A stretch of DNA of 64,000 nt, taken from assembly GCF_000816845.1 (NCBI RefSeq), contig NZ_CP006880.1, forward strand, positions 1,178,001 through 1,242,000, in the 5' to 3' direction. The translations under genes and the position numbers were made by a program. This DNA is from Rhizobium gallicum bv. gallicum R602sp (GTDB taxonomy: Bacteria; Pseudomonadota; Alphaproteobacteria; Rhizobiales; Rhizobiaceae). A model generated the notes under the pieces. It was not told the origin of the DNA and did no database searches. It saw only the letters and a list, made by a program, of their open reading frames with translations. Positions 1-64,000 of this stretch are shown piece after piece. Each line of letters begins with the position of its first letter. The stretch's first letter is position 1.

Positions 1-263
1 ACGTCGGAATGGACCTGGTGGAGAAGCAAGCCAACCTGCGCGGCCGTGGAATCGGTATAGGCGCGGATATAATCTTGACTTGCCCGTTCAAGGCCGTGTC
101 CCACTTCGGCCGTCGCATCCCGAGAAAGTCGCTGGACATTCCAAAGGGCGAGACCGCCGCTGACAAGCAGGTCAAAAAGGACCGCCCCACCGACAACAAT
201 CATGAATTTCGCGCGAAATGAGCGCAGGCCGAGTCTTGGCTTCCTGATCGGCGCGGTCATCAT
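1..263 (-). CDS. Membrane sensor protein, N-terminal part only (cut by window edge)
   Basis: Reading the minus strand from the ATG at 263-261 gives 87 open codons that run off the window. The start overlaps the stop of the upstream STAS-methyltransferase gene as ATGA, which supports translational coupling. Residues 1-18 are basic (RKPRLGLRSFRAKF), residues about 19-41 form one transmembrane helix, and the rest looks like the start of an extracytoplasmic sensor region. The catalytic part lies outside the window. By analogy with SiaA-SiaB-type modules, where a SiaB-like protein sits beside a membrane-bound HAMP/PP2C phosphatase, this could be such a phosphatase; that is inference only. A histidine kinase or cyclase would fit the visible part equally well. 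Confidence 0.7.
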   Translation of the reverse strand, partial: MMTAPIRKPRLGLRSFRAKFMIVVGGAVLFDLLVSGGLALWNVQRLSRDATAEVGHGLERASQDYIRAYTDSTAAQVGLLLHQVHSD

Positions 264-1438
264 AGCGGTTTTCGCCCGGACGCTGCCCAAATGGGCCAGC
301 CGGCGTAGCCCTTTGGATGAAGCGCCGCAAAGATATGGTCGGCGAATCCTTGTTTGAAACGTTCGATGAATTCCGCTGAATCGCCCCTGCGGACGGACAT
401 TTCGCCTGCGTAAACATCTCGCCATGCCGCGATGACGTCTGCGAACTCCTGGGGATCGCCGTCGAGGTTGGTGACCATGAAACTTTCCATTTTCACCGCC
501 TCGAAGCCCGCGTCCAACAATAGACGCAAGCTCTTTGGCCCCATTTCGACGTCCATGTCGAAATGGCTAAAGAGCTTGGCGACCTCGTTATAAGTCCATT
601 GGATGCTGTCGGCCCGCGGCTCCCCCAGGCAGTGGGAGTTCTTCTCGTTGGTGATGTAAACCCGGCCGCCAGGTTTGCAGATCCGATAGAGCTCCCTGAG
701 CAGCAGTTCGGGGCGATCGAAGATTTGCAACGAGTGCCGGCAGGTCACGAAATCGAACTGGTCGCTTTCGAACAGCATCTGCGATGCATCGCCGTAAGTG
801 TATTCAATATCGCGGACATCGAACCTTTCGGCAACATCACGGGCATAGTCGAGGCTTGGCGAGGAATGGTCTAGCGCAACGATCCTTGCTGGACCGAACT
901 CCTTTCTGACAAGCATCGCGAAATCGCCAATGCCGCAACAGATGTCGGCAATCACCATGCCGTTGCGAAGCCCATGGCGCGGCAATATCTCTCGCTCATG
1001 CCGCCACGTCATCTTGGTCTGCGTTCTGAGGATTGGAATGAAGCTTTTGTTTTCAACGAATGTCTGGCCGGGATAAAAAGCCGAGTCGTAGATCTCGAGC
1101 GCAATGTTCGGTGAAAGATCGCTCAAATGCCGGAACATCCGTGCCGCCCAGGCGACAACGCTTGATGCGACGACCACGAATTTGATTTCGGGCCTTAAAC
1201 GCGAAGCATCGACCAAAACCCGCGTCAAGGCACGAAATGCCGTGCTGTTCATATGCGTAACGCGCTTTAGATTGACGTATAAAACACCGCTGACGGTCTC
1301 GATACCATTTCGCAGCAGCAAGAGATCGTCGGCAATTTCAGCCGTGGAATGAGGTCGAAGCACGCCGGCAAGGGAGAATTCCTGATCGTTGATGTTGAAT
1401 TGCGCTGTAAAGACAGGCGAAGGACTTTGTGCAGTCAA
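260..1438 (-). CDS. STAS domain-methyltransferase fusion protein
   Basis: 392 residues. Residues about 10-120 resemble a STAS (anti-sigma-antagonist) fold, with a candidate phosphoacceptor at Ser65/Thr66 in THMNSTAF. Residues about 145-290 are a class I SAM-dependent methyltransferase of the UbiE/Methyltransf_11 type: motif I at 162-174 (VIADICCGIGDF), acidic residue Asp190, and a post-motif stretch YRICKPGG at 251-258. It sits in a tightly overlapping operon (ATGA overlaps on both sides) between a SiaB-like protein and a membrane sensor. In partner-switch systems a STAS protein is phosphorylated by a kinase and dephosphorylated by a PP2C enzyme; here that switch may gate a methyltransferase. 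The methyl acceptor is unknown. Domain calls are by eye. Confidence 0.8.
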   Translation of the reverse strand: MTAQSPSPVFTAQFNINDQEFSLAGVLRPHSTAEIADDLLLLRNGIETVSGVLYVNLKRVTHMNSTAFRALTRVLVDASRLRPEIKFVVVASSVVAWAARMFRHLSDLSPNIALEIYDSAFYPGQTFVENKSFIPILRTQTKMTWRHEREILPRHGLRNGMVIADICCGIGDFAMLVRKEFGPARIVALDHSSPSLDYARDVAERFDVRDIEYTYGDASQMLFESDQFDFVTCRHSLQIFDRPELLLRELYRICKPGGRVYITNEKNSHCLGEPRADSIQWTYNEVAKLFSHFDMDVEMGPKSLRLLLDAGFEAVKMESFMVTNLDGDPQEFADVIAAWRDVYAGEMSVRRGDSAEFIERFKQGFADHIFAALHPKGYAGWPIWAASGRKPL

Positions 1439-1950
1439 TTCAGTAGCCTTTCGAGCGGCAGGTCGACAATGAATGCAAGTGTGCCGATACCCAAATCGCG
1501 GATCTGGATTTCCGCGTCATAGTTCACAACCAGTCCGAGCAGGATCGCTTGGCCATCGGAGGCGGCATCGTTGGTGATCAAGTTGCAATAATTTATAACG
1601 GCTCGGCGGTTTTTTAATCCCAGGACAATCTTCCTGTAGAATTGTCGCTGTTCTGTCGGGCAAGGAAAGATCAGCTCGATGCGCTCGGTCTCCTGACAGC
1701 GATAAAAGTTGCATACGAACTCACCGTCATTCGCCTCTGAGCGAAACGACATCTCCAGAAGCTCGTTAAGGGCTGAGGAGAGCAGGTTGGAATGGCGCAC
1801 GGGATCGCGCCGGTCATGGCTGACCATTCGAGCGACGTAGTTGGACAACTGATCGCAATGCAGCCAGTCGGCGGTAAAGCTCGCCATGTCCATCTTCAGA
1901 CTGAGCAACTGGTCAAATGTGGGGCCAATTGCCGCTTCTTGATTCGTCAA
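1435..1950 (-). CDS. SiaB-like (DUF6272 / slr1658-type) regulator
   Basis: 171 residues. The start is a TTG at 1950-1948, chosen because AAGGAGGTG lies six bases before it on the minus strand; no in-frame ATG is as well placed. The sequence pattern (NELLEMSFRSEANDGE, then alternating strands ending IGTLAFIVDLPLERL) resembles the SiaB/slr1658 family of ATPase-fold proteins that act as kinases of STAS-like partners. It follows the GGDEF-EAL gene by 53 bases and overlaps the STAS-methyltransferase gene by four. The likely role is control of the STAS partner. The family assignment is from memory of the pattern and is moderately sure. Confidence 0.6.
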   Translation of the reverse strand: MTNQEAAIGPTFDQLLSLKMDMASFTADWLHCDQLSNYVARMVSHDRRDPVRHSNLLSSALNELLEMSFRSEANDGEFVCNFYRCQETERIELIFPCPTEQRQFYRKIVLGLKNRRAVINYCNLITNDAASDGQAILLGLVVNYDAEIQIRDLGIGTLAFIVDLPLERLLN

Positions 1951-2003
1951 TCGACACCTCCTTGGCGAATTGCCGCTTCACTTTTCAGCATTTGACCCGA
2001 TCA

Positions 2004-3674
2004 TTATTCGGGTCCCGTGTCAGCATGCTTGCCAATAAATTCATCAACCATGTCGGCCCCCAGCGGCGGGCTCAGGAAATAGCCTTGCAACCGGTCACAT
2101 CCCTCCGCCTGCAGCCAGGCGGCCTGTTCGGCCGTCTCAACGCCTTCGGCAGTCACGCGCATCCCGAGCCCGTGGGCCATGGCGATGACGAAGCGTACGA
2201 TGGTTTGGCTCTTCTGATCATCAGGCAGGTCGTTGATAAAGTACTTGTCTATCTTGATGTTATCGAAGGGAAAGTTCTTCAGATAACTCAAAGAGGAATA
2301 CTCGGTTCCGAAGTCATCGAGGGAAATTTGGATGCCAAGCACGTTGAGCGTGTTCAGCGTATCAAGATTGTTGATCGTGCGCTCCAGCAGCACGGTTTCG
2401 GTGATCTCGAGCTCCAAGCGCTCCGAGGGCAGTCCGACGACGTCGAGGGTTTGCGACACTCGGTCGGTCAGACCCGGGGTTAAAAATTCGGCGGGAGACA
2501 GGTTTACCGCAAGAGTATAGTGGGCAGGCCAGGTCGAAGCCTGCCTGCACGCTTCCTCTAGCACCCATTGACCGATTTCGCTCATAAGGCCGTCTGATTC
2601 CGCCATCGGGATAAAGGTGATCGGGGAGATCACGCCGAGGATTGGGTGGCGCCAACGCAGCAGTGCTTCGAAGCCGGCTATCGCCAACGACCGATCGACC
2701 AGCGGCTGATATTCGATAAAGAATTCACGGTGTTGCAGCGCAACCCGAAGGCTTCGTCTCAATACCTCTCGCTGTTCCAGCACATGCAGCATGCTCGGAT
2801 TAAAGGTCCGCGCGCGCCGACGTCCGTCCTTCTTGGCGGCATAAAGGGCAACATCGGCAGCCTTCATCAACTGCTCGCTCTCATTGCCGTCGCGAGGTGC
2901 GATTGCAACGCCTATACTGGCACCGACAAACACGGTGATTCCGTCCACCGTGAAAGGCTTGCGAAATTCGGTGATCAGCGATTCTGCTAATTTTTCGGCC
3001 TCATCCGGTTGCTCTCGGGCGATCTGTATGACGGCGAATTCGTCGCCTGCAAGGCGATAGGCGGTCTCGTCCTTGCCCAGCGCCTTTCGAATCCTTTCGG
3101 CCGCAAGCTTCAGGACGATATCTCCGGCTCCATGGCCCAGCGTATCATTGACGGGCTTGAAATCGTCCAGATCGATCTGCATCAGTGCAAGGCCTGCCTT
3201 TGCACGGACCGGGAGAATTTTTCCCAGTTTGTCGCTGAATTGGCGGCGGTTGGGCAGCCCGGTCAAAACATCATGGGTTGCCTGGTGAAGGAGTAACGCC
3301 CGGTCCAACTCTTGCGCTTTTGCAGTCTCATCAATGTCAGAGCCGCCAAGTTCGACGATCGCAAGGCCGGCCCCTGCCTGGAACAACAGCAGGTTGCGCC
3401 GCTCGGATTTGCCGGCGTCGAGACGAATGGTTCGCGGCTTGCCGGTATCGACGACGAGCTGAACGAGGGCAGCCAGATCGGGATTTTCCAGGTCGGGATA
3501 CACATCCCCCAAGGTTAGGGGGGCCTCGTCAGCAAGATCCAGGCGCTCCTTCAGCTTTTCAGACCAGTCGACGAGCCTGAGATCATGATCCCAGAGCGAA
3601 AACAGCCCCTCGACGTGGCTGCCGGATTCGGACTGCGGAGCCGGCTGAGGCCAGTTCGCACGATTTTCCGGCAT
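2004..3674 (-). CDS. GGDEF-EAL cyclic-di-GMP turnover protein
   Basis: 556 residues, with no obvious membrane segment. The N-terminal 120 residues look like a PAS-type sensor. The GGDEF domain carries IDLDDFKPVNDTLGHGAGD and an AGDEF signature (YRLAGDEFAV), which can still be active. No clear RxxD inhibitory site precedes it. The EAL domain has FEALLRWRHP, LELEITETV, DDFGTEYSSLSYL, KIDKYFI and AEGVET, so the metal and catalytic residues expected of an active phosphodiesterase are present. It is the first gene of the minus-strand signalling operon. Net activity (synthesis or breakdown) cannot be read from sequence. Confidence 0.92.
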   Translation of the reverse strand: MPENRANWPQPAPQSESGSHVEGLFSLWDHDLRLVDWSEKLKERLDLADEAPLTLGDVYPDLENPDLAALVQLVVDTGKPRTIRLDAGKSERRNLLLFQAGAGLAIVELGGSDIDETAKAQELDRALLLHQATHDVLTGLPNRRQFSDKLGKILPVRAKAGLALMQIDLDDFKPVNDTLGHGAGDIVLKLAAERIRKALGKDETAYRLAGDEFAVIQIAREQPDEAEKLAESLITEFRKPFTVDGITVFVGASIGVAIAPRDGNESEQLMKAADVALYAAKKDGRRRARTFNPSMLHVLEQREVLRRSLRVALQHREFFIEYQPLVDRSLAIAGFEALLRWRHPILGVISPITFIPMAESDGLMSEIGQWVLEEACRQASTWPAHYTLAVNLSPAEFLTPGLTDRVSQTLDVVGLPSERLELEITETVLLERTINNLDTLNTLNVLGIQISLDDFGTEYSSLSYLKNFPFDNIKIDKYFINDLPDDQKSQTIVRFVIAMAHGLGMRVTAEGVETAEQAAWLQAEGCDRLQGYFLSPPLGADMVDEFIGKHADTGPE

Positions 3675-4143
3675 GGGGTCACCCTCCTCAACCCGCCTCG
3701 CTTACGTGGTCCGTTATCGATACATCCTGCCGAACCCAAACCTGTTCCGTATCAGAACTAGAGCGAGCCTCGTTGTAGTCAACGCAGAGCTCTACCAGAA
3801 CGCGTTATCCTGCGGCCGTGTGACGACCGGGTCCTCGATCGTATATGACAGAAAGCTTATCTAAAGAATAACAAACCACTTTGGACCGTGGCAATGCGGT
3901 GAGCAGCAAAAGTGCTTAGATCTTCGTGGTCAGGTGTCGAAGATCAATCTCGCCAGCGGCACGAAACGGGCGCGTCGCGCCATGAGAAGGCGCAACGGGC
4001 GATTATGGAGATCGCTGCGTCGTAGCGGCCGGGTGACGGTCACAAGGGGCTCGATTTTAACGTTTGATTAACCGTATCCGCCGTTTATTCCTCGTTAACG
4101 GCCGGTCGGTCGTTGATTCGAACATCCATTGCGCGAAGTGCCG
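3675..4143. other. Intergenic region between divergent signalling and cellulose operons
   Basis: About 470 bases separate the start of the minus-strand GGDEF-EAL gene from bcsN. It should hold both divergent promoters. The only motif I can name is a TTAA-N7-TTAAC sequence at 4057-4072. Codon-like structure is absent and short reading frames here look spurious. Confidence 0.6.
4057..4072 (+). promoter_or_regulatory. CtrA-like binding site upstream of bcsN
   Basis: Positions 4057-4060 read TTAA, followed by seven bases and TTAAC at 4068-4072. This matches the full-length CtrA consensus TTAA-N7-TTAAC of alphaproteobacteria. It lies 72 bases before the chosen bcsN start. Binding is inferred. Confidence 0.5.
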
Positions 4144-5145
4144 ATGGATATCTGGAAAGACGATTTTGCGGCGGCACCCAAAATGCGCTTGCTCGGGTTG
4201 ATATCGGTGGTCGCGGCGGTCTTGTTGGCCGGCTGTGCGTCGACGAGCGGCAGCGTCAGGCAGCCCTCGGCGCCCGAGACGGTGCCCAGCGAAAAGGCAC
4301 TCATTCTTCCGCCCCCCGGTGGCCCGGCCATCGTGAGTGTCGTCGAAACCACGCGCGGCAACGGCGTGGAGCAGATGCTTTCACTCTATACGTCCTCTTC
4401 CGTGCCGGGGCAGAATTTCCTGAAAGTGCAATTCTATGGGGCAAGTGGGTCCAATCCGGGAGCGGGAGGCGCGCCCTACAAGATGATCAGCGAGAGTGGG
4501 ATTTCTCGCGAGGCATTCGCGGCTGCGCCGGGCGTTGCGATGGCGAGGAACAACACCTTCCTGCAAAATAGCTATGGGCCGTTCGCATATGCCTCCGGGC
4601 GCAGCCGCGCAGGCGATACCTGCCTTTATGGCTGGCAGCAGATCCGATCGAGCCAGGCGGCACATACGCAAGCGCGTAATTTCGGGATGATCCAGGTGCG
4701 GCTTCGCCTTTGCGACGCACGCGCCAGCGAGCGTCAGCTCTTAAGCGTCATGTATGGCTATACGGTCACCGGCACGCTCAATGGCCAGATATGGAATCCT
4801 TACGGCGAGGTAAAAGGCGCCGATGAGGTTCTCGGCCGCGCCGGCAGCCCTGTTTACCCGGATGATGGTGGCCTCCGCGCTAGCGCCATGGAAATCGGCT
4901 ACGAACCGGCCGCGGCCCTCCGTCGTCGGCCACGTCAAGTGAAGGCACCGGTAACAGCGCCCATGCCGGCGCCGATCGGGGTGCGTGTACCGCTGCCGGA
5001 CCCAGCTTTCGAAACGCCAGGGGCCAATACCCAGCCGCTGCCGGCGCCGGGCCCCGTTCAACAAGCGGCGAAGGCAGGTGGCATCACCGTGCCTTCCCCC
5101 GACTGCATAGGCCATGCGGCCATGACGGCCGCGTGCCGAAGATAG
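4144..5145 (+). CDS. bcsN: Cellulose biosynthesis lipoprotein BcsN
   Basis: First gene of the cellulose operon. From the ATG at 4144 the protein has 333 residues; an internal ATG at 4183 gives a cleaner signal peptide, and the longer reading from a TTG at 4129 is less likely. A hydrophobic stretch ends in a lipobox with Cys31 (VLLAGC), so it should be a lipoprotein. The C-terminal third is Pro/Ala-rich and low complexity. BcsN is a family found in alphaproteobacterial (class III) cellulose operons just before bcsA; its biochemical role is not known to me. Assignment rests on position plus general pattern. Confidence 0.75.
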   Translation: MDIWKDDFAAAPKMRLLGLISVVAAVLLAGCASTSGSVRQPSAPETVPSEKALILPPPGGPAIVSVVETTRGNGVEQMLSLYTSSSVPGQNFLKVQFYGASGSNPGAGGAPYKMISESGISREAFAAAPGVAMARNNTFLQNSYGPFAYASGRSRAGDTCLYGWQQIRSSQAAHTQARNFGMIQVRLRLCDARASERQLLSVMYGYTVTGTLNGQIWNPYGEVKGADEVLGRAGSPVYPDDGGLRASAMEIGYEPAAALRRRPRQVKAPVTAPMPAPIGVRVPLPDPAFETPGANTQPLPAPGPVQQAAKAGGITVPSPDCIGHAAMTAACRR

Positions 5146-5198
5146 GAAACGCATAGCCCGGTGCTGAAATGCCCGGCCATGCTTTTGAAGGGACGTCG

Positions 5199-7388
5199 AT
5201 GCATAAGGCTCGAAGCATCTTCACCTGGGCGATCGTCTCGCTCTGCGTCTTCGTATTGATCACCTTGCCGGTGAACCTGCAGACTCAGCTTATTGCCAGT
5301 ATCACCGTCGTGACGATCATGGCGATGATCAAGATCCTGAAGGGGGAGGGCACATGGCGCCTGATCGCGCTTGCCTTCGGTACTGCCGTCGTTCTGCGTT
5401 ATGCCTATTGGCGCACGACGAGTACGCTGCCGCCCGTCAACCAGCTTGAAAACTTCATTCCCGGGCTGCTGCTCTATCTCGCCGAAATGTATAGCATCGC
5501 CATGCTGGCGCTCAGCCTCTTCATCGTCGCGACCCCACTTCCGCCGCGCCGGTCGCGCCCTGTCAAGCAAGAGCGGTTCCCGCATGTCGACGTCTTCGTG
5601 CCCACCTATAACGAAGACGCCCATCTCCTCGGCAATACGCTCGCCGCCGCAAAAGCAATCGATTATCCGGCCGATAAACTGCAAGTCTGGCTGCTGGATG
5701 ATGGCGGCACGCTGCAAAAACGCAATTCCAACAAGCTGCTCGAAGCCCAGGCTGCCATTGCGCGGCACAACGAACTGAGGCAGCTCTGCGAGGCACTCAG
5801 CGTCAATTACCTGACCCGCGACCGCAATGAACATGCCAAGGCAGGCAATCTCAACAATGGCATGCAGCATTCGACGGGCGAGCTCATCGCCGTCTTCGAC
5901 GCTGACCACGCGCCCGCCCGGGACTTCCTTCGCGAGACGGTCGGCTATTTCGACGACGACCCGAAGCTCTTTCTCGTACAAACGCCGCACTTTTTCATCA
6001 ATCCAGATCCGCTGGAGCGCAATCTGCGCACTTTCGACAGGATGCCGAGCGAAAATGAGATGTTTTACGGCATCATCCAGCGGGGCCTCGACAAATGGAA
6101 CGCTGCCTTCTTCTGTGGCTCGGCCGCAGTTCTCAGCCGTCGAGCGCTGCAGTCCACCAATGGCTTTAGCGGCCTCAGCATCACTGAAGACTGTGAGACC
6201 GCATTGGCGTTGCACGGCGCGGGCTGGAATAGCATTTATGTGGACAAGCCGCTGATCGCCGGCCTGCAGCCCGCCACCTTCGCAAGTTTCATCGGCCAAC
6301 GCAGCCGCTGGGCGCAAGGCATGATGCAGATCCTGCGCTTTCGGTTTCCACTCTTAAAGCGCGGCCTTTCGATTCCACAGCGCCTTTGTTACATGTCCTC
6401 GACGCTGTTTTGGCTCTTCCCGTTCCCCCGTACGATCTTCCTGTTCGCACCGCTCTTTTATCTGTTCTTCGACCTTGAAATATTCACCGCCTCCGGCGGC
6501 GAGTTTCTGGCCTATACACTTGCCTATATGCTCGTGAACCTGATGATGCAGAACTATCTTTATGGTTCGTTCCGCTGGCCGTGGATATCGGAACTTTACG
6601 AGTATGTGCAGACAGTCCACCTTTTGCCTGCCGTCATTTCCGTCATGATCAATCCACGAAAACCAACCTTCAAGGTCACGGCAAAGGACGAATCGATTTC
6701 GGTCAGCCGCCTTTCGGAAATCAGCAGGCCCTTTTTCGTTATATTTGCCGTGCAGATCATTGCGCTCGCCATTACGATCTATCGCATCTATGCCGAGCCC
6801 TACAAGGCGGATGTGACGCTCGTTGTCGGCGGCTGGAACCTTTTCAATCTGATCATGGCAGGCTGCGCGCTAGGCGTGGTATCGGAGCGCGGCGAGCGAG
6901 CCGCTTCGCGGCGTGTGCGCGTCAATCGGCGCTGTGAATTCGGCGTCAACGGCAAATGGCATACCGCCTCCATCGAGGACGTCTCGGTCCACGGAGCGCG
7001 TCTTCATGTCTTCAACAAGCAGCTGGACCCAATGACGATCGGCGCCGAAGGCGAAATCCGCTTCCGTCCTTACAGCGGTGCTGACCTCGAAACTCTGCCT
7101 CTGATCGTTCGCAACATGGAGCAAGACGGCGATATCATGGCCGTCGGCTGCCAGTATATCCCGAAGAGCGCGCTTGATCATCGCCTGATCGCCGATTTGA
7201 TCTTTGCCAATTCCGATCAATGGGCGCAGTTTCAGGAATCGCGTCGCCGCAATCCGGGCCTCATCCGCGGTACCATCTGGTTCCTTGGTCTATCGCTCTA
7301 TCAGACGAGCCGCGGGCTCATTTATTTCTTCCGCAGCATGCGTCCGGAGCGCGAAGCGCAGCAGCAGATGGCAAAGGCGAACGGCTGA
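5199..7388 (+). CDS. bcsA: Cellulose synthase catalytic subunit BcsA (with PilZ domain)
   Basis: 729 residues from the ATG at 5199, which has AAGGGA before it. It polymerises UDP-glucose into beta-1,4-glucan at the inner membrane and threads the chain outward with BcsB. Family-2 glycosyltransferase signatures are complete: DDG at 167-169, DAD at 234-236, TED at 329-331 and QRSRW at 367-371. Membrane helices lie at about 8-48, 54-71, 88-112 and 400-560. The C-terminal PilZ domain begins near 568 with an Arg-rich RRVRVNRR and has DVSVHGARL, the two c-di-GMP-binding elements. It should therefore be activated by c-di-GMP. Its stop overlaps the bcsB start by one base. Confidence 0.97.
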   Translation: MHKARSIFTWAIVSLCVFVLITLPVNLQTQLIASITVVTIMAMIKILKGEGTWRLIALAFGTAVVLRYAYWRTTSTLPPVNQLENFIPGLLLYLAEMYSIAMLALSLFIVATPLPPRRSRPVKQERFPHVDVFVPTYNEDAHLLGNTLAAAKAIDYPADKLQVWLLDDGGTLQKRNSNKLLEAQAAIARHNELRQLCEALSVNYLTRDRNEHAKAGNLNNGMQHSTGELIAVFDADHAPARDFLRETVGYFDDDPKLFLVQTPHFFINPDPLERNLRTFDRMPSENEMFYGIIQRGLDKWNAAFFCGSAAVLSRRALQSTNGFSGLSITEDCETALALHGAGWNSIYVDKPLIAGLQPATFASFIGQRSRWAQGMMQILRFRFPLLKRGLSIPQRLCYMSSTLFWLFPFPRTIFLFAPLFYLFFDLEIFTASGGEFLAYTLAYMLVNLMMQNYLYGSFRWPWISELYEYVQTVHLLPAVISVMINPRKPTFKVTAKDESISVSRLSEISRPFFVIFAVQIIALAITIYRIYAEPYKADVTLVVGGWNLFNLIMAGCALGVVSERGERAASRRVRVNRRCEFGVNGKWHTASIEDVSVHGARLHVFNKQLDPMTIGAEGEIRFRPYSGADLETLPLIVRNMEQDGDIMAVGCQYIPKSALDHRLIADLIFANSDQWAQFQESRRRNPGLIRGTIWFLGLSLYQTSRGLIYFFRSMRPEREAQQQMAKANG

Positions 7389-9808
7389 TGAGGACAGGTC
7401 TTGCCGCTGCACTGTTCGTCATCAGCACCTCGACGCTCACCTCGGCTCAGACTGCGCCCGCGCCCTTTGACATGTCGCCTGAGCGCCCGGCCGGTCTTCA
7501 TCCCATGGTGCCGCGCCTGACGTTGCCTGCTCCAACGGTGACACCGCCTGTTACAGTTCCAGACGCACCGTCCGTCCCTGCCGCTCCGCCGAAACCTTCC
7601 CCATCCTTTCCCGCCCGGCCGCAAACCGTCCAGCCTGACAGCACTCCGGCGGAGAAGGCCGGCGGCATGCGGCGCTACGTCGTTCCCTTCGACAAATTCG
7701 GTCTTGAGGGCGAATACGACCGAAAGTCGTGGAGCGTCTACCTCACGCCAGAACAGGCAGCCGCGCCAGCAAAATTCAATTTCGCCTACCAGAATTCCAT
7801 CGTTGTTGCGCCGGAAGCCTCGCAGATCACCGTGCTCATCAACAACCGTCAGATCGGTCAAAAGCAGATCGGCTCGCCCGACACACCTACCCAAGTCAGC
7901 TTCGATGTTCCGCGTGGTCTGTTACAGCCCGGTGCAAACCTTTTGACCTTCGAGGCAAGCCAGCGCCACCGCACGGATTGCACGATCCAGTCGACTTATG
8001 AGCTGTGGTCCAATATCGATCCTGCGCAGACCCATCTGAGCTTCGAAGGGCAAGAAGCTGCAAAGCTGTCAAGCACGGATGCCATCCGTGCGGTCGGCGT
8101 CGACGGGTCCGGTCGAACGGAATTCGACCTCCTCGTTCCAGCCCTTGAGCAGCCTGGCACGACGAAGCCGCTGCTTCGCCTCGCACAGGGGCTCTCGGTG
8201 CTGAGTGGTATGCCGAACCAATCCATCTCCTTCAGCGTCGACACGCTGCCGGCAGCCGGTCCCGGCAAGCTTACCGTTCTCGTCGGCACGACTTCCGAGC
8301 TGCAGCCCTATTTTCCAGATCTGCCGCCGGCGGCTCAGTCCGCAGCGCTCGCGACATTCGTCACCGACCCGCGCACTGGCTCGCCCGTGCTTCTAATCAG
8401 TGGCCCTTCGTGGGAGGCGATCTCCTCGGCAATCGATACCATCGTCTCCCCAACCGATCGTGCGCCGGGCATCAGGCGCGATGCGTTGACCACCGAGCGC
8501 TGGAGCGCGCCAAACGCACCGTTGATACTTCAGGACACCCGGCTTACGTTTGCCGATCTGGGCGTGAAGACGACAGAGTTTTCCGGTCGGCGTTTTCGTA
8601 CGAAATTCAATGTCGCGGTTCCTTCCGACTTCTATGCGAATGCCTATGGAGAAGCGACGGTTCTGCTGGATGCGGCCTATACCGGCAGCGTACTTCCCGG
8701 CAGCCATATCGACATCTATGTCAACGGCAATATCGCCTCGACGATGCCCATTACCGGAACCGGCGGCGGCATCCTCCGTCACCTGCCGATCCGGGTGGCC
8801 ATGCGCCACTTCAAGCCGGGCCTCAACTCGCTCAGTCTTGAAGCAATCCTCACGACGAGCGATGACAACATATGTGTGCCCGGTGCGACCGCCTCGACCA
8901 CGTCGCGCTTTGCCTTGTTCGATACAACTGAGTTCCGCATGCCGGATTTCGCCCGCGTCGGGCAGCGTCCAAATCTTGCCGCCATGGCCGGTACCGCCTA
9001 CCCCTATGGACGGCTTGCCGGTCCGATGCCGCTCTTCATAGACCGCATCGATGCCGACACGCTTTCTGCCGCGGCCACGCTGCTTGGCCAGATGGCGGTT
9101 GTTTCCGGTCGCCCCATGACGATTGAGCCGACGACTTCGCCAGGCACGATCGGTGATCAGGACGCCGTATTCATCGGTTCCATCTCGCAATTGCCGGCGG
9201 CGGTCTTGTCCCAACTGAATATCTCCACGGCAAGCCAGGCCACTTGGCGCCCGGTACCGGATACGCAGGTGGTCCAGCCGGACACCAATTCCGCTTTCGA
9301 CCAATGGCGCTCCAAGGTGAGCAGCGGCGCATGGCGCGGTCAGGTCACGGCGTTCCAGGAGTGGCTGCGCAAGAACTTCGACATCTCGCTGAGTTCGCTG
9401 CAATTTGTACCGAGGGCGGAAGCCGTTTTCACGCCGTCCAACGTGGCGAGCCTGATGGTTGCCCAAGGCGCCAGCCCAACCGGCGCCGGCGCCTGGACAG
9501 TCGTGGCCGCCCCCTCGGCAAAGGATCTGCGCGAAGGTGTCGATGCTGTGACGAAGCAGCGCAACTGGCCGCAGATTTCCGGACACATCACCACCTATTC
9601 CGGCAAGACCGGTGAGATCGAAACCGTGCCGGTCTCGCGCTTCGATTTCGTGCCCTCGCAGCCTTGGTCGCTTGCGAACTTTAGGCTGATCGCCGCAAAC
9701 TGGCTCTCGACCAATATCCTCTCCTACGCCTTTCTGCTTGTCGTTCTTTCGATTCTCCTCGGCATGGCGACCTCGGGCATGCTGAGCAGATTGGGCAGGG
9801 GCAAATGA
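7388..9808 (+). CDS. bcsB: Cellulose synthase periplasmic subunit BcsB
   Basis: 806 residues from the ATG at 7388, which overlaps the bcsA stop (TGATG); longer upstream readings lie inside bcsA. A signal peptide (MRTGLAAALFVISTSTLTSA) is followed by a Pro-rich linker to about residue 85, then the all-beta BcsB region with paired carbohydrate-binding and flavodoxin-like domains, and a single C-terminal anchor helix (ILSYAFLLVVLSILLGMA). BcsB guides the nascent glucan through the periplasm and is required for BcsA activity. It is translationally coupled to bcsZ. Confidence 0.95.
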   Translation: MRTGLAAALFVISTSTLTSAQTAPAPFDMSPERPAGLHPMVPRLTLPAPTVTPPVTVPDAPSVPAAPPKPSPSFPARPQTVQPDSTPAEKAGGMRRYVVPFDKFGLEGEYDRKSWSVYLTPEQAAAPAKFNFAYQNSIVVAPEASQITVLINNRQIGQKQIGSPDTPTQVSFDVPRGLLQPGANLLTFEASQRHRTDCTIQSTYELWSNIDPAQTHLSFEGQEAAKLSSTDAIRAVGVDGSGRTEFDLLVPALEQPGTTKPLLRLAQGLSVLSGMPNQSISFSVDTLPAAGPGKLTVLVGTTSELQPYFPDLPPAAQSAALATFVTDPRTGSPVLLISGPSWEAISSAIDTIVSPTDRAPGIRRDALTTERWSAPNAPLILQDTRLTFADLGVKTTEFSGRRFRTKFNVAVPSDFYANAYGEATVLLDAAYTGSVLPGSHIDIYVNGNIASTMPITGTGGGILRHLPIRVAMRHFKPGLNSLSLEAILTTSDDNICVPGATASTTSRFALFDTTEFRMPDFARVGQRPNLAAMAGTAYPYGRLAGPMPLFIDRIDADTLSAAATLLGQMAVVSGRPMTIEPTTSPGTIGDQDAVFIGSISQLPAAVLSQLNISTASQATWRPVPDTQVVQPDTNSAFDQWRSKVSSGAWRGQVTAFQEWLRKNFDISLSSLQFVPRAEAVFTPSNVASLMVAQGASPTGAGAWTVVAAPSAKDLREGVDAVTKQRNWPQISGHITTYSGKTGEIETVPVSRFDFVPSQPWSLANFRLIAANWLSTNILSYAFLLVVLSILLGMATSGMLSRLGRGK

Positions 9809-10851
9809 AGAAGATCGTGGCAACTGTGCTGGCTGGTGCACTCGCTTTTGCGATTGCTGTCGAACCCCTTCAGGCCCAACAGGTGCTCGTCGATCCAAAG
9901 GCGTGGGCTGCCTACAAGGTGCAGTTTCTCGATCCAAGCGGCCGTGTCATCGACAACGGCAACGGCAACATCAGCCACAGCGAGGGCCAGGGCTACGGTC
10001 TGTTGCTTGCCTACCTCTCCAACAGCCCCGCCGATTTCGAGCAGATATGGTATTTCACCCGCACGGAACTCCTGCTGCGTGATGATGGACTTGCTGTATG
10101 GAAATGGGACCCTTCAGCCAAACCGCATGTGACGGACACCAACAACGCCTCGGACGGCGACATGCTGATTGCCTATGCGCTTGCGCTCGCTGGCACCTCC
10201 TGGAACAGGAGCGATTATATCGAAGCCGCCGCCAGAATGGCCCAAGCGCTCCTTTCCGAAGCAGTGGTGGAGGCCGGTGGCCGTACGCTGCTCTTGCCCG
10301 GCGTCGAAGGTTTTACACCGCCCGGCCGGATAGATGGGCCGGTGGTCAACCCCTCCTACTGGATCTTCGAGGCGATCCCGGTGATGGCGCTGCTTGCGCC
10401 TTCAGACCGGTGGCAAAAGCTTTCCGATGACGGCCTTGCACTCCTTAAATCCCTGCAATTCGGACCGCGCAAACTGCCTGCTGAATGGGTAAGCCTTGCC
10501 CGCGGGCCGGCACCAGCCGAGGGTTTTGATGCGGAATTCGCCTACAACGCTGTTCGTATCCCGCTTTATCTCGCAAGGGCAGGGATTACCGACAAGGCCC
10601 TGCTTTCCAGGCTACAACATGGAATGACCGCAAATGGTGCTCCGGCGACAATAGATCTTGCCACGGGTGGCGTGAAGACGGTGCTTGCTGACCCAGGTTA
10701 TCGGATTGTTAACGATGTTGTGGCCTGTGTGGTCAACGGCAAGAAACTGCCCCCGACTGCCCGGCAGTTTTCGCCTGCGCTCTATTATCCGTCCACGCTC
10801 CAGCTGCTCGGGCTGGCCCTCGTCGTGAAAAAACATCCGGAGTGTCTGTGA
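9805..10851 (+). CDS. bcsZ: Periplasmic endo-1,4-beta-glucanase BcsZ (GH8, CelC-type)
   Basis: 348 residues, starting in an ATGA overlap with bcsB. A signal peptide ends near residue 24 (PLQAQ). The glycoside hydrolase family 8 signature SEGQGYGLLLA begins at residue 59, with Glu60 the expected catalytic acid; NNASDGDMLIAYAL follows with the conserved Asp. In rhizobia this enzyme trims or edits cellulose and is needed for normal microfibrils and root infection. It shares the operon with bcsAB and overlaps the next gene by four bases. Confidence 0.95.
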   Translation: MKKIVATVLAGALAFAIAVEPLQAQQVLVDPKAWAAYKVQFLDPSGRVIDNGNGNISHSEGQGYGLLLAYLSNSPADFEQIWYFTRTELLLRDDGLAVWKWDPSAKPHVTDTNNASDGDMLIAYALALAGTSWNRSDYIEAAARMAQALLSEAVVEAGGRTLLLPGVEGFTPPGRIDGPVVNPSYWIFEAIPVMALLAPSDRWQKLSDDGLALLKSLQFGPRKLPAEWVSLARGPAPAEGFDAEFAYNAVRIPLYLARAGITDKALLSRLQHGMTANGAPATIDLATGGVKTVLADPGYRIVNDVVACVVNGKKLPPTARQFSPALYYPSTLQLLGLALVVKKHPECL

Positions 10852-13121
10852 AGTCGTCCCTCATCGCATTATCGGCTGCAGCGGTGGTCGCCGTCGTAAT
10901 AACCGGGGTGAAGGACCGTGCCGCGCTGGTGGAGAAATTCGGCATCGGACGCTCGAACCTGCACACCGACCGCATGGTGCAAGCGGACACGCCCAGCAGC
11001 CAGCCGATCGACGTCCAGGCGGTCGCCGACCGTCTTCAGGAGGCGGCACCGTTGCTGACGGCACAGGCGCCTCAGCCTTCGCAGACGCCTGCCCCAGAGG
11101 CTCAGCCGCAGCCTGCCGAGAAGGAACGGCCGGCCCAACAGCCGGCAGGGCCGCAACCGGCGGCACAGCCGAAGGTCGACGAAAGCGCGCTGCGGTATTT
11201 TGCAAACCGCGGCGACAAGGTTCGCCTGCAGGCCGAGATCTCCCGTCTCCAGGCGCTTTATCCGAACTGGGTGCCACCCGCCGATCCGCTGGCCGTGCCG
11301 CAAAGTGGCGATAAGCAGCTCGAAGCCATGTGGCAGCTTTATGCGGAGGGGCGTTATGCAGAGCTTCGCAAAGCCATCGCCGACCGCCGCACGGCTGATA
11401 TCGGCTGGCAGCCGCCCGCTGATCTCCTCGATCGCCTGGATGTTGCGGAAGCCCGGGCGCGGCTTGTCAATGCGTCCGACCTCAAACAGTACACTACAGT
11501 CATCGAGACGGGCGCTGCGACCCCCAGCCTTCTGACCTGCAGCGATATAGATGTCTTGTGGCGCGTCGCCGAAGCCTTCGTCCATACAGGAAGAGAAGCG
11601 CGCAGCGTAGATGCCTACAGCTACATCCTGAAGTACTGCACGAATCCGCAGGAACGCCTTGCGAGCGTCCAGAAGGCTTCGGCGTTGCTGCCCTATCAGG
11701 CCATGCAGCGGCTGCTTGCCCTCGAGCAGCCTGCCGTGAGCGGCGCGCGCGAGTTCGATGGCATCCGTGACGAGCTCGCTCGCCGCTTCGTCGCTGAAGG
11801 CAACGCCGATCCGAAGCTCGATGTCGCGGCAGACTATGTATCGCGTGTTGCGCGTCTCGCGCAAACCCAAGGGCTCGCCTCCGATGCGCTCTTGCTTGGC
11901 TGGTATCAGCTGCGACGCGAGAATGCGCCGGAGGCGGAGAAGTGGTTTCGCGCAGCCCGTGCCAAGGAGGATTCCGCATCCGCCTCGCAGGGGCTGGCGC
12001 TCGCGCTTGTCGCCCGCAAGGCGCCTCAAGAGGCCGAGGATGTCATGTACAGGTGGCGTAGCGATTCCAAGGATGCCACCGATACCTATCTTGCCGCCGC
12101 TGCCAATCTGATGGCTTTGCAGCCGCCTGCCAATATAAGCGAAGACGTACTTGGTCGCATGGCAAAAGAGGTCATTGCGCAGAAATACGTCCCGGCCGCG
12201 CAGCAATTCGGCTGGTACGCACGCTCGCTCAATCAGCCGCAAACTGCAGCGCGCTGGTTTGAAACTGCGCTTCGCTGGAAACCGGACGACGAACCTTCCG
12301 CCTATGGTCTTGCCATCACCCGTGAGCAACTGAACGATCGCACGGGGGTCGCGGAGGTCCAGCGGCTTTGGGCCGGCCGTTCGCAGCGTATCGCCGCGCT
12401 TGACGACGCATCTCTATCGGCGCCCTCCGTCGAGGCACCGCTTCAAACGCCCGCCCGGCTTCCACGAAGCCTTGCACGTGCGGTTGTGCCAGCTCAACCG
12501 GCTGACGGAGGAGGCGCAACCAAGCCTCCGGGCCTGGCTGTGCGATCCAAAGGATCGGCAATGGAGACAGTCACTGTGCAGCAAGGCACCCGCAGGCCGC
12601 GCGGCTGCTCGACCACGACGGATGCGAGCTTCCTCAGCCCCGATGCCGCGCTCAGCCGCGGCTGGTGCCTGATGGATCTCAATCGTCCGATGGAAGCTGT
12701 TGCCGCTTTCGAAAGAGCCTTGAAGGGGTCTGCGCGGCAGACGCGCGAAGACGCCGCCTATGGACAGAGTCTCGCCTATCTGCGCGTCGGGCTGTCCAAC
12801 AATGCAGCCGTTGCGGCAACGCGTGCACCTCAGAGCCGTGAGCGCGCCGCCGAACTCCAGGTTTCAATCCTCGCTGACCGGGCGCTCGCCGCTTATGGCG
12901 CCAAGCGGTATCGCGAGACGCTGATCTATCTCGATCAGCGAGCGCAGATCAAACGCGAGACGATCGATCTCATGGTGTTGCGCGGCTATTGCTATCTGAA
13001 CCTCGAAATGTATGGCGATGCGGCACGGATATTCAACGCGGCCGCCGCCACTGGCAGTAAGGATGCCAACCGAGGGCTCGCCGACCTTAAGCGGGCCACG
13101 CGCCCAGAGACGTCGGGCTGA
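10848..13121 (+). CDS. TPR-rich cellulose operon protein (BcsK-like)
   Basis: About 757 residues. The GTG at 10848 is preferred: it overlaps the bcsZ stop as GTGA and has CCGGAG five bases upstream; a GTG at 10842 is the alternative. A hydrophobic N-terminus (residues 3-20) is followed by a Pro/Gln/Ala-rich linker to about 110 and then helical TPR-like repeats to the end. It lacks the outer-membrane beta-barrel of BcsC. In class III cellulose operons a TPR protein called BcsK stands in for BcsC, and this gene fits by place and architecture. It probably scaffolds export through the periplasm. Confidence 0.75.
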   Translation: MKSSLIALSAAAVVAVVITGVKDRAALVEKFGIGRSNLHTDRMVQADTPSSQPIDVQAVADRLQEAAPLLTAQAPQPSQTPAPEAQPQPAEKERPAQQPAGPQPAAQPKVDESALRYFANRGDKVRLQAEISRLQALYPNWVPPADPLAVPQSGDKQLEAMWQLYAEGRYAELRKAIADRRTADIGWQPPADLLDRLDVAEARARLVNASDLKQYTTVIETGAATPSLLTCSDIDVLWRVAEAFVHTGREARSVDAYSYILKYCTNPQERLASVQKASALLPYQAMQRLLALEQPAVSGAREFDGIRDELARRFVAEGNADPKLDVAADYVSRVARLAQTQGLASDALLLGWYQLRRENAPEAEKWFRAARAKEDSASASQGLALALVARKAPQEAEDVMYRWRSDSKDATDTYLAAAANLMALQPPANISEDVLGRMAKEVIAQKYVPAAQQFGWYARSLNQPQTAARWFETALRWKPDDEPSAYGLAITREQLNDRTGVAEVQRLWAGRSQRIAALDDASLSAPSVEAPLQTPARLPRSLARAVVPAQPADGGGATKPPGLAVRSKGSAMETVTVQQGTRRPRGCSTTTDASFLSPDAALSRGWCLMDLNRPMEAVAAFERALKGSARQTREDAAYGQSLAYLRVGLSNNAAVAATRAPQSRERAAELQVSILADRALAAYGAKRYRETLIYLDQRAQIKRETIDLMVLRGYCYLNLEMYGDAARIFNAAAATGSKDANRGLADLKRATRPETSG

Positions 13122-13173
13122 TCCCGATTTTGCTGGCAGCGCTGCTGTCGGCGTCCCGGCAGAACCATCGTTT

Positions 13174-14268
13174 TCACGCAGCCGTTGCCAGTTCGACGCG
13201 GTTGCGGCCAGTCGTCTTGGCGCGATAAAGCGCTCTGTCTGCGGCCTCGATTGCTGCACGAATAGTAGTGCCGCTGGAATCGACAGCCGCGACGCCGATG
13301 CTGACGGTAACCTTGACTGCGGTAACATCGACGATCAAGTCTTCTGACTCGATTGCATGGCGGATCTTCTCGGCAACGATTGACGCGTCGCCCTCTTCAG
13401 TTTCTGGAAGCAGAATGATGATCTCTTCGCCCCCGTAGCGAGCCGCGACATCGGTCTTGCGCACAGTCCGGCGAATGATGTCGGCGACCCGGGAGAGCAC
13501 GGTGTCGCCCACATTGTGTCCCCAGGTATCGTTGATCTTTTTGAAGTGGTCGACGTCGAGCATAACGATCGAGAAAGGCCGCCCGCGATTGTTCGCCTCC
13601 TCGACGCAGCGGTCGGCCGCGCGCTGAAAGACGCGCCGATTTGGCAGCTTCGTCAACGGGTCGACGCTCGCTTCATTTTCCAGCACGCGCACGAGGCGCA
13701 CTCGCTGCTTTTCGCGCTCAAGCAGATCGGCAAGGAGAAGGACGCCGAGAATATTGGCAAGCATGACGGGAGCCGCAGCGCTCAGAAACAGGTCCCTGGC
13801 GATCTCCGGAGGTAAAAAGACAAGGACGATGAAGGAAGAGACGGTCGCAAGGCCGAGCAGCAGCGATCTCCCCCAGCCGATGCCGATGCGGTGACGGGGT
13901 ATGAGCGTGCTCGCGTAACCACTAAGCGCCACAAGGATGACGCTCACTGCGCCGCCCGTCGCGCCGACGCCGCCAAGAACCAACCGGTGCGCCCCCATCA
14001 TGGCTGCCGCAATGATGGTGCCAATCGGTCCTGCGTAGAGGGGGGAGAGAACCAGAAGAATGGATCGGGCGTCATAAATAAGCCCCGGCCTCATCACGAT
14101 CGGATCATTCATGGAAAAAATGCCGCCGAGACCAAACAAAAGGCCCGCCGCAACGCCCCTCATCAATCTTTGGCTGATCGTGCGAATGACCCAAGCATAG
14201 CCATAAACGACTAAGACAGCCAACGCCAGGACACGTATGTAAGCGGCGACGATTTCGCTGATTTCCAT
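13174..14268 (-). CDS. Membrane diguanylate cyclase with LytS-type 5TM sensor
   Basis: 364 residues. Residues about 8-185 hold five or six hydrophobic helices with NDPIVMRPGLIYDAR and SPLYAGPIGTIIAA, typical of the 5TMR_LYT sensor. The GGDEF domain follows with LDVDHFKKINDTWGHNVGD and ARYGGEEI. RKTD lies five residues before the signature, a plausible RxxD product-inhibition site. The last signature residue is Ile rather than Phe, a mild deviation. It faces the end of the cellulose operon with a 52-base gap, so a role in activating BcsA through its PilZ domain is plausible but unproven. Confidence 0.9.
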   Translation of the reverse strand: MEISEIVAAYIRVLALAVLVVYGYAWVIRTISQRLMRGVAAGLLFGLGGIFSMNDPIVMRPGLIYDARSILLVLSPLYAGPIGTIIAAAMMGAHRLVLGGVGATGGAVSVILVALSGYASTLIPRHRIGIGWGRSLLLGLATVSSFIVLVFLPPEIARDLFLSAAAPVMLANILGVLLLADLLEREKQRVRLVRVLENEASVDPLTKLPNRRVFQRAADRCVEEANNRGRPFSIVMLDVDHFKKINDTWGHNVGDTVLSRVADIIRRTVRKTDVAARYGGEEIIILLPETEEGDASIVAEKIRHAIESEDLIVDVTAVKVTVSIGVAAVDSSGTTIRAAIEAADRALYRAKTTGRNRVELATAA

Positions 14269-14501
14269 GCTTCTCTGTTAAATGTCCGATGACACCGGTA
14301 CGTGATTCCAAATGATCACCGATAGATGGCAGCCCTCACGCACAAGACAAGGTGCCGCCTGTCGAACGTGCCGCAGGCGCGCTTTGGACTCCGGTCGCAG
14401 CTGGCTCGGCGTGGCAGGAGTGGCTAGTCACATACCGGATGCGCTTAAGCCTTGCTGCTTCTGCCTTCGGGGCCAGACGCGATCGGCTCTGTTCGTCGGG
14501 T

Positions 14502-16247
14502 CTATCTATCCGACGGTGGGGACTCAAAGCGGGCGATCTCGGCACCGGCTTGCAGATAGGCGCCGGCTTGGGCCCTGATCCGGATCTTGCCGGCCCGCGA
14601 TGCCGTCACCAGGGTTTCCATCTTCATCGCTTCTATCACCGCGATCAGGTCACCCGCCGCCACTTCTGCGCCATCCTGGACCTTGAAGGCCTGCAGCGTA
14701 CCTGAGATCGGCGTAGTCACGCTCGCGGTGTCTTCCGCCCTGGCAGCAATTTCCAGCCCGGTGTTTTGGCCTGCAAGCCCGCCGAGACCGGCCAGCAGCG
14801 CGACCGGAATGCCGATCTCATGACGCCTGCCGTCGATTTCCACATGGGTGCGGATCAGCGGGGGATTGGCAACCGGCTCTGGTCGGGCTTCCGCTTCAAG
14901 ACGATTGTCGAAATCGGTCTCGATCCAGCGCGTATGCACCTTGAAGCCGCTTTCGCCCGTAAAGTCCTTCGTCTCGATCGCGGCGCGATGGAAGGGCAAA
15001 ACCGTCGCAATGCCGTTGATGTTGAATTCTCGGAGCGCGCGGCGGGCACGTCTTAGCGCCTCTTCACGAGTGGCGCCGGTGACGATCAGTTTCGCGATGA
15101 GTGAATCGAAGGTTCCAGGCACCGTCGAGCCGGAGACGACGCCGCTGTCAACACGGATGCCAGGCCCGGCAGGAGGGTCGAAGACGGTGATTTTACCCGG
15201 CGCTGGCAGGAAGCCTCGGCCCGGATCCTCGGCATTAATACGGAACTCGATCGAGTGGCCACGCGGGACAGGCGTCTCGGTGACGCGCAGGGGCAGGCCG
15301 TCGGCGATACGGAACTGTTCGATGACGAGGTCGACGCCGGTTGTCTCCTCGGTTACGGGATGCTCGACTTGCAGGCGGGTGTTCACTTCAAGGAAGGAGA
15401 TCGTGCCGTCGCCGCCGAGCAGGAATTCGACCGTACCCGCGCCAGAATAGCCGACGGCAGCGCAGATCTTCTTCGCAGCATCGTGGATCGATTGGCGTTG
15501 GGTGTCACTGAGGAAGGGGGCAGGGGCCTCCTCGACGAGCTTTTGATTGCGTCGCTGCAGCGAGCAATCACGCGTGCCAAGCACCAGCACATTGCCGTGT
15601 TTGTCGGCCAACACCTGCGCTTCTACATGGCGCGGACGGTCGAGGAACCGCTCGAGGAAACACTCGCCACGGCCGAAAGCGACCTTGGCCTCGCGGACTG
15701 CAGATTCATAAAGCTCTGCTACTTCCTCCATCCTCCAAGCGACCTTCAGGCCACGGCCGCCGCCGCCGTGGGCAGCCTTAATGGCAACGGGCAACCCATG
15801 CTCTTCGGCAAAGGCGATGGCTTCGGCAGCCGACTTGGCCGGGCCGTCGCTACCGGCAACCAGGGGCGCGCCGACGCTGGTCGCGATCCGCCGCGCCTCG
15901 ACTTTGTCGCCCAATGCTTCAATGACATGCGGATCGGGTCCGATCCAGGTGAGGCCAGCATCGATCACCGCACGAGCGAATTCGGTCCGTTCGGACAAAA
16001 AGCCATAGCCCGGATGCACTGCATCTGCACCGGAGCGCTTAGCTATGCTGATCAATTTGTCGATGTCGAGGTAGGTCTCGTCCGGACGGGCGCCGACAAG
16101 CCCATGGGCCTCGTCGGCCAGCTTGACGAAGAGCGCGTCCATGTCTGGATCGGCATAGACGGCGACAGATTGCAGGCTGTAATCGCGACAAGCCCGGATG
16201 ATGCGCACGGCGATCTCGCCGCGATTGGCGATCAGGACTTTCTTCAT
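14502..16247 (-). CDS. Biotin carboxylase fused to biotin carboxyl carrier domain
   Basis: 581 residues with GGAGGAG before the ATG at 16247. Residues 1-450 are a biotin carboxylase ([16 protein letters not shown], the Gly-rich [11 protein letters not shown] loop, [16 protein letters not shown]). The C-terminal 80 residues are a lipoyl/biotinyl domain with EAMKM; Lys542 is the biotinylation site. It is the last gene of the 5-oxoproline-type operon. Such genes often accompany pxpABC/kipIA-YcsF genes, where the carboxylated product is not established. No carboxyltransferase subunit is seen here, so either the KipI-KipA protein is the partner or one is encoded elsewhere. Confidence 0.9.
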
Positions 16248-16277
16248 GGACGTCTCCTCCTCACTTGATTTTGGCCG

Positions 16278-17888
16278 TTACCGATCTCGAGCCTTGGCGG
16301 GCTGAATATCGGCGAAAGTCGTCACGGGCCGGAATCGTATTTTGGCATCGACCGGGATCTGTCCGGCGAGATCGAGATGGTATTCGGCGACCGTGCCGAT
16401 GACCGGATATCCGCCAGTCAGCGGATGGTCGGCGAGGAAGAGGACCGGCTGGCCGCTATGCGGTACCTGGATTGCGCCGGTCGCCGTACCTTCGCTCGGC
16501 AGTTCCGCCTTGTCCTTGCGCTCCAACGGGACATCGCCGGAAAGGCGGATGCCGACGCGGTTGGACTGAGGTGTCACCTGCCAGAGTTGGCCGGAGAGGG
16601 CGGCGATACCAGCCTCGGTGAACCAGTCGCTGCGGGGCCCCATGATCACGTCGAGCGTGATGGTTTCGTCCGCTGCCGGATGGTCGAAGGCTGGCGCTTC
16701 ATGAAGCGAAACGCTGGTTAGGGCCGAGCTATCACTGTTGATGGCCAGCACTGCGCCTGCCGCGACAGGGTCGGGACCGACAATCGCCAACGTATCGGTG
16801 GAAGCGCTGCCGAGTATCGGCCTAACGACAAATCCGCCGCGGACGGCGAGATAGCTGCGCATGCCTTTCGGTGCGTGGCCGAGCGTCACCACATCGCCCG
16901 GTTCAAGCGAGATTGGCTGATAGGTCTCGGCGCTAATCGTGCGGTCAGCTGCATCACGGATGCTGATCGGGCAGAGCGCGCCGCTAAGCGCCATGACGGT
17001 GCGGCCAGAAACCTCGAAGGAAAAACCGCCAAGTGTGATTTCGAGGCAGGGCATGCCGGCCGGATTGCCGACCACCCGATTGGCCGCCTTGAGTGCACCC
17101 TGGTCAAGCGCGCCGGAGGATGAGACCCCCTGGCCGGTCTTGCCGAAGCGGCCGAAGTCCTGGAAAAGTGCCGGGATGGGGGCGGCACGAACCTTGAGCT
17201 CAAGGCTATCCGACGCGACTACTGGTGGGTGGGCAACCAGGGTCTTGGTCGTCGTCTTGGTAGTTGATACTGCCTTCTTTTTGAGATCGAAGAAGTGCAC
17301 GCGGTAGCCGGGCTGAAGAAGTGCTGGCGGATCGCGCGATAGATCCCACATCTTTTGTGGCGTCGTGCCGATGATTTGCCAGCCGCCGGGGCTCGCCTGC
17401 GGATAGACACCGCTGAAGGCGCCGGCCAAAGCGACCGAGCCGGCCGGGATCCTTGTGCGCGGGCTCGGGCGGCGGGGCACCTGCAGTGCCGGATCGCCGC
17501 CGGTGAGATAGCCGAAGCCGGGCGCAAAGCCGCAAAAAGCGACGGTGAATTCGCTGTGGGTATGGCGACGGATGACGTCCTCGATAGACAAGCCCGTAAG
17601 GCCTGCGACATCTGCCAAGTCCTCGCCATCGTAGCAAACGGGGATTTCGACGAGCTTGTCGGAGGGTGCCGCGCGCATCGACAGATCGCGTGTCGCGATC
17701 TCGCCGGCCAGCTTTTCCAGCGTCAGCTTTTCCGGCCGCAAGCGGATCATCAGCGTGCGGGCCGCAGGCACCATGTCCTCGATACCTTCCAGCGGATCAG
17801 CTTTGAGCGAGGCAAACAGCGCCAGCGTCTCGTCGAGATCGGCGAGTTCGACAAGCATGGTTGTCAGGCTGACAGGCAGGAAACGCAT
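16278..17888 (-). CDS. 5-oxoprolinase subunits B and C fused (KipI-KipA)
   Basis: 536 residues from the ATG at 17888, which has GAGG nearby; a longer upstream reading overlaps the neighbour and is rejected. Residues about 1-215 match KipI/PxpB (FCGFAPGFGYL, PRRPSPRTRIPAGSVALAG). After a basic linker, residues about 240-536 match KipA/PxpC (FQDFGRFGKTGQGVSSSGALD, GPRSDWF). In E. coli and Bacillus these are separate proteins; fused forms are common in proteobacteria. With PxpA they form an ATP-dependent 5-oxoprolinase that opens pyroglutamate to glutamate. It lies seven bases after the DUF1445 gene. Confidence 0.92.
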   Translation of the reverse strand: MRFLPVSLTTMLVELADLDETLALFASLKADPLEGIEDMVPAARTLMIRLRPEKLTLEKLAGEIATRDLSMRAAPSDKLVEIPVCYDGEDLADVAGLTGLSIEDVIRRHTHSEFTVAFCGFAPGFGYLTGGDPALQVPRRPSPRTRIPAGSVALAGAFSGVYPQASPGGWQIIGTTPQKMWDLSRDPPALLQPGYRVHFFDLKKKAVSTTKTTTKTLVAHPPVVASDSLELKVRAAPIPALFQDFGRFGKTGQGVSSSGALDQGALKAANRVVGNPAGMPCLEITLGGFSFEVSGRTVMALSGALCPISIRDAADRTISAETYQPISLEPGDVVTLGHAPKGMRSYLAVRGGFVVRPILGSASTDTLAIVGPDPVAAGAVLAINSDSSALTSVSLHEAPAFDHPAADETITLDVIMGPRSDWFTEAGIAALSGQLWQVTPQSNRVGIRLSGDVPLERKDKAELPSEGTATGAIQVPHSGQPVLFLADHPLTGGYPVIGTVAEYHLDLAGQIPVDAKIRFRPVTTFADIQPAKARDR

Positions 17889-17895
17889 CGGAACC

Positions 17896-18702
17896 TCAAA
17901 CGTGATAGGCGGAATCGGGGATGTCGGTGATGAACATGTGTCCCGGCGCATGGGTGATCGCAAAGGGGACACGGGAGGCCATCACGGCCGCCTGCGGGGT
18001 GACGCCGCAGGCCCAGAAGACCGGAACCTCGCCCGGCTCGATTCGCACCGGATCGCCGAATTCCGGCGCGGCGAGATCCTTAATGCCGATCGCTTCCGGC
18101 GTGCCGACATGTATAGGTGCGCCATGCACTGCCGGGAAGCGTCCCGAGATGGTCACGGCGTCCGCCACGCGCGACGCTTGGATCGGCCGCATGGAAACAA
18201 CCATGTTCCCATGCAGGCGGCCGGCCGGCCGGCAAGGCCGGTTGGTCAGATACATCGGCACATTGGACTTGTCCGTGATGTGGCGGATCTCGATCCCGGC
18301 CTCCGCCATCGGGGTCTCGAAGGTGAAGCTACAGCCGATCAGGAAGCTGACGAGGTCTGGATATTCGGCCCAGGCTGCTGTCGCATCCGCTGTCTCTTCG
18401 GCGAGCCTTCCATCACGCCAGATGCGATAAAGCGGCAGATCAGAGCGAAGGTCGGCGCCGGGCGCAAGCAGGGTCGCATGCGAACCCGGATCAGAGACAT
18501 CGAGCACCGGACAAGCCTTTGGATTGCGCTGCGCATAAAGCAAAAAATCGAAGGCCCAGTCGCGCGGAAGCACGATCATATTAGCCTGGGTGAAACCCGG
18601 CGCGACGCCCGAAGTCGGCTCGATGCTGCCTATCCGATAGCGTTCGCGGGCCTTTTGAGCCGGCCCAGCGTTGATGTGGCGAAGATGTTCGATATCGATC
18701 AT
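17896..18702 (-). CDS. DUF1445 / D-glutamate cyclase-like putative hydro-lyase (YcsI family)
   Basis: 268 residues. The pattern [42 protein letters not shown] and [12 protein letters not shown] is typical of the YcsI/DUF1445 family. Members occur in ycsF-ycsI-kipIA operons; a eukaryotic relative is a D-glutamate cyclase that makes 5-oxo-D-proline. A role in feeding or stereochemical handling of 5-oxoproline is therefore likely but unproven. It sits between pxpA and the KipI-KipA fusion, on the same strand with short gaps. Confidence 0.88.
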
Positions 18703-18723
18703 TGCACGTCTCTCGCAGGTTGG

Positions 18724-19488
18724 TCAGGCGGCCAGGAAGGAGCGGACGGCAATCCCGTCGACTTCGAAGACGCGGCGAATCTCCATGGCGATGGAGACAG
18801 CGCTGGGGCTGTCGCCATGCACGCAGATCGACTGGGCGTCGATCTTGATCGTCGAGCCGTCGATCGCTTCAAGCGTACCTTCATGGGCAAGCTGCAGCAT
18901 GCGGCGCGCGATCAGCTGGGGATCATGCAGGACGGCACCCGGTTCACGGCGTGAGACAAGGTCGCCATCGGGTGTATAGGCCCGGTCGGCAAAGGCTTCC
19001 GCCACGGTCTTCAAGCCGCAGTCGCGGGCGAGCTTGAGAATTGGCGTATTTGCAAGACCCATCAGCACCAACGAGGGATCCACCGCCTTGATGCCGTCGA
19101 TCACTGCCTGGGCTTGCTTGGGATCGCGGGCGATGCGGTTGTAGAGAGCGCCGTGCGGCTTGACGTAACCGACGGTGACACCCGCTGCCGCTGCAATGCC
19201 CTTCAGTGCGCCGATCTGATAGATGACATCGGCGGTCAGTTCGTGGCTTGCGACATCCATGTCGCGCCGGCCGAAGCCGACGCGATCAGGATAGGAGACA
19301 TGAGCGCCGATCGAAACGCCCTTTTCAGCTGCGGCCCTGGCGGTTCTTAGAATACCGAGCGGGTCGCCGGCATGAAAGCCGCAGGCGACATTGGCGCTGG
19401 AGACGAGGGCGAGCATCGCGGTGTCGTCGCCCATGCCCCATGCGCCATAGCTTTCGCCGAGATCGCTGTTCAGATCGATGGCAGTCAT
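18724..19488 (-). CDS. pxpA: 5-oxoprolinase subunit A (LamB/YcsF family)
   Basis: 254 residues from the ATG at 19488, which has AGGAGA before it; an upstream reading is out of keeping with the family. The N-terminus [19 protein letters not shown] and then [23 protein letters not shown] and [10 protein letters not shown] are diagnostic for YcsF/PxpA. It supplies the metal-binding catalytic part of the PxpABC 5-oxoprolinase. The gene follows the Nramp-type transporter by 11 bases. Confidence 0.94.
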
Positions 19489-19499
19489 ATCAGGTCTCC

Positions 19500-20765
19500 T
19501 TAGGCGGTCAAAAGCGCGAAGATCGGGCCGATTGACTTGTAGCCCATGTACCAGGTGAGGACGCAAGCCAGCACGCCGAGCGCAAGCAGCCAGCGCGGAT
19601 AACGGTAGCCACCCATCAGGTCAGAACGGGCCCAGGCAGCATAGATGAAAATCGACAGGCCGATCGGCAGAATGAGACCGTTCAGGCCGCCGACGAAGAC
19701 CAGCATCTGGGCCGGCGGGGTCGTGATAATCACATAGAAGAACAGCGATACCGCGATAAAGATCACGGTCGCGATATTGCGCGCCCTCTCACTAAGGTCC
19801 TGCTTGAAGATCGTGAGGAAGGAAACCGAGGTATAGGCAGCGCCGATAACCGAGGTGATGGCGGCAGCCCACAGGATAATGCCGAAGACGCGCATGCCCA
19901 CATCGCCGGCGGCGGCCTCAAAGGCTTGGGCGGCCGGATTGGCACCCTTGCCTGAGACATCGATTACGACACCGCTTGCGACTACACCGAGCACAGCGAG
20001 AAAGAGGACGTAGCGCATAACGCCGGTGACGGCGATTCCGGTGAGGGCTGCGCGGTTGACGGCGCCGAGGTTTTCGATGCCGACCGTGCCTTTGTCGAGT
20101 AGGCGATGTGCCCCGGAATAGGTGATGTAGCCACCGACCGTGCCGCCGACGATGGTGGTGATCGTGGCGAAATCGACGGTTGCCGGTAAAAAGGTCTGGA
20201 ACAGTGCTTCGCCAACGGGCGGGGCCGATGCGATGGCCACATAGAGTGTCAATGCGATCATCAAGATACCGGCGAAGATGATGAAACGGTCGACGGCCAT
20301 GCCGGCGCGCTTCGATAAGAAGATGCCGATCGAAAGAATCGCGCTGATTGCGCCGCCGGTTTTCGGATCAAGCCCGATCATCGCATTGATACCAAGGCCC
20401 GTGCCCCCGATATTGCCAATATTGAAGAATAATCCGCCGACGATCACCAGAACGGCAAGCAGATAGCCAGCGCCCGGGATTGCGGCATTGGCGAGATCGG
20501 AGGCACGCATCCGCGTCAGGGTGACGATTCGCCAGATGTTCAGCTGCACGACGAAATCAATGACAATCGAGGAGAGGATCGCAAAAGCGAAAGCCGCACC
20601 GAGTTTGGTGGTAAATGTTGCCGTCTGGGTGATGAATCCCGGGCCAATTGCCGACGTAGCCATTAAGAACACCGCAGCCGTGAGTGCTGCGCGCCGCGAC
20701 TTGAGCGACATGCCAGAGGATGCGGCCGATGCGCCGTCTGCGGATGAAATTGATAGCTGTTCCAT
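19500..20765 (-). CDS. Nramp-family membrane transporter of the 5-oxoproline operon (YcsG-like)
   Basis: 421 residues from the ATG at 20765 with AAGGAGAGG upstream. Eleven or so hydrophobic helices span residues 28-421; helix 1 carries [16 protein letters not shown], where the Nramp metal-site DPGN motif would be. The Asp and Asn of that motif are missing, so it may not carry divalent metal ions. It is the first gene of the operon, like ycsG in Bacillus. I infer that it imports 5-oxoproline or a related substrate. Confidence 0.82.
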
Positions 20766-20858
20766 AAACCCTCTCCTTATGCGGCCTCCCGCAGTCCCTC
20801 GGGCGGGCCGTGTGAGTTCTGACACGAGCCAGCGTCGTCGCGTTTCTCTAAGATGTCA

Positions 20859-20917
20859 AGATTGTTCAACGATATTAGTTTATCGTTCTACTATATTTTT
20901 GAAATGTTGAGCAATCT
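20859..20917. promoter_or_regulatory. Nested inverted repeats, likely operator of the divergent GntR regulator
   Basis: An outer inverted repeat has arms AGATTGTTCAAC at 20859-20870 and GTTGAGCAATCT at 20906-20917, matching at 11 of 12 positions. Inside it is a perfect AACGATA/TATCGTT dyad at 20868-20874 and 20881-20887. The segment is markedly AT-rich and lies between the divergent transporter and GntR genes, where an operator is expected. The binding protein is inferred. Confidence 0.55.
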
Positions 20918-21147
20918 GAGCATTTCATGAGCGCCGGCCAATCTTCAGAACCCATTTTGCAGCACCCGCCCGCGCGCTTGTCACTTTTCGCGCCCTTAAG
21001 GGATATGTCTGACTGCCGCGATTGACCTTTGCCGCAGTGACCCGATTGGCCGTGTCGTTCGCCCAATGGTTCCCATTGAGCGAGAACCGCGATATCGATG
21101 CGCAAGGAGACGGATGCTTCATCCATTTCCATGCAGAAGGGGCTTTG

Positions 21148-21810
21148 ATGGCTGAACAGGATACCATATCGGCGCTTGCGCCGCGTCTGGCGAAGGAGAT
21201 CCGCGACATGCTGATCGCGGGCGAATTGAAGCCGGGGCAGCGCCTGTCTGAGGCAGCGCTCAGCGCCGGCCTTGATGTGTCGCGCAATTCACTGCGCGAA
21301 GCCTTCCGGCTCTTGACCAAGGAAAATCTCTTGCGCCACGAACCCAATCGCGGCGTCTTCGTCGCCACGCCGAGCATGGCCTCAATCATCGACATCTACC
21401 GTGTGCGCCGCGTGATCGAATGCCAGGCGCTTGCAAAGGCCTATCCCAAGCATCCGGCGGTGGTTCGTATGCGCTCGGCGGTCGAGCGCGCCAGGGTCGC
21501 GCGCGATCGCAAGGATTGGGCCATGGTCGGCAGCGAAAACATGGTCTTTCACGCGGCGATCGTCGATCTTGCCGACAGTCAGCGCCTGAATGCTTTCTAC
21601 GCCCAGATCGCCGCAGAGCTGCGTCTCAGTTTCGGCCTTCTCGCCGATCCCGAATCGTTGCACGCGCCCTATGTCGACCTCAATGGCGCTATTCTCGAAA
21701 AGCTCGAGGCGGGACTGACGGCCGAAGCTTGCACGGCGCTCGAAGCGTATCTGATGCAGTCTGAGCGCACAGTTCTCGCCGCCTTCTCGCGGATCGATCC
21801 GGGCAAATGA
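21148..21810 (+). CDS. GntR-family regulator (FCD/FadR subgroup)
   Basis: 220 residues from the ATG at 21148, preceded by AGAAGGGG. Residues about 12-75 are a winged helix-turn-helix (LKPGQRLSEAALSAGLDVSR, REAFRLLTKENLL, RGVFVATPS). Residues 80-210 are an all-helical FCD ligand domain with the expected His in the AIVDLADSQRLNAFY region. It is divergent from the 5-oxoproline operon and most likely its repressor, acting on the nested dyads at 20859-20917. Confidence 0.9.
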   Translation: MAEQDTISALAPRLAKEIRDMLIAGELKPGQRLSEAALSAGLDVSRNSLREAFRLLTKENLLRHEPNRGVFVATPSMASIIDIYRVRRVIECQALAKAYPKHPAVVRMRSAVERARVARDRKDWAMVGSENMVFHAAIVDLADSQRLNAFYAQIAAELRLSFGLLADPESLHAPYVDLNGAILEKLEAGLTAEACTALEAYLMQSERTVLAAFSRIDPGK

Positions 21811-21970
21811 TCCCCATTGTGAAACCAGCAGCTAAAACCACGGTCTCAGAACCACGCACGCCGCCGGCGAGCCGCTTCGTCGCGAAGCAGCAGCGCCGGC
21901 GGGCTTGCCGAAGAATTGCTGGCACCATTTCGCGCTTGTTGTCGTGCGAGACGCGAACGGATACTCAATA

Positions 21971-22192
21971 CTAATTTGCTGCAACCCTTCGCGCGAGCGC
22001 CATCACATAGTCATCCGCGATGTCGGCCAAGGTCAAGGCGACCTCCGGTTCCTTCCACCCCGCAGCAAGGGCCCTTTGCACGAAATCTTGAAATGCCGCT
22101 GCAAGGACCTCTTCGCGCTCGACAGCTCTATATGGATCACTTGCGCCATGTTGCGGATTGCTGATCTGTATTGTCGGACGGGTAAATTCCAT
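21971..22192 (-). CDS. Small conserved hypothetical protein
   Basis: 73 residues from the ATG at 22192, with AGGGGG about eight bases upstream; a longer reading starting at 22237 is less likely. It is acidic and helical (YRAVEREEVLAAAFQDFVQR, then LTLADIADDYVMALARR) with no membrane segment. The helical pattern and codon use look real. I recognise it as a recurrent small rhizobial protein but know no function. Confidence 0.6.
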   Translation of the reverse strand: MEFTRPTIQISNPQHGASDPYRAVEREEVLAAAFQDFVQRALAAGWKEPEVALTLADIADDYVMALARRVAAN

Positions 22193-22588
22193 TGATATGC
22201 CCCCTGGAGGTTGCGCTATTTTGCATGGAGAGTACATTCGTCATGTACCCGGTTTCTCTCGTCTGAACTGCTATTATGCTTCGTTTCTAATAAGTTAAGT
22301 GTCGCGTGTCGTTAGCCACGCATCCCGAAACTTGCAGCAGCGTCCATTTTTTGCAATCACCGATCGGCGATCCGGAATTTTACCCTCAATGACCACGATA
22401 TGCGGTCAAGCAAACATACCCACGGTCCTGCGACGAGCGGCGACCAGTAAAGGGCCATCGTCGGGAGGTCGCCGGGCTGCTTAGGACAGGTCGCCATCGG
22501 CTTTAGCGGCGCACGATCGATGTGTGCGGCAAGCGAAATGAGCTCGTCAATGCCGCAGATCGCCTGCTCTGATGGCCACCGGCCGGGG
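22193..22588. other. Gene-poor stretch downstream of the AraC regulator
   Basis: About 395 bases between the 3' end of the AraC-type gene and the start of the small protein gene. No convincing reading frame, repeat or terminator was found. Confidence 0.5.
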
Positions 22589-23803
22589 CTAGCGGCTATG
22601 GCCGAGCGTCTTTAGCCATTTGTCGAAGGAATGAGCGCTCTCGACTTCTGACATTGGTGCGACAGCATGCCCAAGATAGAGCGGAACGGCCACATTTCGC
22701 GCCTCCCGCGGACTGTAACCAAACTCCTTACTGAAGGCCCGGCTGAAATGGGCAGCAGAAGAAAAGCCCACAGCAAAGGCGATATCGACGATTTGCTGCC
22801 GATTGCTGACGTCACTCAGGGCAGCGTGAGCAGACAAAAGCCGCCGGCGCTGAATATAGTGATGAACGCCGCCATCCGGCTCGAACACCTGATAGAGGCG
22901 GGTGCGCGAAACACCAAGTTCCCGACATATCCGATCCGTCGTGAGATCGGGCGACTTCAGATTGCGCTGGACGAAGCGGCGCACGCGCTCCATCAAAGCC
23001 AAGGTGCTGTGTTGCTCCGGAACAGCAATATTCGAAGCCGATGCTGAAACGCAGGTCAAAACCATATCACGTGTGGTCTGGACCACGTAAGGAAGGTCCA
23101 CCGCAGCCAGACGTGAAAGGTTTGCCTCGACACCATCCAGATATTCGATCAGCAGTTTAGTGTATGTTCCGGACAAGGCGACATTGTTTTTGATTTCGCT
23201 GGAGGCGGGAACATCAAAAAGCAGTTCGCGCGGCAAATAAAGCGAGAGGACCCGCGCCTCGGTTGATCGGCCTCGAAATGGATGTCCCAAGGAACGCAGT
23301 TCCACCTTTCCTGGCTCGCCCTCCGAGACATGCCCATCAACTTCCGTCCATGTCCGCCCGTTGCGCAGGACCGAAATGTGCCAATGATCGATGAGGTTTG
23401 ACCGCACCTTTGCCTCCGATCGCACATAGCTGTGGGCAGGGGTGCTTTGTTGAACGACCAGCATGCCGCCGAGATTCCAGGCCGCATGATCGGCTACAAA
23501 CTCCGCTTCTTGCGAAGGGGAATCCGGACGCCGAATGTCTATAAGGGGAGCGACATAGGCCTGCCAGGCCGCAAATTGACCTGCCGGTTCCAGCCCGCGC
23601 GTGGAAAACAGCAATGGTTCCAACGCTGGCGGAGCCGGAGGCTCTTCATTGCTTGGCTGTGCCGATCGCGGATAACGACGGCGTTCGACCTCTACCGGCG
23701 CAGTGTCGTCGCCCGGCACGCCATTTTCGGTTTTGGAACCGGGGGGTACGGATTGTTCTTTGCGTCGATCATCTGACAATCTGGTCCCCCGAACTGGCGT
23801 CAC
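22589..23803 (-). CDS. AraC-family transcriptional regulator
   Basis: Up to 404 residues. The start is unsure: GTG at 23803 has no ribosome site, whereas an in-frame TTG at 23779 has GGGGGA five bases upstream. The first 60 residues are charged and Pro-rich. The middle (about 65-270) resembles an AraC-type ligand or dimerisation domain. The C-terminus (about 285-385) is a double helix-turn-helix: TTDRICRELGVSRTRLYQVF and IVDIAFAVGFSSAAHFSRAF, ending EFGYSPREAR. Target genes are not evident. Confidence 0.87.
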   Translation of the reverse strand: MTPVRGTRLSDDRRKEQSVPPGSKTENGVPGDDTAPVEVERRRYPRSAQPSNEEPPAPPALEPLLFSTRGLEPAGQFAAWQAYVAPLIDIRRPDSPSQEAEFVADHAAWNLGGMLVVQQSTPAHSYVRSEAKVRSNLIDHWHISVLRNGRTWTEVDGHVSEGEPGKVELRSLGHPFRGRSTEARVLSLYLPRELLFDVPASSEIKNNVALSGTYTKLLIEYLDGVEANLSRLAAVDLPYVVQTTRDMVLTCVSASASNIAVPEQHSTLALMERVRRFVQRNLKSPDLTTDRICRELGVSRTRLYQVFEPDGGVHHYIQRRRLLSAHAALSDVSNRQQIVDIAFAVGFSSAAHFSRAFSKEFGYSPREARNVAVPLYLGHAVAPMSEVESAHSFDKWLKTLGHSR

Positions 23804-24208
23804 GACAGCGCCAAATAGTCACCCTACTTAAGTCGCCGGATCTGTCGAAAGAGACGGAGAACGCTGTCCCTTCCAGGCGAAGATAGGCGCTTCATCAAAC
23901 CAACGACTGCACAGCGCTGGCCAACCCGGCATCTCATGCACGAGCCCAACGCGGCCACGTCTGACTTTCAAGCTCGCTACCCCCGACCTTGTGGTCGACC
24001 CTCGATCAGGAACTGGCCTGATTCTACCGATATCCCGTTCACGCCATTGTCTAGGTAATTTCTTGTCTAGATTGTGGCATTTGGCGGAATGCACGAACCC
24101 CTGCGGATCCGGTGATCGAGACCGGCGCATGAACCGGAGCCGAGTACATGGTCGTCGGTATTGGTGGAAGTCTCAACGGTCGCAGCGGCTCCATACCACC
24201 GGATATGG
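23804..24208. other. Gene-poor stretch
   Basis: About 400 bases upstream of the AraC gene. I see no credible gene, only scattered short frames on both strands and no clear promoter. Confidence 0.45.
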
Positions 24209-24634
24209 TCAGCAGGAAGTTGAGCGGAGACAATCGAAATCTCCAACTTCGAGAGGAATGCCTTCCCGATCCTTGTCAGGTGGTTCTGGTCTCCTGGCAC
24301 GTTCGTCTGTCAAGATGTGTCGTACGACAATGTCATTGGCACTTCGCCCAGGATCGCACACCTGCATTTCCGCTGTCAGCAATTTTAAAGCGTCCGCCAG
24401 TTGTCTTTCCGCGTTGATAGTAGATGCCGAACCGGCTTCGCGCAATTCGCTATAGAGCTTTGCTCGCTCATAAAATTCTTCGGCTCTGGCCAGACACTCT
24501 GCTGTCGGTTTGATCATCCTCAAGGCGAGGCGTAGGTTAATTGCGGCCGTAAGCTCAAATGCAGCAGCCGAGAAACTTGTAACCGCGCCCGGGGGGTGGG
24601 TCCTCTTCAGAAGCGCCAGCCATTGAGGGATCAT
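24209..24634 (-). CDS. Hypothetical protein
   Basis: 141 residues. The ATG at 24634 has GGAG seven bases upstream. The middle is helical and charged (LARAEEFYERAKLYSELREA, ERQLADALKLLTAEM) with no signal or membrane segment. I do not recognise the family. Codon use is acceptable but the neighbours give no clue. Confidence 0.45.
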   Translation of the reverse strand: MIPQWLALLKRTHPPGAVTSFSAAAFELTAAINLRLALRMIKPTAECLARAEEFYERAKLYSELREAGSASTINAERQLADALKLLTAEMQVCDPGRSANDIVVRHILTDERARRPEPPDKDREGIPLEVGDFDCLRSTSC

Positions 24635-25011
24635 TACGGTCTCCGGAACGCGACCTGCACATCAGAACGAAACGAGAGTACGCGAGCACATATCTCTCGT
24701 GGGTTGATCATGCCCTCCCAGTCCTCATCTGTCCTCGGACTTTGGTCCTATCCGCAAGCGGACGAAGGTCCGATCCCGTTCGCAGGAAAGGTCTGATCTT
24801 CCTTTATCAGGCGCTTGCAGGGTTGACGATCGGCATGCGTCATGAGCAATCTCAAGAACTTGGACTGGCCTTTTCGGCTGCTTGGATGCTGCATGTAAAT
24901 TTGCTCAGCAGGTTTTGCCCATCGCCTTCGAGCCGAATATTCGCCATTGCTCCAAGTGCGCTCTTTAATTGACAAAGGACGTGGGCGCTGACCCCGCGTC
25001 AGGTAACAGCG
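24635..25011. other. Gene-poor stretch upstream of the Gly/Asn-rich protein gene
   Basis: About 375 bases. It presumably contains the promoter of the gene at 25012, but no clear -35/-10 pair or operator was recognised. Confidence 0.4.
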
Positions 25012-25467
25012 ATGACGACGCGTCGGAACTTTCTAGCCACGTTGTGTTGGGCTTTGGTTGGTGTCTCCCTTTCAATCCTTCCCTACAAGATTGAAATATC
25101 GGGATCCGCGTTTGACGTGGTCACCCAGTCTGCCCTGGCCAAGAGTGGAAACAACGGCAATGGCGGCGGCAATGGCAACGGCGGCAATGGCGGCAACGGC
25201 GGCGGCAATGGCAACGGCGGCGGTGGCAACGGCGGCGGTGGCAACGGGAAGAGCGGCTCGAGCAACAGCTCTTCCGGAAAAAGCTCTGGTGTGTCGGCAA
25301 CGACAAGAGGCGATGACAACTCCTCGCTTGAAGTGCTTCACGTCGATGGAATGAGCGAGGAAGTCAAAAGGGGACGTTACATCATGAAAGATGCGAAAGG
25401 GCGCACGATCGTCAATCGGCGCGCCACGTTTGATGATGTAAAACGGCTTCAATCATTCAGTCCCTGA
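25012..25467 (+). CDS. Exported Gly/Asn-rich low-complexity protein 1
   Basis: 151 residues. The N-terminus TTRRNFLATLC has twin arginines and then a hydrophobic run, so it may be a Tat or Sec signal; a cleavage site after QSALA is plausible near residue 43. Residues about 45-80 are almost pure Gly/Asn (GNGGG repeats), then a Ser/Lys-rich linker, then a small charged domain (RGRYIMKDAKGRTIVNRRAT). It resembles the protein at 27782 in layout. The 3' end overlaps the convergent response-regulator gene by 11 bases. Function unknown; a surface or matrix role is inferred. Confidence 0.7.
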   Translation: MTTRRNFLATLCWALVGVSLSILPYKIEISGSAFDVVTQSALAKSGNNGNGGGNGNGGNGGNGGGNGNGGGGNGGGGNGKSGSSNSSSGKSSGVSATTRGDDNSSLEVLHVDGMSEEVKRGRYIMKDAKGRTIVNRRATFDDVKRLQSFSP

Positions 25468-26107
25468 CCGGCTTCCGATCGATCGCATCGCGAAAGACCA
25501 TCGCCGCCTCTGTCCTGTTGTTGACGTCAAGTTTCGCCATGACCTGTGTCATGTGATGCTTAATCGTTTTCTCGTGCAGGTCGAGCTTCCGGGCCACCTC
25601 CTTATTGCTAAGGCCCGTCGCGACGAGCTTTAGAACTTCGTGTTCACGGGCGGTAAGCGCAGCAATGGCGTCAACGTTGGAGGGCTCGGATGGATTGTGA
25701 AGCAACTTGGCAGACAGCGTCGGAGCAACATATCCGTCCCCGTCAGCCACCGTGCGGATGATGTCAGCGAGTGCTCTGGAGCCGACGCCTTTGAGAACAT
25801 AACCTTTCGCCCCCGCCTTCAAGGCTCCGGTAACATCATCGTTGGTTTCAGAGACCGTCAACATGATGATCTTCTGCGCGGGTGATGCTTCAAGGATCGG
25901 ACCAATCGCGTTCAGTCCCCCGCCTGGCATGGAAATGTCGATGAGGATGATGTCGGGCCGCAGGTCCTGCGCAATTCGCAACGCGTCATCCTTCGAGCCG
26001 CCTTCGGCGATCACCAAGAAACCATCGATCTCCGACAAGCTTCTCGTTACGCCCTCTCTAAACAGCGGGTGATCGTCTATAACCGCGACCCTGATCGTTT
26101 CGCTCAT
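25457..26107 (-). CDS. NarL/FixJ-family response regulator
   Basis: 216 residues. The receiver domain has Asp11/Asp12, phosphoacceptor Asp57 (LIDISMPGG), Thr in MLTVSE and Lys in YVLKG. The C-terminal LuxR-type helix-turn-helix (about 145-210) carries LTAREHEVLKLVATGLSNKE and IKHHMTQVMAKL. It starts in an ATGA overlap with the cognate histidine kinase. Likely targets are the two flanking Gly/Asn-rich protein genes, by position only. Confidence 0.95.
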   Translation of the reverse strand: MSETIRVAVIDDHPLFREGVTRSLSEIDGFLVIAEGGSKDDALRIAQDLRPDIILIDISMPGGGLNAIGPILEASPAQKIIMLTVSETNDDVTGALKAGAKGYVLKGVGSRALADIIRTVADGDGYVAPTLSAKLLHNPSEPSNVDAIAALTAREHEVLKLVATGLSNKEVARKLDLHEKTIKHHMTQVMAKLDVNNRTEAAMVFRDAIDRKPVRD

Positions 26108-27504
26108 ATTTGCTCGGCCTCCTCGGTGTTGAGTGTCATCCTGACGGTCGTACCTGGCGCCGCAAATGTGATCTCGAACGTACCGCCAAGACTTTCAACG
26201 CGTTCCCTGAGGCCCGCAAGTCCAAGGCTGGTAGGTCCGACGTCGTCGGGACTGAAACCTGGCCCATCGTCTGCGACTTCTATGCTGACGCAATTTTCCT
26301 GCAGACGCTGGATAACACGCTGGCCCGCGCCCCCGCCATGGCGATAGGCATTATTCAATGCTTCCTGCACAAAACGGTAGATGCATATTTTCGCCGACGG
26401 CGATAGACAAACAGGGATGCTGGACGTCACCAGCTCGACGATCGTCCCGGTTCTCTGGCGATGCGCGTGAACACTACGCTCCAATATTTCAGAAAGGCTC
26501 GCTGCCTCGATCTGCGGCAAGACCAGACCGCTGCAAATCGTACGGATTTCGCGCATGGCTTCGTCGAGACTTGCCTTGATGGATGCTACCTCCCGCTCGC
26601 GGGTGACAGGAGAGGTCGAGGCGCTGACGACGGTGCGGCTATCCAGCCGAAGTGAAGCATAAGCTATAAGTTGGGCTGGGCCGTCGTGAAGATCCGCGCC
26701 GATGCGCCGCAGATAGCTCTCGTTCAATGCGGTGACACGTTCGGAAGCGCGCTGGACACGCTCCCGGAGAGCCTCGTTCTGGGCAAGCAAAGCGGACAAA
26801 TCGTCGATCCGCTGGCTTAACGCATGACGCTGATTTTCGATCGTTCGGCTACCCCTTAAAACAATCGCCGAAAGCGTCGCGAAGAACACAAGCGTAAAGC
26901 CCGCCACCGCGAGCCAGGTGTGAAGCCGGGCCTGTCTAAGGCTGTGCTGGAAGTCGTTGGCAATTTCGTAAAACTCCGAAACGGCGACCACCTGTCCTGA
27001 CCAGGGCTGCAGGACGGGGTTATAGATCTCCAGAAGCGGTTTACCGGCAAGGCGTTCTACCTTGTCCTCGACATCGTCGAGCTCGTTGAACTGTGCCGCC
27101 ATCTTGCCGGCAAAGGCCGTCTTGAGCTCATCACTGAGCGGGAACTTCTTTCCGACCATGGTCTTGTCGTTCGAATAGAGAACAGTTCCGTCCGAGCGCC
27201 ACAAACGGAATGACAACAGCCGGTTGCCGAGCGCACCTTGCCCGAGCGTCTCGTCCAGAGCACGCGCGACAGTGTCGTCAAGCGCCTGGCTCGTCTGCAT
27301 GTCAGGCAGCAGCGGAGCAATGACACTGTCCACGTAAAGGGCGGTCGTTGCGGCAGAATTGCGTGTAACGGCGTCTTCGATCAATCGAGTCACGAACGCC
27401 CCGACCAGAAGCATCGCTCCAATCGAGACAATGCCGCCAATCACTAGGAACTGCTTGGCCAGTGACTGCGAATTCCATTTTGAAATCAGGTTGGGCCGAC
27501 GCAC
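26104..27504 (-). CDS. Sensor histidine kinase (HisKA_3, NarX/DegS type)
   Basis: 466 residues. Transmembrane helices at about 17-39 and 196-216 bracket a periplasmic sensor domain of about 155 residues. A coiled linker leads to the dimerisation motif DLHDGPAQL with His273. The HATPase region has EALNNAYRHGGG (N box) and ADDGPGF (G1 box). It pairs with the overlapping response regulator. It is divergent from the Gly/Asn-rich protein gene at 27782, and the intergenic region may hold the target promoter. Confidence 0.95.
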   Translation of the reverse strand: MRRPNLISKWNSQSLAKQFLVIGGIVSIGAMLLVGAFVTRLIEDAVTRNSAATTALYVDSVIAPLLPDMQTSQALDDTVARALDETLGQGALGNRLLSFRLWRSDGTVLYSNDKTMVGKKFPLSDELKTAFAGKMAAQFNELDDVEDKVERLAGKPLLEIYNPVLQPWSGQVVAVSEFYEIANDFQHSLRQARLHTWLAVAGFTLVFFATLSAIVLRGSRTIENQRHALSQRIDDLSALLAQNEALRERVQRASERVTALNESYLRRIGADLHDGPAQLIAYASLRLDSRTVVSASTSPVTREREVASIKASLDEAMREIRTICSGLVLPQIEAASLSEILERSVHAHRQRTGTIVELVTSSIPVCLSPSAKICIYRFVQEALNNAYRHGGGAGQRVIQRLQENCVSIEVADDGPGFSPDDVGPTSLGLAGLRERVESLGGTFEITFAAPGTTVRMTLNTEEAEQI

Positions 27505-27781
27505 GAGTTATTCTCGGGGATTGGTCGCATTGCGTGGGCGACCCGTTTCGATTTTGCAGATAGCCTACCTTCTCTGCTCCGGCGGTCAATGGCGAGCTTG
27601 TCAAGCGTCCACTATCAGACGTTTAGAATCCATCCATCGGACCTAAGTCCTAACCGCTGCGGCATTGGTCTGACGATCATGGAATCGCGCCGCCGCGCAA
27701 GCTATCGTTGCGTTCAGTGAAGCCGCCCATCCGCGGCTGGCCGTGATTTTCGTCGCCGCCGCTTTAACGAGGAGACATCGC

Positions 27782-28543
27782 ATGCCAATCAGAAAAGTAA
27801 TCAGCCGGGGCATTCTTGCGCTTACCATCACAGTCGCACCACTAACAGGCGCTACGCTCGGAATCTCGAACGTGGCCCTCGCCAAGGACGGAAATGGCAA
27901 CGGCAATTCTGGTGGTGGTGGAAACGGCAATGGGAACGGGGGTGGGAATGGAGGCAACCACGGCAGCGCGGGCTCGAACCATGGCAAGTCTGGCAATGCG
28001 CATTCGAAGACGAATTCAAAGTCGGGTGCCAGCACGCCGACGCTCGAATCACTCTTCTTTCATGAAAAAAAGACCGGTAAGGCAACAAAGGCGGAAAAGC
28101 CCGTCAAGAGCGGCAACGCTGCAAAGAAAAGTCTGAAGAACACCAAATCGGACGCGGTTGGACTGAGTTCGTTGAACCGCAACTATCATGCCTATATGCA
28201 TTCCAACGACCCGCGACTGGCTCCCGTTGCGGCCTACGTCATGGCATATGCTGAATTCGAAAAGGTAAGCGGGCCCGATGTGGTTCCGATCGATCCGGCG
28301 CTGAGCGATGAGGCGCTGCGCGAGGCCCTTACGGGCTTCACAAAAGGGGGCGTTGTGAGCGACGATGCCCTTGCTGAAGCCAAGGAAATCCTCGGCGTAG
28401 GACCGGCAGTCGGCAAGATCGACGAGATTCGCGAAACGCTGCCCGATCCGGAGCCCGTGGATACGCTCGAGGAGCCAACAACCACGGAAACGACGACAAC
28501 AGTCACGATTGTCACCGAGACGCCCACCGAGCCGGCGAACTGA
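27782..28543 (+). CDS. Exported Gly/Asn-rich low-complexity protein 2
   Basis: 253 residues from the ATG at 27782, which has GAGGAG upstream. A signal peptide (IRKVISRGILALTITVAPLT, cleavage near VALA) is followed by Gly/Asn repeats to about residue 75, a Lys/Ser/Thr-rich linker to about 130, a folded-looking helical domain (about 130-220, with PRLAPVAAYVMAYAEF), and a Thr/Glu/Pro tail. The plan (signal, GN repeats, linker, small domain) matches the protein at 25012 across the two-component genes. Family unknown to me. A hairpin terminator follows. Confidence 0.72.
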   Translation: MPIRKVISRGILALTITVAPLTGATLGISNVALAKDGNGNGNSGGGGNGNGNGGGNGGNHGSAGSNHGKSGNAHSKTNSKSGASTPTLESLFFHEKKTGKATKAEKPVKSGNAAKKSLKNTKSDAVGLSSLNRNYHAYMHSNDPRLAPVAAYVMAYAEFEKVSGPDVVPIDPALSDEALREALTGFTKGGVVSDDALAEAKEILGVGPAVGKIDEIRETLPDPEPVDTLEEPTTTETTTTVTIVTETPTEPAN

Positions 28544-28554
28544 TGTTGAGATAC

Positions 28555-28579
28555 GCGCCGGCACCTGAGGTGCCGGCGC
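28555..28579 (+). terminator. Hairpin after Gly/Asn-rich protein gene
   Basis: Perfect 11-bp arms GCGCCGGCACC and GGTGCCGGCGC flank a three-base loop, 11 bases after the stop codon. No T-run follows, so it may be a weak or Rho-assisted terminator. Confidence 0.5.
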
Positions 28580-28908
28580 AATTCATTGCCGGGAACGGCG
28601 AAGTCCCTCGATAACCAGCACGTTGGCTGCAAGAGTCCCGTCTAGGAACTCTTGCTGAGAGATCTTGGTGAAACATTATCATTTGTGTCGAATGCTATGG
28701 ATACGTGCGTCGTGCCATATCGGAAGCAGGGCCGGATAATGCCACATGCCGGAAATGGCGACCGCACGTTTTGGGCCAAATTCAGTCGACTGCCCAGACT
28801 TCAGCAAAACTCCGTTCTTGTTTCCGCAATTTGTGCGCTGCCTTGAAAGCAGGCGGGGGTTGAGAAGATCCTGCGACGCATGAAGAGCGGAGCCCCGGGG
28901 TAGGACAA
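28580..28908. other. Intergenic stretch between convergent genes
   Basis: About 330 bases between the hairpin and the 3' end of the GGDEF gene. No gene or further motif was recognised. Confidence 0.45.
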
Positions 28909-30822
28909 TCATCTTGAGCGCGATGACCCCTTTTGCCGACGCCCATCGCATTTTTGGGCACTCCAGGTGCTGATCTGGTTGCGACCGTTGCGTTTGGCAT
29001 CATAAAGAGCGTCGTCTGCGCGTTTGATCAGTTCCGCCGATACCAGTTCGGAAGAAGAGCTTTGCTTTGTCAAAACGCCGACACTTGCGGTGACATACCG
29101 GAATTCGCTCCCCGCATGCGGTATTTCCAGCGCCCGAAGACCCGTCAGGAATTTGAGGGCAAGCGCCTGGGCTGCGCCTTCGTCGGTTTCGGGCAGCAGA
29201 ACGACGAACTCCTCACCACCAAAGCGGGCGACGACATCGGTGCGGCGCTTGACAACCTCGCGTAAACAATCGCTCACGGCTTTGAGACATTCGTCGCCCG
29301 CAACATGACCGTAAGTGTCGTTATAGGCCTTGAAACGATCGACATCGATCAAAAGCAGGCTGAGCGGGGTCCGGTTTCTGGCGCTTCGGGCAAGCTCGAT
29401 GACGATGGCCTGGTCGAAAGCCCTCCGGTTGACGATCCCCGTTAAAGCATCCGTTTCCGCCAAACTCTTCATTTGCTCGGCAAGTTCCCGCAGCGAGTGC
29501 TCGGCCTGCTTCATGGCTGTGATGTCCGATACGACAACGAGTGCTTTTCCGTCCGTCGTCAGTCGCGTCCGCAAGCTGAGCCAGCGGCCATCACAAAGGT
29601 CAATCTCCTCGTCCTTGTCCTGATGCAGGTGCGCGGCGGCGTTGTCGATCCAGTCATCTGTCACGTCCTTGGGCAGATCGCGGCGCTCCTCTGTCTCCGC
29701 AACCTTCCGCAGAATGTCTTTAATGTTGGCTCCGGGAATCCGCGCTGGAGCAGATAAGGGGAAAAGGCACCTGTACTGCTCGTTACAGAATAGTAGCGTG
29801 CCGTCAGGACCGAACATCGCAAATCCATCCGACATGCCGGCCATCGCGTGCGACAGCAAGTTCCGACTTTCGGTGAGTTCGCGCTCCACGCGCCGCTGTT
29901 CCGTGATGTCGCGCGTGGCGCCGGCAAGACCGATGATTTCGCCCTTTCCGTCGCGCAAAGGAAACTTGGACGTCGAGTAGCATCTTTCCTGCTCGCCCTC
30001 GCGAAGCTGTTCGATCTTGTCGATCACGGGCTTGCCGTTTCGCAAAAGCTCTTGCTCTTCAGCAAACAAGATCTCCGCGCGCCGTTGTGTTGCAAGCTGA
30101 AAATCGGTGAGGCCGATCATCTCGGCCGGCGAGCTGAAGTGATGATGTTCGGCGACATTGCGGTTGACGATGACAAACTGGCTCTGACTGTTCTTGACGT
30201 AATGGTAGTCGGATGTCTGGGTGAGGGCGGCCGTCAACAGATCACGTTCCAATGCAATGCGTTCGAACTGCAACAGGACAAGCCCGGAGATGATGATGGC
30301 GCAGGAATTGAGGAAGAGAGCGGGCGCAACGATTGACGTAAGCGTTTGGCCATCGGCGGAGCTGAGCAGGACCAGTGTCGATCCCACGAGTGTTACGCAA
30401 ACCGCAGCAGCCAGGAGCACGACATCGATAATCCCGATTTTGCGGTTTTGAACGATTATGTGAGCGGCAACACCAACGGCGCCGATCAGCAGGATACCGG
30501 TAATGCCGTTGATTGTTCCCGCTCCGCCTGAATATATCCGGAAGCCGCCTGCAACAGCCATCGTGGCGATGGCTGCCACCGGCCCGCCAAACAGCCCGGA
30601 GATCGCAATCAGCGACGATCTCAAATCGATGAATGCGCCGGAGTTGACAGGGATCGAAAGCAACATCGATGCAATGGCGCCGAGGCCCATTGTCAGACCG
30701 AACGCGACCTTCGACTGAAGCGCGGAAAGATTGCGGAATCGATAATAGAAGTGGGCCCACACCGACATGACAAGTGCAACGACGGCGAGGTTTCCCGTCA
30801 GTATCTGCCAGGTTGTGCTCAT
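28909..30822 (-). CDS. Diguanylate cyclase: LytS-type 5TM, two PAS, GGDEF
   Basis: 637 residues. Hydrophobic helices at about 8-205 with NSGAFIDLRSSLIAISGLFG and GGPVAAIATM mark a 5TMR_LYT-type sensor. Two PAS domains follow at about 215-330 and 335-455. The GGDEF domain (about 470-620) has IDVDRFKAYNDTYGHVAGDE and ARFGGEEFVV, with RRTD five residues earlier as a product-inhibition site. It should synthesise c-di-GMP. The sensor type is shared with the protein at 13174. Confidence 0.92.
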   Translation of the reverse strand: MSTTWQILTGNLAVVALVMSVWAHFYYRFRNLSALQSKVAFGLTMGLGAIASMLLSIPVNSGAFIDLRSSLIAISGLFGGPVAAIATMAVAGGFRIYSGGAGTINGITGILLIGAVGVAAHIIVQNRKIGIIDVVLLAAAVCVTLVGSTLVLLSSADGQTLTSIVAPALFLNSCAIIISGLVLLQFERIALERDLLTAALTQTSDYHYVKNSQSQFVIVNRNVAEHHHFSSPAEMIGLTDFQLATQRRAEILFAEEQELLRNGKPVIDKIEQLREGEQERCYSTSKFPLRDGKGEIIGLAGATRDITEQRRVERELTESRNLLSHAMAGMSDGFAMFGPDGTLLFCNEQYRCLFPLSAPARIPGANIKDILRKVAETEERRDLPKDVTDDWIDNAAAHLHQDKDEEIDLCDGRWLSLRTRLTTDGKALVVVSDITAMKQAEHSLRELAEQMKSLAETDALTGIVNRRAFDQAIVIELARSARNRTPLSLLLIDVDRFKAYNDTYGHVAGDECLKAVSDCLREVVKRRTDVVARFGGEEFVVLLPETDEGAAQALALKFLTGLRALEIPHAGSEFRYVTASVGVLTKQSSSSELVSAELIKRADDALYDAKRNGRNQISTWSAQKCDGRRQKGSSRSR

Positions 30823-31096
30823 GATCGTTTCAGCAGCTCAAGGACATGGATCGATTTGAACTTCTACGCTTTTTTTCTTTCGGGCAACTTAACGCGGTGT
30901 TCGCTTTGGATCCCGGTGGCTGAGCTATCATTTCGGCGCCGCGGGCTGCGTTGGATGGCTACTTTTGTCGTTAACCACGCTTTTTAAGCACGCTTACATC
31001 GTCGAATGCTAAACCTGAAATGCAGCGCATTGCGGACATGATGTCTCCTGCCGTCCCAAGACATGATCCTTAAACTCACAGATTCTCGGACCCTTC

Positions 31097-33226
31097 ATGT
31101 CGTCCAGCTTTGCAGCGAAATATGTTCGTGCTCAAACGTCTTCCATCATTGCTGCAACCATCTGCTTCCTTGCCGTCGCTCTTTTGTTGACGGGCCTGAT
31201 GGCCCACGTTGTTGCGACCATGACCCGGTCGGGCAATGAAATCGACGATGCGCGGGCAACGCGTGCCGCAGCCGCCGCGATCGCCGCATTTGCGGCCCGC
31301 CTCAGCGGGACCGTAACGGATAATGCCGTGTGGGATGATGCTTACGCCGCCATTGCCTCATCAGACGCCGCCGCCTGGGCTTACGACAACTGGGGAAAGA
31401 CCAGCGAGGACTATCCGCTGTATGACGGTGCAATCGTCATCGACCCCGAAGGAAGGGTGACCTCTTCCTATGCGAAGGGCAAGTCTTTCCAGCCGAGCGA
31501 ATATTTTGGTGAGGCCTTCGCGCGGCAGAGCAAAGCTGCTGCGATCGCTAGCGAGGCTCCTCTGGTCAACTTCTTCAAGACCGAAAGCGGTGTCGCCCTT
31601 GTCGCATCACAGGCAATTCAGCCCTTCTCGACAAATGCCCAGCTTCCGAGGCTGAGCGTATTGAGCTTCTACAAGGAAGTCACGCCGGACATTCTAGGCG
31701 CGTTCTCCGCTGAACACGAGCTTGAGGGGCTGCGGCTCCAGGCAGTGGCTGAACCAGGCCTGCTGAGCGTCCCGATCAAAGGCATGGACGGCGCTACCAT
31801 TGCCTTTCTCGTCTGGCCCAGCAAAGCGCCCGGAAGCGCCGTCTTTATGGCGGTCTATCCGTACATACTGGCCGCCGCGGTCATCCTTTGCCTGTTTCTG
31901 GCAGGCGTCCTTTTCGCCGGCGCCTCTGAGGCGCGGCGCTTGCGTCGATTGGCGGACGTGGCGCGTTTCGAAGCAAATCATGACAATCTGAGCGGTCTGC
32001 TCAACAGACATGGCCTTTTGAATGTGCTGGAGCATCTCAGCAGTTCGGCTGTGCCGGAGGTGTCTCTTTATCTCGTTGACCTTGATGGCTTCAAGGCGGT
32101 CAACGACGCTTGGGGGCATGCGGTCGGCGATGATCTGATCCGCATCGTTGCGAAGGCGTTGGCGACCTGTCACCAGGAAGTCATTGCCGCCGCGAGGCTG
32201 GGTGGCGACGAATTCGCGCTGGTGCAAGTCGGATCGGCTGCGCTCGGCGACTTCGAACAGGCAATTCTCAACCTCTTTGCCGGGCCGTTCAAAATCGACG
32301 GGCGAACGATTGAAGTCGGGGCAAGCATCGGAGCCGCGCCCAGAAGCGAGGACATTGCGCCCCTGGAACTGCTTCGGCGGGCCGACATGGCTCTCTACCG
32401 CGCCAAGGAAAATGGCAGAGGTCAAGCTATTGGATATGATCCCGAGCTCGACCGCGAACGCGTGCGTATCGGCGAACTGGAAGGCGAATTGAGAAGCGCC
32501 ATAAAGAGTGGAGCAATCGAACCCGTTTTCCAACCGCTCGTTTCTGCCACCACGGGTGCGATCACAGGCCTTGAGGCCTTGGCGCGTTGGCAAAGCGCCG
32601 CTGGAAGGATCAGTCCTGAGGTCTTCATCCCGCTTGCTGAAAAATCTGGCCTCATAGACGCTCTCGGCGTTCATATGCTGCGTGTGTCGATCTGCCATGC
32701 GAGAGCCTGGCCCGGCCTTACGCTATCTGTCAATGTCTCGCCAATCCAGCTGTGTAATCCGGACTTCGGAGCACAAGTGATTTCGGTTTTGAAGGAATCT
32801 GACTTCGACGCCAACCGCCTGACTTTGGAGATAACCGAAGGCGTCCTCATGACGAATCCCGATCAGGCCCGCCGGTCCATCGACCAGCTTAAGCGCGTCG
32901 GAATCAAGTTCGCGCTTGACGACTTCGGTTGCGGCTATGCCAGTATTGGCGCACTGCGGCAGTTTGGCTTCGATCGGATGAAGATCGATCGATCACTTGT
33001 TTCGGGTGTCGAAGACGCTGCCAACGGCATTGAGGTTCTTCGCGCGACGATCTCCTTGGCAACGGCTCTAAATATTCCCGTTACCGCCGAGGGCATCGAG
33101 AATGCGCGCCAGGCAGCGATATTACGCGACACAGGATGCGATCAGCTTCAGGGATATCTCGTCGGAAAGCCTATGTCGGCACAGGAGATTTCAGAGACAC
33201 TTCGTCTAGAAGATCCAGCGGCATGA
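31097..33226 (+). CDS. CHASE4-GGDEF-EAL membrane protein
   Basis: 709 residues. One helix at about 18-42 and another at about 253-275 enclose a periplasmic CHASE4-like domain (TDNAVWDDAYAAI, YDGAIVIDPEG). The GGDEF domain has VDLDGFKAVNDAWGHAVGDD and ARLGGDEFAL. The EAL domain has LEALARW, LEITEGVL, LDDFGCGYASIG, KIDRSL and AEGIEN, so both halves keep their catalytic motifs. No ribosome site is obvious at this start. It lies 93 bases before minC, separated by a CtrA-like site. Confidence 0.92.
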   Translation: MSSSFAAKYVRAQTSSIIAATICFLAVALLLTGLMAHVVATMTRSGNEIDDARATRAAAAAIAAFAARLSGTVTDNAVWDDAYAAIASSDAAAWAYDNWGKTSEDYPLYDGAIVIDPEGRVTSSYAKGKSFQPSEYFGEAFARQSKAAAIASEAPLVNFFKTESGVALVASQAIQPFSTNAQLPRLSVLSFYKEVTPDILGAFSAEHELEGLRLQAVAEPGLLSVPIKGMDGATIAFLVWPSKAPGSAVFMAVYPYILAAAVILCLFLAGVLFAGASEARRLRRLADVARFEANHDNLSGLLNRHGLLNVLEHLSSSAVPEVSLYLVDLDGFKAVNDAWGHAVGDDLIRIVAKALATCHQEVIAAARLGGDEFALVQVGSAALGDFEQAILNLFAGPFKIDGRTIEVGASIGAAPRSEDIAPLELLRRADMALYRAKENGRGQAIGYDPELDRERVRIGELEGELRSAIKSGAIEPVFQPLVSATTGAITGLEALARWQSAAGRISPEVFIPLAEKSGLIDALGVHMLRVSICHARAWPGLTLSVNVSPIQLCNPDFGAQVISVLKESDFDANRLTLEITEGVLMTNPDQARRSIDQLKRVGIKFALDDFGCGYASIGALRQFGFDRMKIDRSLVSGVEDAANGIEVLRATISLATALNIPVTAEGIENARQAAILRDTGCDQLQGYLVGKPMSAQEISETLRLEDPAA

Positions 33227-33263
33227 CATTGCCCAGCGGCTGCGCAAACCTTTCTTAATACTG

Positions 33264-33279
33264 TTAACTCTTTATTAAC
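33264..33279 (+). promoter_or_regulatory. CtrA-like binding site upstream of minC
   Basis: TTAA at 33264-33267, seven bases, TTAAC at 33275-33279: a full match to the CtrA consensus, 41 bases before the minC start. Control of min genes by CtrA is reported for Sinorhizobium, which supports the call. Confidence 0.65.
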
Positions 33280-33319
33280 CATGGCGGCGGTAGATATGGT
33301 CAACGATTTCTTAACATAG

Positions 33320-34042
33320 ATGACCAAAGTGCTAACAGACGCTCGCTCTATCCGCATCAAGGGCCGCTCTTTCCTCGCGGTCATGCTTTCTCCAGATCTC
33401 CCGCTTGATGATTGGCTGGCGAGGCTGGATGATCTCGCAGCCCGCTCAGCCGGATTCTTTTTGGGCCGGCCCATCGTGCTTGATGTCACGGACCTGCAAA
33501 TCGACCGATCGCAGTTAAAAGACCTTATTGCGGAACTAACGCAACGCAATGTGAGCGTCATGGGAATCGAGGGCGGGCGGCCGTCAATCCTCGGGCCAGG
33601 CATGCCGCCTGCACTGAAGGGCGGACGGCCGGTGTCCGACTTTGAGCTTCCAAAAGCGGAACCAATTATTGATCTGCAAAGCAAGCAGCCGGCAAGCGAA
33701 GCGCGTCCGGCGCTTCAGTCCATCGTGATCCGGCAGCCCGTGCGTTCAGGCCAGTCAGTGATTTTCCCGGAAGGCGATGTCACCATCGTCGGTTCTGTTG
33801 CCTCCGGTTCCGAGATCATCGCCGGAGGTTCGGTCCATGTTTATGGCACCTTGCGGGGCAGGGCCATGGCGGGGTCGGTCGGAAATGCGTCAGCGCGGAT
33901 CTTTTGCCGAAAGCTCGAGGCAGAGCTAGTTGCGATTGATGGCGTCTACAAGACCGCCGAAGACATGGCCTCGAACCTTCGAGGGCAGGCTGTCCAGCTC
34001 TGGCTGGAAGGCGACACGATCATGGCAGAGAAACTTATCTGA
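33320..34042 (+). CDS. minC: Septum site-determining protein MinC
   Basis: 240 residues. The N-terminal domain (about 1-105) is followed by a variable linker and a C-terminal right-handed beta-helix (about 135-235; FPEGDVTIVGSVASGSEIIA, HVYGTLRGRAMAG) that binds MinD and FtsZ. MinC inhibits Z-ring assembly away from midcell. First gene of minCDE. The ATG at 33320 has no strong ribosome site. In rhizobia minCDE is commonly on a secondary replicon. Confidence 0.96.
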   Translation: MTKVLTDARSIRIKGRSFLAVMLSPDLPLDDWLARLDDLAARSAGFFLGRPIVLDVTDLQIDRSQLKDLIAELTQRNVSVMGIEGGRPSILGPGMPPALKGGRPVSDFELPKAEPIIDLQSKQPASEARPALQSIVIRQPVRSGQSVIFPEGDVTIVGSVASGSEIIAGGSVHVYGTLRGRAMAGSVGNASARIFCRKLEAELVAIDGVYKTAEDMASNLRGQAVQLWLEGDTIMAEKLI

Positions 34043-34074
34043 GCCGAAAGCCGGCTAGGACACAGGAGAGCAAG

Positions 34075-34890
34075 ATGGGGAAAGTCATCGTCGTCACTTC
34101 AGGCAAAGGCGGAGTTGGCAAGACAACTTCTACCGCCGCGCTTGGAGCGGCTCTGGCGCAGAGGAACGAAAAAGTGGTCGTCGTCGATTTTGACGTCGGG
34201 CTGCGCAATCTCGATCTCGTGATGGGTGCGGAGCGAAGGGTCGTCTACGACCTGATCAACGTCATACAAGGCGATGCCAAGCTCCCTCAGGCGCTGATAC
34301 GCGACAAGCGGCTCGAGACGCTGTTTTTGCTCCCGGCATCGCAAACGCGCGACAAGGACAACTTGACGCCGGAGGGTGTCGAACGTGTCATGGCCGATTT
34401 GAAGCGCCACTTCGACTGGATTATCTGCGATAGCCCCGCAGGCATCGAACGTGGGGCAACCCTTGCAATGCGCCATGCCGATATCGCCGTCGTCGTCACC
34501 AACCCGGAAGTTTCTTCGGTCCGTGACTCGGACCGCATCATCGGCTTATTGGACGCCAAGACCGCCAAGGCAGAACGCGGCGAGCGGATGGAGAAGCATC
34601 TGCTCCTGACCCGCTACGATGCCAACCGCGCCGAACGGGGCGATATGCTCAAAGTCGATGACGTCCTGGAGATCCTTTCCATCCCGCTCCTCGGCATTGT
34701 TCCCGAAAGCATGGATGTTCTACGCGCCTCCAATATTGGCGCACCTGTGACGCTCGCCGATAGCCGCAGTGCACCCGCGATGGCATATTTCGATGCCGCC
34801 CGCCGGCTTGCCGGTGAGGAAGTACCGATCACAATTCCCGGGGAAAAGCGCGGTCTCTTCGGCAAGATATTCGGACGGAGGGCCGCATGA
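34075..34890 (+). CDS. minD: Septum site-determining ATPase MinD
   Basis: 271 residues with GGAGAG before the ATG. The deviant Walker A motif [10 protein letters not shown] lies at residues 8-17, the switch I region at [11 protein letters not shown], and Walker B at [11 protein letters not shown]. The C-terminus [14 protein letters not shown] is the amphipathic membrane-targeting helix. MinD recruits MinC to the membrane and is released by MinE. It overlaps minE by ATGA. Confidence 0.98.
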
Positions 34891-35147
34891 ACATCTTCAG
34901 TCTTTTCGGCAAGAAGAAAACGGCCCCCGCGGCCCGTGAGCGCCTGCAGGTGCTTCTGGCCCACGAACGCTCGTCGGCGGGTTCGGACCTTGTAGCGCTG
35001 CTGCGAGAGGAAATCCTTGCGGTGATTGCCAAGCATGTGCAAGTCGACAACGATAAGGTCCAAGTAAAGATGGATCGCAATGAGCACGTGTCGATTTTGG
35101 AAATCGACGTCGAGATCCCATTGAAGGCAGAGGCGCAAGCTGCTTGA
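34887..35147 (+). CDS. minE: Cell division topological specificity factor MinE
   Basis: 86 residues, starting with the membrane-binding N-terminus [20 protein letters not shown], then the anti-MinCD helix ([10 protein letters not shown]) and the dimerisation domain ([30 protein letters not shown]). Length and layout are typical. It stimulates MinD ATPase to drive pole-to-pole oscillation. Confidence 0.97.
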
Positions 35148-35674
35148 AACGGCCAAAGGAAGCCGCACGCATGAAAGTAGTGTGTCGGATATTGTGAGCC
35201 GGGTAGGCGAGGGGAGGGCGGGGACTAAGCGGCGACTGTAACTGTCGGTTGCCTGAAGACGCCGCCCCTCCCGCTGCCACTTCCGCCGTTGCGGCGCCTG
35301 ATAGCAGCCATATACCTGGCTTGGCCCGGGGCGCCCCGTCAGCGACGCTGACGGAAACACCGCTCTTCTGACGTCGATTTGCGCAGGAGTTCATGCCTGG
35401 ACGACCGACGCGACTGGGACAATCATGCACCGGCGTTGGCCGTACCGGGCAACCAGGTCCAATCTTGATCGCCCGAATCACGCGGACTGCACTCAGCTGT
35501 ACGAGGCTGCACCCGCGCTCGCCGGCTCCTTCTGGGCCGTCGCCTTCCTGAGCTTTGCCACTTTCGCGGGTCGCTTCTCCCGCTCACGCGCAATTGAGTT
35601 GCAGCCGGACTGCTGCTCTATAATCGATTAAACTCAACCTCGCTTAACAAATTGATTTACATGACATTTGAGGC
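35148..35674. other. Long intergenic region after minE
   Basis: About 530 bases. The first 300 bases are very G+C-rich and may be decayed sequence; the last 60 are AT-rich and probably hold the promoter of the DUF3422 gene. Short frames here have no credible start or family pattern. Confidence 0.5.
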
Positions 35675-36994
35675 ATGGCAACGGGTAGATACTCAACTGT
35701 TGCCGGGGGTCAAATGAGCAGGGGTGTTTTTGCTTTCAGACCGGCCGCTCTTCGTGAAAGAGCGGTGGGCGAAATCCACGCTCGGCCATATGCCCTTATT
35801 ACGGTACCTCGCGTCATCTTTCAGCTTGCTTTCTTGACGGACAGCGAGCCCGATCAGGATCATGATATCGTAAAGCGGCTCTCCCAATCGAGCGGATCGC
35901 CGCCTCCGTCTCACGAGACCAATCACCATGCGATCAGCTGGGGACAAGGAACGCTGAGATGGGAACGCCACACGGAATTCTCGACCTATTTCTGGGATAG
36001 CCCCGCTCCAGAAAAGTTCGGGGCTGAGATTCCTGTGCATCCATTCGGTGACGGATTTTCGCAACCCGGACCCTTCATCTCGGGAATACGACTGGAGATC
36101 AGACCTGACACTGAAGAGACCCAGAAGGACCTCGCCGTTTTCGATCGGACGAGCCTCTGCCGCAGTGACCTCAGAAGCGGAGAGGCCACCATTCTTACGG
36201 ATTTCCGTCCGGATGGGGATGGCCTAACAAAGATCCTCGTTATCGACCGCGGCCTATCCGATAGTTCGCGCGGTGCGCTCGTTCAGAAGCTTCTGGACAT
36301 TGAGACCTATAGAACACTTGCAATGATGGCGTTGCCTTTGGCACAATCGCTGTCACCCGAGATCCGCCGGATAGAAGCTAGCCTGACGGCGCTCACTCAG
36401 CGGATGAAGCAGCACGCTCGCGACGAAGCCGATCAATTGCTTGCGGAAATTACCCGTCTGGCGGCCGAACTCGAAGCGAATGCTGCGATGAGTCTTTACC
36501 GGTTCGGCGCCAGCCGCGCCTACTACGAAATTGTCCAGGAGCGGATTCGGGCGCTTGCCGAAACAGCGACCTCCGGGAGCGAGAGCCTTGGCACTTTCTT
36601 GGAGCGGCGCCTGGCACCGGCGATGCGGACCTGCCAATCTGTAGAGGAGCGCCAGGCAAATCTCTCGCGCAAACTGGCTCGTGCCACGTCCTTGCTAAGG
36701 AGCTGGATCGATGTGGAGCTGGAGCAAATCAACATGACGTTGCTAAACTCCATGGACCGCAGGGCAAAAATGCAATTACGCCTGCAGCAGACCGTTGAGG
36801 GCCTCTCCGTTGCGGCCATATCGTACTATGTCGTCGGACTGATTGGATATGTCGCCAAAGGGGTACACTTGTTTGGCATCGAGTTTGGGTCGGAAATTGT
36901 GACGGCAATCTCGGTCCCTTTCGTCATTTTGGGAATTTCGCTTATCGTTCGGAATATCAGGCATCGGCACTCGGAAGAAGACGATACGCAATGA
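35675..36994 (+). CDS. DUF3422 family membrane protein
   Basis: 439 residues. The conserved N-terminal pattern (FRPAALRERAVGEIHARPYA, HHAISWGQGTLRWERHTEFS) identifies DUF3422. A coiled-coil-prone middle (about 220-370) precedes two C-terminal membrane helices (about 370-425) and a basic, charged tail. A second ATG at 35714, with a better-spaced G-rich site, is an alternative start. Function unknown; the layout suggests an inner-membrane protein with a large cytoplasmic part. An IS remnant begins only nine bases after the stop. Confidence 0.88.
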   Translation: MATGRYSTVAGGQMSRGVFAFRPAALRERAVGEIHARPYALITVPRVIFQLAFLTDSEPDQDHDIVKRLSQSSGSPPPSHETNHHAISWGQGTLRWERHTEFSTYFWDSPAPEKFGAEIPVHPFGDGFSQPGPFISGIRLEIRPDTEETQKDLAVFDRTSLCRSDLRSGEATILTDFRPDGDGLTKILVIDRGLSDSSRGALVQKLLDIETYRTLAMMALPLAQSLSPEIRRIEASLTALTQRMKQHARDEADQLLAEITRLAAELEANAAMSLYRFGASRAYYEIVQERIRALAETATSGSESLGTFLERRLAPAMRTCQSVEERQANLSRKLARATSLLRSWIDVELEQINMTLLNSMDRRAKMQLRLQQTVEGLSVAAISYYVVGLIGYVAKGVHLFGIEFGSEIVTAISVPFVILGISLIVRNIRHRHSEEDDTQ

Positions 36995-37002
36995 GGAACC
37001 AT

Positions 37003-37153
37003 CCGCAATCTCCCACGTCATAAAACAGGGAAGAGTGATATCTTACTTTGCAGGATCAGGACAATTTAACTTGCGGCTACACCAAATGTGGCGCGGCGGG
37101 TTGAACCGTTCGTTTCGACGCAAGTTAAAATATCACTTTGCGCCGCCACACGG
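37003..37153. repeat. Abutted right-end and left-end relics of the ISNCY-type element
   Basis: 37003-37083 resembles the right end of the element at 45826-45903 (CAATCTCCCACGTCAT, CTTACTTTGCAG, CGGCTACAC). Directly after it, 37084-37153 resembles the left end at 43441-43510 (ATGTGGC, GGTTGAA, TATCACTTTG). No transposase lies between them. It could be a relic of a head-to-tail junction or of two insertions followed by deletion. Confidence 0.65.
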
Positions 37154-37263
37154 CACGACGACCAGCCCCGATCTGTCCGGCTGTTCCGGCTTGCAAGGAC
37201 AGACCGGAGTGAGTGAGAGGTAGCATACCCGGTCTTCGGACGCTCCTCGCGAAGCTGCCCTGG

Positions 37264-37479
37264 TCACTGGGTCTGGTTTTCGCCCGCTCGAAAGAGATAG
37301 CCGAGATATTGGCCCTGCGATCGGTCGTCTTTCGATCCTAAATCATTTTCTACACTGTTCATGACCATAGCGTCCGTATCGAGCGGGTTTTGCATGGCGC
37401 CCGCGATATAGAAGCCATCCTTGGAGACGATCAGCGGCACGTTGCCTCTCGCGCCATGTAGTAGCTGGCTAATGGCTGA
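37264..37479 (-). pseudogene. 3' fragment of an unknown gene truncated by an IS
   Basis: About 70 residues are open on the minus strand, ending near 37264 (FYIAGAMQNPLDTDAMVMNS, QGQYLGYLFRAGE). The composition looks protein-like, but the upstream part is replaced by the IS left end at 37480. I cannot name the family. Confidence 0.35.
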
Positions 37480-37663
37480 TGTGGCAGCCAAGTTGAACTG
37501 TCCGCTTTAGCGGAAAGTAGAAATGTCACTTTGGGCGCGTCTCCAGCCAGTTAGAAACGCGACACTCGGCATCGCCGCTGGCACCGACGGTGAGCCCCCG
37601 TTCCGACCGGCTGGGCCGGGTTGTAAGGGAGGAGCGGGGGCGGGTGGTGACGCTCCCGTTCGG

Positions 37664-38931
37664 GGTTGTGTGCGTCAAGTTCTGCAAAATTGGGCGGTCA
37701 TGAGTGCTGGTCATGCGGCTTGACGGAGTGCGAGTTTCTTGTGCTCTCGCAGATCGTCCATGTTGATGTAGCGATTGGCCTCCATCCAGTTTTCGTGGGT
37801 TTCGACGGCGAGCGCGCGGACGAGGCGTAGGCAGCTCTCGGTATTGGGAAAGATGCGCACGACGTAGGTTCTGCGGCGGATTTCCTCGTTGAGGCGTTCC
37901 AGCATGTTGGTGCTCTTGAGGTGCTTGTGATGCTGGCGCGGCAGACGAAAGAAGGTCAGCGTCTGCTCGATGGTTTCCTCGACCCAGGAGGTCAGGCGCG
38001 GATAGCGGACCGACCATTTTCCCAGCCAGGCGGCGAGATCGGCCTTCGCCTCGTCGAGATCGCGGCGATCATAAAGCCATCGAAGCTCCTGCAGGCAATC
38101 GTCGCCATGCTTGCGCGGCAGATGATCGAGGGCGTTCCTGAGGAAATGCACGTAACAGCGCTGCCAGGCAGCTTCCGGGATCACCTCGCCAATTGCCGCG
38201 ACGAGACCGGCATGGTCGTCGGAGACCACCAGTTCGACGCCCTTCAAACCGCGCCCTTTCAGCCTGACGAGGAAGTCCTTCCAGGCGGAACGGCTTTCAC
38301 GGCCGGCCATCTCGACCGACAGGATCTGCCGCCGCCCGTCCCAGTCGATGCCGACAGCGATCAACACCGCCTGGCTCATCACCACACCGGCCTCGCGCAC
38401 CTTCTCATAACGGGCATCGAGGATCAGGTAGGCAAACGGCTCTTGAAGCGGGCGCTCGGCAAAGGCCTTCAGGCTCTCGTCCAGCCGCTTGTTGATCGCC
38501 GAGATCGACGACGCCGAGAAGGCATGGCCGCACAGCTCCTCGGTGATCGCCTTGACCTTCCGCGTCGACACTCCTTGCACATACATCTCCGCCAAGGTTG
38601 CCACCAGCGCCCGCTCGGAGCGCTGATAGCGTTCGAACAGTTCGGTGGAGAAGTGCCCCGAGCGATCCTGCGGCACCCGCAGCTCGAGCTTGCCCACCCG
38701 CGTGATCAGCGTGCGGCCATAGTGGCCCGAGCGGTAGCCGAGCCGCTTGCGGATCACCTCGCGCAGCCCATCGGGGTTCGAAAGCAAAATGTCTTTGACG
38801 GCGGCGCTGGCTGTCTTACCTTCAGTCTTGGTCATGGTGGCGTTCCTTCCAGGGAATCAGGTGACGTTGAACATCACCAGCCTGCCATGACCGCCTCTCT
38901 CAGTGAATTTGCAGAACCTTCAGCACACTAC
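37664..38931 (-). mobile_element. IS256-family insertion sequence with 9-bp target duplication
   Basis: 1,268 bases. The ends are imperfect inverted repeats: left GGTTGTGTGCGTCAAGTTCT, right (reverse complement) GGTAGTGTGCTGAAGGTTCT, both continuing GCAAA. CCCGTTCGG is duplicated at 37655-37663 and 38932-38940. It contains one transposase gene. The intact duplication points to a fairly recent insertion into copy A. Confidence 0.9.
37711..38835 (-). CDS. IS256-family transposase
   Basis: 374 residues with the mutator-type pattern. Candidate catalytic residues are Asp in LILDARYEKVRE, Asp in LVVSDDHAGLVAA and Glu in MLERLNEEIRRRT; CYVHFLRN is the conserved CxxH region. Typical relatives are near 400 residues. 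Here the N-terminal stretch GLREVIRKRLGYRSG seems to lack about 26 residues between VIR and RLGYRSG, an in-frame deletion that may affect activity. Confidence 0.92.
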   Translation of the reverse strand: MTKTEGKTASAAVKDILLSNPDGLREVIRKRLGYRSGHYGRTLITRVGKLELRVPQDRSGHFSTELFERYQRSERALVATLAEMYVQGVSTRKVKAITEELCGHAFSASSISAINKRLDESLKAFAERPLQEPFAYLILDARYEKVREAGVVMSQAVLIAVGIDWDGRRQILSVEMAGRESRSAWKDFLVRLKGRGLKGVELVVSDDHAGLVAAIGEVIPEAAWQRCYVHFLRNALDHLPRKHGDDCLQELRWLYDRRDLDEAKADLAAWLGKWSVRYPRLTSWVEETIEQTLTFFRLPRQHHKHLKSTNMLERLNEEIRRRTYVVRIFPNTESCLRLVRALAVETHENWMEANRYINMDDLREHKKLALRQAA

Positions 38932-39027
38932 CCCGTTCGGCTTTAGCTTTCGCAGTAGCAATTGTTCCGTCGGCGGTTGATACTCGCTTGCACCTGCATG
39001 GGGCGGGGTAGGGATCAAAGCCGCACG

Positions 39028-39162
39028 ATGCTTCCGGAAATCAAACTGCAGGGGGACGCCGATGTCGCCGCGCTGTCATCACTGCTTCGCGGCACGCTTC
39101 TTTCGGTTGCTTATGCTGACGGTGAGGGTGGTATAGGATTGACGGCGACCGGCGCCATGTGA
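39028..39162 (+). pseudogene. Truncated copy of the ISNCY passenger gene
   Basis: From the ATG at 39028, 44 codons match the start of the protein at 43713 (MLPEIKLQGD, LLSVAYADGEGGIGLTATGA) and then meet a stop where unrelated IS30 sequence joins. The intact relative has about 245 residues. Confidence 0.75.
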
Positions 39163-39163
39163 G

Positions 39164-39490
39164 TTCATGGCGAACCGCGATTTGCAAGCGGCGAGAGGCC
39201 AGAATTTCGGCGGGTGTTCGATAGCCGCAGCCATCGCATTTGCGCGGCGCTGCGTTGAACTGGTTGCAAATCTCCTTCAAGTCGCGGTCGGTGATCGACT
39301 GCGGATACATCTCTCTCGAAACCCATTTCCTGGCCCGCCTGTTGATGTTTTCGACGGTGCCCTTTTGCCAAGGCGACTGTGGATCGCAGAGCCGTGTTGG
39401 GGTTCCGATGCTGGCTTGAAGGTAGGGCTATCAGTGAACTCGGTGCCACGGTCGGATGTGATTGAACGGCGGGCGAGTTGGAGGCGGGAA
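39164..39490 (-). pseudogene. IS30-family transposase remnant, frameshifted
   Basis: The minus strand encodes the IS30 C-terminal region in more than one frame: RRSITSDRGTEFTDSP, then in the next frame CDPQSPWQKGTVENINRRAR and KWVSRD, then back to MYPQSITDRDLKEICNQFN and GYRTPAEILASR. At least two frameshifts, and no N-terminal half. Confidence 0.8.
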
Positions 39491-39499
39491 GGAGAGCTC

Positions 39500-39519
39500 G
39501 AGGCCCGCGTGCGGGCCTC
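39500..39519 (-). terminator. Hairpin downstream of the toxin gene
   Basis: Perfect nine-base arms GAGGCCCGC and GCGGGCCTC with a two-base centre, a few bases after the toxin stop codon. No T-run; it could be a terminator or an mRNA-stabilising stem. Confidence 0.4.
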
Positions 39520-39522
39520 CCC

Positions 39523-39939
39523 TCAATCGGTTCGGCTGACTCTCGCGCTCGGCTGAGCCAGGAAAGGCTTGAAGGCTGCGGCGATCTTCGCAAGAAATCC
39601 CTTGCTGAACGATCCTAACACCTCTGCATTCGGATCATAGTAGAAGGACTGTTCGGCTATGTCGTGATTGAATTCAGAGACGGTAATCCATGCATCTTTC
39701 CACTCACGGATTCCAGCGCGGCGGCATTCGAGCTGCGGAATCTCCAATGCGGTTTGATCGGAGTGGGGCGGGGTGCCTGAGATAGCCAGTAGGATCAGGT
39801 TTGTCTGATTGCCTTTCGGGATTGCCAGAACCATGCAAACCGGGCGTGCCTTCCGTCCCTCGGTTTCTCCCTTGTCGCGCTGCCATGTCCAGAGATAAGG
39901 GTAGCGGATGATCGAACCATTGGCCGGAGAATCAGCCAT
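39523..39939 (-). CDS. PemK/MazF-like toxin of a type II toxin-antitoxin pair
   Basis: 138 residues. The N-terminus IIRYPYLWTWQRDKGETEGR with ARPVCMVLAI resembles the SH3-like barrel start of PemK/MazF endoribonucleases, and ILLAISGTPP plus a C-terminal beta/helix region fit. It is the second gene, overlapping the antitoxin by eight bases. The toxin would cleave RNA when the antitoxin is lost. It sits among IS elements, a usual setting for such modules. Family call moderately sure. Confidence 0.7.
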   Translation of the reverse strand: MADSPANGSIIRYPYLWTWQRDKGETEGRKARPVCMVLAIPKGNQTNLILLAISGTPPHSDQTALEIPQLECRRAGIREWKDAWITVSEFNHDIAEQSFYYDPNAEVLGSFSKGFLAKIAAAFKPFLAQPSARVSRTD

Positions 39940-40189
39940 TGTTCTCGCTTCCTTCCTGTATCAGCCGGTCCAGTTCGGGGCCGATCATTGCTGCCAGTTC
40001 AGGGGGGGCTTCATTGGGGCCATAAGCTCTGCGCGGATCGCCTTTTTGTTTCATGGCCTCGAAATCGTCGTAAGTCATGAGGACATAGCGGGCCTTGCGA
40101 TGTTGAGTAATGGCGACCGGCTGGCGATCTGCCGCCATAGTCACGGTCTTAATATCGCGCAGCAGGTCTACGGTTGAGAATTTTTCCAT
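39932..40189 (-). CDS. Phd/YefM-family antitoxin
   Basis: 85 residues with AAGGAGC before the ATG. The N-terminal DNA-binding half has STVDLLRDIKTVTMAADRQP and VAITQHRKARYVLMTYDDFE, typical of Phd/YefM. The C-terminal part is charged and likely binds the toxin. It should repress its own promoter through the repeats at 40204-40228. Confidence 0.85.
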   Translation of the reverse strand: MEKFSTVDLLRDIKTVTMAADRQPVAITQHRKARYVLMTYDDFEAMKQKGDPRRAYGPNEAPPELAAMIGPELDRLIQEGSENNG

Positions 40190-40203
40190 CGTGACGCTCC
40201 TTC

Positions 40204-40243
40204 AAATTATGCGAATTATACGAATTATTTGACTATTTTACAA
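40204..40243 (-). promoter_or_regulatory. Toxin-antitoxin promoter with overlapping 9-bp spaced repeats
   Basis: On the minus strand, TTGTAA (40243-40238) and TATAAT (40220-40215) are separated by exactly 17 bases. Three AATTAT repeats recur every nine bases (starting 40205, 40214 and 40223) and cover the -10 and spacer, consistent with autorepression by the Phd-type antitoxin. Confidence 0.65.
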
Positions 40244-41471
40244 CGGTAAGGCTCGGACACAAATACAATTGTCAAAGCTGATTAGGGCTGCGACTTGGTC
40301 AGCCAGTTAGAGATGCGACACTGGCTCTGGCGGTCAGCCCCCGATCCGACCGGCTGGGCCGGGTTGCAAGGGAAGGGAGGGGGCGGGTGGAGGGCACCTA
40401 TTGGCTTTAGCTTTGACAGTTGGAGCAGCCAGCCATTCCGCCGCATCGAGGTCTGAGAGCGCTTGTCGCCGTCGGGCAATGACGGCGGGATCGTTCATGA
40501 AATCCGTCCGCCGACCGGGCTTGCGGCCACGTGGTTTGTAGCCGTTCTTCTCGCTGTTGGTCTTCACCTTCGGCGTTGGTCGCTGATCCTGCCGCTCCTT
40601 GATATAGGCCAGCACATCGGAAAGCCGCTTGTTCTCGGTGATCGCCGCATGCGTCACCCGCTGGTCCTTGTCGAACACCCGATAGGACAGGGAATGGCCT
40701 TTCCAGCGCACGTCGAGCCGGCCATCGGCATAGGCATAGGTCTCGATATAGCGACCAACCAGGCCACGCGTCACATCACTCTCTTCCAGCATGATCCGCT
40801 GGCGCTCGAACGAAAACGCCAACTGCGCCCCGACATAACGCTGCTCACGCTTGCACAGGATCTCCTGCAGCCGATCCGATGGCATGTTGATCGGCCGATG
40901 CAGATTGTCAGGACGGGTAGGGGCGATGGCAAACCGCTGGTTATACCGCGCCATGAACCGCGGCAGAAAAGCATTGCCATCGTCCATGCTGCCGATGCCC
41001 GCTAACCGCAGTTCCTTGATCAGCCGATCCTGCAATGTCCGGTTCATTCGTTCAACCCGGCCCTTCGCCTGGCTCGAATTTGCGCAAAGAATCTCGATGT
41101 TTAGTTCCGAGAGTGCACGCCCGAACTGGGTCATGCCCTGGCCACTCTTGGCGTCCGTCTTGGCCACCCGGAACACCGAATGCTTGTCGGAATAGAAGGC
41201 AACGGGAGCACCGTGATCCTTCAAATAAAGCTCCAGCGCCTCGAAGTAGCTGAAGGCGCTTTCCGAGCGCACGAAGCGCAACTGCATCAGCTTGCCCGTC
41301 GCATCGTCGACGAACACCAGCAGCGAACACGGATCGCCGCGATCCTCGAACATGGAGTAATCGCGGCGCAACCGTCTGCGGCTTTTTGGCTGGCGAGGGT
41401 GGTTGCCCCCGATAGGATGGAAATACGGGCTCTCGATTGGAACCGGGCCCAAACATCGGATGGAGGCAACC

Positions 41472-42503
41472 GTGAACCAATATATTGGGCTTGATGTGTC
41501 GTTGAAAGATACCGCGATTTCGATTCGACAGGATGGAAAGCGGATCTGGCGGGGAAAGTGTCCTTCGGATCCAAAGCTCCTGGCTGAGGTGATCCGCAAA
41601 CACGCCCCGCAGGCCAGGGGCGTCGTCTTTGAAACAGGGCCGTTGTCGACGTGGTTCTATCATGCCCTGACGGCCGAGGGGGTGCCGGCGATCTGCATTG
41701 AAGCGCGGCACGCGCAAAAGGTATTGAACGAGACGCTCAACAAGACCGACGCCAATGATGCGGATGGCTTGGCGCAACTCGCTGAAGCAGGCTTTTACAA
41801 AGCGGTTCGCGTCAAGTCGTTTGACGCTATGATGGCCCGCACATTGGTGGCTGCCCGCGAACAACTCCTTTACATCTCAACACAACTTGGCAATCAAATC
41901 CGGGGCCTGATGAAGACCTTCGGTCTGATCATCCCGAAAGGAAAGGGTCGGGTCTTTGATGGCGATGTGCGGAAACTTTTAGATGGCAACAACGAGCTTG
42001 CGAAGATTATCTTGCCTCTTCTGGAGGCCTGGCACGATATCCGCAAGCGCGCAGCCGATCTTGGTCGCCAGTTGCTCATAGTGGCACGTCGGAGCGAAGC
42101 CACGAAGCTATTGATGACAATTCCGGGAATCGGCGCGGTCACGGCGGTGTCCTACGTTACGGCAATTGAAAATCCAGAAAACTTTCGAACGTCGCGCTCG
42201 GTGGGCGCCTGGCTTGGGCTGACAACGCGGCGTTATCAGTCAGGGGAGGTCGATTATGACGGCCATATCTCGCGAAGGGGTGACAATCGTTTACGTGGGC
42301 TGCTTTATGAAGCCGCGACAGCGCTTCTGACGAGAACTAGTGCCAGGACCGAGAGCAGTCTCAAGCGTTGGGGACTTAAGCTGCGGGAGCGACTTGGCTT
42401 CAAGCGGGCCGCTGTGGCAGTCGCCCGGAAACTCGCGGTCATAATGCACAGCATGCTCAAAACGGGAGAAGTGTTCAACGCATCGGCTGGCGCGACCATA
42501 TAG
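41472..42503 (+). CDS. IS110-family transposase (DEDD recombinase)
   Basis: 343 residues from a GTG at 41472 with GGAGG five bases upstream; ATG codons at 41403 and 41460 are less well placed. The RuvC-like domain has Asp8 (IGLDVS), Glu54 (FETGPLS), Asp93 and Asp96 (KTDANDAD), the DEDD set with usual spacing. The C-terminal Tnp domain has IPGIGAVTA and RRYQSGE; Ser257 is the likely nucleophile by comparison with IS621-type enzymes. It should act with the structured RNA encoded downstream. Confidence 0.95.
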   Translation: MNQYIGLDVSLKDTAISIRQDGKRIWRGKCPSDPKLLAEVIRKHAPQARGVVFETGPLSTWFYHALTAEGVPAICIEARHAQKVLNETLNKTDANDADGLAQLAEAGFYKAVRVKSFDAMMARTLVAAREQLLYISTQLGNQIRGLMKTFGLIIPKGKGRVFDGDVRKLLDGNNELAKIILPLLEAWHDIRKRAADLGRQLLIVARRSEATKLLMTIPGIGAVTAVSYVTAIENPENFRTSRSVGAWLGLTTRRYQSGEVDYDGHISRRGDNRLRGLLYEAATALLTRTSARTESSLKRWGLKLRERLGFKRAAVAVARKLAVIMHSMLKTGEVFNASAGATI

Positions 42504-42710
42504 GAGACGCTCAGCCTTCGTCCCTCAGCGCGCCATCTAACTTTGGGTGCTGAGCGTCCCTGCTGCGGACGTGGGCAGGATCATTCCGCTTCTGGTGGCT
42601 GCAGTTCGTTGAGACTGCGCCTCGAACATTAGGAAGATCCCACCTGCGAAGACCATTGTGCGGCGACATTTGTCGACCGCGGAGACAACCCTGCTCCCAG
42701 CACTGGACAG
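42504..42710 (+). ncRNA. Putative bridge RNA (seekRNA) of the IS110 element
   Basis: A perfect 10-bp stem (42506-42515 with 42549-42558) directly follows the transposase stop. Next is a stem-internal loop-stem: outer arms GGATCATTCC (42578-42587) and GGAAGATCC (42632-42640), inner arms GCAGT/ACTGC (42601-42605, 42614-42618). One strand of the symmetric 13-nt loop holds CTGGTGG (42592-42598), complementary to the right target flank; the other holds CCTCGAAC (42620-42627), identical to the left target flank plus core. A second hairpin at 42660-42680 is followed by AGACAAC (42683-42689), identical to the element's own right end plus core. This is the target-loop then donor-loop order of bridge RNAs. 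RNA ends are guesses. Confidence 0.7.
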
Positions 42711-43712
42711 CTTTGACGGCACTGCACCGGCGGTGAGGGCAGATTCACCCAATCAATTCCGCCGTGTTGCATATCTCGCAAGCCGGAGAGGTCGCTGCTC
42801 AAATCAGCTTGACGGACGGAATGCGATTAGACAACCACCAGTGATGCGAACCATCGATCTGCACCAGTTCGCCAAAGCAGTCGCGCCGGCCGCGTGGCTG
42901 GAAAACCCGCTTCTTGCGCTCGCGACGCGAGATCCAGATGCCGGCCTCGGTCATCCATTGCCGCAGCGTCTCCTTGGCCACCGAGATCCGGTGCAGCTCG
43001 ATCAGCTTCTCGCGCGCCAGCGTCGGACCGAAATCCAGATAGCGCTCCCGGATCAGATCCAGCGCCGCATTGCGAAGCTCCTCGCTGTGGCGCCGGTTGC
43101 TCGGTTGTGATCGCTTCTTGGAAACAAGGCCGGCTGGACCATTCCGGTCATAAGCCTGCAGCAGCCGATGGACCTGACTTCGACTGAGGTCGAGCAGTTC
43201 GGCAGCCTGGACAACGCTCAGGCGTTCGTCACGGATCTTCTGGATGACTTCGAGGCGATGCAACTCTTTCTGCGACATGGTGATCATAAAGGACATGACG
43301 ACTCCGACCGCTCATGGTCTCGACCAGGCTGAAGATCGTCATCCTTGCTCCCAACGTTGGCTTTGACCAGTGCGTCGAGAGGCGAGACTGTCGCATCTCT
43401 AACTGGCCTATGTGTCGCATCTCTAAAATGCCGCTACACACAATGTGGCGGCTAGGTTGAAATGTCCGTTCTGGCGCAAAGTAGAAATGTCACTTTGGGC
43501 GCGTCGCCAGCCAGTTAGAAATGCGACACGCGACATGTCCACTTGCACTGTGGCAAGCCCCCGACCGGACCGGCTGGGCCGGGTTGCAAGGGAAGGGAGG
43601 GGGCGGGTGAGGCAAACCCCTTCGGCTTTAGCTTTCTCACTGGCAATTGTTCTTTTGCCGCTCGATACTCTCTGTCATCTGCATGGCGCAGGGTAGGGAT
43701 CAAAGCCGCACG

Positions 43713-44450
43713 ATGCTTCCGGAAATCAAACTGCAGGGTGACGTCGATGTCGCCGCGCTGTCACCACTTCTGCGCGGCATGCTTCTTTCGGTTGCCTATG
43801 CTGACGGTGAGGGTGGCATAGGATTGACAGCAACCGGCGCCATGAACCGCAAGTTCGTGCATTGGGCGGCGGTGCACTTCCTCTGGCCAGGATTCACAGC
43901 CGAAGATCTCTACAGCATGAACAAGGTACTCAATGAAAGCGACATGCCACCGCTTTGGGTCGTGCGCGACATGACCCGTCATCTGAAGCTTCTTCGCAAA
44001 AACAAAGATGTGCTGCTGCCAACCAGACGCGGCCGGGAGTTCCTGGTGAACCCGCAAGCCTTCTTCGATCTGGTCGCCACGGATTATCTCTATTCGTATG
44101 TCCACGCCACCGAGCGAGAACAGGAGGTGCGGGCGCGGTTACGCTGGTGGCGCATGTTCCTCAATCTTCTCAATATCAAGGCCAGAGAAGGGTGCACGCC
44201 AATGGACGTTGTGAAGATCCTCTATCCAGACCTGGCGCCTCTGTCGGACACCGAAATGACCCTGGAAGCCTGGAAGTTGAGATCCGATCTCCAATATGGC
44301 GTCTTTCGGCGCTTATGCTGGCTCGGCTTGCTCTATGAAGCACGAGAGGGGCTCACGCTCCTTCAGGATGGAACCTTCCACAAGACGCCACTTTGGCCCG
44401 CTTGCCTGCAGTTGGAGTCGGATGCGCAAAGTGACATCGGCGTGCATTGA
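43713..44450 (+). CDS. IS passenger protein of unknown function
   Basis: 245 residues from the ATG at 43713; an in-frame ATG at 43683 would add ten. Predicted mostly helical, charged, no signal or membrane segment. Visible blocks: LLSVAYADGEGGIGLTATGA, FVHWAAVHFLWPGF, MPPLWVVRDMTRHLKLLRKN and LRWWRMFLNLLN. Similar text occurs, as I recall, in proteins related to pRiA4b ORF-3, but I would not name a function. A truncated second copy is at 39028, in the other element of this type, so the gene travels with the IS. Confidence 0.75.
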   Translation: MLPEIKLQGDVDVAALSPLLRGMLLSVAYADGEGGIGLTATGAMNRKFVHWAAVHFLWPGFTAEDLYSMNKVLNESDMPPLWVVRDMTRHLKLLRKNKDVLLPTRRGREFLVNPQAFFDLVATDYLYSYVHATEREQEVRARLRWWRMFLNLLNIKAREGCTPMDVVKILYPDLAPLSDTEMTLEAWKLRSDLQYGVFRRLCWLGLLYEAREGLTLLQDGTFHKTPLWPACLQLESDAQSDIGVH

Positions 44451-44456
44451 CGATCT

Positions 44457-45836
44457 TTATTCCGCAGCTGGCTGTCTCAACAGTGCTTTCTCACGCCGCG
44501 CAATCACCGCCGGATCGTTCATGAAATCCGTCTGCTTGCCCGGCCTGCGGCCCCGCGGTGTGTAACCGTTCTTCTCGCTGTTGGTCTTCACCTTCGGCGG
44601 CAATCGCTGATCCTGCTGTTCCTTGATGTAGGCCAGCACGTCGGAAAGCCGCTTGTTCTCGGTGATCGCCGCATGCGTCACCCGCTGGTCCTTGTCGAAC
44701 ACCCGATACGGCAGCGAATGGCCTTTCCAGCGCACGTCCAACCGGCCATCGGCAAAGGCATAGGTCTCGACATAGCGACCGACCAGCCCACGCGTGATAT
44801 CGGTCTCTTCCAGCATGATCCGCTGGCGCTCGAACGAGAACGTCAGCTGCGCCCCGACATACCGCTGCTCACGCTTGCACAGAATGTCCTTGAGCCGGTC
44901 CAACGCCAGGTTCACCGGCCGATGCAGATTGTCAGATCGGGCAGGGGCAACTGCAAACCGCGCGTTGTAGCCTTCCATGAAATTGGGCAGAAAGGCATTG
45001 CCCGCCTGCATGTCGCAGATCCCTGCCAATCGCATATCCTTGATCAATCGGTCCTGCAATGTCTGGTTCATGCGCTCGACGCGGCCCTTGGCCTGGCTTG
45101 AATTTGCGCAAAGAATCTCGATGTTTAGCTCGCAAAGCGCCCGGCCGAACTGGGTCATGCCCTGACCGCCCTTGGCGTCCTTCTTCGCCACCCGGAACAC
45201 CGAATGCTTGTCGGAATAAAACGCCACCGGCGCCCCGTGATCCTGCAGATAGAGTTCCAGCGCCGCGAAATAACTGAAGGCGCTTTCCGAGCCCACAAAG
45301 CGCAACTGCATCAGCTTGCCCGTCGCATCGTCGATGAACACCAAAAGCGTACATGGTGGCCCACGATCTTCGAACCAGCGATGCTCGGAGCCGTCGATCT
45401 GCACCAGCTCACCATAAGCCTCGCGCCGCAATCGTGGCTGATGGAAGCTGCGACGCTGCTGGCGCGATCGCCAGATACCGGCCGCCGTCATCCATTGCCG
45501 CAGCGTCTCGCGCGACACCGTCAGCCCATCGAGCTCTGCAAGCTTCTCGGCCGCCAGCGTCGGCCCGAAATCCCAATAGCGCTCGCGAATGAGCGTCAAA
45601 GCATAATCGCGAAGCCCATCGTTGATCCGGTTGTTCGACGGCCGGCCGATCGCCTTGTGCCGGATCGACGCCGCGCCACCCGTTCTGATCCGCTCCAGCA
45701 GCCGGCGCACCTGGCGCTCGCTCAGCGCCAGAACATGCGCCGCCGACATCAACGTCATTCGACCGTCGATGACTTTCGACAAAACCTCGATCCGCTGCAG
45801 GTCACGCTCGCTCATCGCAATCAGTCCCATCGGCAA
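44457..45836 (-). CDS. ISNCY-type DDE transposase
   Basis: 459 residues. An N-terminal helix-turn-helix (LMSAAHVLALSERQVRRLLE) is followed by an rve-type core with Asp in VQIDGSEHRW, Asp in FYSDKHSVFR and Glu in GRVERMNQTL, and a basic C-terminus. The start may be the inner ATG at 45815 (MSERDLQRIEV). Compared with copy B the C-terminus is shortened; matching C-terminal code (PAPSLPLQPGPAG) survives on the minus strand at about 43560-43620, beyond the passenger gene. Confidence 0.92.
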   Translation of the reverse strand: MPMGLIAMSERDLQRIEVLSKVIDGRMTLMSAAHVLALSERQVRRLLERIRTGGAASIRHKAIGRPSNNRINDGLRDYALTLIRERYWDFGPTLAAEKLAELDGLTVSRETLRQWMTAAGIWRSRQQRRSFHQPRLRREAYGELVQIDGSEHRWFEDRGPPCTLLVFIDDATGKLMQLRFVGSESAFSYFAALELYLQDHGAPVAFYSDKHSVFRVAKKDAKGGQGMTQFGRALCELNIEILCANSSQAKGRVERMNQTLQDRLIKDMRLAGICDMQAGNAFLPNFMEGYNARFAVAPARSDNLHRPVNLALDRLKDILCKREQRYVGAQLTFSFERQRIMLEETDITRGLVGRYVETYAFADGRLDVRWKGHSLPYRVFDKDQRVTHAAITENKRLSDVLAYIKEQQDQRLPPKVKTNSEKNGYTPRGRRPGKQTDFMNDPAVIARREKALLRQPAAE

Positions 45837-45905
45837 TCTCCCACGTCATCAAACGCGGGGAGTGTGACATTCTTACTTTGCAGAAACAGGACACTTTAAC
45901 TTTGC

Positions 45906-46587
45906 GGCTACACACAAACATCGCATAATCTATCTTATGGAACTCCTGAGATCGACGCACACCGCCGTTCTCCATCCCTCGCCGCCCCGAAGCTCGGACG
46001 CATTAGAATCACGTGTTTCTCCAAGCTTTCGATACGCATGGCGGTTTGAACTTCCCAAACGGAAGCTTCGAGAACTTGATCTGAAGTCGTTCATCCTGCA
46101 CTCGGCATATACCATCGCATGCGCAGTATCGTGATCGCGTAATCGGAAGTCCGTCCACATCGTTCCGCCGAGAAATCTGACATCACCGATGCTCCAAGCT
46201 TCGTTTTTCGAGGAAGTTGGACATTGGGATCGCGATCGGCCAGGGGCATCCCGAATGTGCGCTTGCATCGCAATGGCGACGGTCATTCTTGATATAAGTC
46301 ATTTCAGATGACAGCGGATGCCATCTATCTGGCCGCCATAACGCGGTCCTAGTGGCGGGCGAAGTGAGGAATAGATTTGAAGTCCTGCACCAATTTGGGA
46401 ACGGCTAACCCTCTCACAGCGTTTTCAGATGGTCGGGTTTGATCGCTATCAACGCGCCTTGCCTCGCGCACATCGTCGCCTCAAAACCGAGGTTACGTCA
46501 TGACGCACAAGCAAAGTCCTGTTTCGGCCCGAATGGCGCTCGATGCTCACGCCCCTTTTGCGCCGCGGCAAGGAAAGGAGTTTTCGC
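45906..46587. other. Gene-poor region between the IS nest and the zeta gene
   Basis: About 680 bases. The only clear signal is the anaerobox at 46439-46452. Short frames on the minus strand (for example near 45930-46286) have no family pattern and look like chance. Confidence 0.5.
46439..46452 (+). promoter_or_regulatory. FNR/FixK-type anaerobox
   Basis: TTGAT-CGCT-ATCAA, a perfect match to the TTGAT-N4-ATCAA consensus of FNR, FnrN and FixK. It lies 136 bases before the zeta subunit start, so a transcript start about 40 bases after the box would leave a leader near 95 bases. Confidence 0.75.
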
Positions 46588-46917
46588 ATGACATCCTTGG
46601 ACGATAGAAGACGGGCGCTTGAAGACAAATACATTCTCGACTTTGAGCGGTCGCTGAAGGTTCGTGCCCGCCGAAACCGCCTGCTGGCGGAATGGGTTGC
46701 CGCTGCTATCGGCCGCAACGACGTCGACGCTTATGTGAACGAGGTTGTGGCAACAGCCATCACGTCTCCGGGAGATGCAAATCTGCTGCAGAAGATTCGC
46801 GCGGACTTCAGTGCCGCTGGCCGCGCTGCCGATGAAGCACTTCTCCGCGAGAAGATGCACGACCTGATGTATTTGGCTGCCGAAGCCATGGAGAGGGAGG
46901 ATGCAACGCAAAGCTAG
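46588..46917 (+). CDS. ATPase inhibitor subunit zeta (DUF1476)
   Basis: 109 residues from the ATG at 46588, with AAAGGAG upstream. The start SLDDRRRALEDKYILDFE, then FKVRARRN-like SLKVRARRNRLLAEW and the helical C-terminus AADEALLREKMHDLMYLA are characteristic of the alphaproteobacterial F1-ATPase zeta inhibitor. Zeta blocks wasteful ATP hydrolysis. With an anaerobox upstream, this copy may be used at low oxygen. Rhizobia usually have another copy, so this may be a second, specialised one. Confidence 0.88.
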   Translation: MTSLDDRRRALEDKYILDFERSLKVRARRNRLLAEWVAAAIGRNDVDAYVNEVVATAITSPGDANLLQKIRADFSAAGRAADEALLREKMHDLMYLAAEAMEREDATQS

Positions 46918-47299
46918 CGGGACGACAGTGACCATATGGAGGTCCATCCCCTGAGAGCGGAGCGCGGCCAAGCTTTCGCAGCCCCCGGTCCACCTGCCGT
47001 GCAGGCGCCCGCTTAAGATTTTGCCATAGCGTAGTGTCGCTGCCGAGGAAGCCCGTGCCGGTGTCGAAGAAGCTGACCGCCTCTGTCGCTCGCCGGTTCC
47101 TTGATGCCCTTGGAGCGAGCAACGCCGGATTGTCATTGAGGCCGGAGATCGCGGCAGGATCCCGACGTTGACGGCGACGTCTCCCAGGGGATAAGGCCTT
47201 AACAAAGGTATTGCAGACGAGACAAGGTCCCTGCCCCCTGATGAGATAGCCCACGGCAACATAGAAGAACGAACGGAAATAGGTGGCGAATAGCCGCTC
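46918..47299. other. Gene-poor stretch between zeta and DUF6522 genes
   Basis: About 380 bases. Long minus-strand frames here run across the zeta gene antisense and have no recognisable pattern. It may contain decayed coding sequence but I cannot name any. Confidence 0.4.
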
Positions 47300-47590
47300 T
47301 TATGCAAGCTTCCGGCGGCTGGTCCTTTTCATCGTGCCAGCCCGAGCGAAGGTCATTTCTTCGGAAATGACCTTATCGGAGTTGTCGAGGATCGCGCGCC
47401 AAATGCGATTGCCGATCCTGAGGCTCAGCCGCTGCAGGCCGAGATCCTCGCCTTCACCAATTTCCACGGTACTTGCAACCAATCCCATCTGCAGTTTTCG
47501 CCTGAACTCGGTTCCGGAGAGGCCGAAGCGCGAGGAAAGCTCTGCGGGATTGAGGATAAAGTCACCATTGTCGTCGCGCGTTATCTGCAT
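47300..47590 (-). CDS. DUF6522 family small protein
   Basis: 96 residues from the ATG at 47590. ITRDDNGDFILNPAELSSRF, then LQMGLVASTVEIGEGEDLG and LRIGNRIWRAILDNSD, fit the DUF6522 pattern I know from rhizobial microaerobic gene clusters. Function unknown. Its neighbours (zeta, YbaN) suggest a low-oxygen setting. Confidence 0.75.
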   Translation of the reverse strand: MQITRDDNGDFILNPAELSSRFGLSGTEFRRKLQMGLVASTVEIGEGEDLGLQRLSLRIGNRIWRAILDNSDKVISEEMTFARAGTMKRTSRRKLA

Positions 47591-47824
47591 TCTGGATCTC
47601 TTTCCGGTCTTGCCCTGATCGCGTCTCTAGGCGTGCGTTGTATGCCTGGTCGCTTTTACCGAGATATTCGGTTTGGTGGAAAAGCGGATTTGCACAAGGT
47701 TGAACGGCGCGCACTACAATCCTATTCTCCGCGCATCCCTATGGTATGCTGATAGGAGAAACGGCAGGGCCAACGGCGCTTTGGAGCGGTTGAACGGCTG
47801 GAGCCGCTTGATGAAAGGAATTCC

Positions 47825-48187
47825 GTGCGGTTGATGTTTGCTGCCCTTGGCTTTGGTTTCGTTGCAATCGGCGTTATCGGTATCTTCGTGCCGCTGCTTC
47901 CGACGACACCGTTCCTGATCCTTGCCGCTGCTCTATTCTCCCGCTCCTCCCCGCGCTTTGAGCGCTGGCTGCTTGCCCATCCGCGCTTCGGCGAGCCACT
48001 GCGAAATTGGCGCCGCCAAGGGGCGATCCGGCGACGTCATAAGCTTGTCGCCTGTATCTCGATGATTTGCAGCTTTCTCATTCTGGTCGTTTTTTTCACA
48101 CCTTCAGCAATTGCGATGGTTGGCGCTGGAGTTCTGATGGCGGTTGCTGCGATCTATGTCGCGTCCAGGCCCGAACCACGATACTGA
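47825..48187 (+). CDS. YbaN family (DUF454) inner-membrane protein
   Basis: 120 residues from a GTG at 47825 with AAAGGAA upstream. The conserved start LGFGFVAIGVIGIFVPLLPT-TPFLILAAALFSRSS is the DUF454 signature. Hydrophobic helices lie at about 5-38 and 75-112, with a basic loop between (NWRRQGAIRRRHK). Function unknown; members are common in rhizobia near respiratory genes. Confidence 0.9.
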   Translation: MRLMFAALGFGFVAIGVIGIFVPLLPTTPFLILAAALFSRSSPRFERWLLAHPRFGEPLRNWRRQGAIRRRHKLVACISMICSFLILVVFFTPSAIAMVGAGVLMAVAAIYVASRPEPRY

Positions 48188-48611
48188 AAATCGTCTGAAG
48201 ACTACCACGCGGCCCTTGGCTTAGCGCCCCCGCACGAATTTCGTCCAGATCTTACCTTACACCTCCTTGGAGGGCTGGCATCTTGCGGGCGATCTTGTCT
48301 GTCCATTGGTGCGGCACCTGACGCTTGGACAAATGAATGGTGCGGGAGAGCTCCTGACATTGTCATTCATCTCGTGACAGGATGTGCAAACTTTTCAGTG
48401 TTGGTCAGCTCCAGCGCAATTGCAAACCAAGCAATCAAAATGCGCCGAAAACAAAACCTATCGGAGGCATGATCACCTAGAGTTCACGGTTCGGTCGCGA
48501 AGTCATGGGTATTCGATCCCTGGAAGGAACTAGAGGATTGGACGTGCATTTCCAGAGATTGCCCAAACGAACATGGACGCGCTTAATACCGCACTTGGAG
48601 GGATTGCCAGG
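48188..48611. other. Gene-poor stretch
   Basis: About 420 bases between YbaN and the Cys/His-rich mini-protein. No gene, tRNA or clear motif was seen. Confidence 0.45.
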
Positions 48612-48830
48612 ATGAGTCTCGAAGGACACACGACAGCGCCGGGTGCAAACGTCCATGAGAACCATTACTGCGACCATGAAGATGCAAGTGGCATCCGTTG
48701 CACGCAATGGGGCTGTTACGGCTTCGAGGAGAGCACCGGCGCCACACGATGGTACTGCCGCAAGCACCAGCCGCTGATCTATCGCGGACTGCCTGCGCAC
48801 GGCAGCATACACGTCTTTGTCGGACGTTAG
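48612..48830 (+). CDS. Small Cys/His-rich protein, possible zinc-binding knuckle
   Basis: 72 residues from the ATG at 48612, with GGAGGGA upstream; a longer reading from 48573 lacks a ribosome site. Cys20, His22, Cys30, Cys35, Cys49 and His52 form a CxH-x7-C-x4-C-x13-CxxH layout (HYCDHEDASGIRC, QWGCYGFEES, WYCRKHQP) suggestive of a zinc-binding fold. I do not recognise the family. Confidence 0.6.
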   Translation: MSLEGHTTAPGANVHENHYCDHEDASGIRCTQWGCYGFEESTGATRWYCRKHQPLIYRGLPAHGSIHVFVGR

Positions 48831-48875
48831 CCCGCGCTGGTTTGCCGGTTGCCCATACGGCGGCGGAACGTTCTG

Positions 48876-49121
48876 TCAGCTCAAACGGAAGTGCGCTTCG
48901 ACCGCTGCAGCAATGAATGCTTGTCGGGCTTTGGTCCCGTCGCACCCGCCCTTAAGAGCGTCGTCACATATCTGCTCTGCTCGTCGGTACTGGCTTCCAT
49001 GATAAGCCGGCCAGGAACGATCAAGCATCGACCTGGCTTGCCGCACGGTCTTGACCGTTCGCATAATGCCCGTTACCGGATCCTCAAGAGTGATTGGGGT
49101 ATCCCAGATAGCCCTTTTCAT
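48876..49121 (-). CDS. DUF982 domain protein
   Basis: 81 residues with GGAGGTG before the ATG. WDTPITLEDPVTGIMRTVKT, then ARSMLDRSWP, CDDALKGGCDGTKARQAFI match the rhizobia-typical DUF982 pattern. These small proteins are highly multiplied in rhizobial genomes; function unknown. Confidence 0.85.
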   Translation of the reverse strand: MKRAIWDTPITLEDPVTGIMRTVKTVRQARSMLDRSWPAYHGSQYRRAEQICDDALKGGCDGTKARQAFIAAAVEAHFRLS

Positions 49122-49285
49122 GACGCAGCACCTCCCGCAGCGGGAACGGTTTCATCCCAGAACCGTTCCGGGCCTGCCCCACTTCCGGCTGCATTGGTTA
49201 ACGGGGTGTTTCTCTTTACCATCCGGCATGCCCTGAAGAACCGGTTCGATTGGACGCCACTGGCGACGGGTCGATCAAGGGCTCG

Positions 49286-50236
49286 TCAGCGGCGGTCCGG
49301 CGAGATCGAAGACGTTACGATCGGGTCAGTTTGTGGCGCTTCAAGCGGCACGGAGCCGAATTCGATCTTTGCAAGGATTAGCGGAGGATCGGGCTCGGCA
49401 GCACGCAGGAGACCGCCTTGGGGCCAGGCACGCCGCAATTCCTCCTTGGACATTGCTGCGACGTTCACGTCGATATCGGTCAGCGTGCCCGGCACGCGAT
49501 AAGGACAACGCCGTTTTGAACAGTTGCTGGCGGAAGAAAACTGCCAGAGAAAATAGTTCTGCCAGTTCCCAAGCGGAAAGACCTTGCGGATGTCCGGCTT
49601 GTAACGCGCATACCAAAGGGGCAGCCTGGCCAGTACACTGTAGTCGCGCCGATATGCGGCAATATAGCGTGCCGTATCATGGTTCGTATAAAGGATCGGA
49701 TAGCGTCCAGTTCTTGCCCTGATGTGCCCGACAAAAATCTGCGCATCCTCGAGCGACATGAACCGATCGTGGTCGATGCCTTCGATGTCGAGGATCATCA
49801 GATCGTCCGCATCCGGCGTCGCATAGTCGAGGAAGTGATTGGCCTGGTCGATGGGATTGCCGGGCCGGCCGACATGGTAGGCACCCCAGAGCAAGCCGTT
49901 CTGTCGGGCAATCATCCGGCGGCTCGTGTAAAGCTCGCGGCTTACCGCGTATTTCCGCCACATCGTCTTGCAATGCGCAAACGTGTCTCCACGGTGCGCG
50001 CCCTCGCAGCTGAAGCTCTCAGGTAGACCATCCGACGCCTTGGAAATAAAGGCCGCGACGCGCTGGTCCTTGAGCAATGCCTGCCAATCGATCGCATTCA
50101 TTTCATAGGCGTCGACAACCAGCGCGTTGTTTGAACTCTTCCAGGGCGACACATCCGCCGCAAGCAGCCCCCCTGCTTCAGCGATGAAAACAAGCAGACA
50201 AAGGCAAGAAAGAATCGATGTTCGGAGACCCTTCAT
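49286..50236 (-). CDS. Glycoside hydrolase family 25 (lysozyme-like), exported
   Basis: 316 residues from the ATG at 50236; a longer frame adds 23 unlikely residues. A signal peptide of about 27 residues is followed by the GH25 barrel: Asp42 (VVDAYEMNAIDW), FISKASDG, GAYHVGRPGNPIDQANHF, catalytic Asp150/Glu152 (MILDIEGID) and TDIDVN. It would cleave peptidoglycan beta-1,4 bonds. The C-terminal 60 residues are a non-conserved tail. Role may be envelope remodelling for the nearby secretion system; that link is inference. Confidence 0.87.
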   Translation of the reverse strand: MKGLRTSILSCLCLLVFIAEAGGLLAADVSPWKSSNNALVVDAYEMNAIDWQALLKDQRVAAFISKASDGLPESFSCEGAHRGDTFAHCKTMWRKYAVSRELYTSRRMIARQNGLLWGAYHVGRPGNPIDQANHFLDYATPDADDLMILDIEGIDHDRFMSLEDAQIFVGHIRARTGRYPILYTNHDTARYIAAYRRDYSVLARLPLWYARYKPDIRKVFPLGNWQNYFLWQFSSASNCSKRRCPYRVPGTLTDIDVNVAAMSKEELRRAWPQGGLLRAAEPDPPLILAKIEFGSVPLEAPQTDPIVTSSISPDRR

Positions 50237-50402
50237 CGATCCAAGGTAAAATATCCTGAGTTTATAATATATTAAGAATAAGTCAGCCTTACGCGCCGCG
50301 TCCAAGCGGCAGATTGAGCGCCATGGCCATGGCGCTCAAGTGCACCATCCGCTCACCGGCGAAGCGCTCGGAACCAAGTCTGTCCCTTGAGACTCGCGAC
50401 GA

Positions 50403-51836
50403 TCATATGTGCCAGTCCGTTGCAGCGGATTGGGCGCTGGCCGTGGCCGGGGCATCATCGAGCGAATAGGCATGGATGTAGTCTATCTTCATCTGTGCCC
50501 CATCGGCGAACCCCGCACCCGGCGCTCCGGCCGTGCCGCCGACGGCGAGGTTTACCAGCATGTACATTGGATCATGCATGTCGGCTGGCGTATCGGCATG
50601 GGCAACGGCGACATCGTCGAAATACCAGACGATCTGATCTTCGTTCCACAAGACCCCATAGGTGTGGAAGCCATCGGTGCTTGGGACCTTGACCGGCGTC
50701 CAGTCCGAGGTGCGTGAGCCGGTCTCGTTGCTGTGGACTGTCACGTTGACAGTGTTTGGATCCTGCCCGCGCATCTCGACGACGTCGAGTTCCGGCGGCC
50801 ACGAACCATCTTCAGGCAGCAGCCAGAAAGCCGGCCAGGCACCCTGCTCGGTCGGCATGTCGGCGCGCATTTCGAAGTAGCCATAGGTCTGAGCGAAGGA
50901 GGAATGCGTATTCAAGAGGCCCGACGTATAATCGTAGCCGTTGATCTGCGATTGGATTGCGTCGGAGGCCGGCGCCGCTGTTATGGTCAGCACCCCATTC
51001 TGAACGGAAAAGGGATTGACGGCCGAGGTCGCAGAATAGGACGGATTGATGTACCACTGGAGTTCGCCATTGCCGGGGAGCGTGCTGCCCTTTTCCGGCG
51101 CCCACCAGAATTTGGCATCCCAGATGCCCTGGTCACCGTTGCGCAGCGACAGGCTGTTGAATTCATCGGCAAATGTGAGCGTAAGTGCGGACCGGTCGAG
51201 CGTCAGCTGGAACTGATCCGCCCTGAGGTCGGCGACGGTTTTGTTCGCAAAAACGATACTTTCTCCGCCACCGAGATCGAGTCGCAGGTTTGCTCCCTCC
51301 TGTGTGAGGTGGCTTACGACCTGATCAAAGCTCGACAGCCCATAGCTGTTCAATCGGACGATATCGTCGGTGCCAAAATCGACGACAAGGTCGCTGCCGT
51401 TGCCGCGCGTGAAGATGAACGTGTCGGAACCGCCGGCGCCGATGAGGACATCGTTGCCCGCGCGACCATCTATCGTCTGACTGCCGGATCCGCCGGTGAT
51501 GATATTGTCCGCCCCATTGCCAAAGGCGTAGCGGCCGCTGCCGGTGACGGTCAGATTTTCGAAGTTTTCAGGAAGCGTATAGCTCATCCAGGTGCTGATG
51601 GTATCGACCCCGGCGTTCGCGGCCTCCACCGCGCGATTGATGCTGGAATAGAGGTAATAGATGTCGTCACCTGTTCCGCCCTGCATGGTAACGTTTACGG
51701 AGGCGTCGCCCCAGATCGAATCGTTGCCGCTCGTCCCATTCAGTACAGGGCCTGAACCTTTGGCCGAAAACCAGGCGCTCGATGCACCGCTATAAAAGAG
51801 TGATTTACCAACGGCGTTCGTAACCGAGCTTGCCAT
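50403..51836 (-). CDS. exsH: Secreted GH16 endo-beta-glycanase with RTX repeats (ExsH/PlyB type)
   Basis: 477 residues with AAGGAG before the ATG. The N-terminal half has Ca-binding RTX nonapeptides (FGNGADNIITGGSGSQTIDG, GRAGNDVLIGAGGSDTF, about 105-142). The C-terminal half (about 220-460) is a GH16 domain with ADEF, GELQWYINP and the catalytic ELDVVE, Glu349 and Glu354. The layout and length match ExsH of Sinorhizobium and PlyA/PlyB of R. leguminosarum, which shorten succinoglycan or acidic exopolysaccharide. No N-terminal signal peptide: it should leave through the adjacent type I system. Confidence 0.88.
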   Translation of the reverse strand: MASSVTNAVGKSLFYSGASSAWFSAKGSGPVLNGTSGNDSIWGDASVNVTMQGGTGDDIYYLYSSINRAVEAANAGVDTISTWMSYTLPENFENLTVTGSGRYAFGNGADNIITGGSGSQTIDGRAGNDVLIGAGGSDTFIFTRGNGSDLVVDFGTDDIVRLNSYGLSSFDQVVSHLTQEGANLRLDLGGGESIVFANKTVADLRADQFQLTLDRSALTLTFADEFNSLSLRNGDQGIWDAKFWWAPEKGSTLPGNGELQWYINPSYSATSAVNPFSVQNGVLTITAAPASDAIQSQINGYDYTSGLLNTHSSFAQTYGYFEMRADMPTEQGAWPAFWLLPEDGSWPPELDVVEMRGQDPNTVNVTVHSNETGSRTSDWTPVKVPSTDGFHTYGVLWNEDQIVWYFDDVAVAHADTPADMHDPMYMLVNLAVGGTAGAPGAGFADGAQMKIDYIHAYSLDDAPATASAQSAATDWHI

Positions 51837-52069
51837 ATATGATTCTCCTTTGTTTTCTGCCTTGCGATAGTAGACGACGATTTAGGCGGTTTTGACACCT
51901 GTCGATTGATTTTAGCTTCAACCTCCACGGAAAGCCTGCAACAGACCTAATGGAAATATCGCCGCGCGTTTGCGACTGTGCCACCGTCTGACGTTCGGAC
52001 CATATTGATCCATGGTGACACGGAAAAGACATGCGCTTGCCCTCGCCGCTCGGGCGTCCGCCAGATCAC

Positions 52070-53380
52070 TCAGTCCTCCCGGAACGCGCGTGCCACCTGG
52101 TCGGTCAGAGGCTTCGTCAAATAGGCAAGAGCAGTACGCGCACCTGTTTGCACGAATGCTTCCACCGGCATGCCGGGGACGGGCACAAGACCGCCCAATC
52201 GGCTCCATTCGCTCTGCTCAACCGAGATCCGTACGGCATAGTAGGTCGTGCCGCTCTCCCGATCCGTGGTCAGATCGGCGGCAATCTGCTGGACGATACC
52301 GTTGATTTCGGGCGTATTCCTTTGGTTGAAGGCTGAAAATCGCAGCCTGACCTCTTGGCCAATGGATAGCTGATCGATGTCTTGGGGCAAGACGCGGACT
52401 TCGGGCGTCAGCGTATCGCGGGCGGGCACGATCTGCATGATCGGCTCACCGGGCGGAACGACGGCGCCGGCGGAGTGGACCGTAAGCTGATGGACGATAC
52501 CTGTCTGAGGCGCCCGGATGTCAACGCGCCGCAATTCGTCTCTTGCGGCGACCATTCGTTCGGAGAATTCTCCGATGTCGCTCTGCGTCTTGCGCAGTTC
52601 GTCCGATACTTCGCTGCGGTGATCGTCATCGATCTGAATGATCTGCAATTCCGTCTCGGTGACCTTACCGTTCGTCTGCGCAAGGCTTGCCACAAGGCTG
52701 CCGAGTTCCCCCGTCAGGCGCGCGGACTCGCGTTCAAGGGCATAGAGACGGTTGACGGGCACGATACCTTGGTCGAACAGGCGCCTGACGCTCACAAGCT
52801 CCTTGTCGATCAGCGCCATCTCTGCCTTCTTGCCGGTCTGCTGGGCGACAAGTCCCTCCGCTTCCTGCCGCAATTGCTGGATGCGTTCGCGCAACTGGGC
52901 TTTTCTGCTGGCACGCGATGTCCGGCGATCTTCGAACAATCGGCGCTCGCCTTCGATGATGCCGCCGTCTCCAGCTTCGCCTGCCTGTTCTAACAGGCTA
53001 TCGGGAAACCCGATCTCCTCAACGCCGTCCCGTTCGGCGCCCAGCCTGGCAGAGGCCGCCGACAGCTCGTTCAGTCGCCGGGAGATGATTGCGAGGTTTG
53101 CCCGCAATTGCGTGTCGTCCAGATGCACGAGGATTTGCCCAGCCTCCACCATCCCGCCGTTTTTGACGAAGATTTTCCCGACAGTGCCCCCCTTTTGATG
53201 CTGAACGGGCTTCACATAGCTGTCGACGACAAGCGTGCCGTTCGCAATCACCGCGCCGGAGAGATAGGTCGTGGCTCCGAGACCTCCAACCACGCCGACC
53301 AAAAGCAGGACCATCGCAAGTGCGATTGTCGTAAGGCGGCTGATTGCAGCTTCGGATATAGGAGCTCGCTTGTCGATCAA
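52070..53380 (-). CDS. Type I secretion membrane fusion protein (PrsE-like, HlyD family)
   Basis: 436 residues. One N-terminal membrane helix (about 18-40), then a beta-barrel/lipoyl region (PVQHQKGGTVGKIFVKNGGM), a long coiled-coil hairpin (about 95-290) and the HlyD C-terminal barrel (IRAPQTGIVHQLTVHSAGAV, PVPGMPVEAFVQTG). It links the ABC transporter to an outer-membrane channel. It overlaps the ABC gene by four bases and precedes the ExsH-like gene by about 230 bases. Confidence 0.93.
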   Translation of the reverse strand: MIDKRAPISEAAISRLTTIALAMVLLLVGVVGGLGATTYLSGAVIANGTLVVDSYVKPVQHQKGGTVGKIFVKNGGMVEAGQILVHLDDTQLRANLAIISRRLNELSAASARLGAERDGVEEIGFPDSLLEQAGEAGDGGIIEGERRLFEDRRTSRASRKAQLRERIQQLRQEAEGLVAQQTGKKAEMALIDKELVSVRRLFDQGIVPVNRLYALERESARLTGELGSLVASLAQTNGKVTETELQIIQIDDDHRSEVSDELRKTQSDIGEFSERMVAARDELRRVDIRAPQTGIVHQLTVHSAGAVVPPGEPIMQIVPARDTLTPEVRVLPQDIDQLSIGQEVRLRFSAFNQRNTPEINGIVQQIAADLTTDRESGTTYYAVRISVEQSEWSRLGGLVPVPGMPVEAFVQTGARTALAYLTKPLTDQVARAFRED

Positions 53381-55119
53381 CTGTCGCCTCCCGCGATCAC
53401 GGTCAGCGTGCTACTGCGCGGAGCCGTCGAAACAGTCGCCTTATTGAGAACCTCGTCTTTCGCCCCGAAGGCCTGAAGCTGTCCATTGGCGAGTACCAGA
53501 ACAAGATTGGCGGCCGCCAAAGCACTTGGCCGGTGAGCAATAACGATGGCAATGCCCTTGCGTGCCCGGATGCCTGCGATCGCCTGAGCGAGCGCTGCCT
53601 CGCCATCGCTGTCAAGGTTCGAGTTCGGCTCATCCAGGACGACAAGAAAAGGATCGCCATAGAGCGCGCGCGCCAGGCCAATGCGCTGACGCTGCCCGGC
53701 CGAAAGCATCGATCCGTTCTCGCCGATCTGGGTATCGAAGCCCTCGGGAAACTGCACGATCATCTCATAGACGCCCGCAGCTCTTGCCGCTGCAATGATT
53801 TTCTCGGACGGGGCACTTCTGTCGAAACGCGCGATATTTTCGGCAATGGAGCCTTCGAAAAGCGACACTTCCTGCGGCAGATAGCCGATCGACCGGCCGA
53901 GCGATGACGGGTCCCACTGATCAAGGGACGCCTTGTCGAGACGCACCGCGCCGCCGATAGGTTTCCAAAGACCGACGAGTCCGCGGGCAAGCGACGATTT
54001 TCCAGATGCGCTCGGCCCGATGACGCCGACGGCGTCTCCGGCCTCTGCCTTGAACGAGATACCGCGCAGTACCATCGTCCGGGTACCAGGAACGGCAATA
54101 TGAAGCGCTTCCACGGACAGATTCGCGGTCGGTGCAGGCAGATCGACGTGCCGCTCCTCGGCCGGCAGCAATTCCAGATGCTTCGTCAGTCTGCTCCAGC
54201 TTTGCCGGGCGGCGACAAAGCCCTTCCATTGTCCGATTGCAAGCTCCACAGGTGCCAACGCCCTGCTGACGAGGATGGAACTTGCGATCATGATGCCGGG
54301 CGTCGCCTCTTGCCTGACGACCAGGATGGCGCCGACCGCAAGCACACCGGATTGCAGCATCATCCGAAGGACTTTTGAGATCGACATCAGACCGGTCGTG
54401 ACGGTCGTCGCCGAGATATGATTGGCAAGATACCGGTTGTTAACCTCGGTCCATTTGGTGGCCAGCAACGACCCGAACCCCATGGCCAACACGGCTTCGG
54501 AGTTCCGCCGTGTCGCTTCGGCAAGATTCAGTCGCCGCGCGGAAAGCTCTGCGGCAATTTTTGCCGGTTTGCGGGACTTGAATTCGGCGAGTGCTGTAAG
54601 GCCTATCAACATCACCGCACCGGCGAGCGCCGTGACACCGATCCAGAAGTGAAAGAGAAAGCACAGACCGATGTAAAAAAGCATCCACGGCATATCGAAC
54701 AGCGCCGTTGGCCCGGGGCCTGAGAGAAAACCGCGTACGGTATCGAGATCGCGGATCGACTGCAGACCGTCACCCGGCATTCGCATCCGCGAGGGCAATA
54801 GGATCAGGGAGTTGTAGACGTCGCCGCCCAAACGCTCGTCGACAGCGGCTCCGGCGCGCATCAAGAGCATCGAGCGGATAAAATCGAGCAATCCCTGGAA
54901 GATGAAGAGCGTTGCTGCGATGATCGCAAGCCCGGCAAGTGTCGGCAGGCTTCGGCCCGGAATCACCCGGTCATAGACTTGCAACATGAAGAATGAGCCA
55001 GTGAGCGCTAATATGTTGACAATGCAGCTCGTGGCTCCGACACCCAGGAAAGCGCGCTTGAGGGAAAAAAGCACCGCCACAAGGAAAGCCCGTGGTGGGC
55101 CGGATTTTTCGTTCGTCAT
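53377..55119 (-). CDS. Type I secretion ABC transporter (PrsD-like)
   Basis: 580 residues. A six-helix transmembrane domain (about 20-310) is followed by an ATPase domain: Walker A GPSASGKSS, Q-loop IGYLPQEVSLFEGSI, signature LSAGQRQRIGLARAL and Walker B FLVVLDEPNSNLD. It belongs to the PrtD/HlyB group without a leader-peptidase domain. With the PrsE-like protein it should export RTX proteins such as the neighbouring ExsH-like glycanase. The outer-membrane TolC partner is not in the window. Confidence 0.94.
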   Translation of the reverse strand: MTNEKSGPPRAFLVAVLFSLKRAFLGVGATSCIVNILALTGSFFMLQVYDRVIPGRSLPTLAGLAIIAATLFIFQGLLDFIRSMLLMRAGAAVDERLGGDVYNSLILLPSRMRMPGDGLQSIRDLDTVRGFLSGPGPTALFDMPWMLFYIGLCFLFHFWIGVTALAGAVMLIGLTALAEFKSRKPAKIAAELSARRLNLAEATRRNSEAVLAMGFGSLLATKWTEVNNRYLANHISATTVTTGLMSISKVLRMMLQSGVLAVGAILVVRQEATPGIMIASSILVSRALAPVELAIGQWKGFVAARQSWSRLTKHLELLPAEERHVDLPAPTANLSVEALHIAVPGTRTMVLRGISFKAEAGDAVGVIGPSASGKSSLARGLVGLWKPIGGAVRLDKASLDQWDPSSLGRSIGYLPQEVSLFEGSIAENIARFDRSAPSEKIIAAARAAGVYEMIVQFPEGFDTQIGENGSMLSAGQRQRIGLARALYGDPFLVVLDEPNSNLDSDGEAALAQAIAGIRARKGIAIVIAHRPSALAAANLVLVLANGQLQAFGAKDEVLNKATVSTAPRSSTLTVIAGGDS

Positions 55120-55601
55120 GCAGCGCTCCGCGGTTGTATCACCGACACGAAGCGGGAGCCTTCGTGCAGGCCATTCAACATTTGATTCTCAGTTCGATGC
55201 TATTGTTATCATCCCATGCGATCGGCGTGTTCCCGTTAAAAAACTTTCTTTCGGTCTAAATTAAGGACCGCTTTACAGCGGACGCATCTGAATGGCCGAT
55301 GTGCAGGAACGGGACGTGGCCGCGCATGCCTTGCGGACGATATTTTCACCCACTATCTCAGTCTCGGCGTTCGAGAAAATCAAGCCCCGGCCTGCAAATC
55401 CTGCTGTGGATAAGGGAGATTGCCGACGAAATTTGGCCCTGTTGGCAGCCTACGGGCTTCGAGCCGGCAACCTTTCGTTAACCATGCCGGCCTATTAATA
55501 GGGCGCTGCTTTTCCGCGATAGCAAGGCAGCATGTCGCGTAGGCTTTGAAGCTTCAGGCACGCGGCGCTTGGGCTGGATATCTTCTCCAAGGAGTTTGCA
55601 A
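55120..55601. other. Intergenic region upstream of the type I secretion operon and small protein
   Basis: About 480 bases between divergent genes. It must hold both promoters. Short frames across 55292-55498 have no ribosome site. No operator was recognised with confidence. Confidence 0.45.
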
Positions 55602-55877
55602 ATGCAGCTTATCGCTTTACCGGATACGTTCAATCTGATCGGCAACGATGCGCTTATCGTCATGAAGGCCGAAGACACGCATCAAGCCGTGTGTGTGACG
55701 AAAGATGCGCTTGCTGGCGTTCAGGCTGCGCCTGACCCACGGTGGCTGCCGCAGGATCTGAGCGTACTCGAACTTATTGCAAGCCGGAAATTCGATCATG
55801 GCGAGATCGCCTTCGATGGCCGCATCTGGATCACGGCGAAGGATGTCCAGAACTGGCATAAAATGACGCGGCACTAA
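55602..55877 (+). CDS. Small hypothetical protein
   Basis: 91 residues from the ATG at 55602, with AAGGAG upstream; a longer reading from 55569 is less likely. It is a mixed alpha/beta protein with no signal peptide (MQLIALPDTFNLIGNDALIV, ending DGRIWITAKDVQNWHKMTRH). I do not recognise the family. It precedes phoX by 126 bases with a PhoB-box-like repeat between them. Confidence 0.55.
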   Translation: MQLIALPDTFNLIGNDALIVMKAEDTHQAVCVTKDALAGVQAAPDPRWLPQDLSVLELIASRKFDHGEIAFDGRIWITAKDVQNWHKMTRH

Positions 55878-55919
55878 ATCCAACCGACCGCGACCGGTTA
55901 CGAGCGAGCGGTAAGACAA

Positions 55920-55937
55920 CTGTCGCATTTCCGTAAT
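55920..55937 (+). promoter_or_regulatory. PhoB-box-like repeat upstream of phoX
   Basis: CTGTCGC-ATTT-CCGTAAT matches the CTGTCAT-N4-CTGTCAT consensus at 10 of 14 conserved positions, with the AT-rich spacer and 11-bp period expected. It lies 67 bases before the phoX start. Confidence 0.45.
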
Positions 55938-56003
55938 ATCCCAGCCCTAAGTTTAGAATGGCTCCAAAACTAGGGGGCCGTTCTCAACTTTGGAGCCAGT
56001 CCC

Positions 56004-57992
56004 ATGAACGAACATCTTTCTCAAAAGATATTCCCCACGACGCAACTTGAAGACGCAGATGGCGAAGGCCACAATTCAAGCCTCAATCCGACCATGGGCG
56101 AAATCATCAGCAAGCGCTTTTCGCGCCGTAGTTTCCTCCAGGGTTCGCTTGCAGTTGCCGCCATTACCGCGACCGTCAGCCCTGTGGCGTTGATGACAGC
56201 GGAAAAGGCGCGCGCGAATGGCGCTTCGGCCTTCTCCTTCCCGGAAGTCGAGGCCGGCGTGGATGCCAATCATCACGTCGCCGAAGGGTACAACGCCGAC
56301 GTCCTTTTGCGTTGGGGTGACGCGCTCTTCCCGGACGCACCGGCCTTCGACCCGACCAAGCAGACGGCAGAAGCGCAGCGCCGGCAATTCGGGTACAACA
56401 ACGACTATGTCGGCTTCATCCCGCTTGAAGGTTCTTCGACCCACGGGCTGCTTGTCGTAAATCACGAATATACGAACCCGCACCTGATGTTTCCCGGTAT
56501 CGTCAAGATCGTCGACGGGAAGATCTCCCAGAGCAAGCTCAGCAAGGAACAGGTCGACGTCGAAATGGCCGCGCATGGCGGCACGATCGTCGAGATCCGC
56601 AAGGTCGACGGAAAGTGGCAGGTCGTCCCGGAAGGCCGCTACAACCGCCGCATCACCTCTACCACGGAAATGCAGCTTACCGGCCCGGCCGCCGGTCATG
56701 ATCGGGTCAAGACCTCAGCCGACGCCACCGGCACGCGCGTCATCGGCACGCTCAACAACTGTGCTGGCGGTGTGACCCCCTGGGGAACCTACATCATGGC
56801 TGAAGAGAATTTCCACGGCTATTTCTCCGGCGAACTGCCGGAAGGCCATAAGGAAGCCGCCAATTACAAGCGCTACGGCGTGCCGGAAGGCGGATACGAC
56901 TGGGCCAATTATTACGACCGCTTCGACCTCTCCAAGGAACCGAACGAACCGAATCGCTTTGGCTGGATCGTCGAAGTCGACGTCATGGATCCGACCGCGA
57001 TCCCGAAGAAGCGCACCGCTCTTGGCCGTACCAAGCATGAGGGAGCGGCATCGATCGTCAGCAAGGACGGCCGTGTTGTCTTCTATCTCGGCGACGATGA
57101 ACGCTTCGACTATGTCTATAAGTTCGTGTCGTCGGGAACGTTCAATGCGAACGACCGTGCCGCCAATCTTGATCTCCTCGATGAGGGCACGCTTTACGTG
57201 GCCAAATTTGCCGAGGACGGTACGTTGCAGTGGCTACCGCTCATCTTCGGCCAGGGACCGCTGACAGCCGAAAACGGTTTTGCCAGCCAGGCCGACGTTC
57301 TCATCGAGACGCGTCGCGCCGCCGACATTATCGGCGCAACGAAAATGGACCGGCCGGAAGACATCGAACCGAACGCCGTCAACGGCAAGGTTTATGTCAT
57401 GCTGACCAACAACAGCAAGCGCAAGGCCGATCAGGTGGACGCCGCAAATCCCCGACCCGACAACGCCTTCGGTCACATCATCGAGATCACCGAGGATGGC
57501 GGCGATTACTCCGCAACTTCAGGCAAATGGGAAGTTCTCTTAAAGTGCGGCGATCCTGCGGTTGCCGAAGTCGGCGCGACGTTCTCGACCGAAACTTCCA
57601 AGAACGGCTGGTTCGGCATGCCGGACAACTGCGCCGTCGATTCGGCCGGCCGTCTTTGGGTCGCAACGGACGGCAATAACAACAAGGCCACCGGCCGCAC
57701 TGACGGCCTTTGGGCTGTCGACACCGAGGGTGACGCCCGCGCCACCTCTCGCCTGTTCTTCCGCGTCCCGGTCGGTGCCGAGCTCTGTGGTCCGCTCTTT
57801 GCCCCGGATGACGAAACGGCTTTCGTCGCCGTGCAGCATCCCGGGGACGGCGGTGATGACTGGGCGGGCCATGGCCGCCCATCCTATTACGAAGATCTTT
57901 CCACCAGGTGGCCAGACTTCAAGGATGACATGCCAGTGCGTCCGTCTGTACTTGCCATCACTAAGATCGGCGGCGGCAAGATCGGCATCTGA
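56004..57992 (+). CDS. phoX: PhoX-family alkaline phosphatase (Tat-exported)
   Basis: 662 residues. The twin-arginine signal RFSRRSFLQGSLAVAAITAT lies at about 36-55, so it folds in the cytoplasm and is exported to the periplasm. The DUF839/PhoX pattern is clear: VVNHEYTNPHLMFPG, NNCAGGVTPWGTYIMAEENF, EPNRFGWIVEVDVMDP, ATDGNNNKA. PhoX enzymes need Ca and Fe and release phosphate from many esters under phosphate limitation. A PhoB-like box sits upstream and a strong terminator follows. Confidence 0.93.
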   Translation: MNEHLSQKIFPTTQLEDADGEGHNSSLNPTMGEIISKRFSRRSFLQGSLAVAAITATVSPVALMTAEKARANGASAFSFPEVEAGVDANHHVAEGYNADVLLRWGDALFPDAPAFDPTKQTAEAQRRQFGYNNDYVGFIPLEGSSTHGLLVVNHEYTNPHLMFPGIVKIVDGKISQSKLSKEQVDVEMAAHGGTIVEIRKVDGKWQVVPEGRYNRRITSTTEMQLTGPAAGHDRVKTSADATGTRVIGTLNNCAGGVTPWGTYIMAEENFHGYFSGELPEGHKEAANYKRYGVPEGGYDWANYYDRFDLSKEPNEPNRFGWIVEVDVMDPTAIPKKRTALGRTKHEGAASIVSKDGRVVFYLGDDERFDYVYKFVSSGTFNANDRAANLDLLDEGTLYVAKFAEDGTLQWLPLIFGQGPLTAENGFASQADVLIETRRAADIIGATKMDRPEDIEPNAVNGKVYVMLTNNSKRKADQVDAANPRPDNAFGHIIEITEDGGDYSATSGKWEVLLKCGDPAVAEVGATFSTETSKNGWFGMPDNCAVDSAGRLWVATDGNNNKATGRTDGLWAVDTEGDARATSRLFFRVPVGAELCGPLFAPDDETAFVAVQHPGDGGDDWAGHGRPSYYEDLSTRWPDFKDDMPVRPSVLAITKIGGGKIGI

Positions 57993-58018
57993 GACGGCGC
58001 GTTGACACAGCCTTTGTT

Positions 58019-58045
58019 AGCCGGGACGAGTCCGTCGTCCCGGCT
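58019..58045 (+). terminator. Hairpin terminator after phoX
   Basis: Perfect 11-bp arms AGCCGGGACGA and TCGTCCCGGCT with a five-base loop, 27 bases after the phoX stop, followed by ATTGTTGG. Likely intrinsic terminator. Confidence 0.7.
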
Positions 58046-58168
58046 ATTGTTGGCCGCCGGAACACAATTTTGTCTGCATCCCATGCCCTCTCGCGTCACA
58101 AAAACTTCATGCACTTCTGCGAAAGCTTTGGCCAAACGATTTGCGCATCCTTTCGATAAGAATTCTTC

Positions 58169-58993
58169 ATGACCTCGTCCTCAGTCTCCACCCGCCTGTC
58201 ACCGGCGGCCTCGCAACGGCTTTTGCTCCTGGCAAATACGGCACTGAAAGCGGGGCAAACCGCCCGCAGATCGCTAAAGCGGCGGCTGGTGAGCGAGATC
58301 GTCTCGAAGGCTCCGCGTGACTACCAGACGGAAATCGACGTGGCGGTCGAGCGGATCATCGTCGATGAGGTGGCGAAAGCCTTTCCCACTTACGCGATCA
58401 AAGGAGAGGAAGCCGTCGGCAATCGTGATGCCGAGGCCAGCACACCTGTCATCTATATCGACCCGATCGACGGCACGACAAACTACGCATGGGGCATTCC
58501 GCATTTCGGCATGACGATTTCGATCGCCGAAGGTGACCGCATCGTGGCTGGTGTCATCTATGATGCGATGCAGGATGAACTGTTCAGCGCGGAGGCCGGC
58601 GGCGGCGCTTATCTCAACGGCGAACCGATCCGCTGCATCGAGAACGCCGAAATCGAAAGCGTCCTAATCGGCGCTGGACTGCCCGTTCCAGGACAAGTGA
58701 AAGCCGTCAGCGAGGACACTTACTTCACCGCGCTCAAGCGGCTGATGGTCAATACGGCTGGTGTGCGGCGGCTGGGCTCAGCAGCACTTTCGATTGCCTA
58801 TGTGGCATGCGGACGGCTGGACGGCTTTTTCGAAGACGGCCTGTCGTTGCATGATTATGGCGCGTCGGTCCTTCTGGTCGAAGAGGCTGGCGGACAGGTT
58901 TCGGCCTTTTCCGGCGGGCCGGTCACGGCAAACGGCGATATCCTCGCCGCAAATAGGGCGATCCATCCGTGGCTTGTCCAGGGGTTTAACTGA
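58169..58993 (+). CDS. Inositol monophosphatase-family phosphatase
   Basis: 274 residues. Metal-binding motifs are in place: GEEA at the first acidic site, DPIDGTTN as the hallmark and GSAALSIAYVACGRLDGFFE near the C-terminus; the third metal site reads LSLHDYGAS. The family removes phosphate from myo-inositol-1-phosphate, histidinol-phosphate or PAP. It lies nine bases from the end of a glycerophosphodiesterase gene on the other strand, so myo-inositol phosphate is an attractive substrate; histidinol-phosphate is the alternative. Confidence 0.85.
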   Translation: MTSSSVSTRLSPAASQRLLLLANTALKAGQTARRSLKRRLVSEIVSKAPRDYQTEIDVAVERIIVDEVAKAFPTYAIKGEEAVGNRDAEASTPVIYIDPIDGTTNYAWGIPHFGMTISIAEGDRIVAGVIYDAMQDELFSAEAGGGAYLNGEPIRCIENAEIESVLIGAGLPVPGQVKAVSEDTYFTALKRLMVNTAGVRRLGSAALSIAYVACGRLDGFFEDGLSLHDYGASVLLVEEAGGQVSAFSGGPVTANGDILAANRAIHPWLVQGFN

Positions 58994-59002
58994 GCTGGGG
59001 AC

Positions 59003-59851
59003 TTACAGGTGCTTGACCAGCAGCGCTTCCAGCCCGACCGGATCGTCGGTCGTGATTTGATCCGCTTTCAGGTCAAGAAGCCGGCGAACCTTCGGCAAGA
59101 CTTCGGGAACGGCTGCCGTGACGGTATAGGCATCGACGCGGCGGCCAGCGCGATGGAAGGCGTCAATGAGATCATAACCTGCAGCGTCGGCGAAGAGTAC
59201 CAGTTCGTAATTGAGATAGAACATTCGCGCGCGCGGCGATGCCTTCAGCGCTGTTTCCACGAAGCCTGCGAAGTCGCGGCTTTCGATCAAGCGCTCAATC
59301 GCCCCGTCGTAGCAAGGGTCATAGCCGATCGGCATGTCGGGAACCGCGCCGGAAAGCCGTTCGACGGCTGCAGCGTCGCCTCCAGACAGAATGACCGATC
59401 GCGCGACCGGCGACATTGCTGCGGCAAAGGCGGTAATATCCACGTCGCGAATACTCGCCGACGCCTCCTTGAGATCCAACTGCAGGACGGCATTTTCATC
59501 GCATTCGCCCGCAAGAAGAAGCTGCCCGAGATCGTCGATCAGCATCACCGGGTGATCTGCCGGCACGCCGGCATCATCGCGAAGTTGCAAGCCACGCAGA
59601 TACTCCTGCGAAGCATTCACGACACGGCCCGTGCCCGTCGTGGCCCGATCGAGTGTTTCATCGTGAAGAACCGCAAAACCTTCGCCGCAAAAACGAATGA
59701 GATCTATCTCGACGCTGGCGCCGAGCAACATGCCTTCGGCGATCCGCTGGCGCGTGAATGAGATGTCACCGGCGAAGCGATGGCCACGATGCCATTTCAG
59801 CCATGTCCGGTGCGCACCTGTATCGACGGCAATCCCTCTGCGGTCAGACAT
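59003..59851 (-). CDS. Glycerophosphodiester phosphodiesterase family protein
   Basis: 282 residues from the ATG at 59851; longer upstream readings lie inside the ABC gene. HRGH near residue 22, then VEIDLIRFCGEGFAVLHDET and LDRATTGTGRV are the catalytic GDPD signatures. No signal peptide, so it is cytoplasmic and would hydrolyse imported glycerophosphodiesters to glycerol-3-phosphate and an alcohol. It overlaps the ATP-binding gene by eight bases, and is the last gene of the transporter operon. Confidence 0.9.
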   Translation of the reverse strand: MSDRRGIAVDTGAHRTWLKWHRGHRFAGDISFTRQRIAEGMLLGASVEIDLIRFCGEGFAVLHDETLDRATTGTGRVVNASQEYLRGLQLRDDAGVPADHPVMLIDDLGQLLLAGECDENAVLQLDLKEASASIRDVDITAFAAAMSPVARSVILSGGDAAAVERLSGAVPDMPIGYDPCYDGAIERLIESRDFAGFVETALKASPRARMFYLNYELVLFADAAGYDLIDAFHRAGRRVDAYTVTAAVPEVLPKVRRLLDLKADQITTDDPVGLEALLVKHL

Positions 59852-60923
59852 GTCCGAGCATCCGATCGGTTTGCAGCTCGCCGGCGGCGGCCGACCGATG
59901 GACGAGCTTGTTGTCACGAAAGGCGAAATAGGCGGTGGCTGCCGGTTCCACAAGGGAGCCCCTTGTCCAATCGACATCCGGTGCCGTCATGGCCTTGAGC
60001 CGCGTGCCGTCTGCAAGGTCGATATCGACGATCCTGTGAGTGCCGAAATCGATGCTGCGATGCACGATTCCGGCGCCTGACTTCTTTGTCCGGCTGAGCG
60101 AGAGCGCTTCCGGTCGGAAGGCGAGCACGAGATCGCCGTCTTCGACCGGAACTGTAAGCGAAAAGTCCGGATGTTCGCTGATCCCGTTGCGGACCTTCAC
60201 GCGAACGAAATTCATGGAGCCGATAAAACCTGCCACGAATTCGGTCTTCGGTTCGCGGTAAATGAGGTCCGGCGATGCGGTCTGTTCCGTGCCGCCATCC
60301 CGCATGACGACGACCCGGTCGGCAAGCGCCAGTGCCTCGTCCTGCCCATGAGTGACAAACAGGGTCGTGATGCCCAGGCGCTGCTGGATGTCGCGCACCT
60401 CTTCCCGCAGGCGCTCGCGCAAATGCTGGTCGAGACTGGCAAAAGGCTCGTCGAGCAGCAGGATCTTCGGCTCGAGCACGAGCGAGCGCGCCAGCGCCAC
60501 GCGCTGCTGCTGCCCGCCCGAAAGTTGTGTCGTCATCCGCTTTCCGTAGTTGGAAAGGCCGACAAGTGCGAGCGCGCTTTCAACCCGCTCGGTGATCTCG
60601 GGTTTCGGCAGCCTGCGTATCCTCAACCCGAATGCAATATTGTTGAAGACGTCCATATGCGTCCAGAGCGCATGGCTTTGAAACACCATCCCTGTCGGGC
60701 GCTTCTCCGGCGCAAGTGTCGTAACATCCTTGGCGTCGATGAGAATTGAACCTGCGCTCGGTCGCTCGAAACCGCCGATCATGCGAAGAAGCGTCGACTT
60801 TCCGGACCCCGATGGTCCGAGCAGGCAGACGAGCTCGCCATCATCGACATCGAGCGAGAAATCGCGCACCGCGAACGAAGCGCCGAAGGCCTTTGAAATC
60901 CCTTTGATCGTCAAGCGTGCCAT
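59844..60923 (-). CDS. ABC transporter ATP-binding protein (PotA/AfuC/UgpC type)
   Basis: 359 residues. Walker A GPSGSGKST at about 36-44, Q-loop MVFQSHALWTHMDVFNNI, signature LSGGQQQRVALARSL, Walker B ILLLDEPFASLD, His in FVTHGQDEAL. The C-terminal 110 residues are a TOBE/MOI-type regulatory domain. It energises the two permeases upstream; a 36-base gap separates it from the second permease. Confidence 0.94.
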   Translation of the reverse strand: MARLTIKGISKAFGASFAVRDFSLDVDDGELVCLLGPSGSGKSTLLRMIGGFERPSAGSILIDAKDVTTLAPEKRPTGMVFQSHALWTHMDVFNNIAFGLRIRRLPKPEITERVESALALVGLSNYGKRMTTQLSGGQQQRVALARSLVLEPKILLLDEPFASLDQHLRERLREEVRDIQQRLGITTLFVTHGQDEALALADRVVVMRDGGTEQTASPDLIYREPKTEFVAGFIGSMNFVRVKVRNGISEHPDFSLTVPVEDGDLVLAFRPEALSLSRTKKSGAGIVHRSIDFGTHRIVDIDLADGTRLKAMTAPDVDWTRGSLVEPAATAYFAFRDNKLVHRSAAAGELQTDRMLGHV

Positions 60924-60959
60924 CTCAAGCCTTTCTTCGGGTCATGCCCCATCCGCACG

Positions 60960-61787
60960 TCACGCGCCAAAGCCGCGGGCAAAGGCACCCGTTCCAACGA
61001 CACGGCGGGCAAACATCAGCGCGATGAAGGACGGCACCCACAACAGGACCGAGAGGACTGCGCCGTACTGCACGACGATCTGATTGTTGATGAAGGTGAT
61101 CATCAATACCGGCATGGTTCGGACTTCAGGAGCACCGATCAGCCACGCTCCCTCCGTTTCGTAGAAGGTACCAACAAAGGTGAGCAGAAGCGCAGCCGCA
61201 ATTGTCGGTGCAGCCTGCGGAAGGGTGATCGACCAGAACACCCGCAGTGGTGCGGCACCTGCATCCCGGGCCGCTTCCTCCATGCGCCGGTCAACGTTCT
61301 GGAACGCCGCGACAGGGATCCAGATCATCAGCATGAGGGTGCCGACGAGCTGGATCAGGACGACACCCCAGAACGTGCTGATCAGGCCGAGCTGCAGGAA
61401 GATGCCGGCGATCGCGACAAGCAGTCCGAACTTCGGGAAGGCGTGCGAAGCAAGAAAGGACAGGAAGAGGATGTTCCTGCCCGGAAAGGTCATGCGCGCA
61501 AATGCGTAAGCCGCCGGCAGGCAGATGACGGCCGACAGCAGCGTCACGGTCGCCGTCAGCCGAAGGCTGAGAAAAAGCGATTCCCAGACGTCGGAGCGCG
61601 ATAGCGTCTGTGACCAGAAGCGCAACCCGAACTGCTGCGGAATGACAGAGGGATAGCGCCAAACCTCGGTAAAGGCCCAGGTTCCGACAACAATCAGCGG
61701 AAGCGCGATGAACAGGGTCAGCAGCGCCGCAAACAGGATGCCAACCCAATCAATCCTTGCCGCACTGGCAGTTGTACCATGGATCAT
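60960..61787 (-). CDS. ABC transporter permease (second)
   Basis: 275 residues from the ATG at 61787, overlapping the first permease stop as ATGA; a longer upstream frame is antisense-like. Six membrane helices. The EAA loop reads EEAARDAGAAPLRVFWSITL. It belongs to the binding-protein-dependent inner-membrane component family of the PotC/AfuB type. Confidence 0.92.
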   Translation of the reverse strand: MIHGTTASAARIDWVGILFAALLTLFIALPLIVVGTWAFTEVWRYPSVIPQQFGLRFWSQTLSRSDVWESLFLSLRLTATVTLLSAVICLPAAYAFARMTFPGRNILFLSFLASHAFPKFGLLVAIAGIFLQLGLISTFWGVVLIQLVGTLMLMIWIPVAAFQNVDRRMEEAARDAGAAPLRVFWSITLPQAAPTIAAALLLTFVGTFYETEGAWLIGAPEVRTMPVLMITFINNQIVVQYGAVLSVLLWVPSFIALMFARRVVGTGAFARGFGA

Positions 61788-62677
61788 CGACCGCCCTCCC
61801 GGTTTTTCGCGATCGAGCGAACATAGAAGATCCCGAACACCAGGCAGAAGCCGAAGGTGATCACCGCTTGCGTCAGAGCATTCAGCGGGTCGTTGAGGTC
61901 GGAGAACGTGCGTTGCATGAACGGCCCCATCATCTCGGGCGAAGCTGGACCAAGCACGTAAGGCAGCGTGAAGGACGAAAAGATGCCGAGGATGGCGAAG
62001 GAGGCCGTGACCAGAAACGAATTGCCCATTCGCGGCAGGATAATTGAAGCGAAGACCCGCAACGGAGAAGCACCGACATCGCGCGCAGCTTCGATCGAGC
62101 TTTTGGCGATATTGCCCAATCCGGCCGCCAGCATCAGCACCGTCAGGGGAAGATTGTCCCAGACGAGGCCGATCACTGGTCCCCAGGGCGTCAGATATGG
62201 AGACGGCAGCTTTGGCAGGCCGGTCGCGTTCAGGAGGATGTCGACGGTGCCGTTCGGACCGATCGTGCGGATAAGCGCGTAGGAGAGGATGATCGACGGG
62301 ACGAACATCGGAAAGATTGCAAGGCCTTGGACATAGGCTGCGAGCCGTCCCCGCGAAAAGCGCAGATACAGCGCGATCGGTAGGCCTGTCGCGAGAAGCA
62401 GCAGGCCGCAAACCAGTGTCGTCCAAAGCGTAAGCCAGAGATTGGCCAGGCTATAGGTATCGCTGAAGAAAAAGCGATAGGAGGCAAGCGAAAAGACAGT
62501 AGCGCCGTCCGGTTGGCGCACGAAAACCGTGCCGATGACTGCGGCGATGATCGGATACACGATCAGCCAGCCCAGCAGAAGCACCGGCACGGCGACGAGA
62601 AGAAGCCCTGCCGAAGCGTTCGTGGCGGCTGGTGCGCGCCAGCGCGCCAGCGATCGTAGCGCAAACTCCCTGCGCAT
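61784..62677 (-). CDS. ABC transporter permease (first)
   Basis: 297 residues, six or seven membrane helices. The EAA loop reads EAARDVGASPLRVFASIILP. It starts in an ATGA overlap with the substrate-binding protein gene. Pairs with the second permease as a PotB/AfuB-type heterodimer. Confidence 0.92.
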   Translation of the reverse strand: MRREFALRSLARWRAPAATNASAGLLLVAVPVLLLGWLIVYPIIAAVIGTVFVRQPDGATVFSLASYRFFFSDTYSLANLWLTLWTTLVCGLLLLATGLPIALYLRFSRGRLAAYVQGLAIFPMFVPSIILSYALIRTIGPNGTVDILLNATGLPKLPSPYLTPWGPVIGLVWDNLPLTVLMLAAGLGNIAKSSIEAARDVGASPLRVFASIILPRMGNSFLVTASFAILGIFSSFTLPYVLGPASPEMMGPFMQRTFSDLNDPLNALTQAVITFGFCLVFGIFYVRSIAKNREGGR

Positions 62678-63822
62678 CAGGTACGGCTGATGCCCGGCGC
62701 GACGCTGCGGTACCAGCCGTCATTGATGGCAGGCTCCCAATCGCCGCTCGGAAAGGTCGGGATCGTCGCCGGGACGACATCGGTATATTTCTGGCGGAGT
62801 TGCTCGGAGATATGCTCCCAGGAGATGCCCGGAAAACCACCGATCTCGGTGATGATTGCTTCCTGCATCTCCTTTGTCAGCAGGAAGGCGGCGAGCTTCA
62901 AGGCCGCGTCCTTGTGTGCGCCGTTCGAAAACACCGTCATGCGCGAGAAATTGCCGCAAAGCGCAAGGTCGCCGAGCTGAACGAGGCCGGTCGTTTCCGG
63001 CAGAACGCCCTGCGAGATCGCTTGCAGGACCTGGTCGGACCAGACCGGCGTCATGGTGACGACGCCCTGCGCCAGAAGCTGGATCGACTGCGTGTTGCCG
63101 GCCGTATACGCGCCCTTTTCATAGAGCGACGGCGCAAGGTCGTTGAGGATCGCCCAGGCAGGCGTCAGGGTCTGGTTGGCGTAATCGGCCGAGAAGTTGT
63201 CGATCGTGAATTTCTTCGGATCGCGGCCGTTGGCCTCATGGATGGCGCGGCGAACGAAGTTGCCGCCTGAACCACCTTTGTCGGGACGATTGTAGATAAA
63301 CTGGCCGGGATTGGCCTTGATCCATGAAATCAGCTGTTCCCAGGTTTTGGGCGCATCCTTTGGGTCGAGCTTGGCCTTGTCATAGGCGAGAAGAACCTGC
63401 GAGCCGCGGTAGGGAAGCGAATATTCGCTGTCGACGCTCAGCGGATTGACGCGGTCGAAGCCTTCGACGTTCTCTGCGGAGAACTTGACCCAAAGACCGG
63501 CGTCGATCCCACCCGTCGGCAGGCGTGGATCGAATGTTTCGAAGATGTCTGCCTGCGGATCGGTCTTGGTCTGGAGGGCGGCCAGGGCTCGATCGGCAAT
63601 GGCGCGCAGGCCAGTATTGTCGCCGGCATCAGTGACCTTCAAGGCAACGTCTGGATGGGCCGCTTCGAAAGCCGGACGGACGATGTTGTTCCAGAAGTCG
63701 ACGATATTGGCATCGGAGCCGCTGTAGAGATCGATCGTCCTCGCTGCTGCGGTGGCAAAACGCGGCGCAGCCAGAACAGCTGCTGCGGCCGACGACGTGA
63801 TAAGAAACTCGCGTCTGTTCAT
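62677..63822 (-). CDS. Periplasmic substrate-binding protein (family 1)
   Basis: 381 residues from the ATG at 63822, with GGAG six bases upstream. The N-terminus RREFLITSSAAAAVLAAPRF is a twin-arginine-type signal, cleaved near ATAAA. The mature part has the family-1 layout seen in AfuA/PotD-type proteins (DLYSGSDANIVDFW, YLPYRGSQVLLAYDKAKL-like block, TGLVQLGDLALCG). Substrate unknown; linked enzymes suggest a phosphate ester such as a glycerophosphodiester. First gene of the operon. Confidence 0.9.
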   Translation of the reverse strand: MNRREFLITSSAAAAVLAAPRFATAAARTIDLYSGSDANIVDFWNNIVRPAFEAAHPDVALKVTDAGDNTGLRAIADRALAALQTKTDPQADIFETFDPRLPTGGIDAGLWVKFSAENVEGFDRVNPLSVDSEYSLPYRGSQVLLAYDKAKLDPKDAPKTWEQLISWIKANPGQFIYNRPDKGGSGGNFVRRAIHEANGRDPKKFTIDNFSADYANQTLTPAWAILNDLAPSLYEKGAYTAGNTQSIQLLAQGVVTMTPVWSDQVLQAISQGVLPETTGLVQLGDLALCGNFSRMTVFSNGAHKDAALKLAAFLLTKEMQEAIITEIGGFPGISWEHISEQLRQKYTDVVPATIPTFPSGDWEPAINDGWYRSVAPGISRT

Positions 63823-63886
63823 TACCCACTCCATTCGTTTCGCGGTCGCACACCGCGTGCCTGTTGGAGCTAGCTAACGCTGACGC

Positions 63887-63904
63887 GTGACATCGGGATG
63901 ACAA
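63887..63904 (-). promoter_or_regulatory. PhoB-box-like repeat upstream of the ABC operon
   Basis: On the minus strand TTGTCAT-CCCG-ATGTCAC matches CTGTCAT-N4-CTGTCAT at 11 of 14 conserved positions, with the 11-bp period, 65 bases before the start of the binding-protein gene. Confidence 0.5.
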
Positions 63905-64000
63905 AAGGGTCCGGACGAAGGGTTTTTTGCACAGCCGTGCATTCATATCTATGCAACAACAACATCGACAAAAGAATAGGCGAGTCCGACGTTGTTGAAT

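Follow-up and report, generated by a model that had tools for sequence, protein, structure and literature searches.

In elements of the IS1111 type, the non-coding RNA is carried behind the transposase gene (PMC11187229 and PMC11208160, in the available portions of both), and the segment matching the top strand of the target stands 5' of the segment matching the bottom strand (PMC11187229, same portion). The subterminal inverted repeats of these elements range from 7 to 17 bp according to the available part of PMC11208160, and are usually of 11–13 bp according to that of PMC11187229, where a junction promoter is also described for the element family. Here, we compare with these systems an element, IS-A, that lies in a stretch of 64,000 nucleotides (hereafter the window) from Rhizobium gallicum bv. 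gallicum R602sp, on the 2.47-Mb contig of a 7.3-Mb genome in four contigs.

We consider it almost certain that the region at 42560–42700, downstream of the IS-A transposase gene, is the bridge RNA (seekRNA) of an IS1111-like element of the IS110 family, working in the manner proposed below, and this identity is supported in every sequence test available. The reading rests on three observations: the structure covaries among relatives, the target guides vary with the insertion site, and the left donor guide varies with the right end of the element. An original prediction, made from the letters of the window alone, had already proposed a bridge RNA with target and donor loops; the segments that it quoted, namely the stems, CTGGTGG, CCTCGAAC (42620–42627), CCATTGT (42653–42659) and AGACAAC (42683–42689), all sit at the positions given for them.

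Anatomy and classification of the element

The element, its ends, its gene and the gene that it interrupts are as follows.

41352..42835, plus strand: IS110-family element IS-A, from ATGGAG at the left end to GACA at the right end, followed by one copy of the AC core (alignment of five same-genome copies, empty site at L006, AC at the ends of relatives)
41350..41351, plus strand: left copy of the AC core (window sequence, empty site, AC in relatives)
42834..42835, plus strand: right copy of the AC core (window sequence, empty site, AC in relatives)
41358..41364, plus strand: left subterminal inverted repeat TAATCGC, 7 bp (exact in 82 of 85 elements)
42823..42829, plus strand: right subterminal inverted repeat GCGATTA, 7 bp (exact in 72 of 85 elements)
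41460..42503, plus strand: IS110-family transposase of about 347 aa (predicted start codon; longest ORF from 41403)
42836..43296, minus strand: N-terminal part of the interrupted ISNCY-family transposase gene, the target (NF033594, 5.3e-53; ORF 42799–43296)
40334..41349, minus strand: C-terminal part of the same interrupted gene (NF033594, 2.8e-89; ORF 40334–41599)

The placement of IS-A in the IS110 superfamily is clear from its transposase, which matches the RuvC-like DEDD domain PF01548 (2.7e-15), the Tnp domain PF02371 (2.8e-23) and NF033542, ‘IS110 family RNA-guided transposase’ (1.6e-70), and residues 214–343 of which are matched by the structures of IS621 and ISCro4. The positions read as DEDD are conserved in 76–78 of 78 proteins and the serine of the SG pair in 77 of the 78; moreover, sequence and covariation together reveal the bispecific non-coding RNA, with target and donor guides, that is characteristic of the superfamily. 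Across window positions 41403–42500, the transposase also has weak similarity to NF052498, the model for the TIGR-Tas endonuclease (E 0.00086, which falls below the cut-off of that model).

The tips of IS-A are well defined: ATGGAG starts at 41352, GACA ends at 42833, and AC is present on both sides. Among 85 elements (80 relatives kept from the 360 of a genome-contig scan, the window copy and four same-genome copies), a search by the inverted repeats alone found 82 left ends, 81 of them with AC at the expected position, and 72 right ends, 67 of them with it; three of the five right ends without it are interrupted by another element. When joined, the ends of IS-A read GACAACATGGAG, leaving 12 nt between the repeats if the repeat is taken as 7 bp. 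Non-coding DNA extends for 331 nt after the stop codon, whereas the stretch preceding the gene measures about 50–130 nt, according to which start codon is taken. At the right end of one relative (L060), the 13-bp sequence GCGATTATACAAC occurs twice in tandem, possibly as the trace of an earlier event at the site.

By translation, the insertion point lies directly after the codons DGSHHWW of the ISNCY-family gene, an uninterrupted relative of which is present at 44457–45836; copy C (window 45369) reads CTTCGAACCAGC, as originally reported. An uninterrupted copy of the target elsewhere in the same genome (L006), whose identity to the right flank of IS-A is 93%, reads GTTCTCGAACCACCAGTGATG on its minus strand, and, therefore, TCGA (left flank), AC (core) and CACCAG (right flank) constitute a single site. 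The pre-insertion site had been rebuilt as CCTCGAA-C-CACCAG: the joining of the flanks is borne out by the empty site, whereas the core is AC rather than C, giving TCGA-AC-CACCAG. Five same-genome copies were aligned over the gene and the non-coding end (window, L002, L003, L004 and L005). L002, the transposase gene of which is broken into two pieces, and L003 occupy the same ISNCY site as the window copy; L004 and L005 lie elsewhere. Some DNA match to IS-A, in many cases partial, is found in 50 of the 394 genomes of the family that were searched.

Within the superfamily, we file IS-A as an IS1111-like member. It has a long non-coding region downstream of tnp, its top-strand guide stands 5' of its bottom-strand guide (the right target guide precedes the left target guide in the RNA), and the 7 bp of TAATCGC/GCGATTA are the lower limit of the range of IS1111 repeats. 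Its departures from the group are this short repeat, a spacer of 12 nt, where the terminal extensions of IS1111 elements (7 bp, or occasionally 6, on the left and 3 bp on the right) amount to 10 or 9, and the T of GL-T----SG: the motif given for IS1111 is GL-P----S(t)G, whereas IS-A has GLTTRRYQSG, and among 78 proteins of its relatives and itself the residue at that place is P in 4 and T in 72. A repeat of only 7 bp, 12 rather than 10 nt between the repeats of the joined ends, and the T in 72 of 78 proteins would equally suit an element that works as described but belongs to the IS110 group proper and has a downstream RNA; some IS110 elements with a downstream region are indeed mentioned in the available portion of PMC11187229. 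We regard that assignment as unlikely, although it deserves to be kept in mind, given that the order of the guides, right before left, and the long right end are both IS1111 traits. For IS4321, a named IS1111 member, the match is only ~26% and covers 55% of the protein, so the choice between the two groups is not settled by distance.

The bridge RNA with target and donor loops has stood; the IS621-type layout originally attached to it has not, as the arrangement is that of the IS1111 type, with the right guide first and the RNA behind the gene. An upstream RNA, a left target guide in first place and a CT core, which mark the IS621 type, are not found in IS-A, and an IS621-like reading was rejected on the order of the guides and the position of the RNA. 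It had been correctly noted that the RNA follows the transposase gene, unlike in IS621, but this is the layout published for the IS1111 group (PMC11187229 and PMC11208160, available portions), and the contrast with IS621 is therefore already known and holds no novelty.

RNA structure, guides and their targets

The features of the non-coding end are the following.

42560..42700, plus strand: bridge RNA region as modelled (covariance model R1; consensus fold, covariation, model matches)
42578..42587, plus strand: outer arm of the target loop, 5' side (compensatory pairs)
42632..42640, plus strand: outer arm of the target loop, 3' side (compensatory pairs)
42601..42618, plus strand: inner hairpin closing the target loop (4 pairs, one of them changed on both sides in 32 sequences)
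42659..42681, plus strand: donor hairpin (9 pairs, 5 with compensatory change)
42592..42598, plus strand: right target guide CTGGTGG, complement of the core C plus CACCAG (population test)
42620..42627, plus strand: left target guide plus core, CCTCGA-AC (population test)
42683..42689, plus strand: left donor guide AGACAAC, right-end tip plus core (match to own right-end tip over 4 nt, counted below)
42653..42656, plus strand: right donor guide CCAT, the weakest of the four guides, complementary to ATGG at the left end (same-genome copies, raw match counts)
42809..42814, plus strand: TTGACG, candidate −35 of a promoter that only the circular form would complete (the −10, CAACAT, would span the joined ends)

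Leaving out L063 and L066, which have no non-coding end, gave 83 elements with 74 distinct rows, of which 60 (the window and 59 others) made up the structure alignment. The RNAalifold consensus of these 60 sequences, obtained blind to the predicted stems, recovered the outer and inner stems of the target loop and the donor hairpin. In the alignment, 98.2% of the helix cells are paired, and compensatory changes on both sides are seen in 15 of the 28 pairs. The alignment has a covariation score of 0.324, compared with 0.150 ± 0.006 for shuffled alignments, none of 500 shuffles scoring as high. Sliding the pairing partner by 1–3 columns reduced pairing to 34–43%, a comparison in which the counted structure has the advantage of coming from the same alignment. 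The covariance model picks up the RNA in loci that were fetched later (for example, L159 with 143 bits), some of whose genomes are possibly among the training genomes, and also in diverged relatives in the genome of IS-A itself (L016, 97 bits; L028, 57 bits).

Two further structural observations were made. L120 contains two adjacent copies of the bridge RNA region (1114–1254 and 1315–1455), which have equal scores and are 201 bp apart. Directly before the bridge RNA in the window, an extra hairpin, GACGCTCAG/CTGAGCGTC, is formed by 42506–42514 and 42550–42558; by eye, it is present in near relatives and absent from more distant ones.

For the comparison of guides with flanks, 61 of the 83 elements were usable, with both ends and the guides readable by script; the other 22 were dropped, as their ends were missing or short or anchoring failed. 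The usable elements represent 54 distinct combinations of guide and target. Across these, the left guide and the left flank of the same element agree at 4.94 of 6 positions, compared with 2.07 for shuffled pairs (maximum 2.70 in 2000 shuffles), and the right guide agrees with its own right flank at 5.19 of 7 positions, compared with 3.25 (maximum 3.70), a one-base offset being permitted on the right in both the own and the shuffled pairs. When each distinct left guide is represented by a single element (n = 24), the values are 4.33 of 5 against 1.62 on the left, and 4.83 of 6 against 2.91 on the right. Position by position, left agreement is 0.87–0.96 over the five bases before AC and 0.35, 0.43 and 0.15 over the next three, and right agreement is 0.58–0.85 across seven bases and 0.19 at the eighth; natural variation thus gives a left guide of 5 nt plus AC and a right guide of 7 nt. 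Three combinations score only 1–2 of 6 on the left and seven only 2–3 of 7 on the right; six of these low scorers are script anchoring errors that were kept in the count (L093, L106 and L117 on the left; L090, L101 and L107 on the right). In L004, L043, L061 and L071, the right guide is weak (3 of 7) though the left guide fits the site (5–6 of 6), which suggests relaxed recognition on the right side or a recent change of guide. Both tests that the original prediction had set for itself, the covariation of the stems in relatives and the relation of insertion sites to the guides, have now been run, and the reading survives them.

The donor region was assessed in 50 of the 60 aligned elements, for which both ends had been located. 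The left donor guide matches the element's own right-end tip exactly over the four bases before AC in 48 of the 50 (shuffled mean 23, maximum 35 in 5000), in agreement with the proposal that AGACAAC equals the right end plus core; the match covers the rare right-end variants AACG (three cases), AACA (one) and GATG (one). For the right donor guide and the left end, the raw counts over four bases are 35 of 43 for ATGG ends, 3 of 4 for ATAG and 0 of 3 for ATTG. Within the window, shuffling the mononucleotides of the 331-nt non-coding end 20,000 times never yielded both target guides in order within 60 nt, and yielded them singly in 2.7% and 0.6% of cases. Chance matching of the guides was rejected on the guide–flank comparison, the covariation, these shuffles and the donor-guide test.

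Correspondence by itself gives no direction of cause, and a loop into which flanking DNA had been copied after insertion would record the site rather than choose it. Copying would, however, yield perfect, site-specific matches, whereas identical guides are found at different, imperfectly fitting sites, both in L004/L005 and in the Sphingopyxis loci L068, L069 and L071. In L004 and L005, flank and loop segment have changed together, from CTCGAAC to CCCAAAC, and the right guide fits in part: 4 of the first 6 positions in L005, and 3 plus one G–U pair in L004. Additionally, the RNA has been shown experimentally to direct insertion in other elements (PMC11187229, available portion). Copied flanks are, in our estimation, highly improbable. 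An ordinary structured 3' UTR or attenuator with coincidental flank matches has a negligible chance of being correct: hairpins are common downstream of genes, and an Rfam search of the region gave no match, but guide and flank vary together across the 24 distinct left guides, the left donor guide tracks the right end of the element, and none of the 20,000 shuffles reproduced the two guides in order.

As a bridge RNA, the region would take part in the following sequence of events. IS-A would excise as a circle, and the joining of its ends would probably complete a promoter, TTGACG-17-CAACAT, from which the transposase gene and the downstream RNA would be transcribed. This candidate fits the junction promoter of the family: of 67 elements, 47 carry TTGAC in the final 60 nt of the right end; it stands 25 nt ahead of the core in 42, and in 41 of the 47 it is followed, after a 17-nt spacer, by CAACAT, a hexamer that exists only with the right and left ends joined. 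The RNA would then fold to present a target loop, with a right guide of 7 nt and a left guide of 5 nt plus AC, and a donor region, the left guide of which is the right-end tip plus AC and the right guide the complement of ATGG. Together with the RNA, the DEDD transposase would recombine the circle with a site matched by the target loop, in this instance inside the ISNCY transposase gene, only AC being common to both ends in the recombination. For IS-A, we infer transcription, processing, the circle and catalysis from sequence.

A second IS110 element in right ends of the IS-A group

In L003 (C3:381342–382799 of the same genome), a different IS110 element, IS-B, lies inside the right-end tip, between GCGATTA and GACAAC. 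Its transposase, in two frames, is 38% identical over residues 104–358. The region downstream holds two segments, GCCGATTAGA and GTGGTTGTC, of which the second is complementary to GACAACCAC. These two segments correspond to the two sides of the IS-B junction in the right-end tip, with GA as the core. In other copies (L120, L122 and L192), the outer bases of the second segment vary and GTTGTC is constant. The IS-B region gives a weak match to the covariance model of the IS-A group (14.4 bits, E 0.46).

Copies of IS-B were collected from a family-wide DNA search, from the loci of the relatives and from 9 of 22 plasmid records, taking the best place per record only; the left junction could be read in 16, which are 84–100% identical over the part present (125 bases only in L059). 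Of these 16, 14 have as their left neighbour a right end of the IS-A group, ending GCGATTA, GCGACTA or GCAATTA, and IS-B thus sits in the right-end tip (L003, L120, L122, L045/L182, L046, L059 and L187–L194); an IS-A-group RNA lies upstream of IS-B in each of them, the weakest being that of L192 (32 bits). The two exceptions, L179 (a second copy in the window's own genome) and L180 (in genome G071), still have CGATTA to their left, with CAAC a short way to their right. Two further copies have no readable left junction: the right flank of L195, GACAAC, fits, and that of the broken L184, TCCGAA, does not. Most of the 14 copies differ from one another in their right-hand flanks, and, therefore, either IS-B has arrived many times or the pair moves together. 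Guides and flanks of IS-B were compared by eye. Distant relatives (71–73% identity) are found elsewhere with matching guides: the complement of the RNA and the flank both read GGACCTATT in L124 and GACACTAAG in L127. The fit is poorer on the right in L123 and L131.

IS-B looks like an RNA-guided element that preys on another RNA-guided element. A chain of three elements, in which the guides of IS-A point to the ISNCY gene, those of IS-B point to the conserved right end of the IS-A group, and IS-B may hitch-hike on the excision of IS-A, is possible but, on balance, doubtful. Because AGACAAC is retained at the outer border when IS-B inserts, the RNA and transposase of IS-A may still be able to excise and move the pair. 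Among the matches listed from the open-access literature, none named IS-A or an IS110 element targeting the end of a second such element, which is weak evidence of absence. If the case of IS-B is true, the same machinery would be aimed at the end of an RNA-guided element, and competition between such elements would become testable.

Comparison with known systems

The closest described relatives in layout are ISEc11, ISPa11, ISKpn4 and ISPst6, which are IS1111 elements with a seekRNA. According to the available portion of PMC11187229, they resemble IS-A in having the RNA behind the gene, the same order of guides, subterminal inverted repeats and a DEDD transposase of about 340 aa. IS-A differs from them in its shorter, 7-bp repeat, its spacer of 12 rather than 10 nt, the motif GL-T----SG and its targets (PMC11187229, same portion). 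The bridge RNA of IS621 shares with that of IS-A the target and donor parts, the guides for both strands and a dinucleotide core at both ends of the element; by contrast, IS621 has a CT core, an upstream RNA and the reverse order of guides, and has no long subterminal repeats (PMC11208160 and PMC11208158, as far as the available portions of each describe it).

The present analysis sets guides alongside their targets in a group of bridge-RNA elements that is mainly alphaproteobacterial, with 24 distinct left guides and 54 combinations, and such naturally reprogrammed guide and target pairs are useful for choosing new programmable recombinases. For IS-B, there is a precedent in IS4321 and IS5075, members of the IS1111 family that are said, in work ascribed to Partridge and Hall in 2003, to target the ends of Tn21 transposons. 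In both cases, a member of the family targets the end of another transposon; the victim of IS4321 and IS5075 is a transposon of the Tn21 family, whereas that of IS-B would be an RNA-guided element of its own superfamily.
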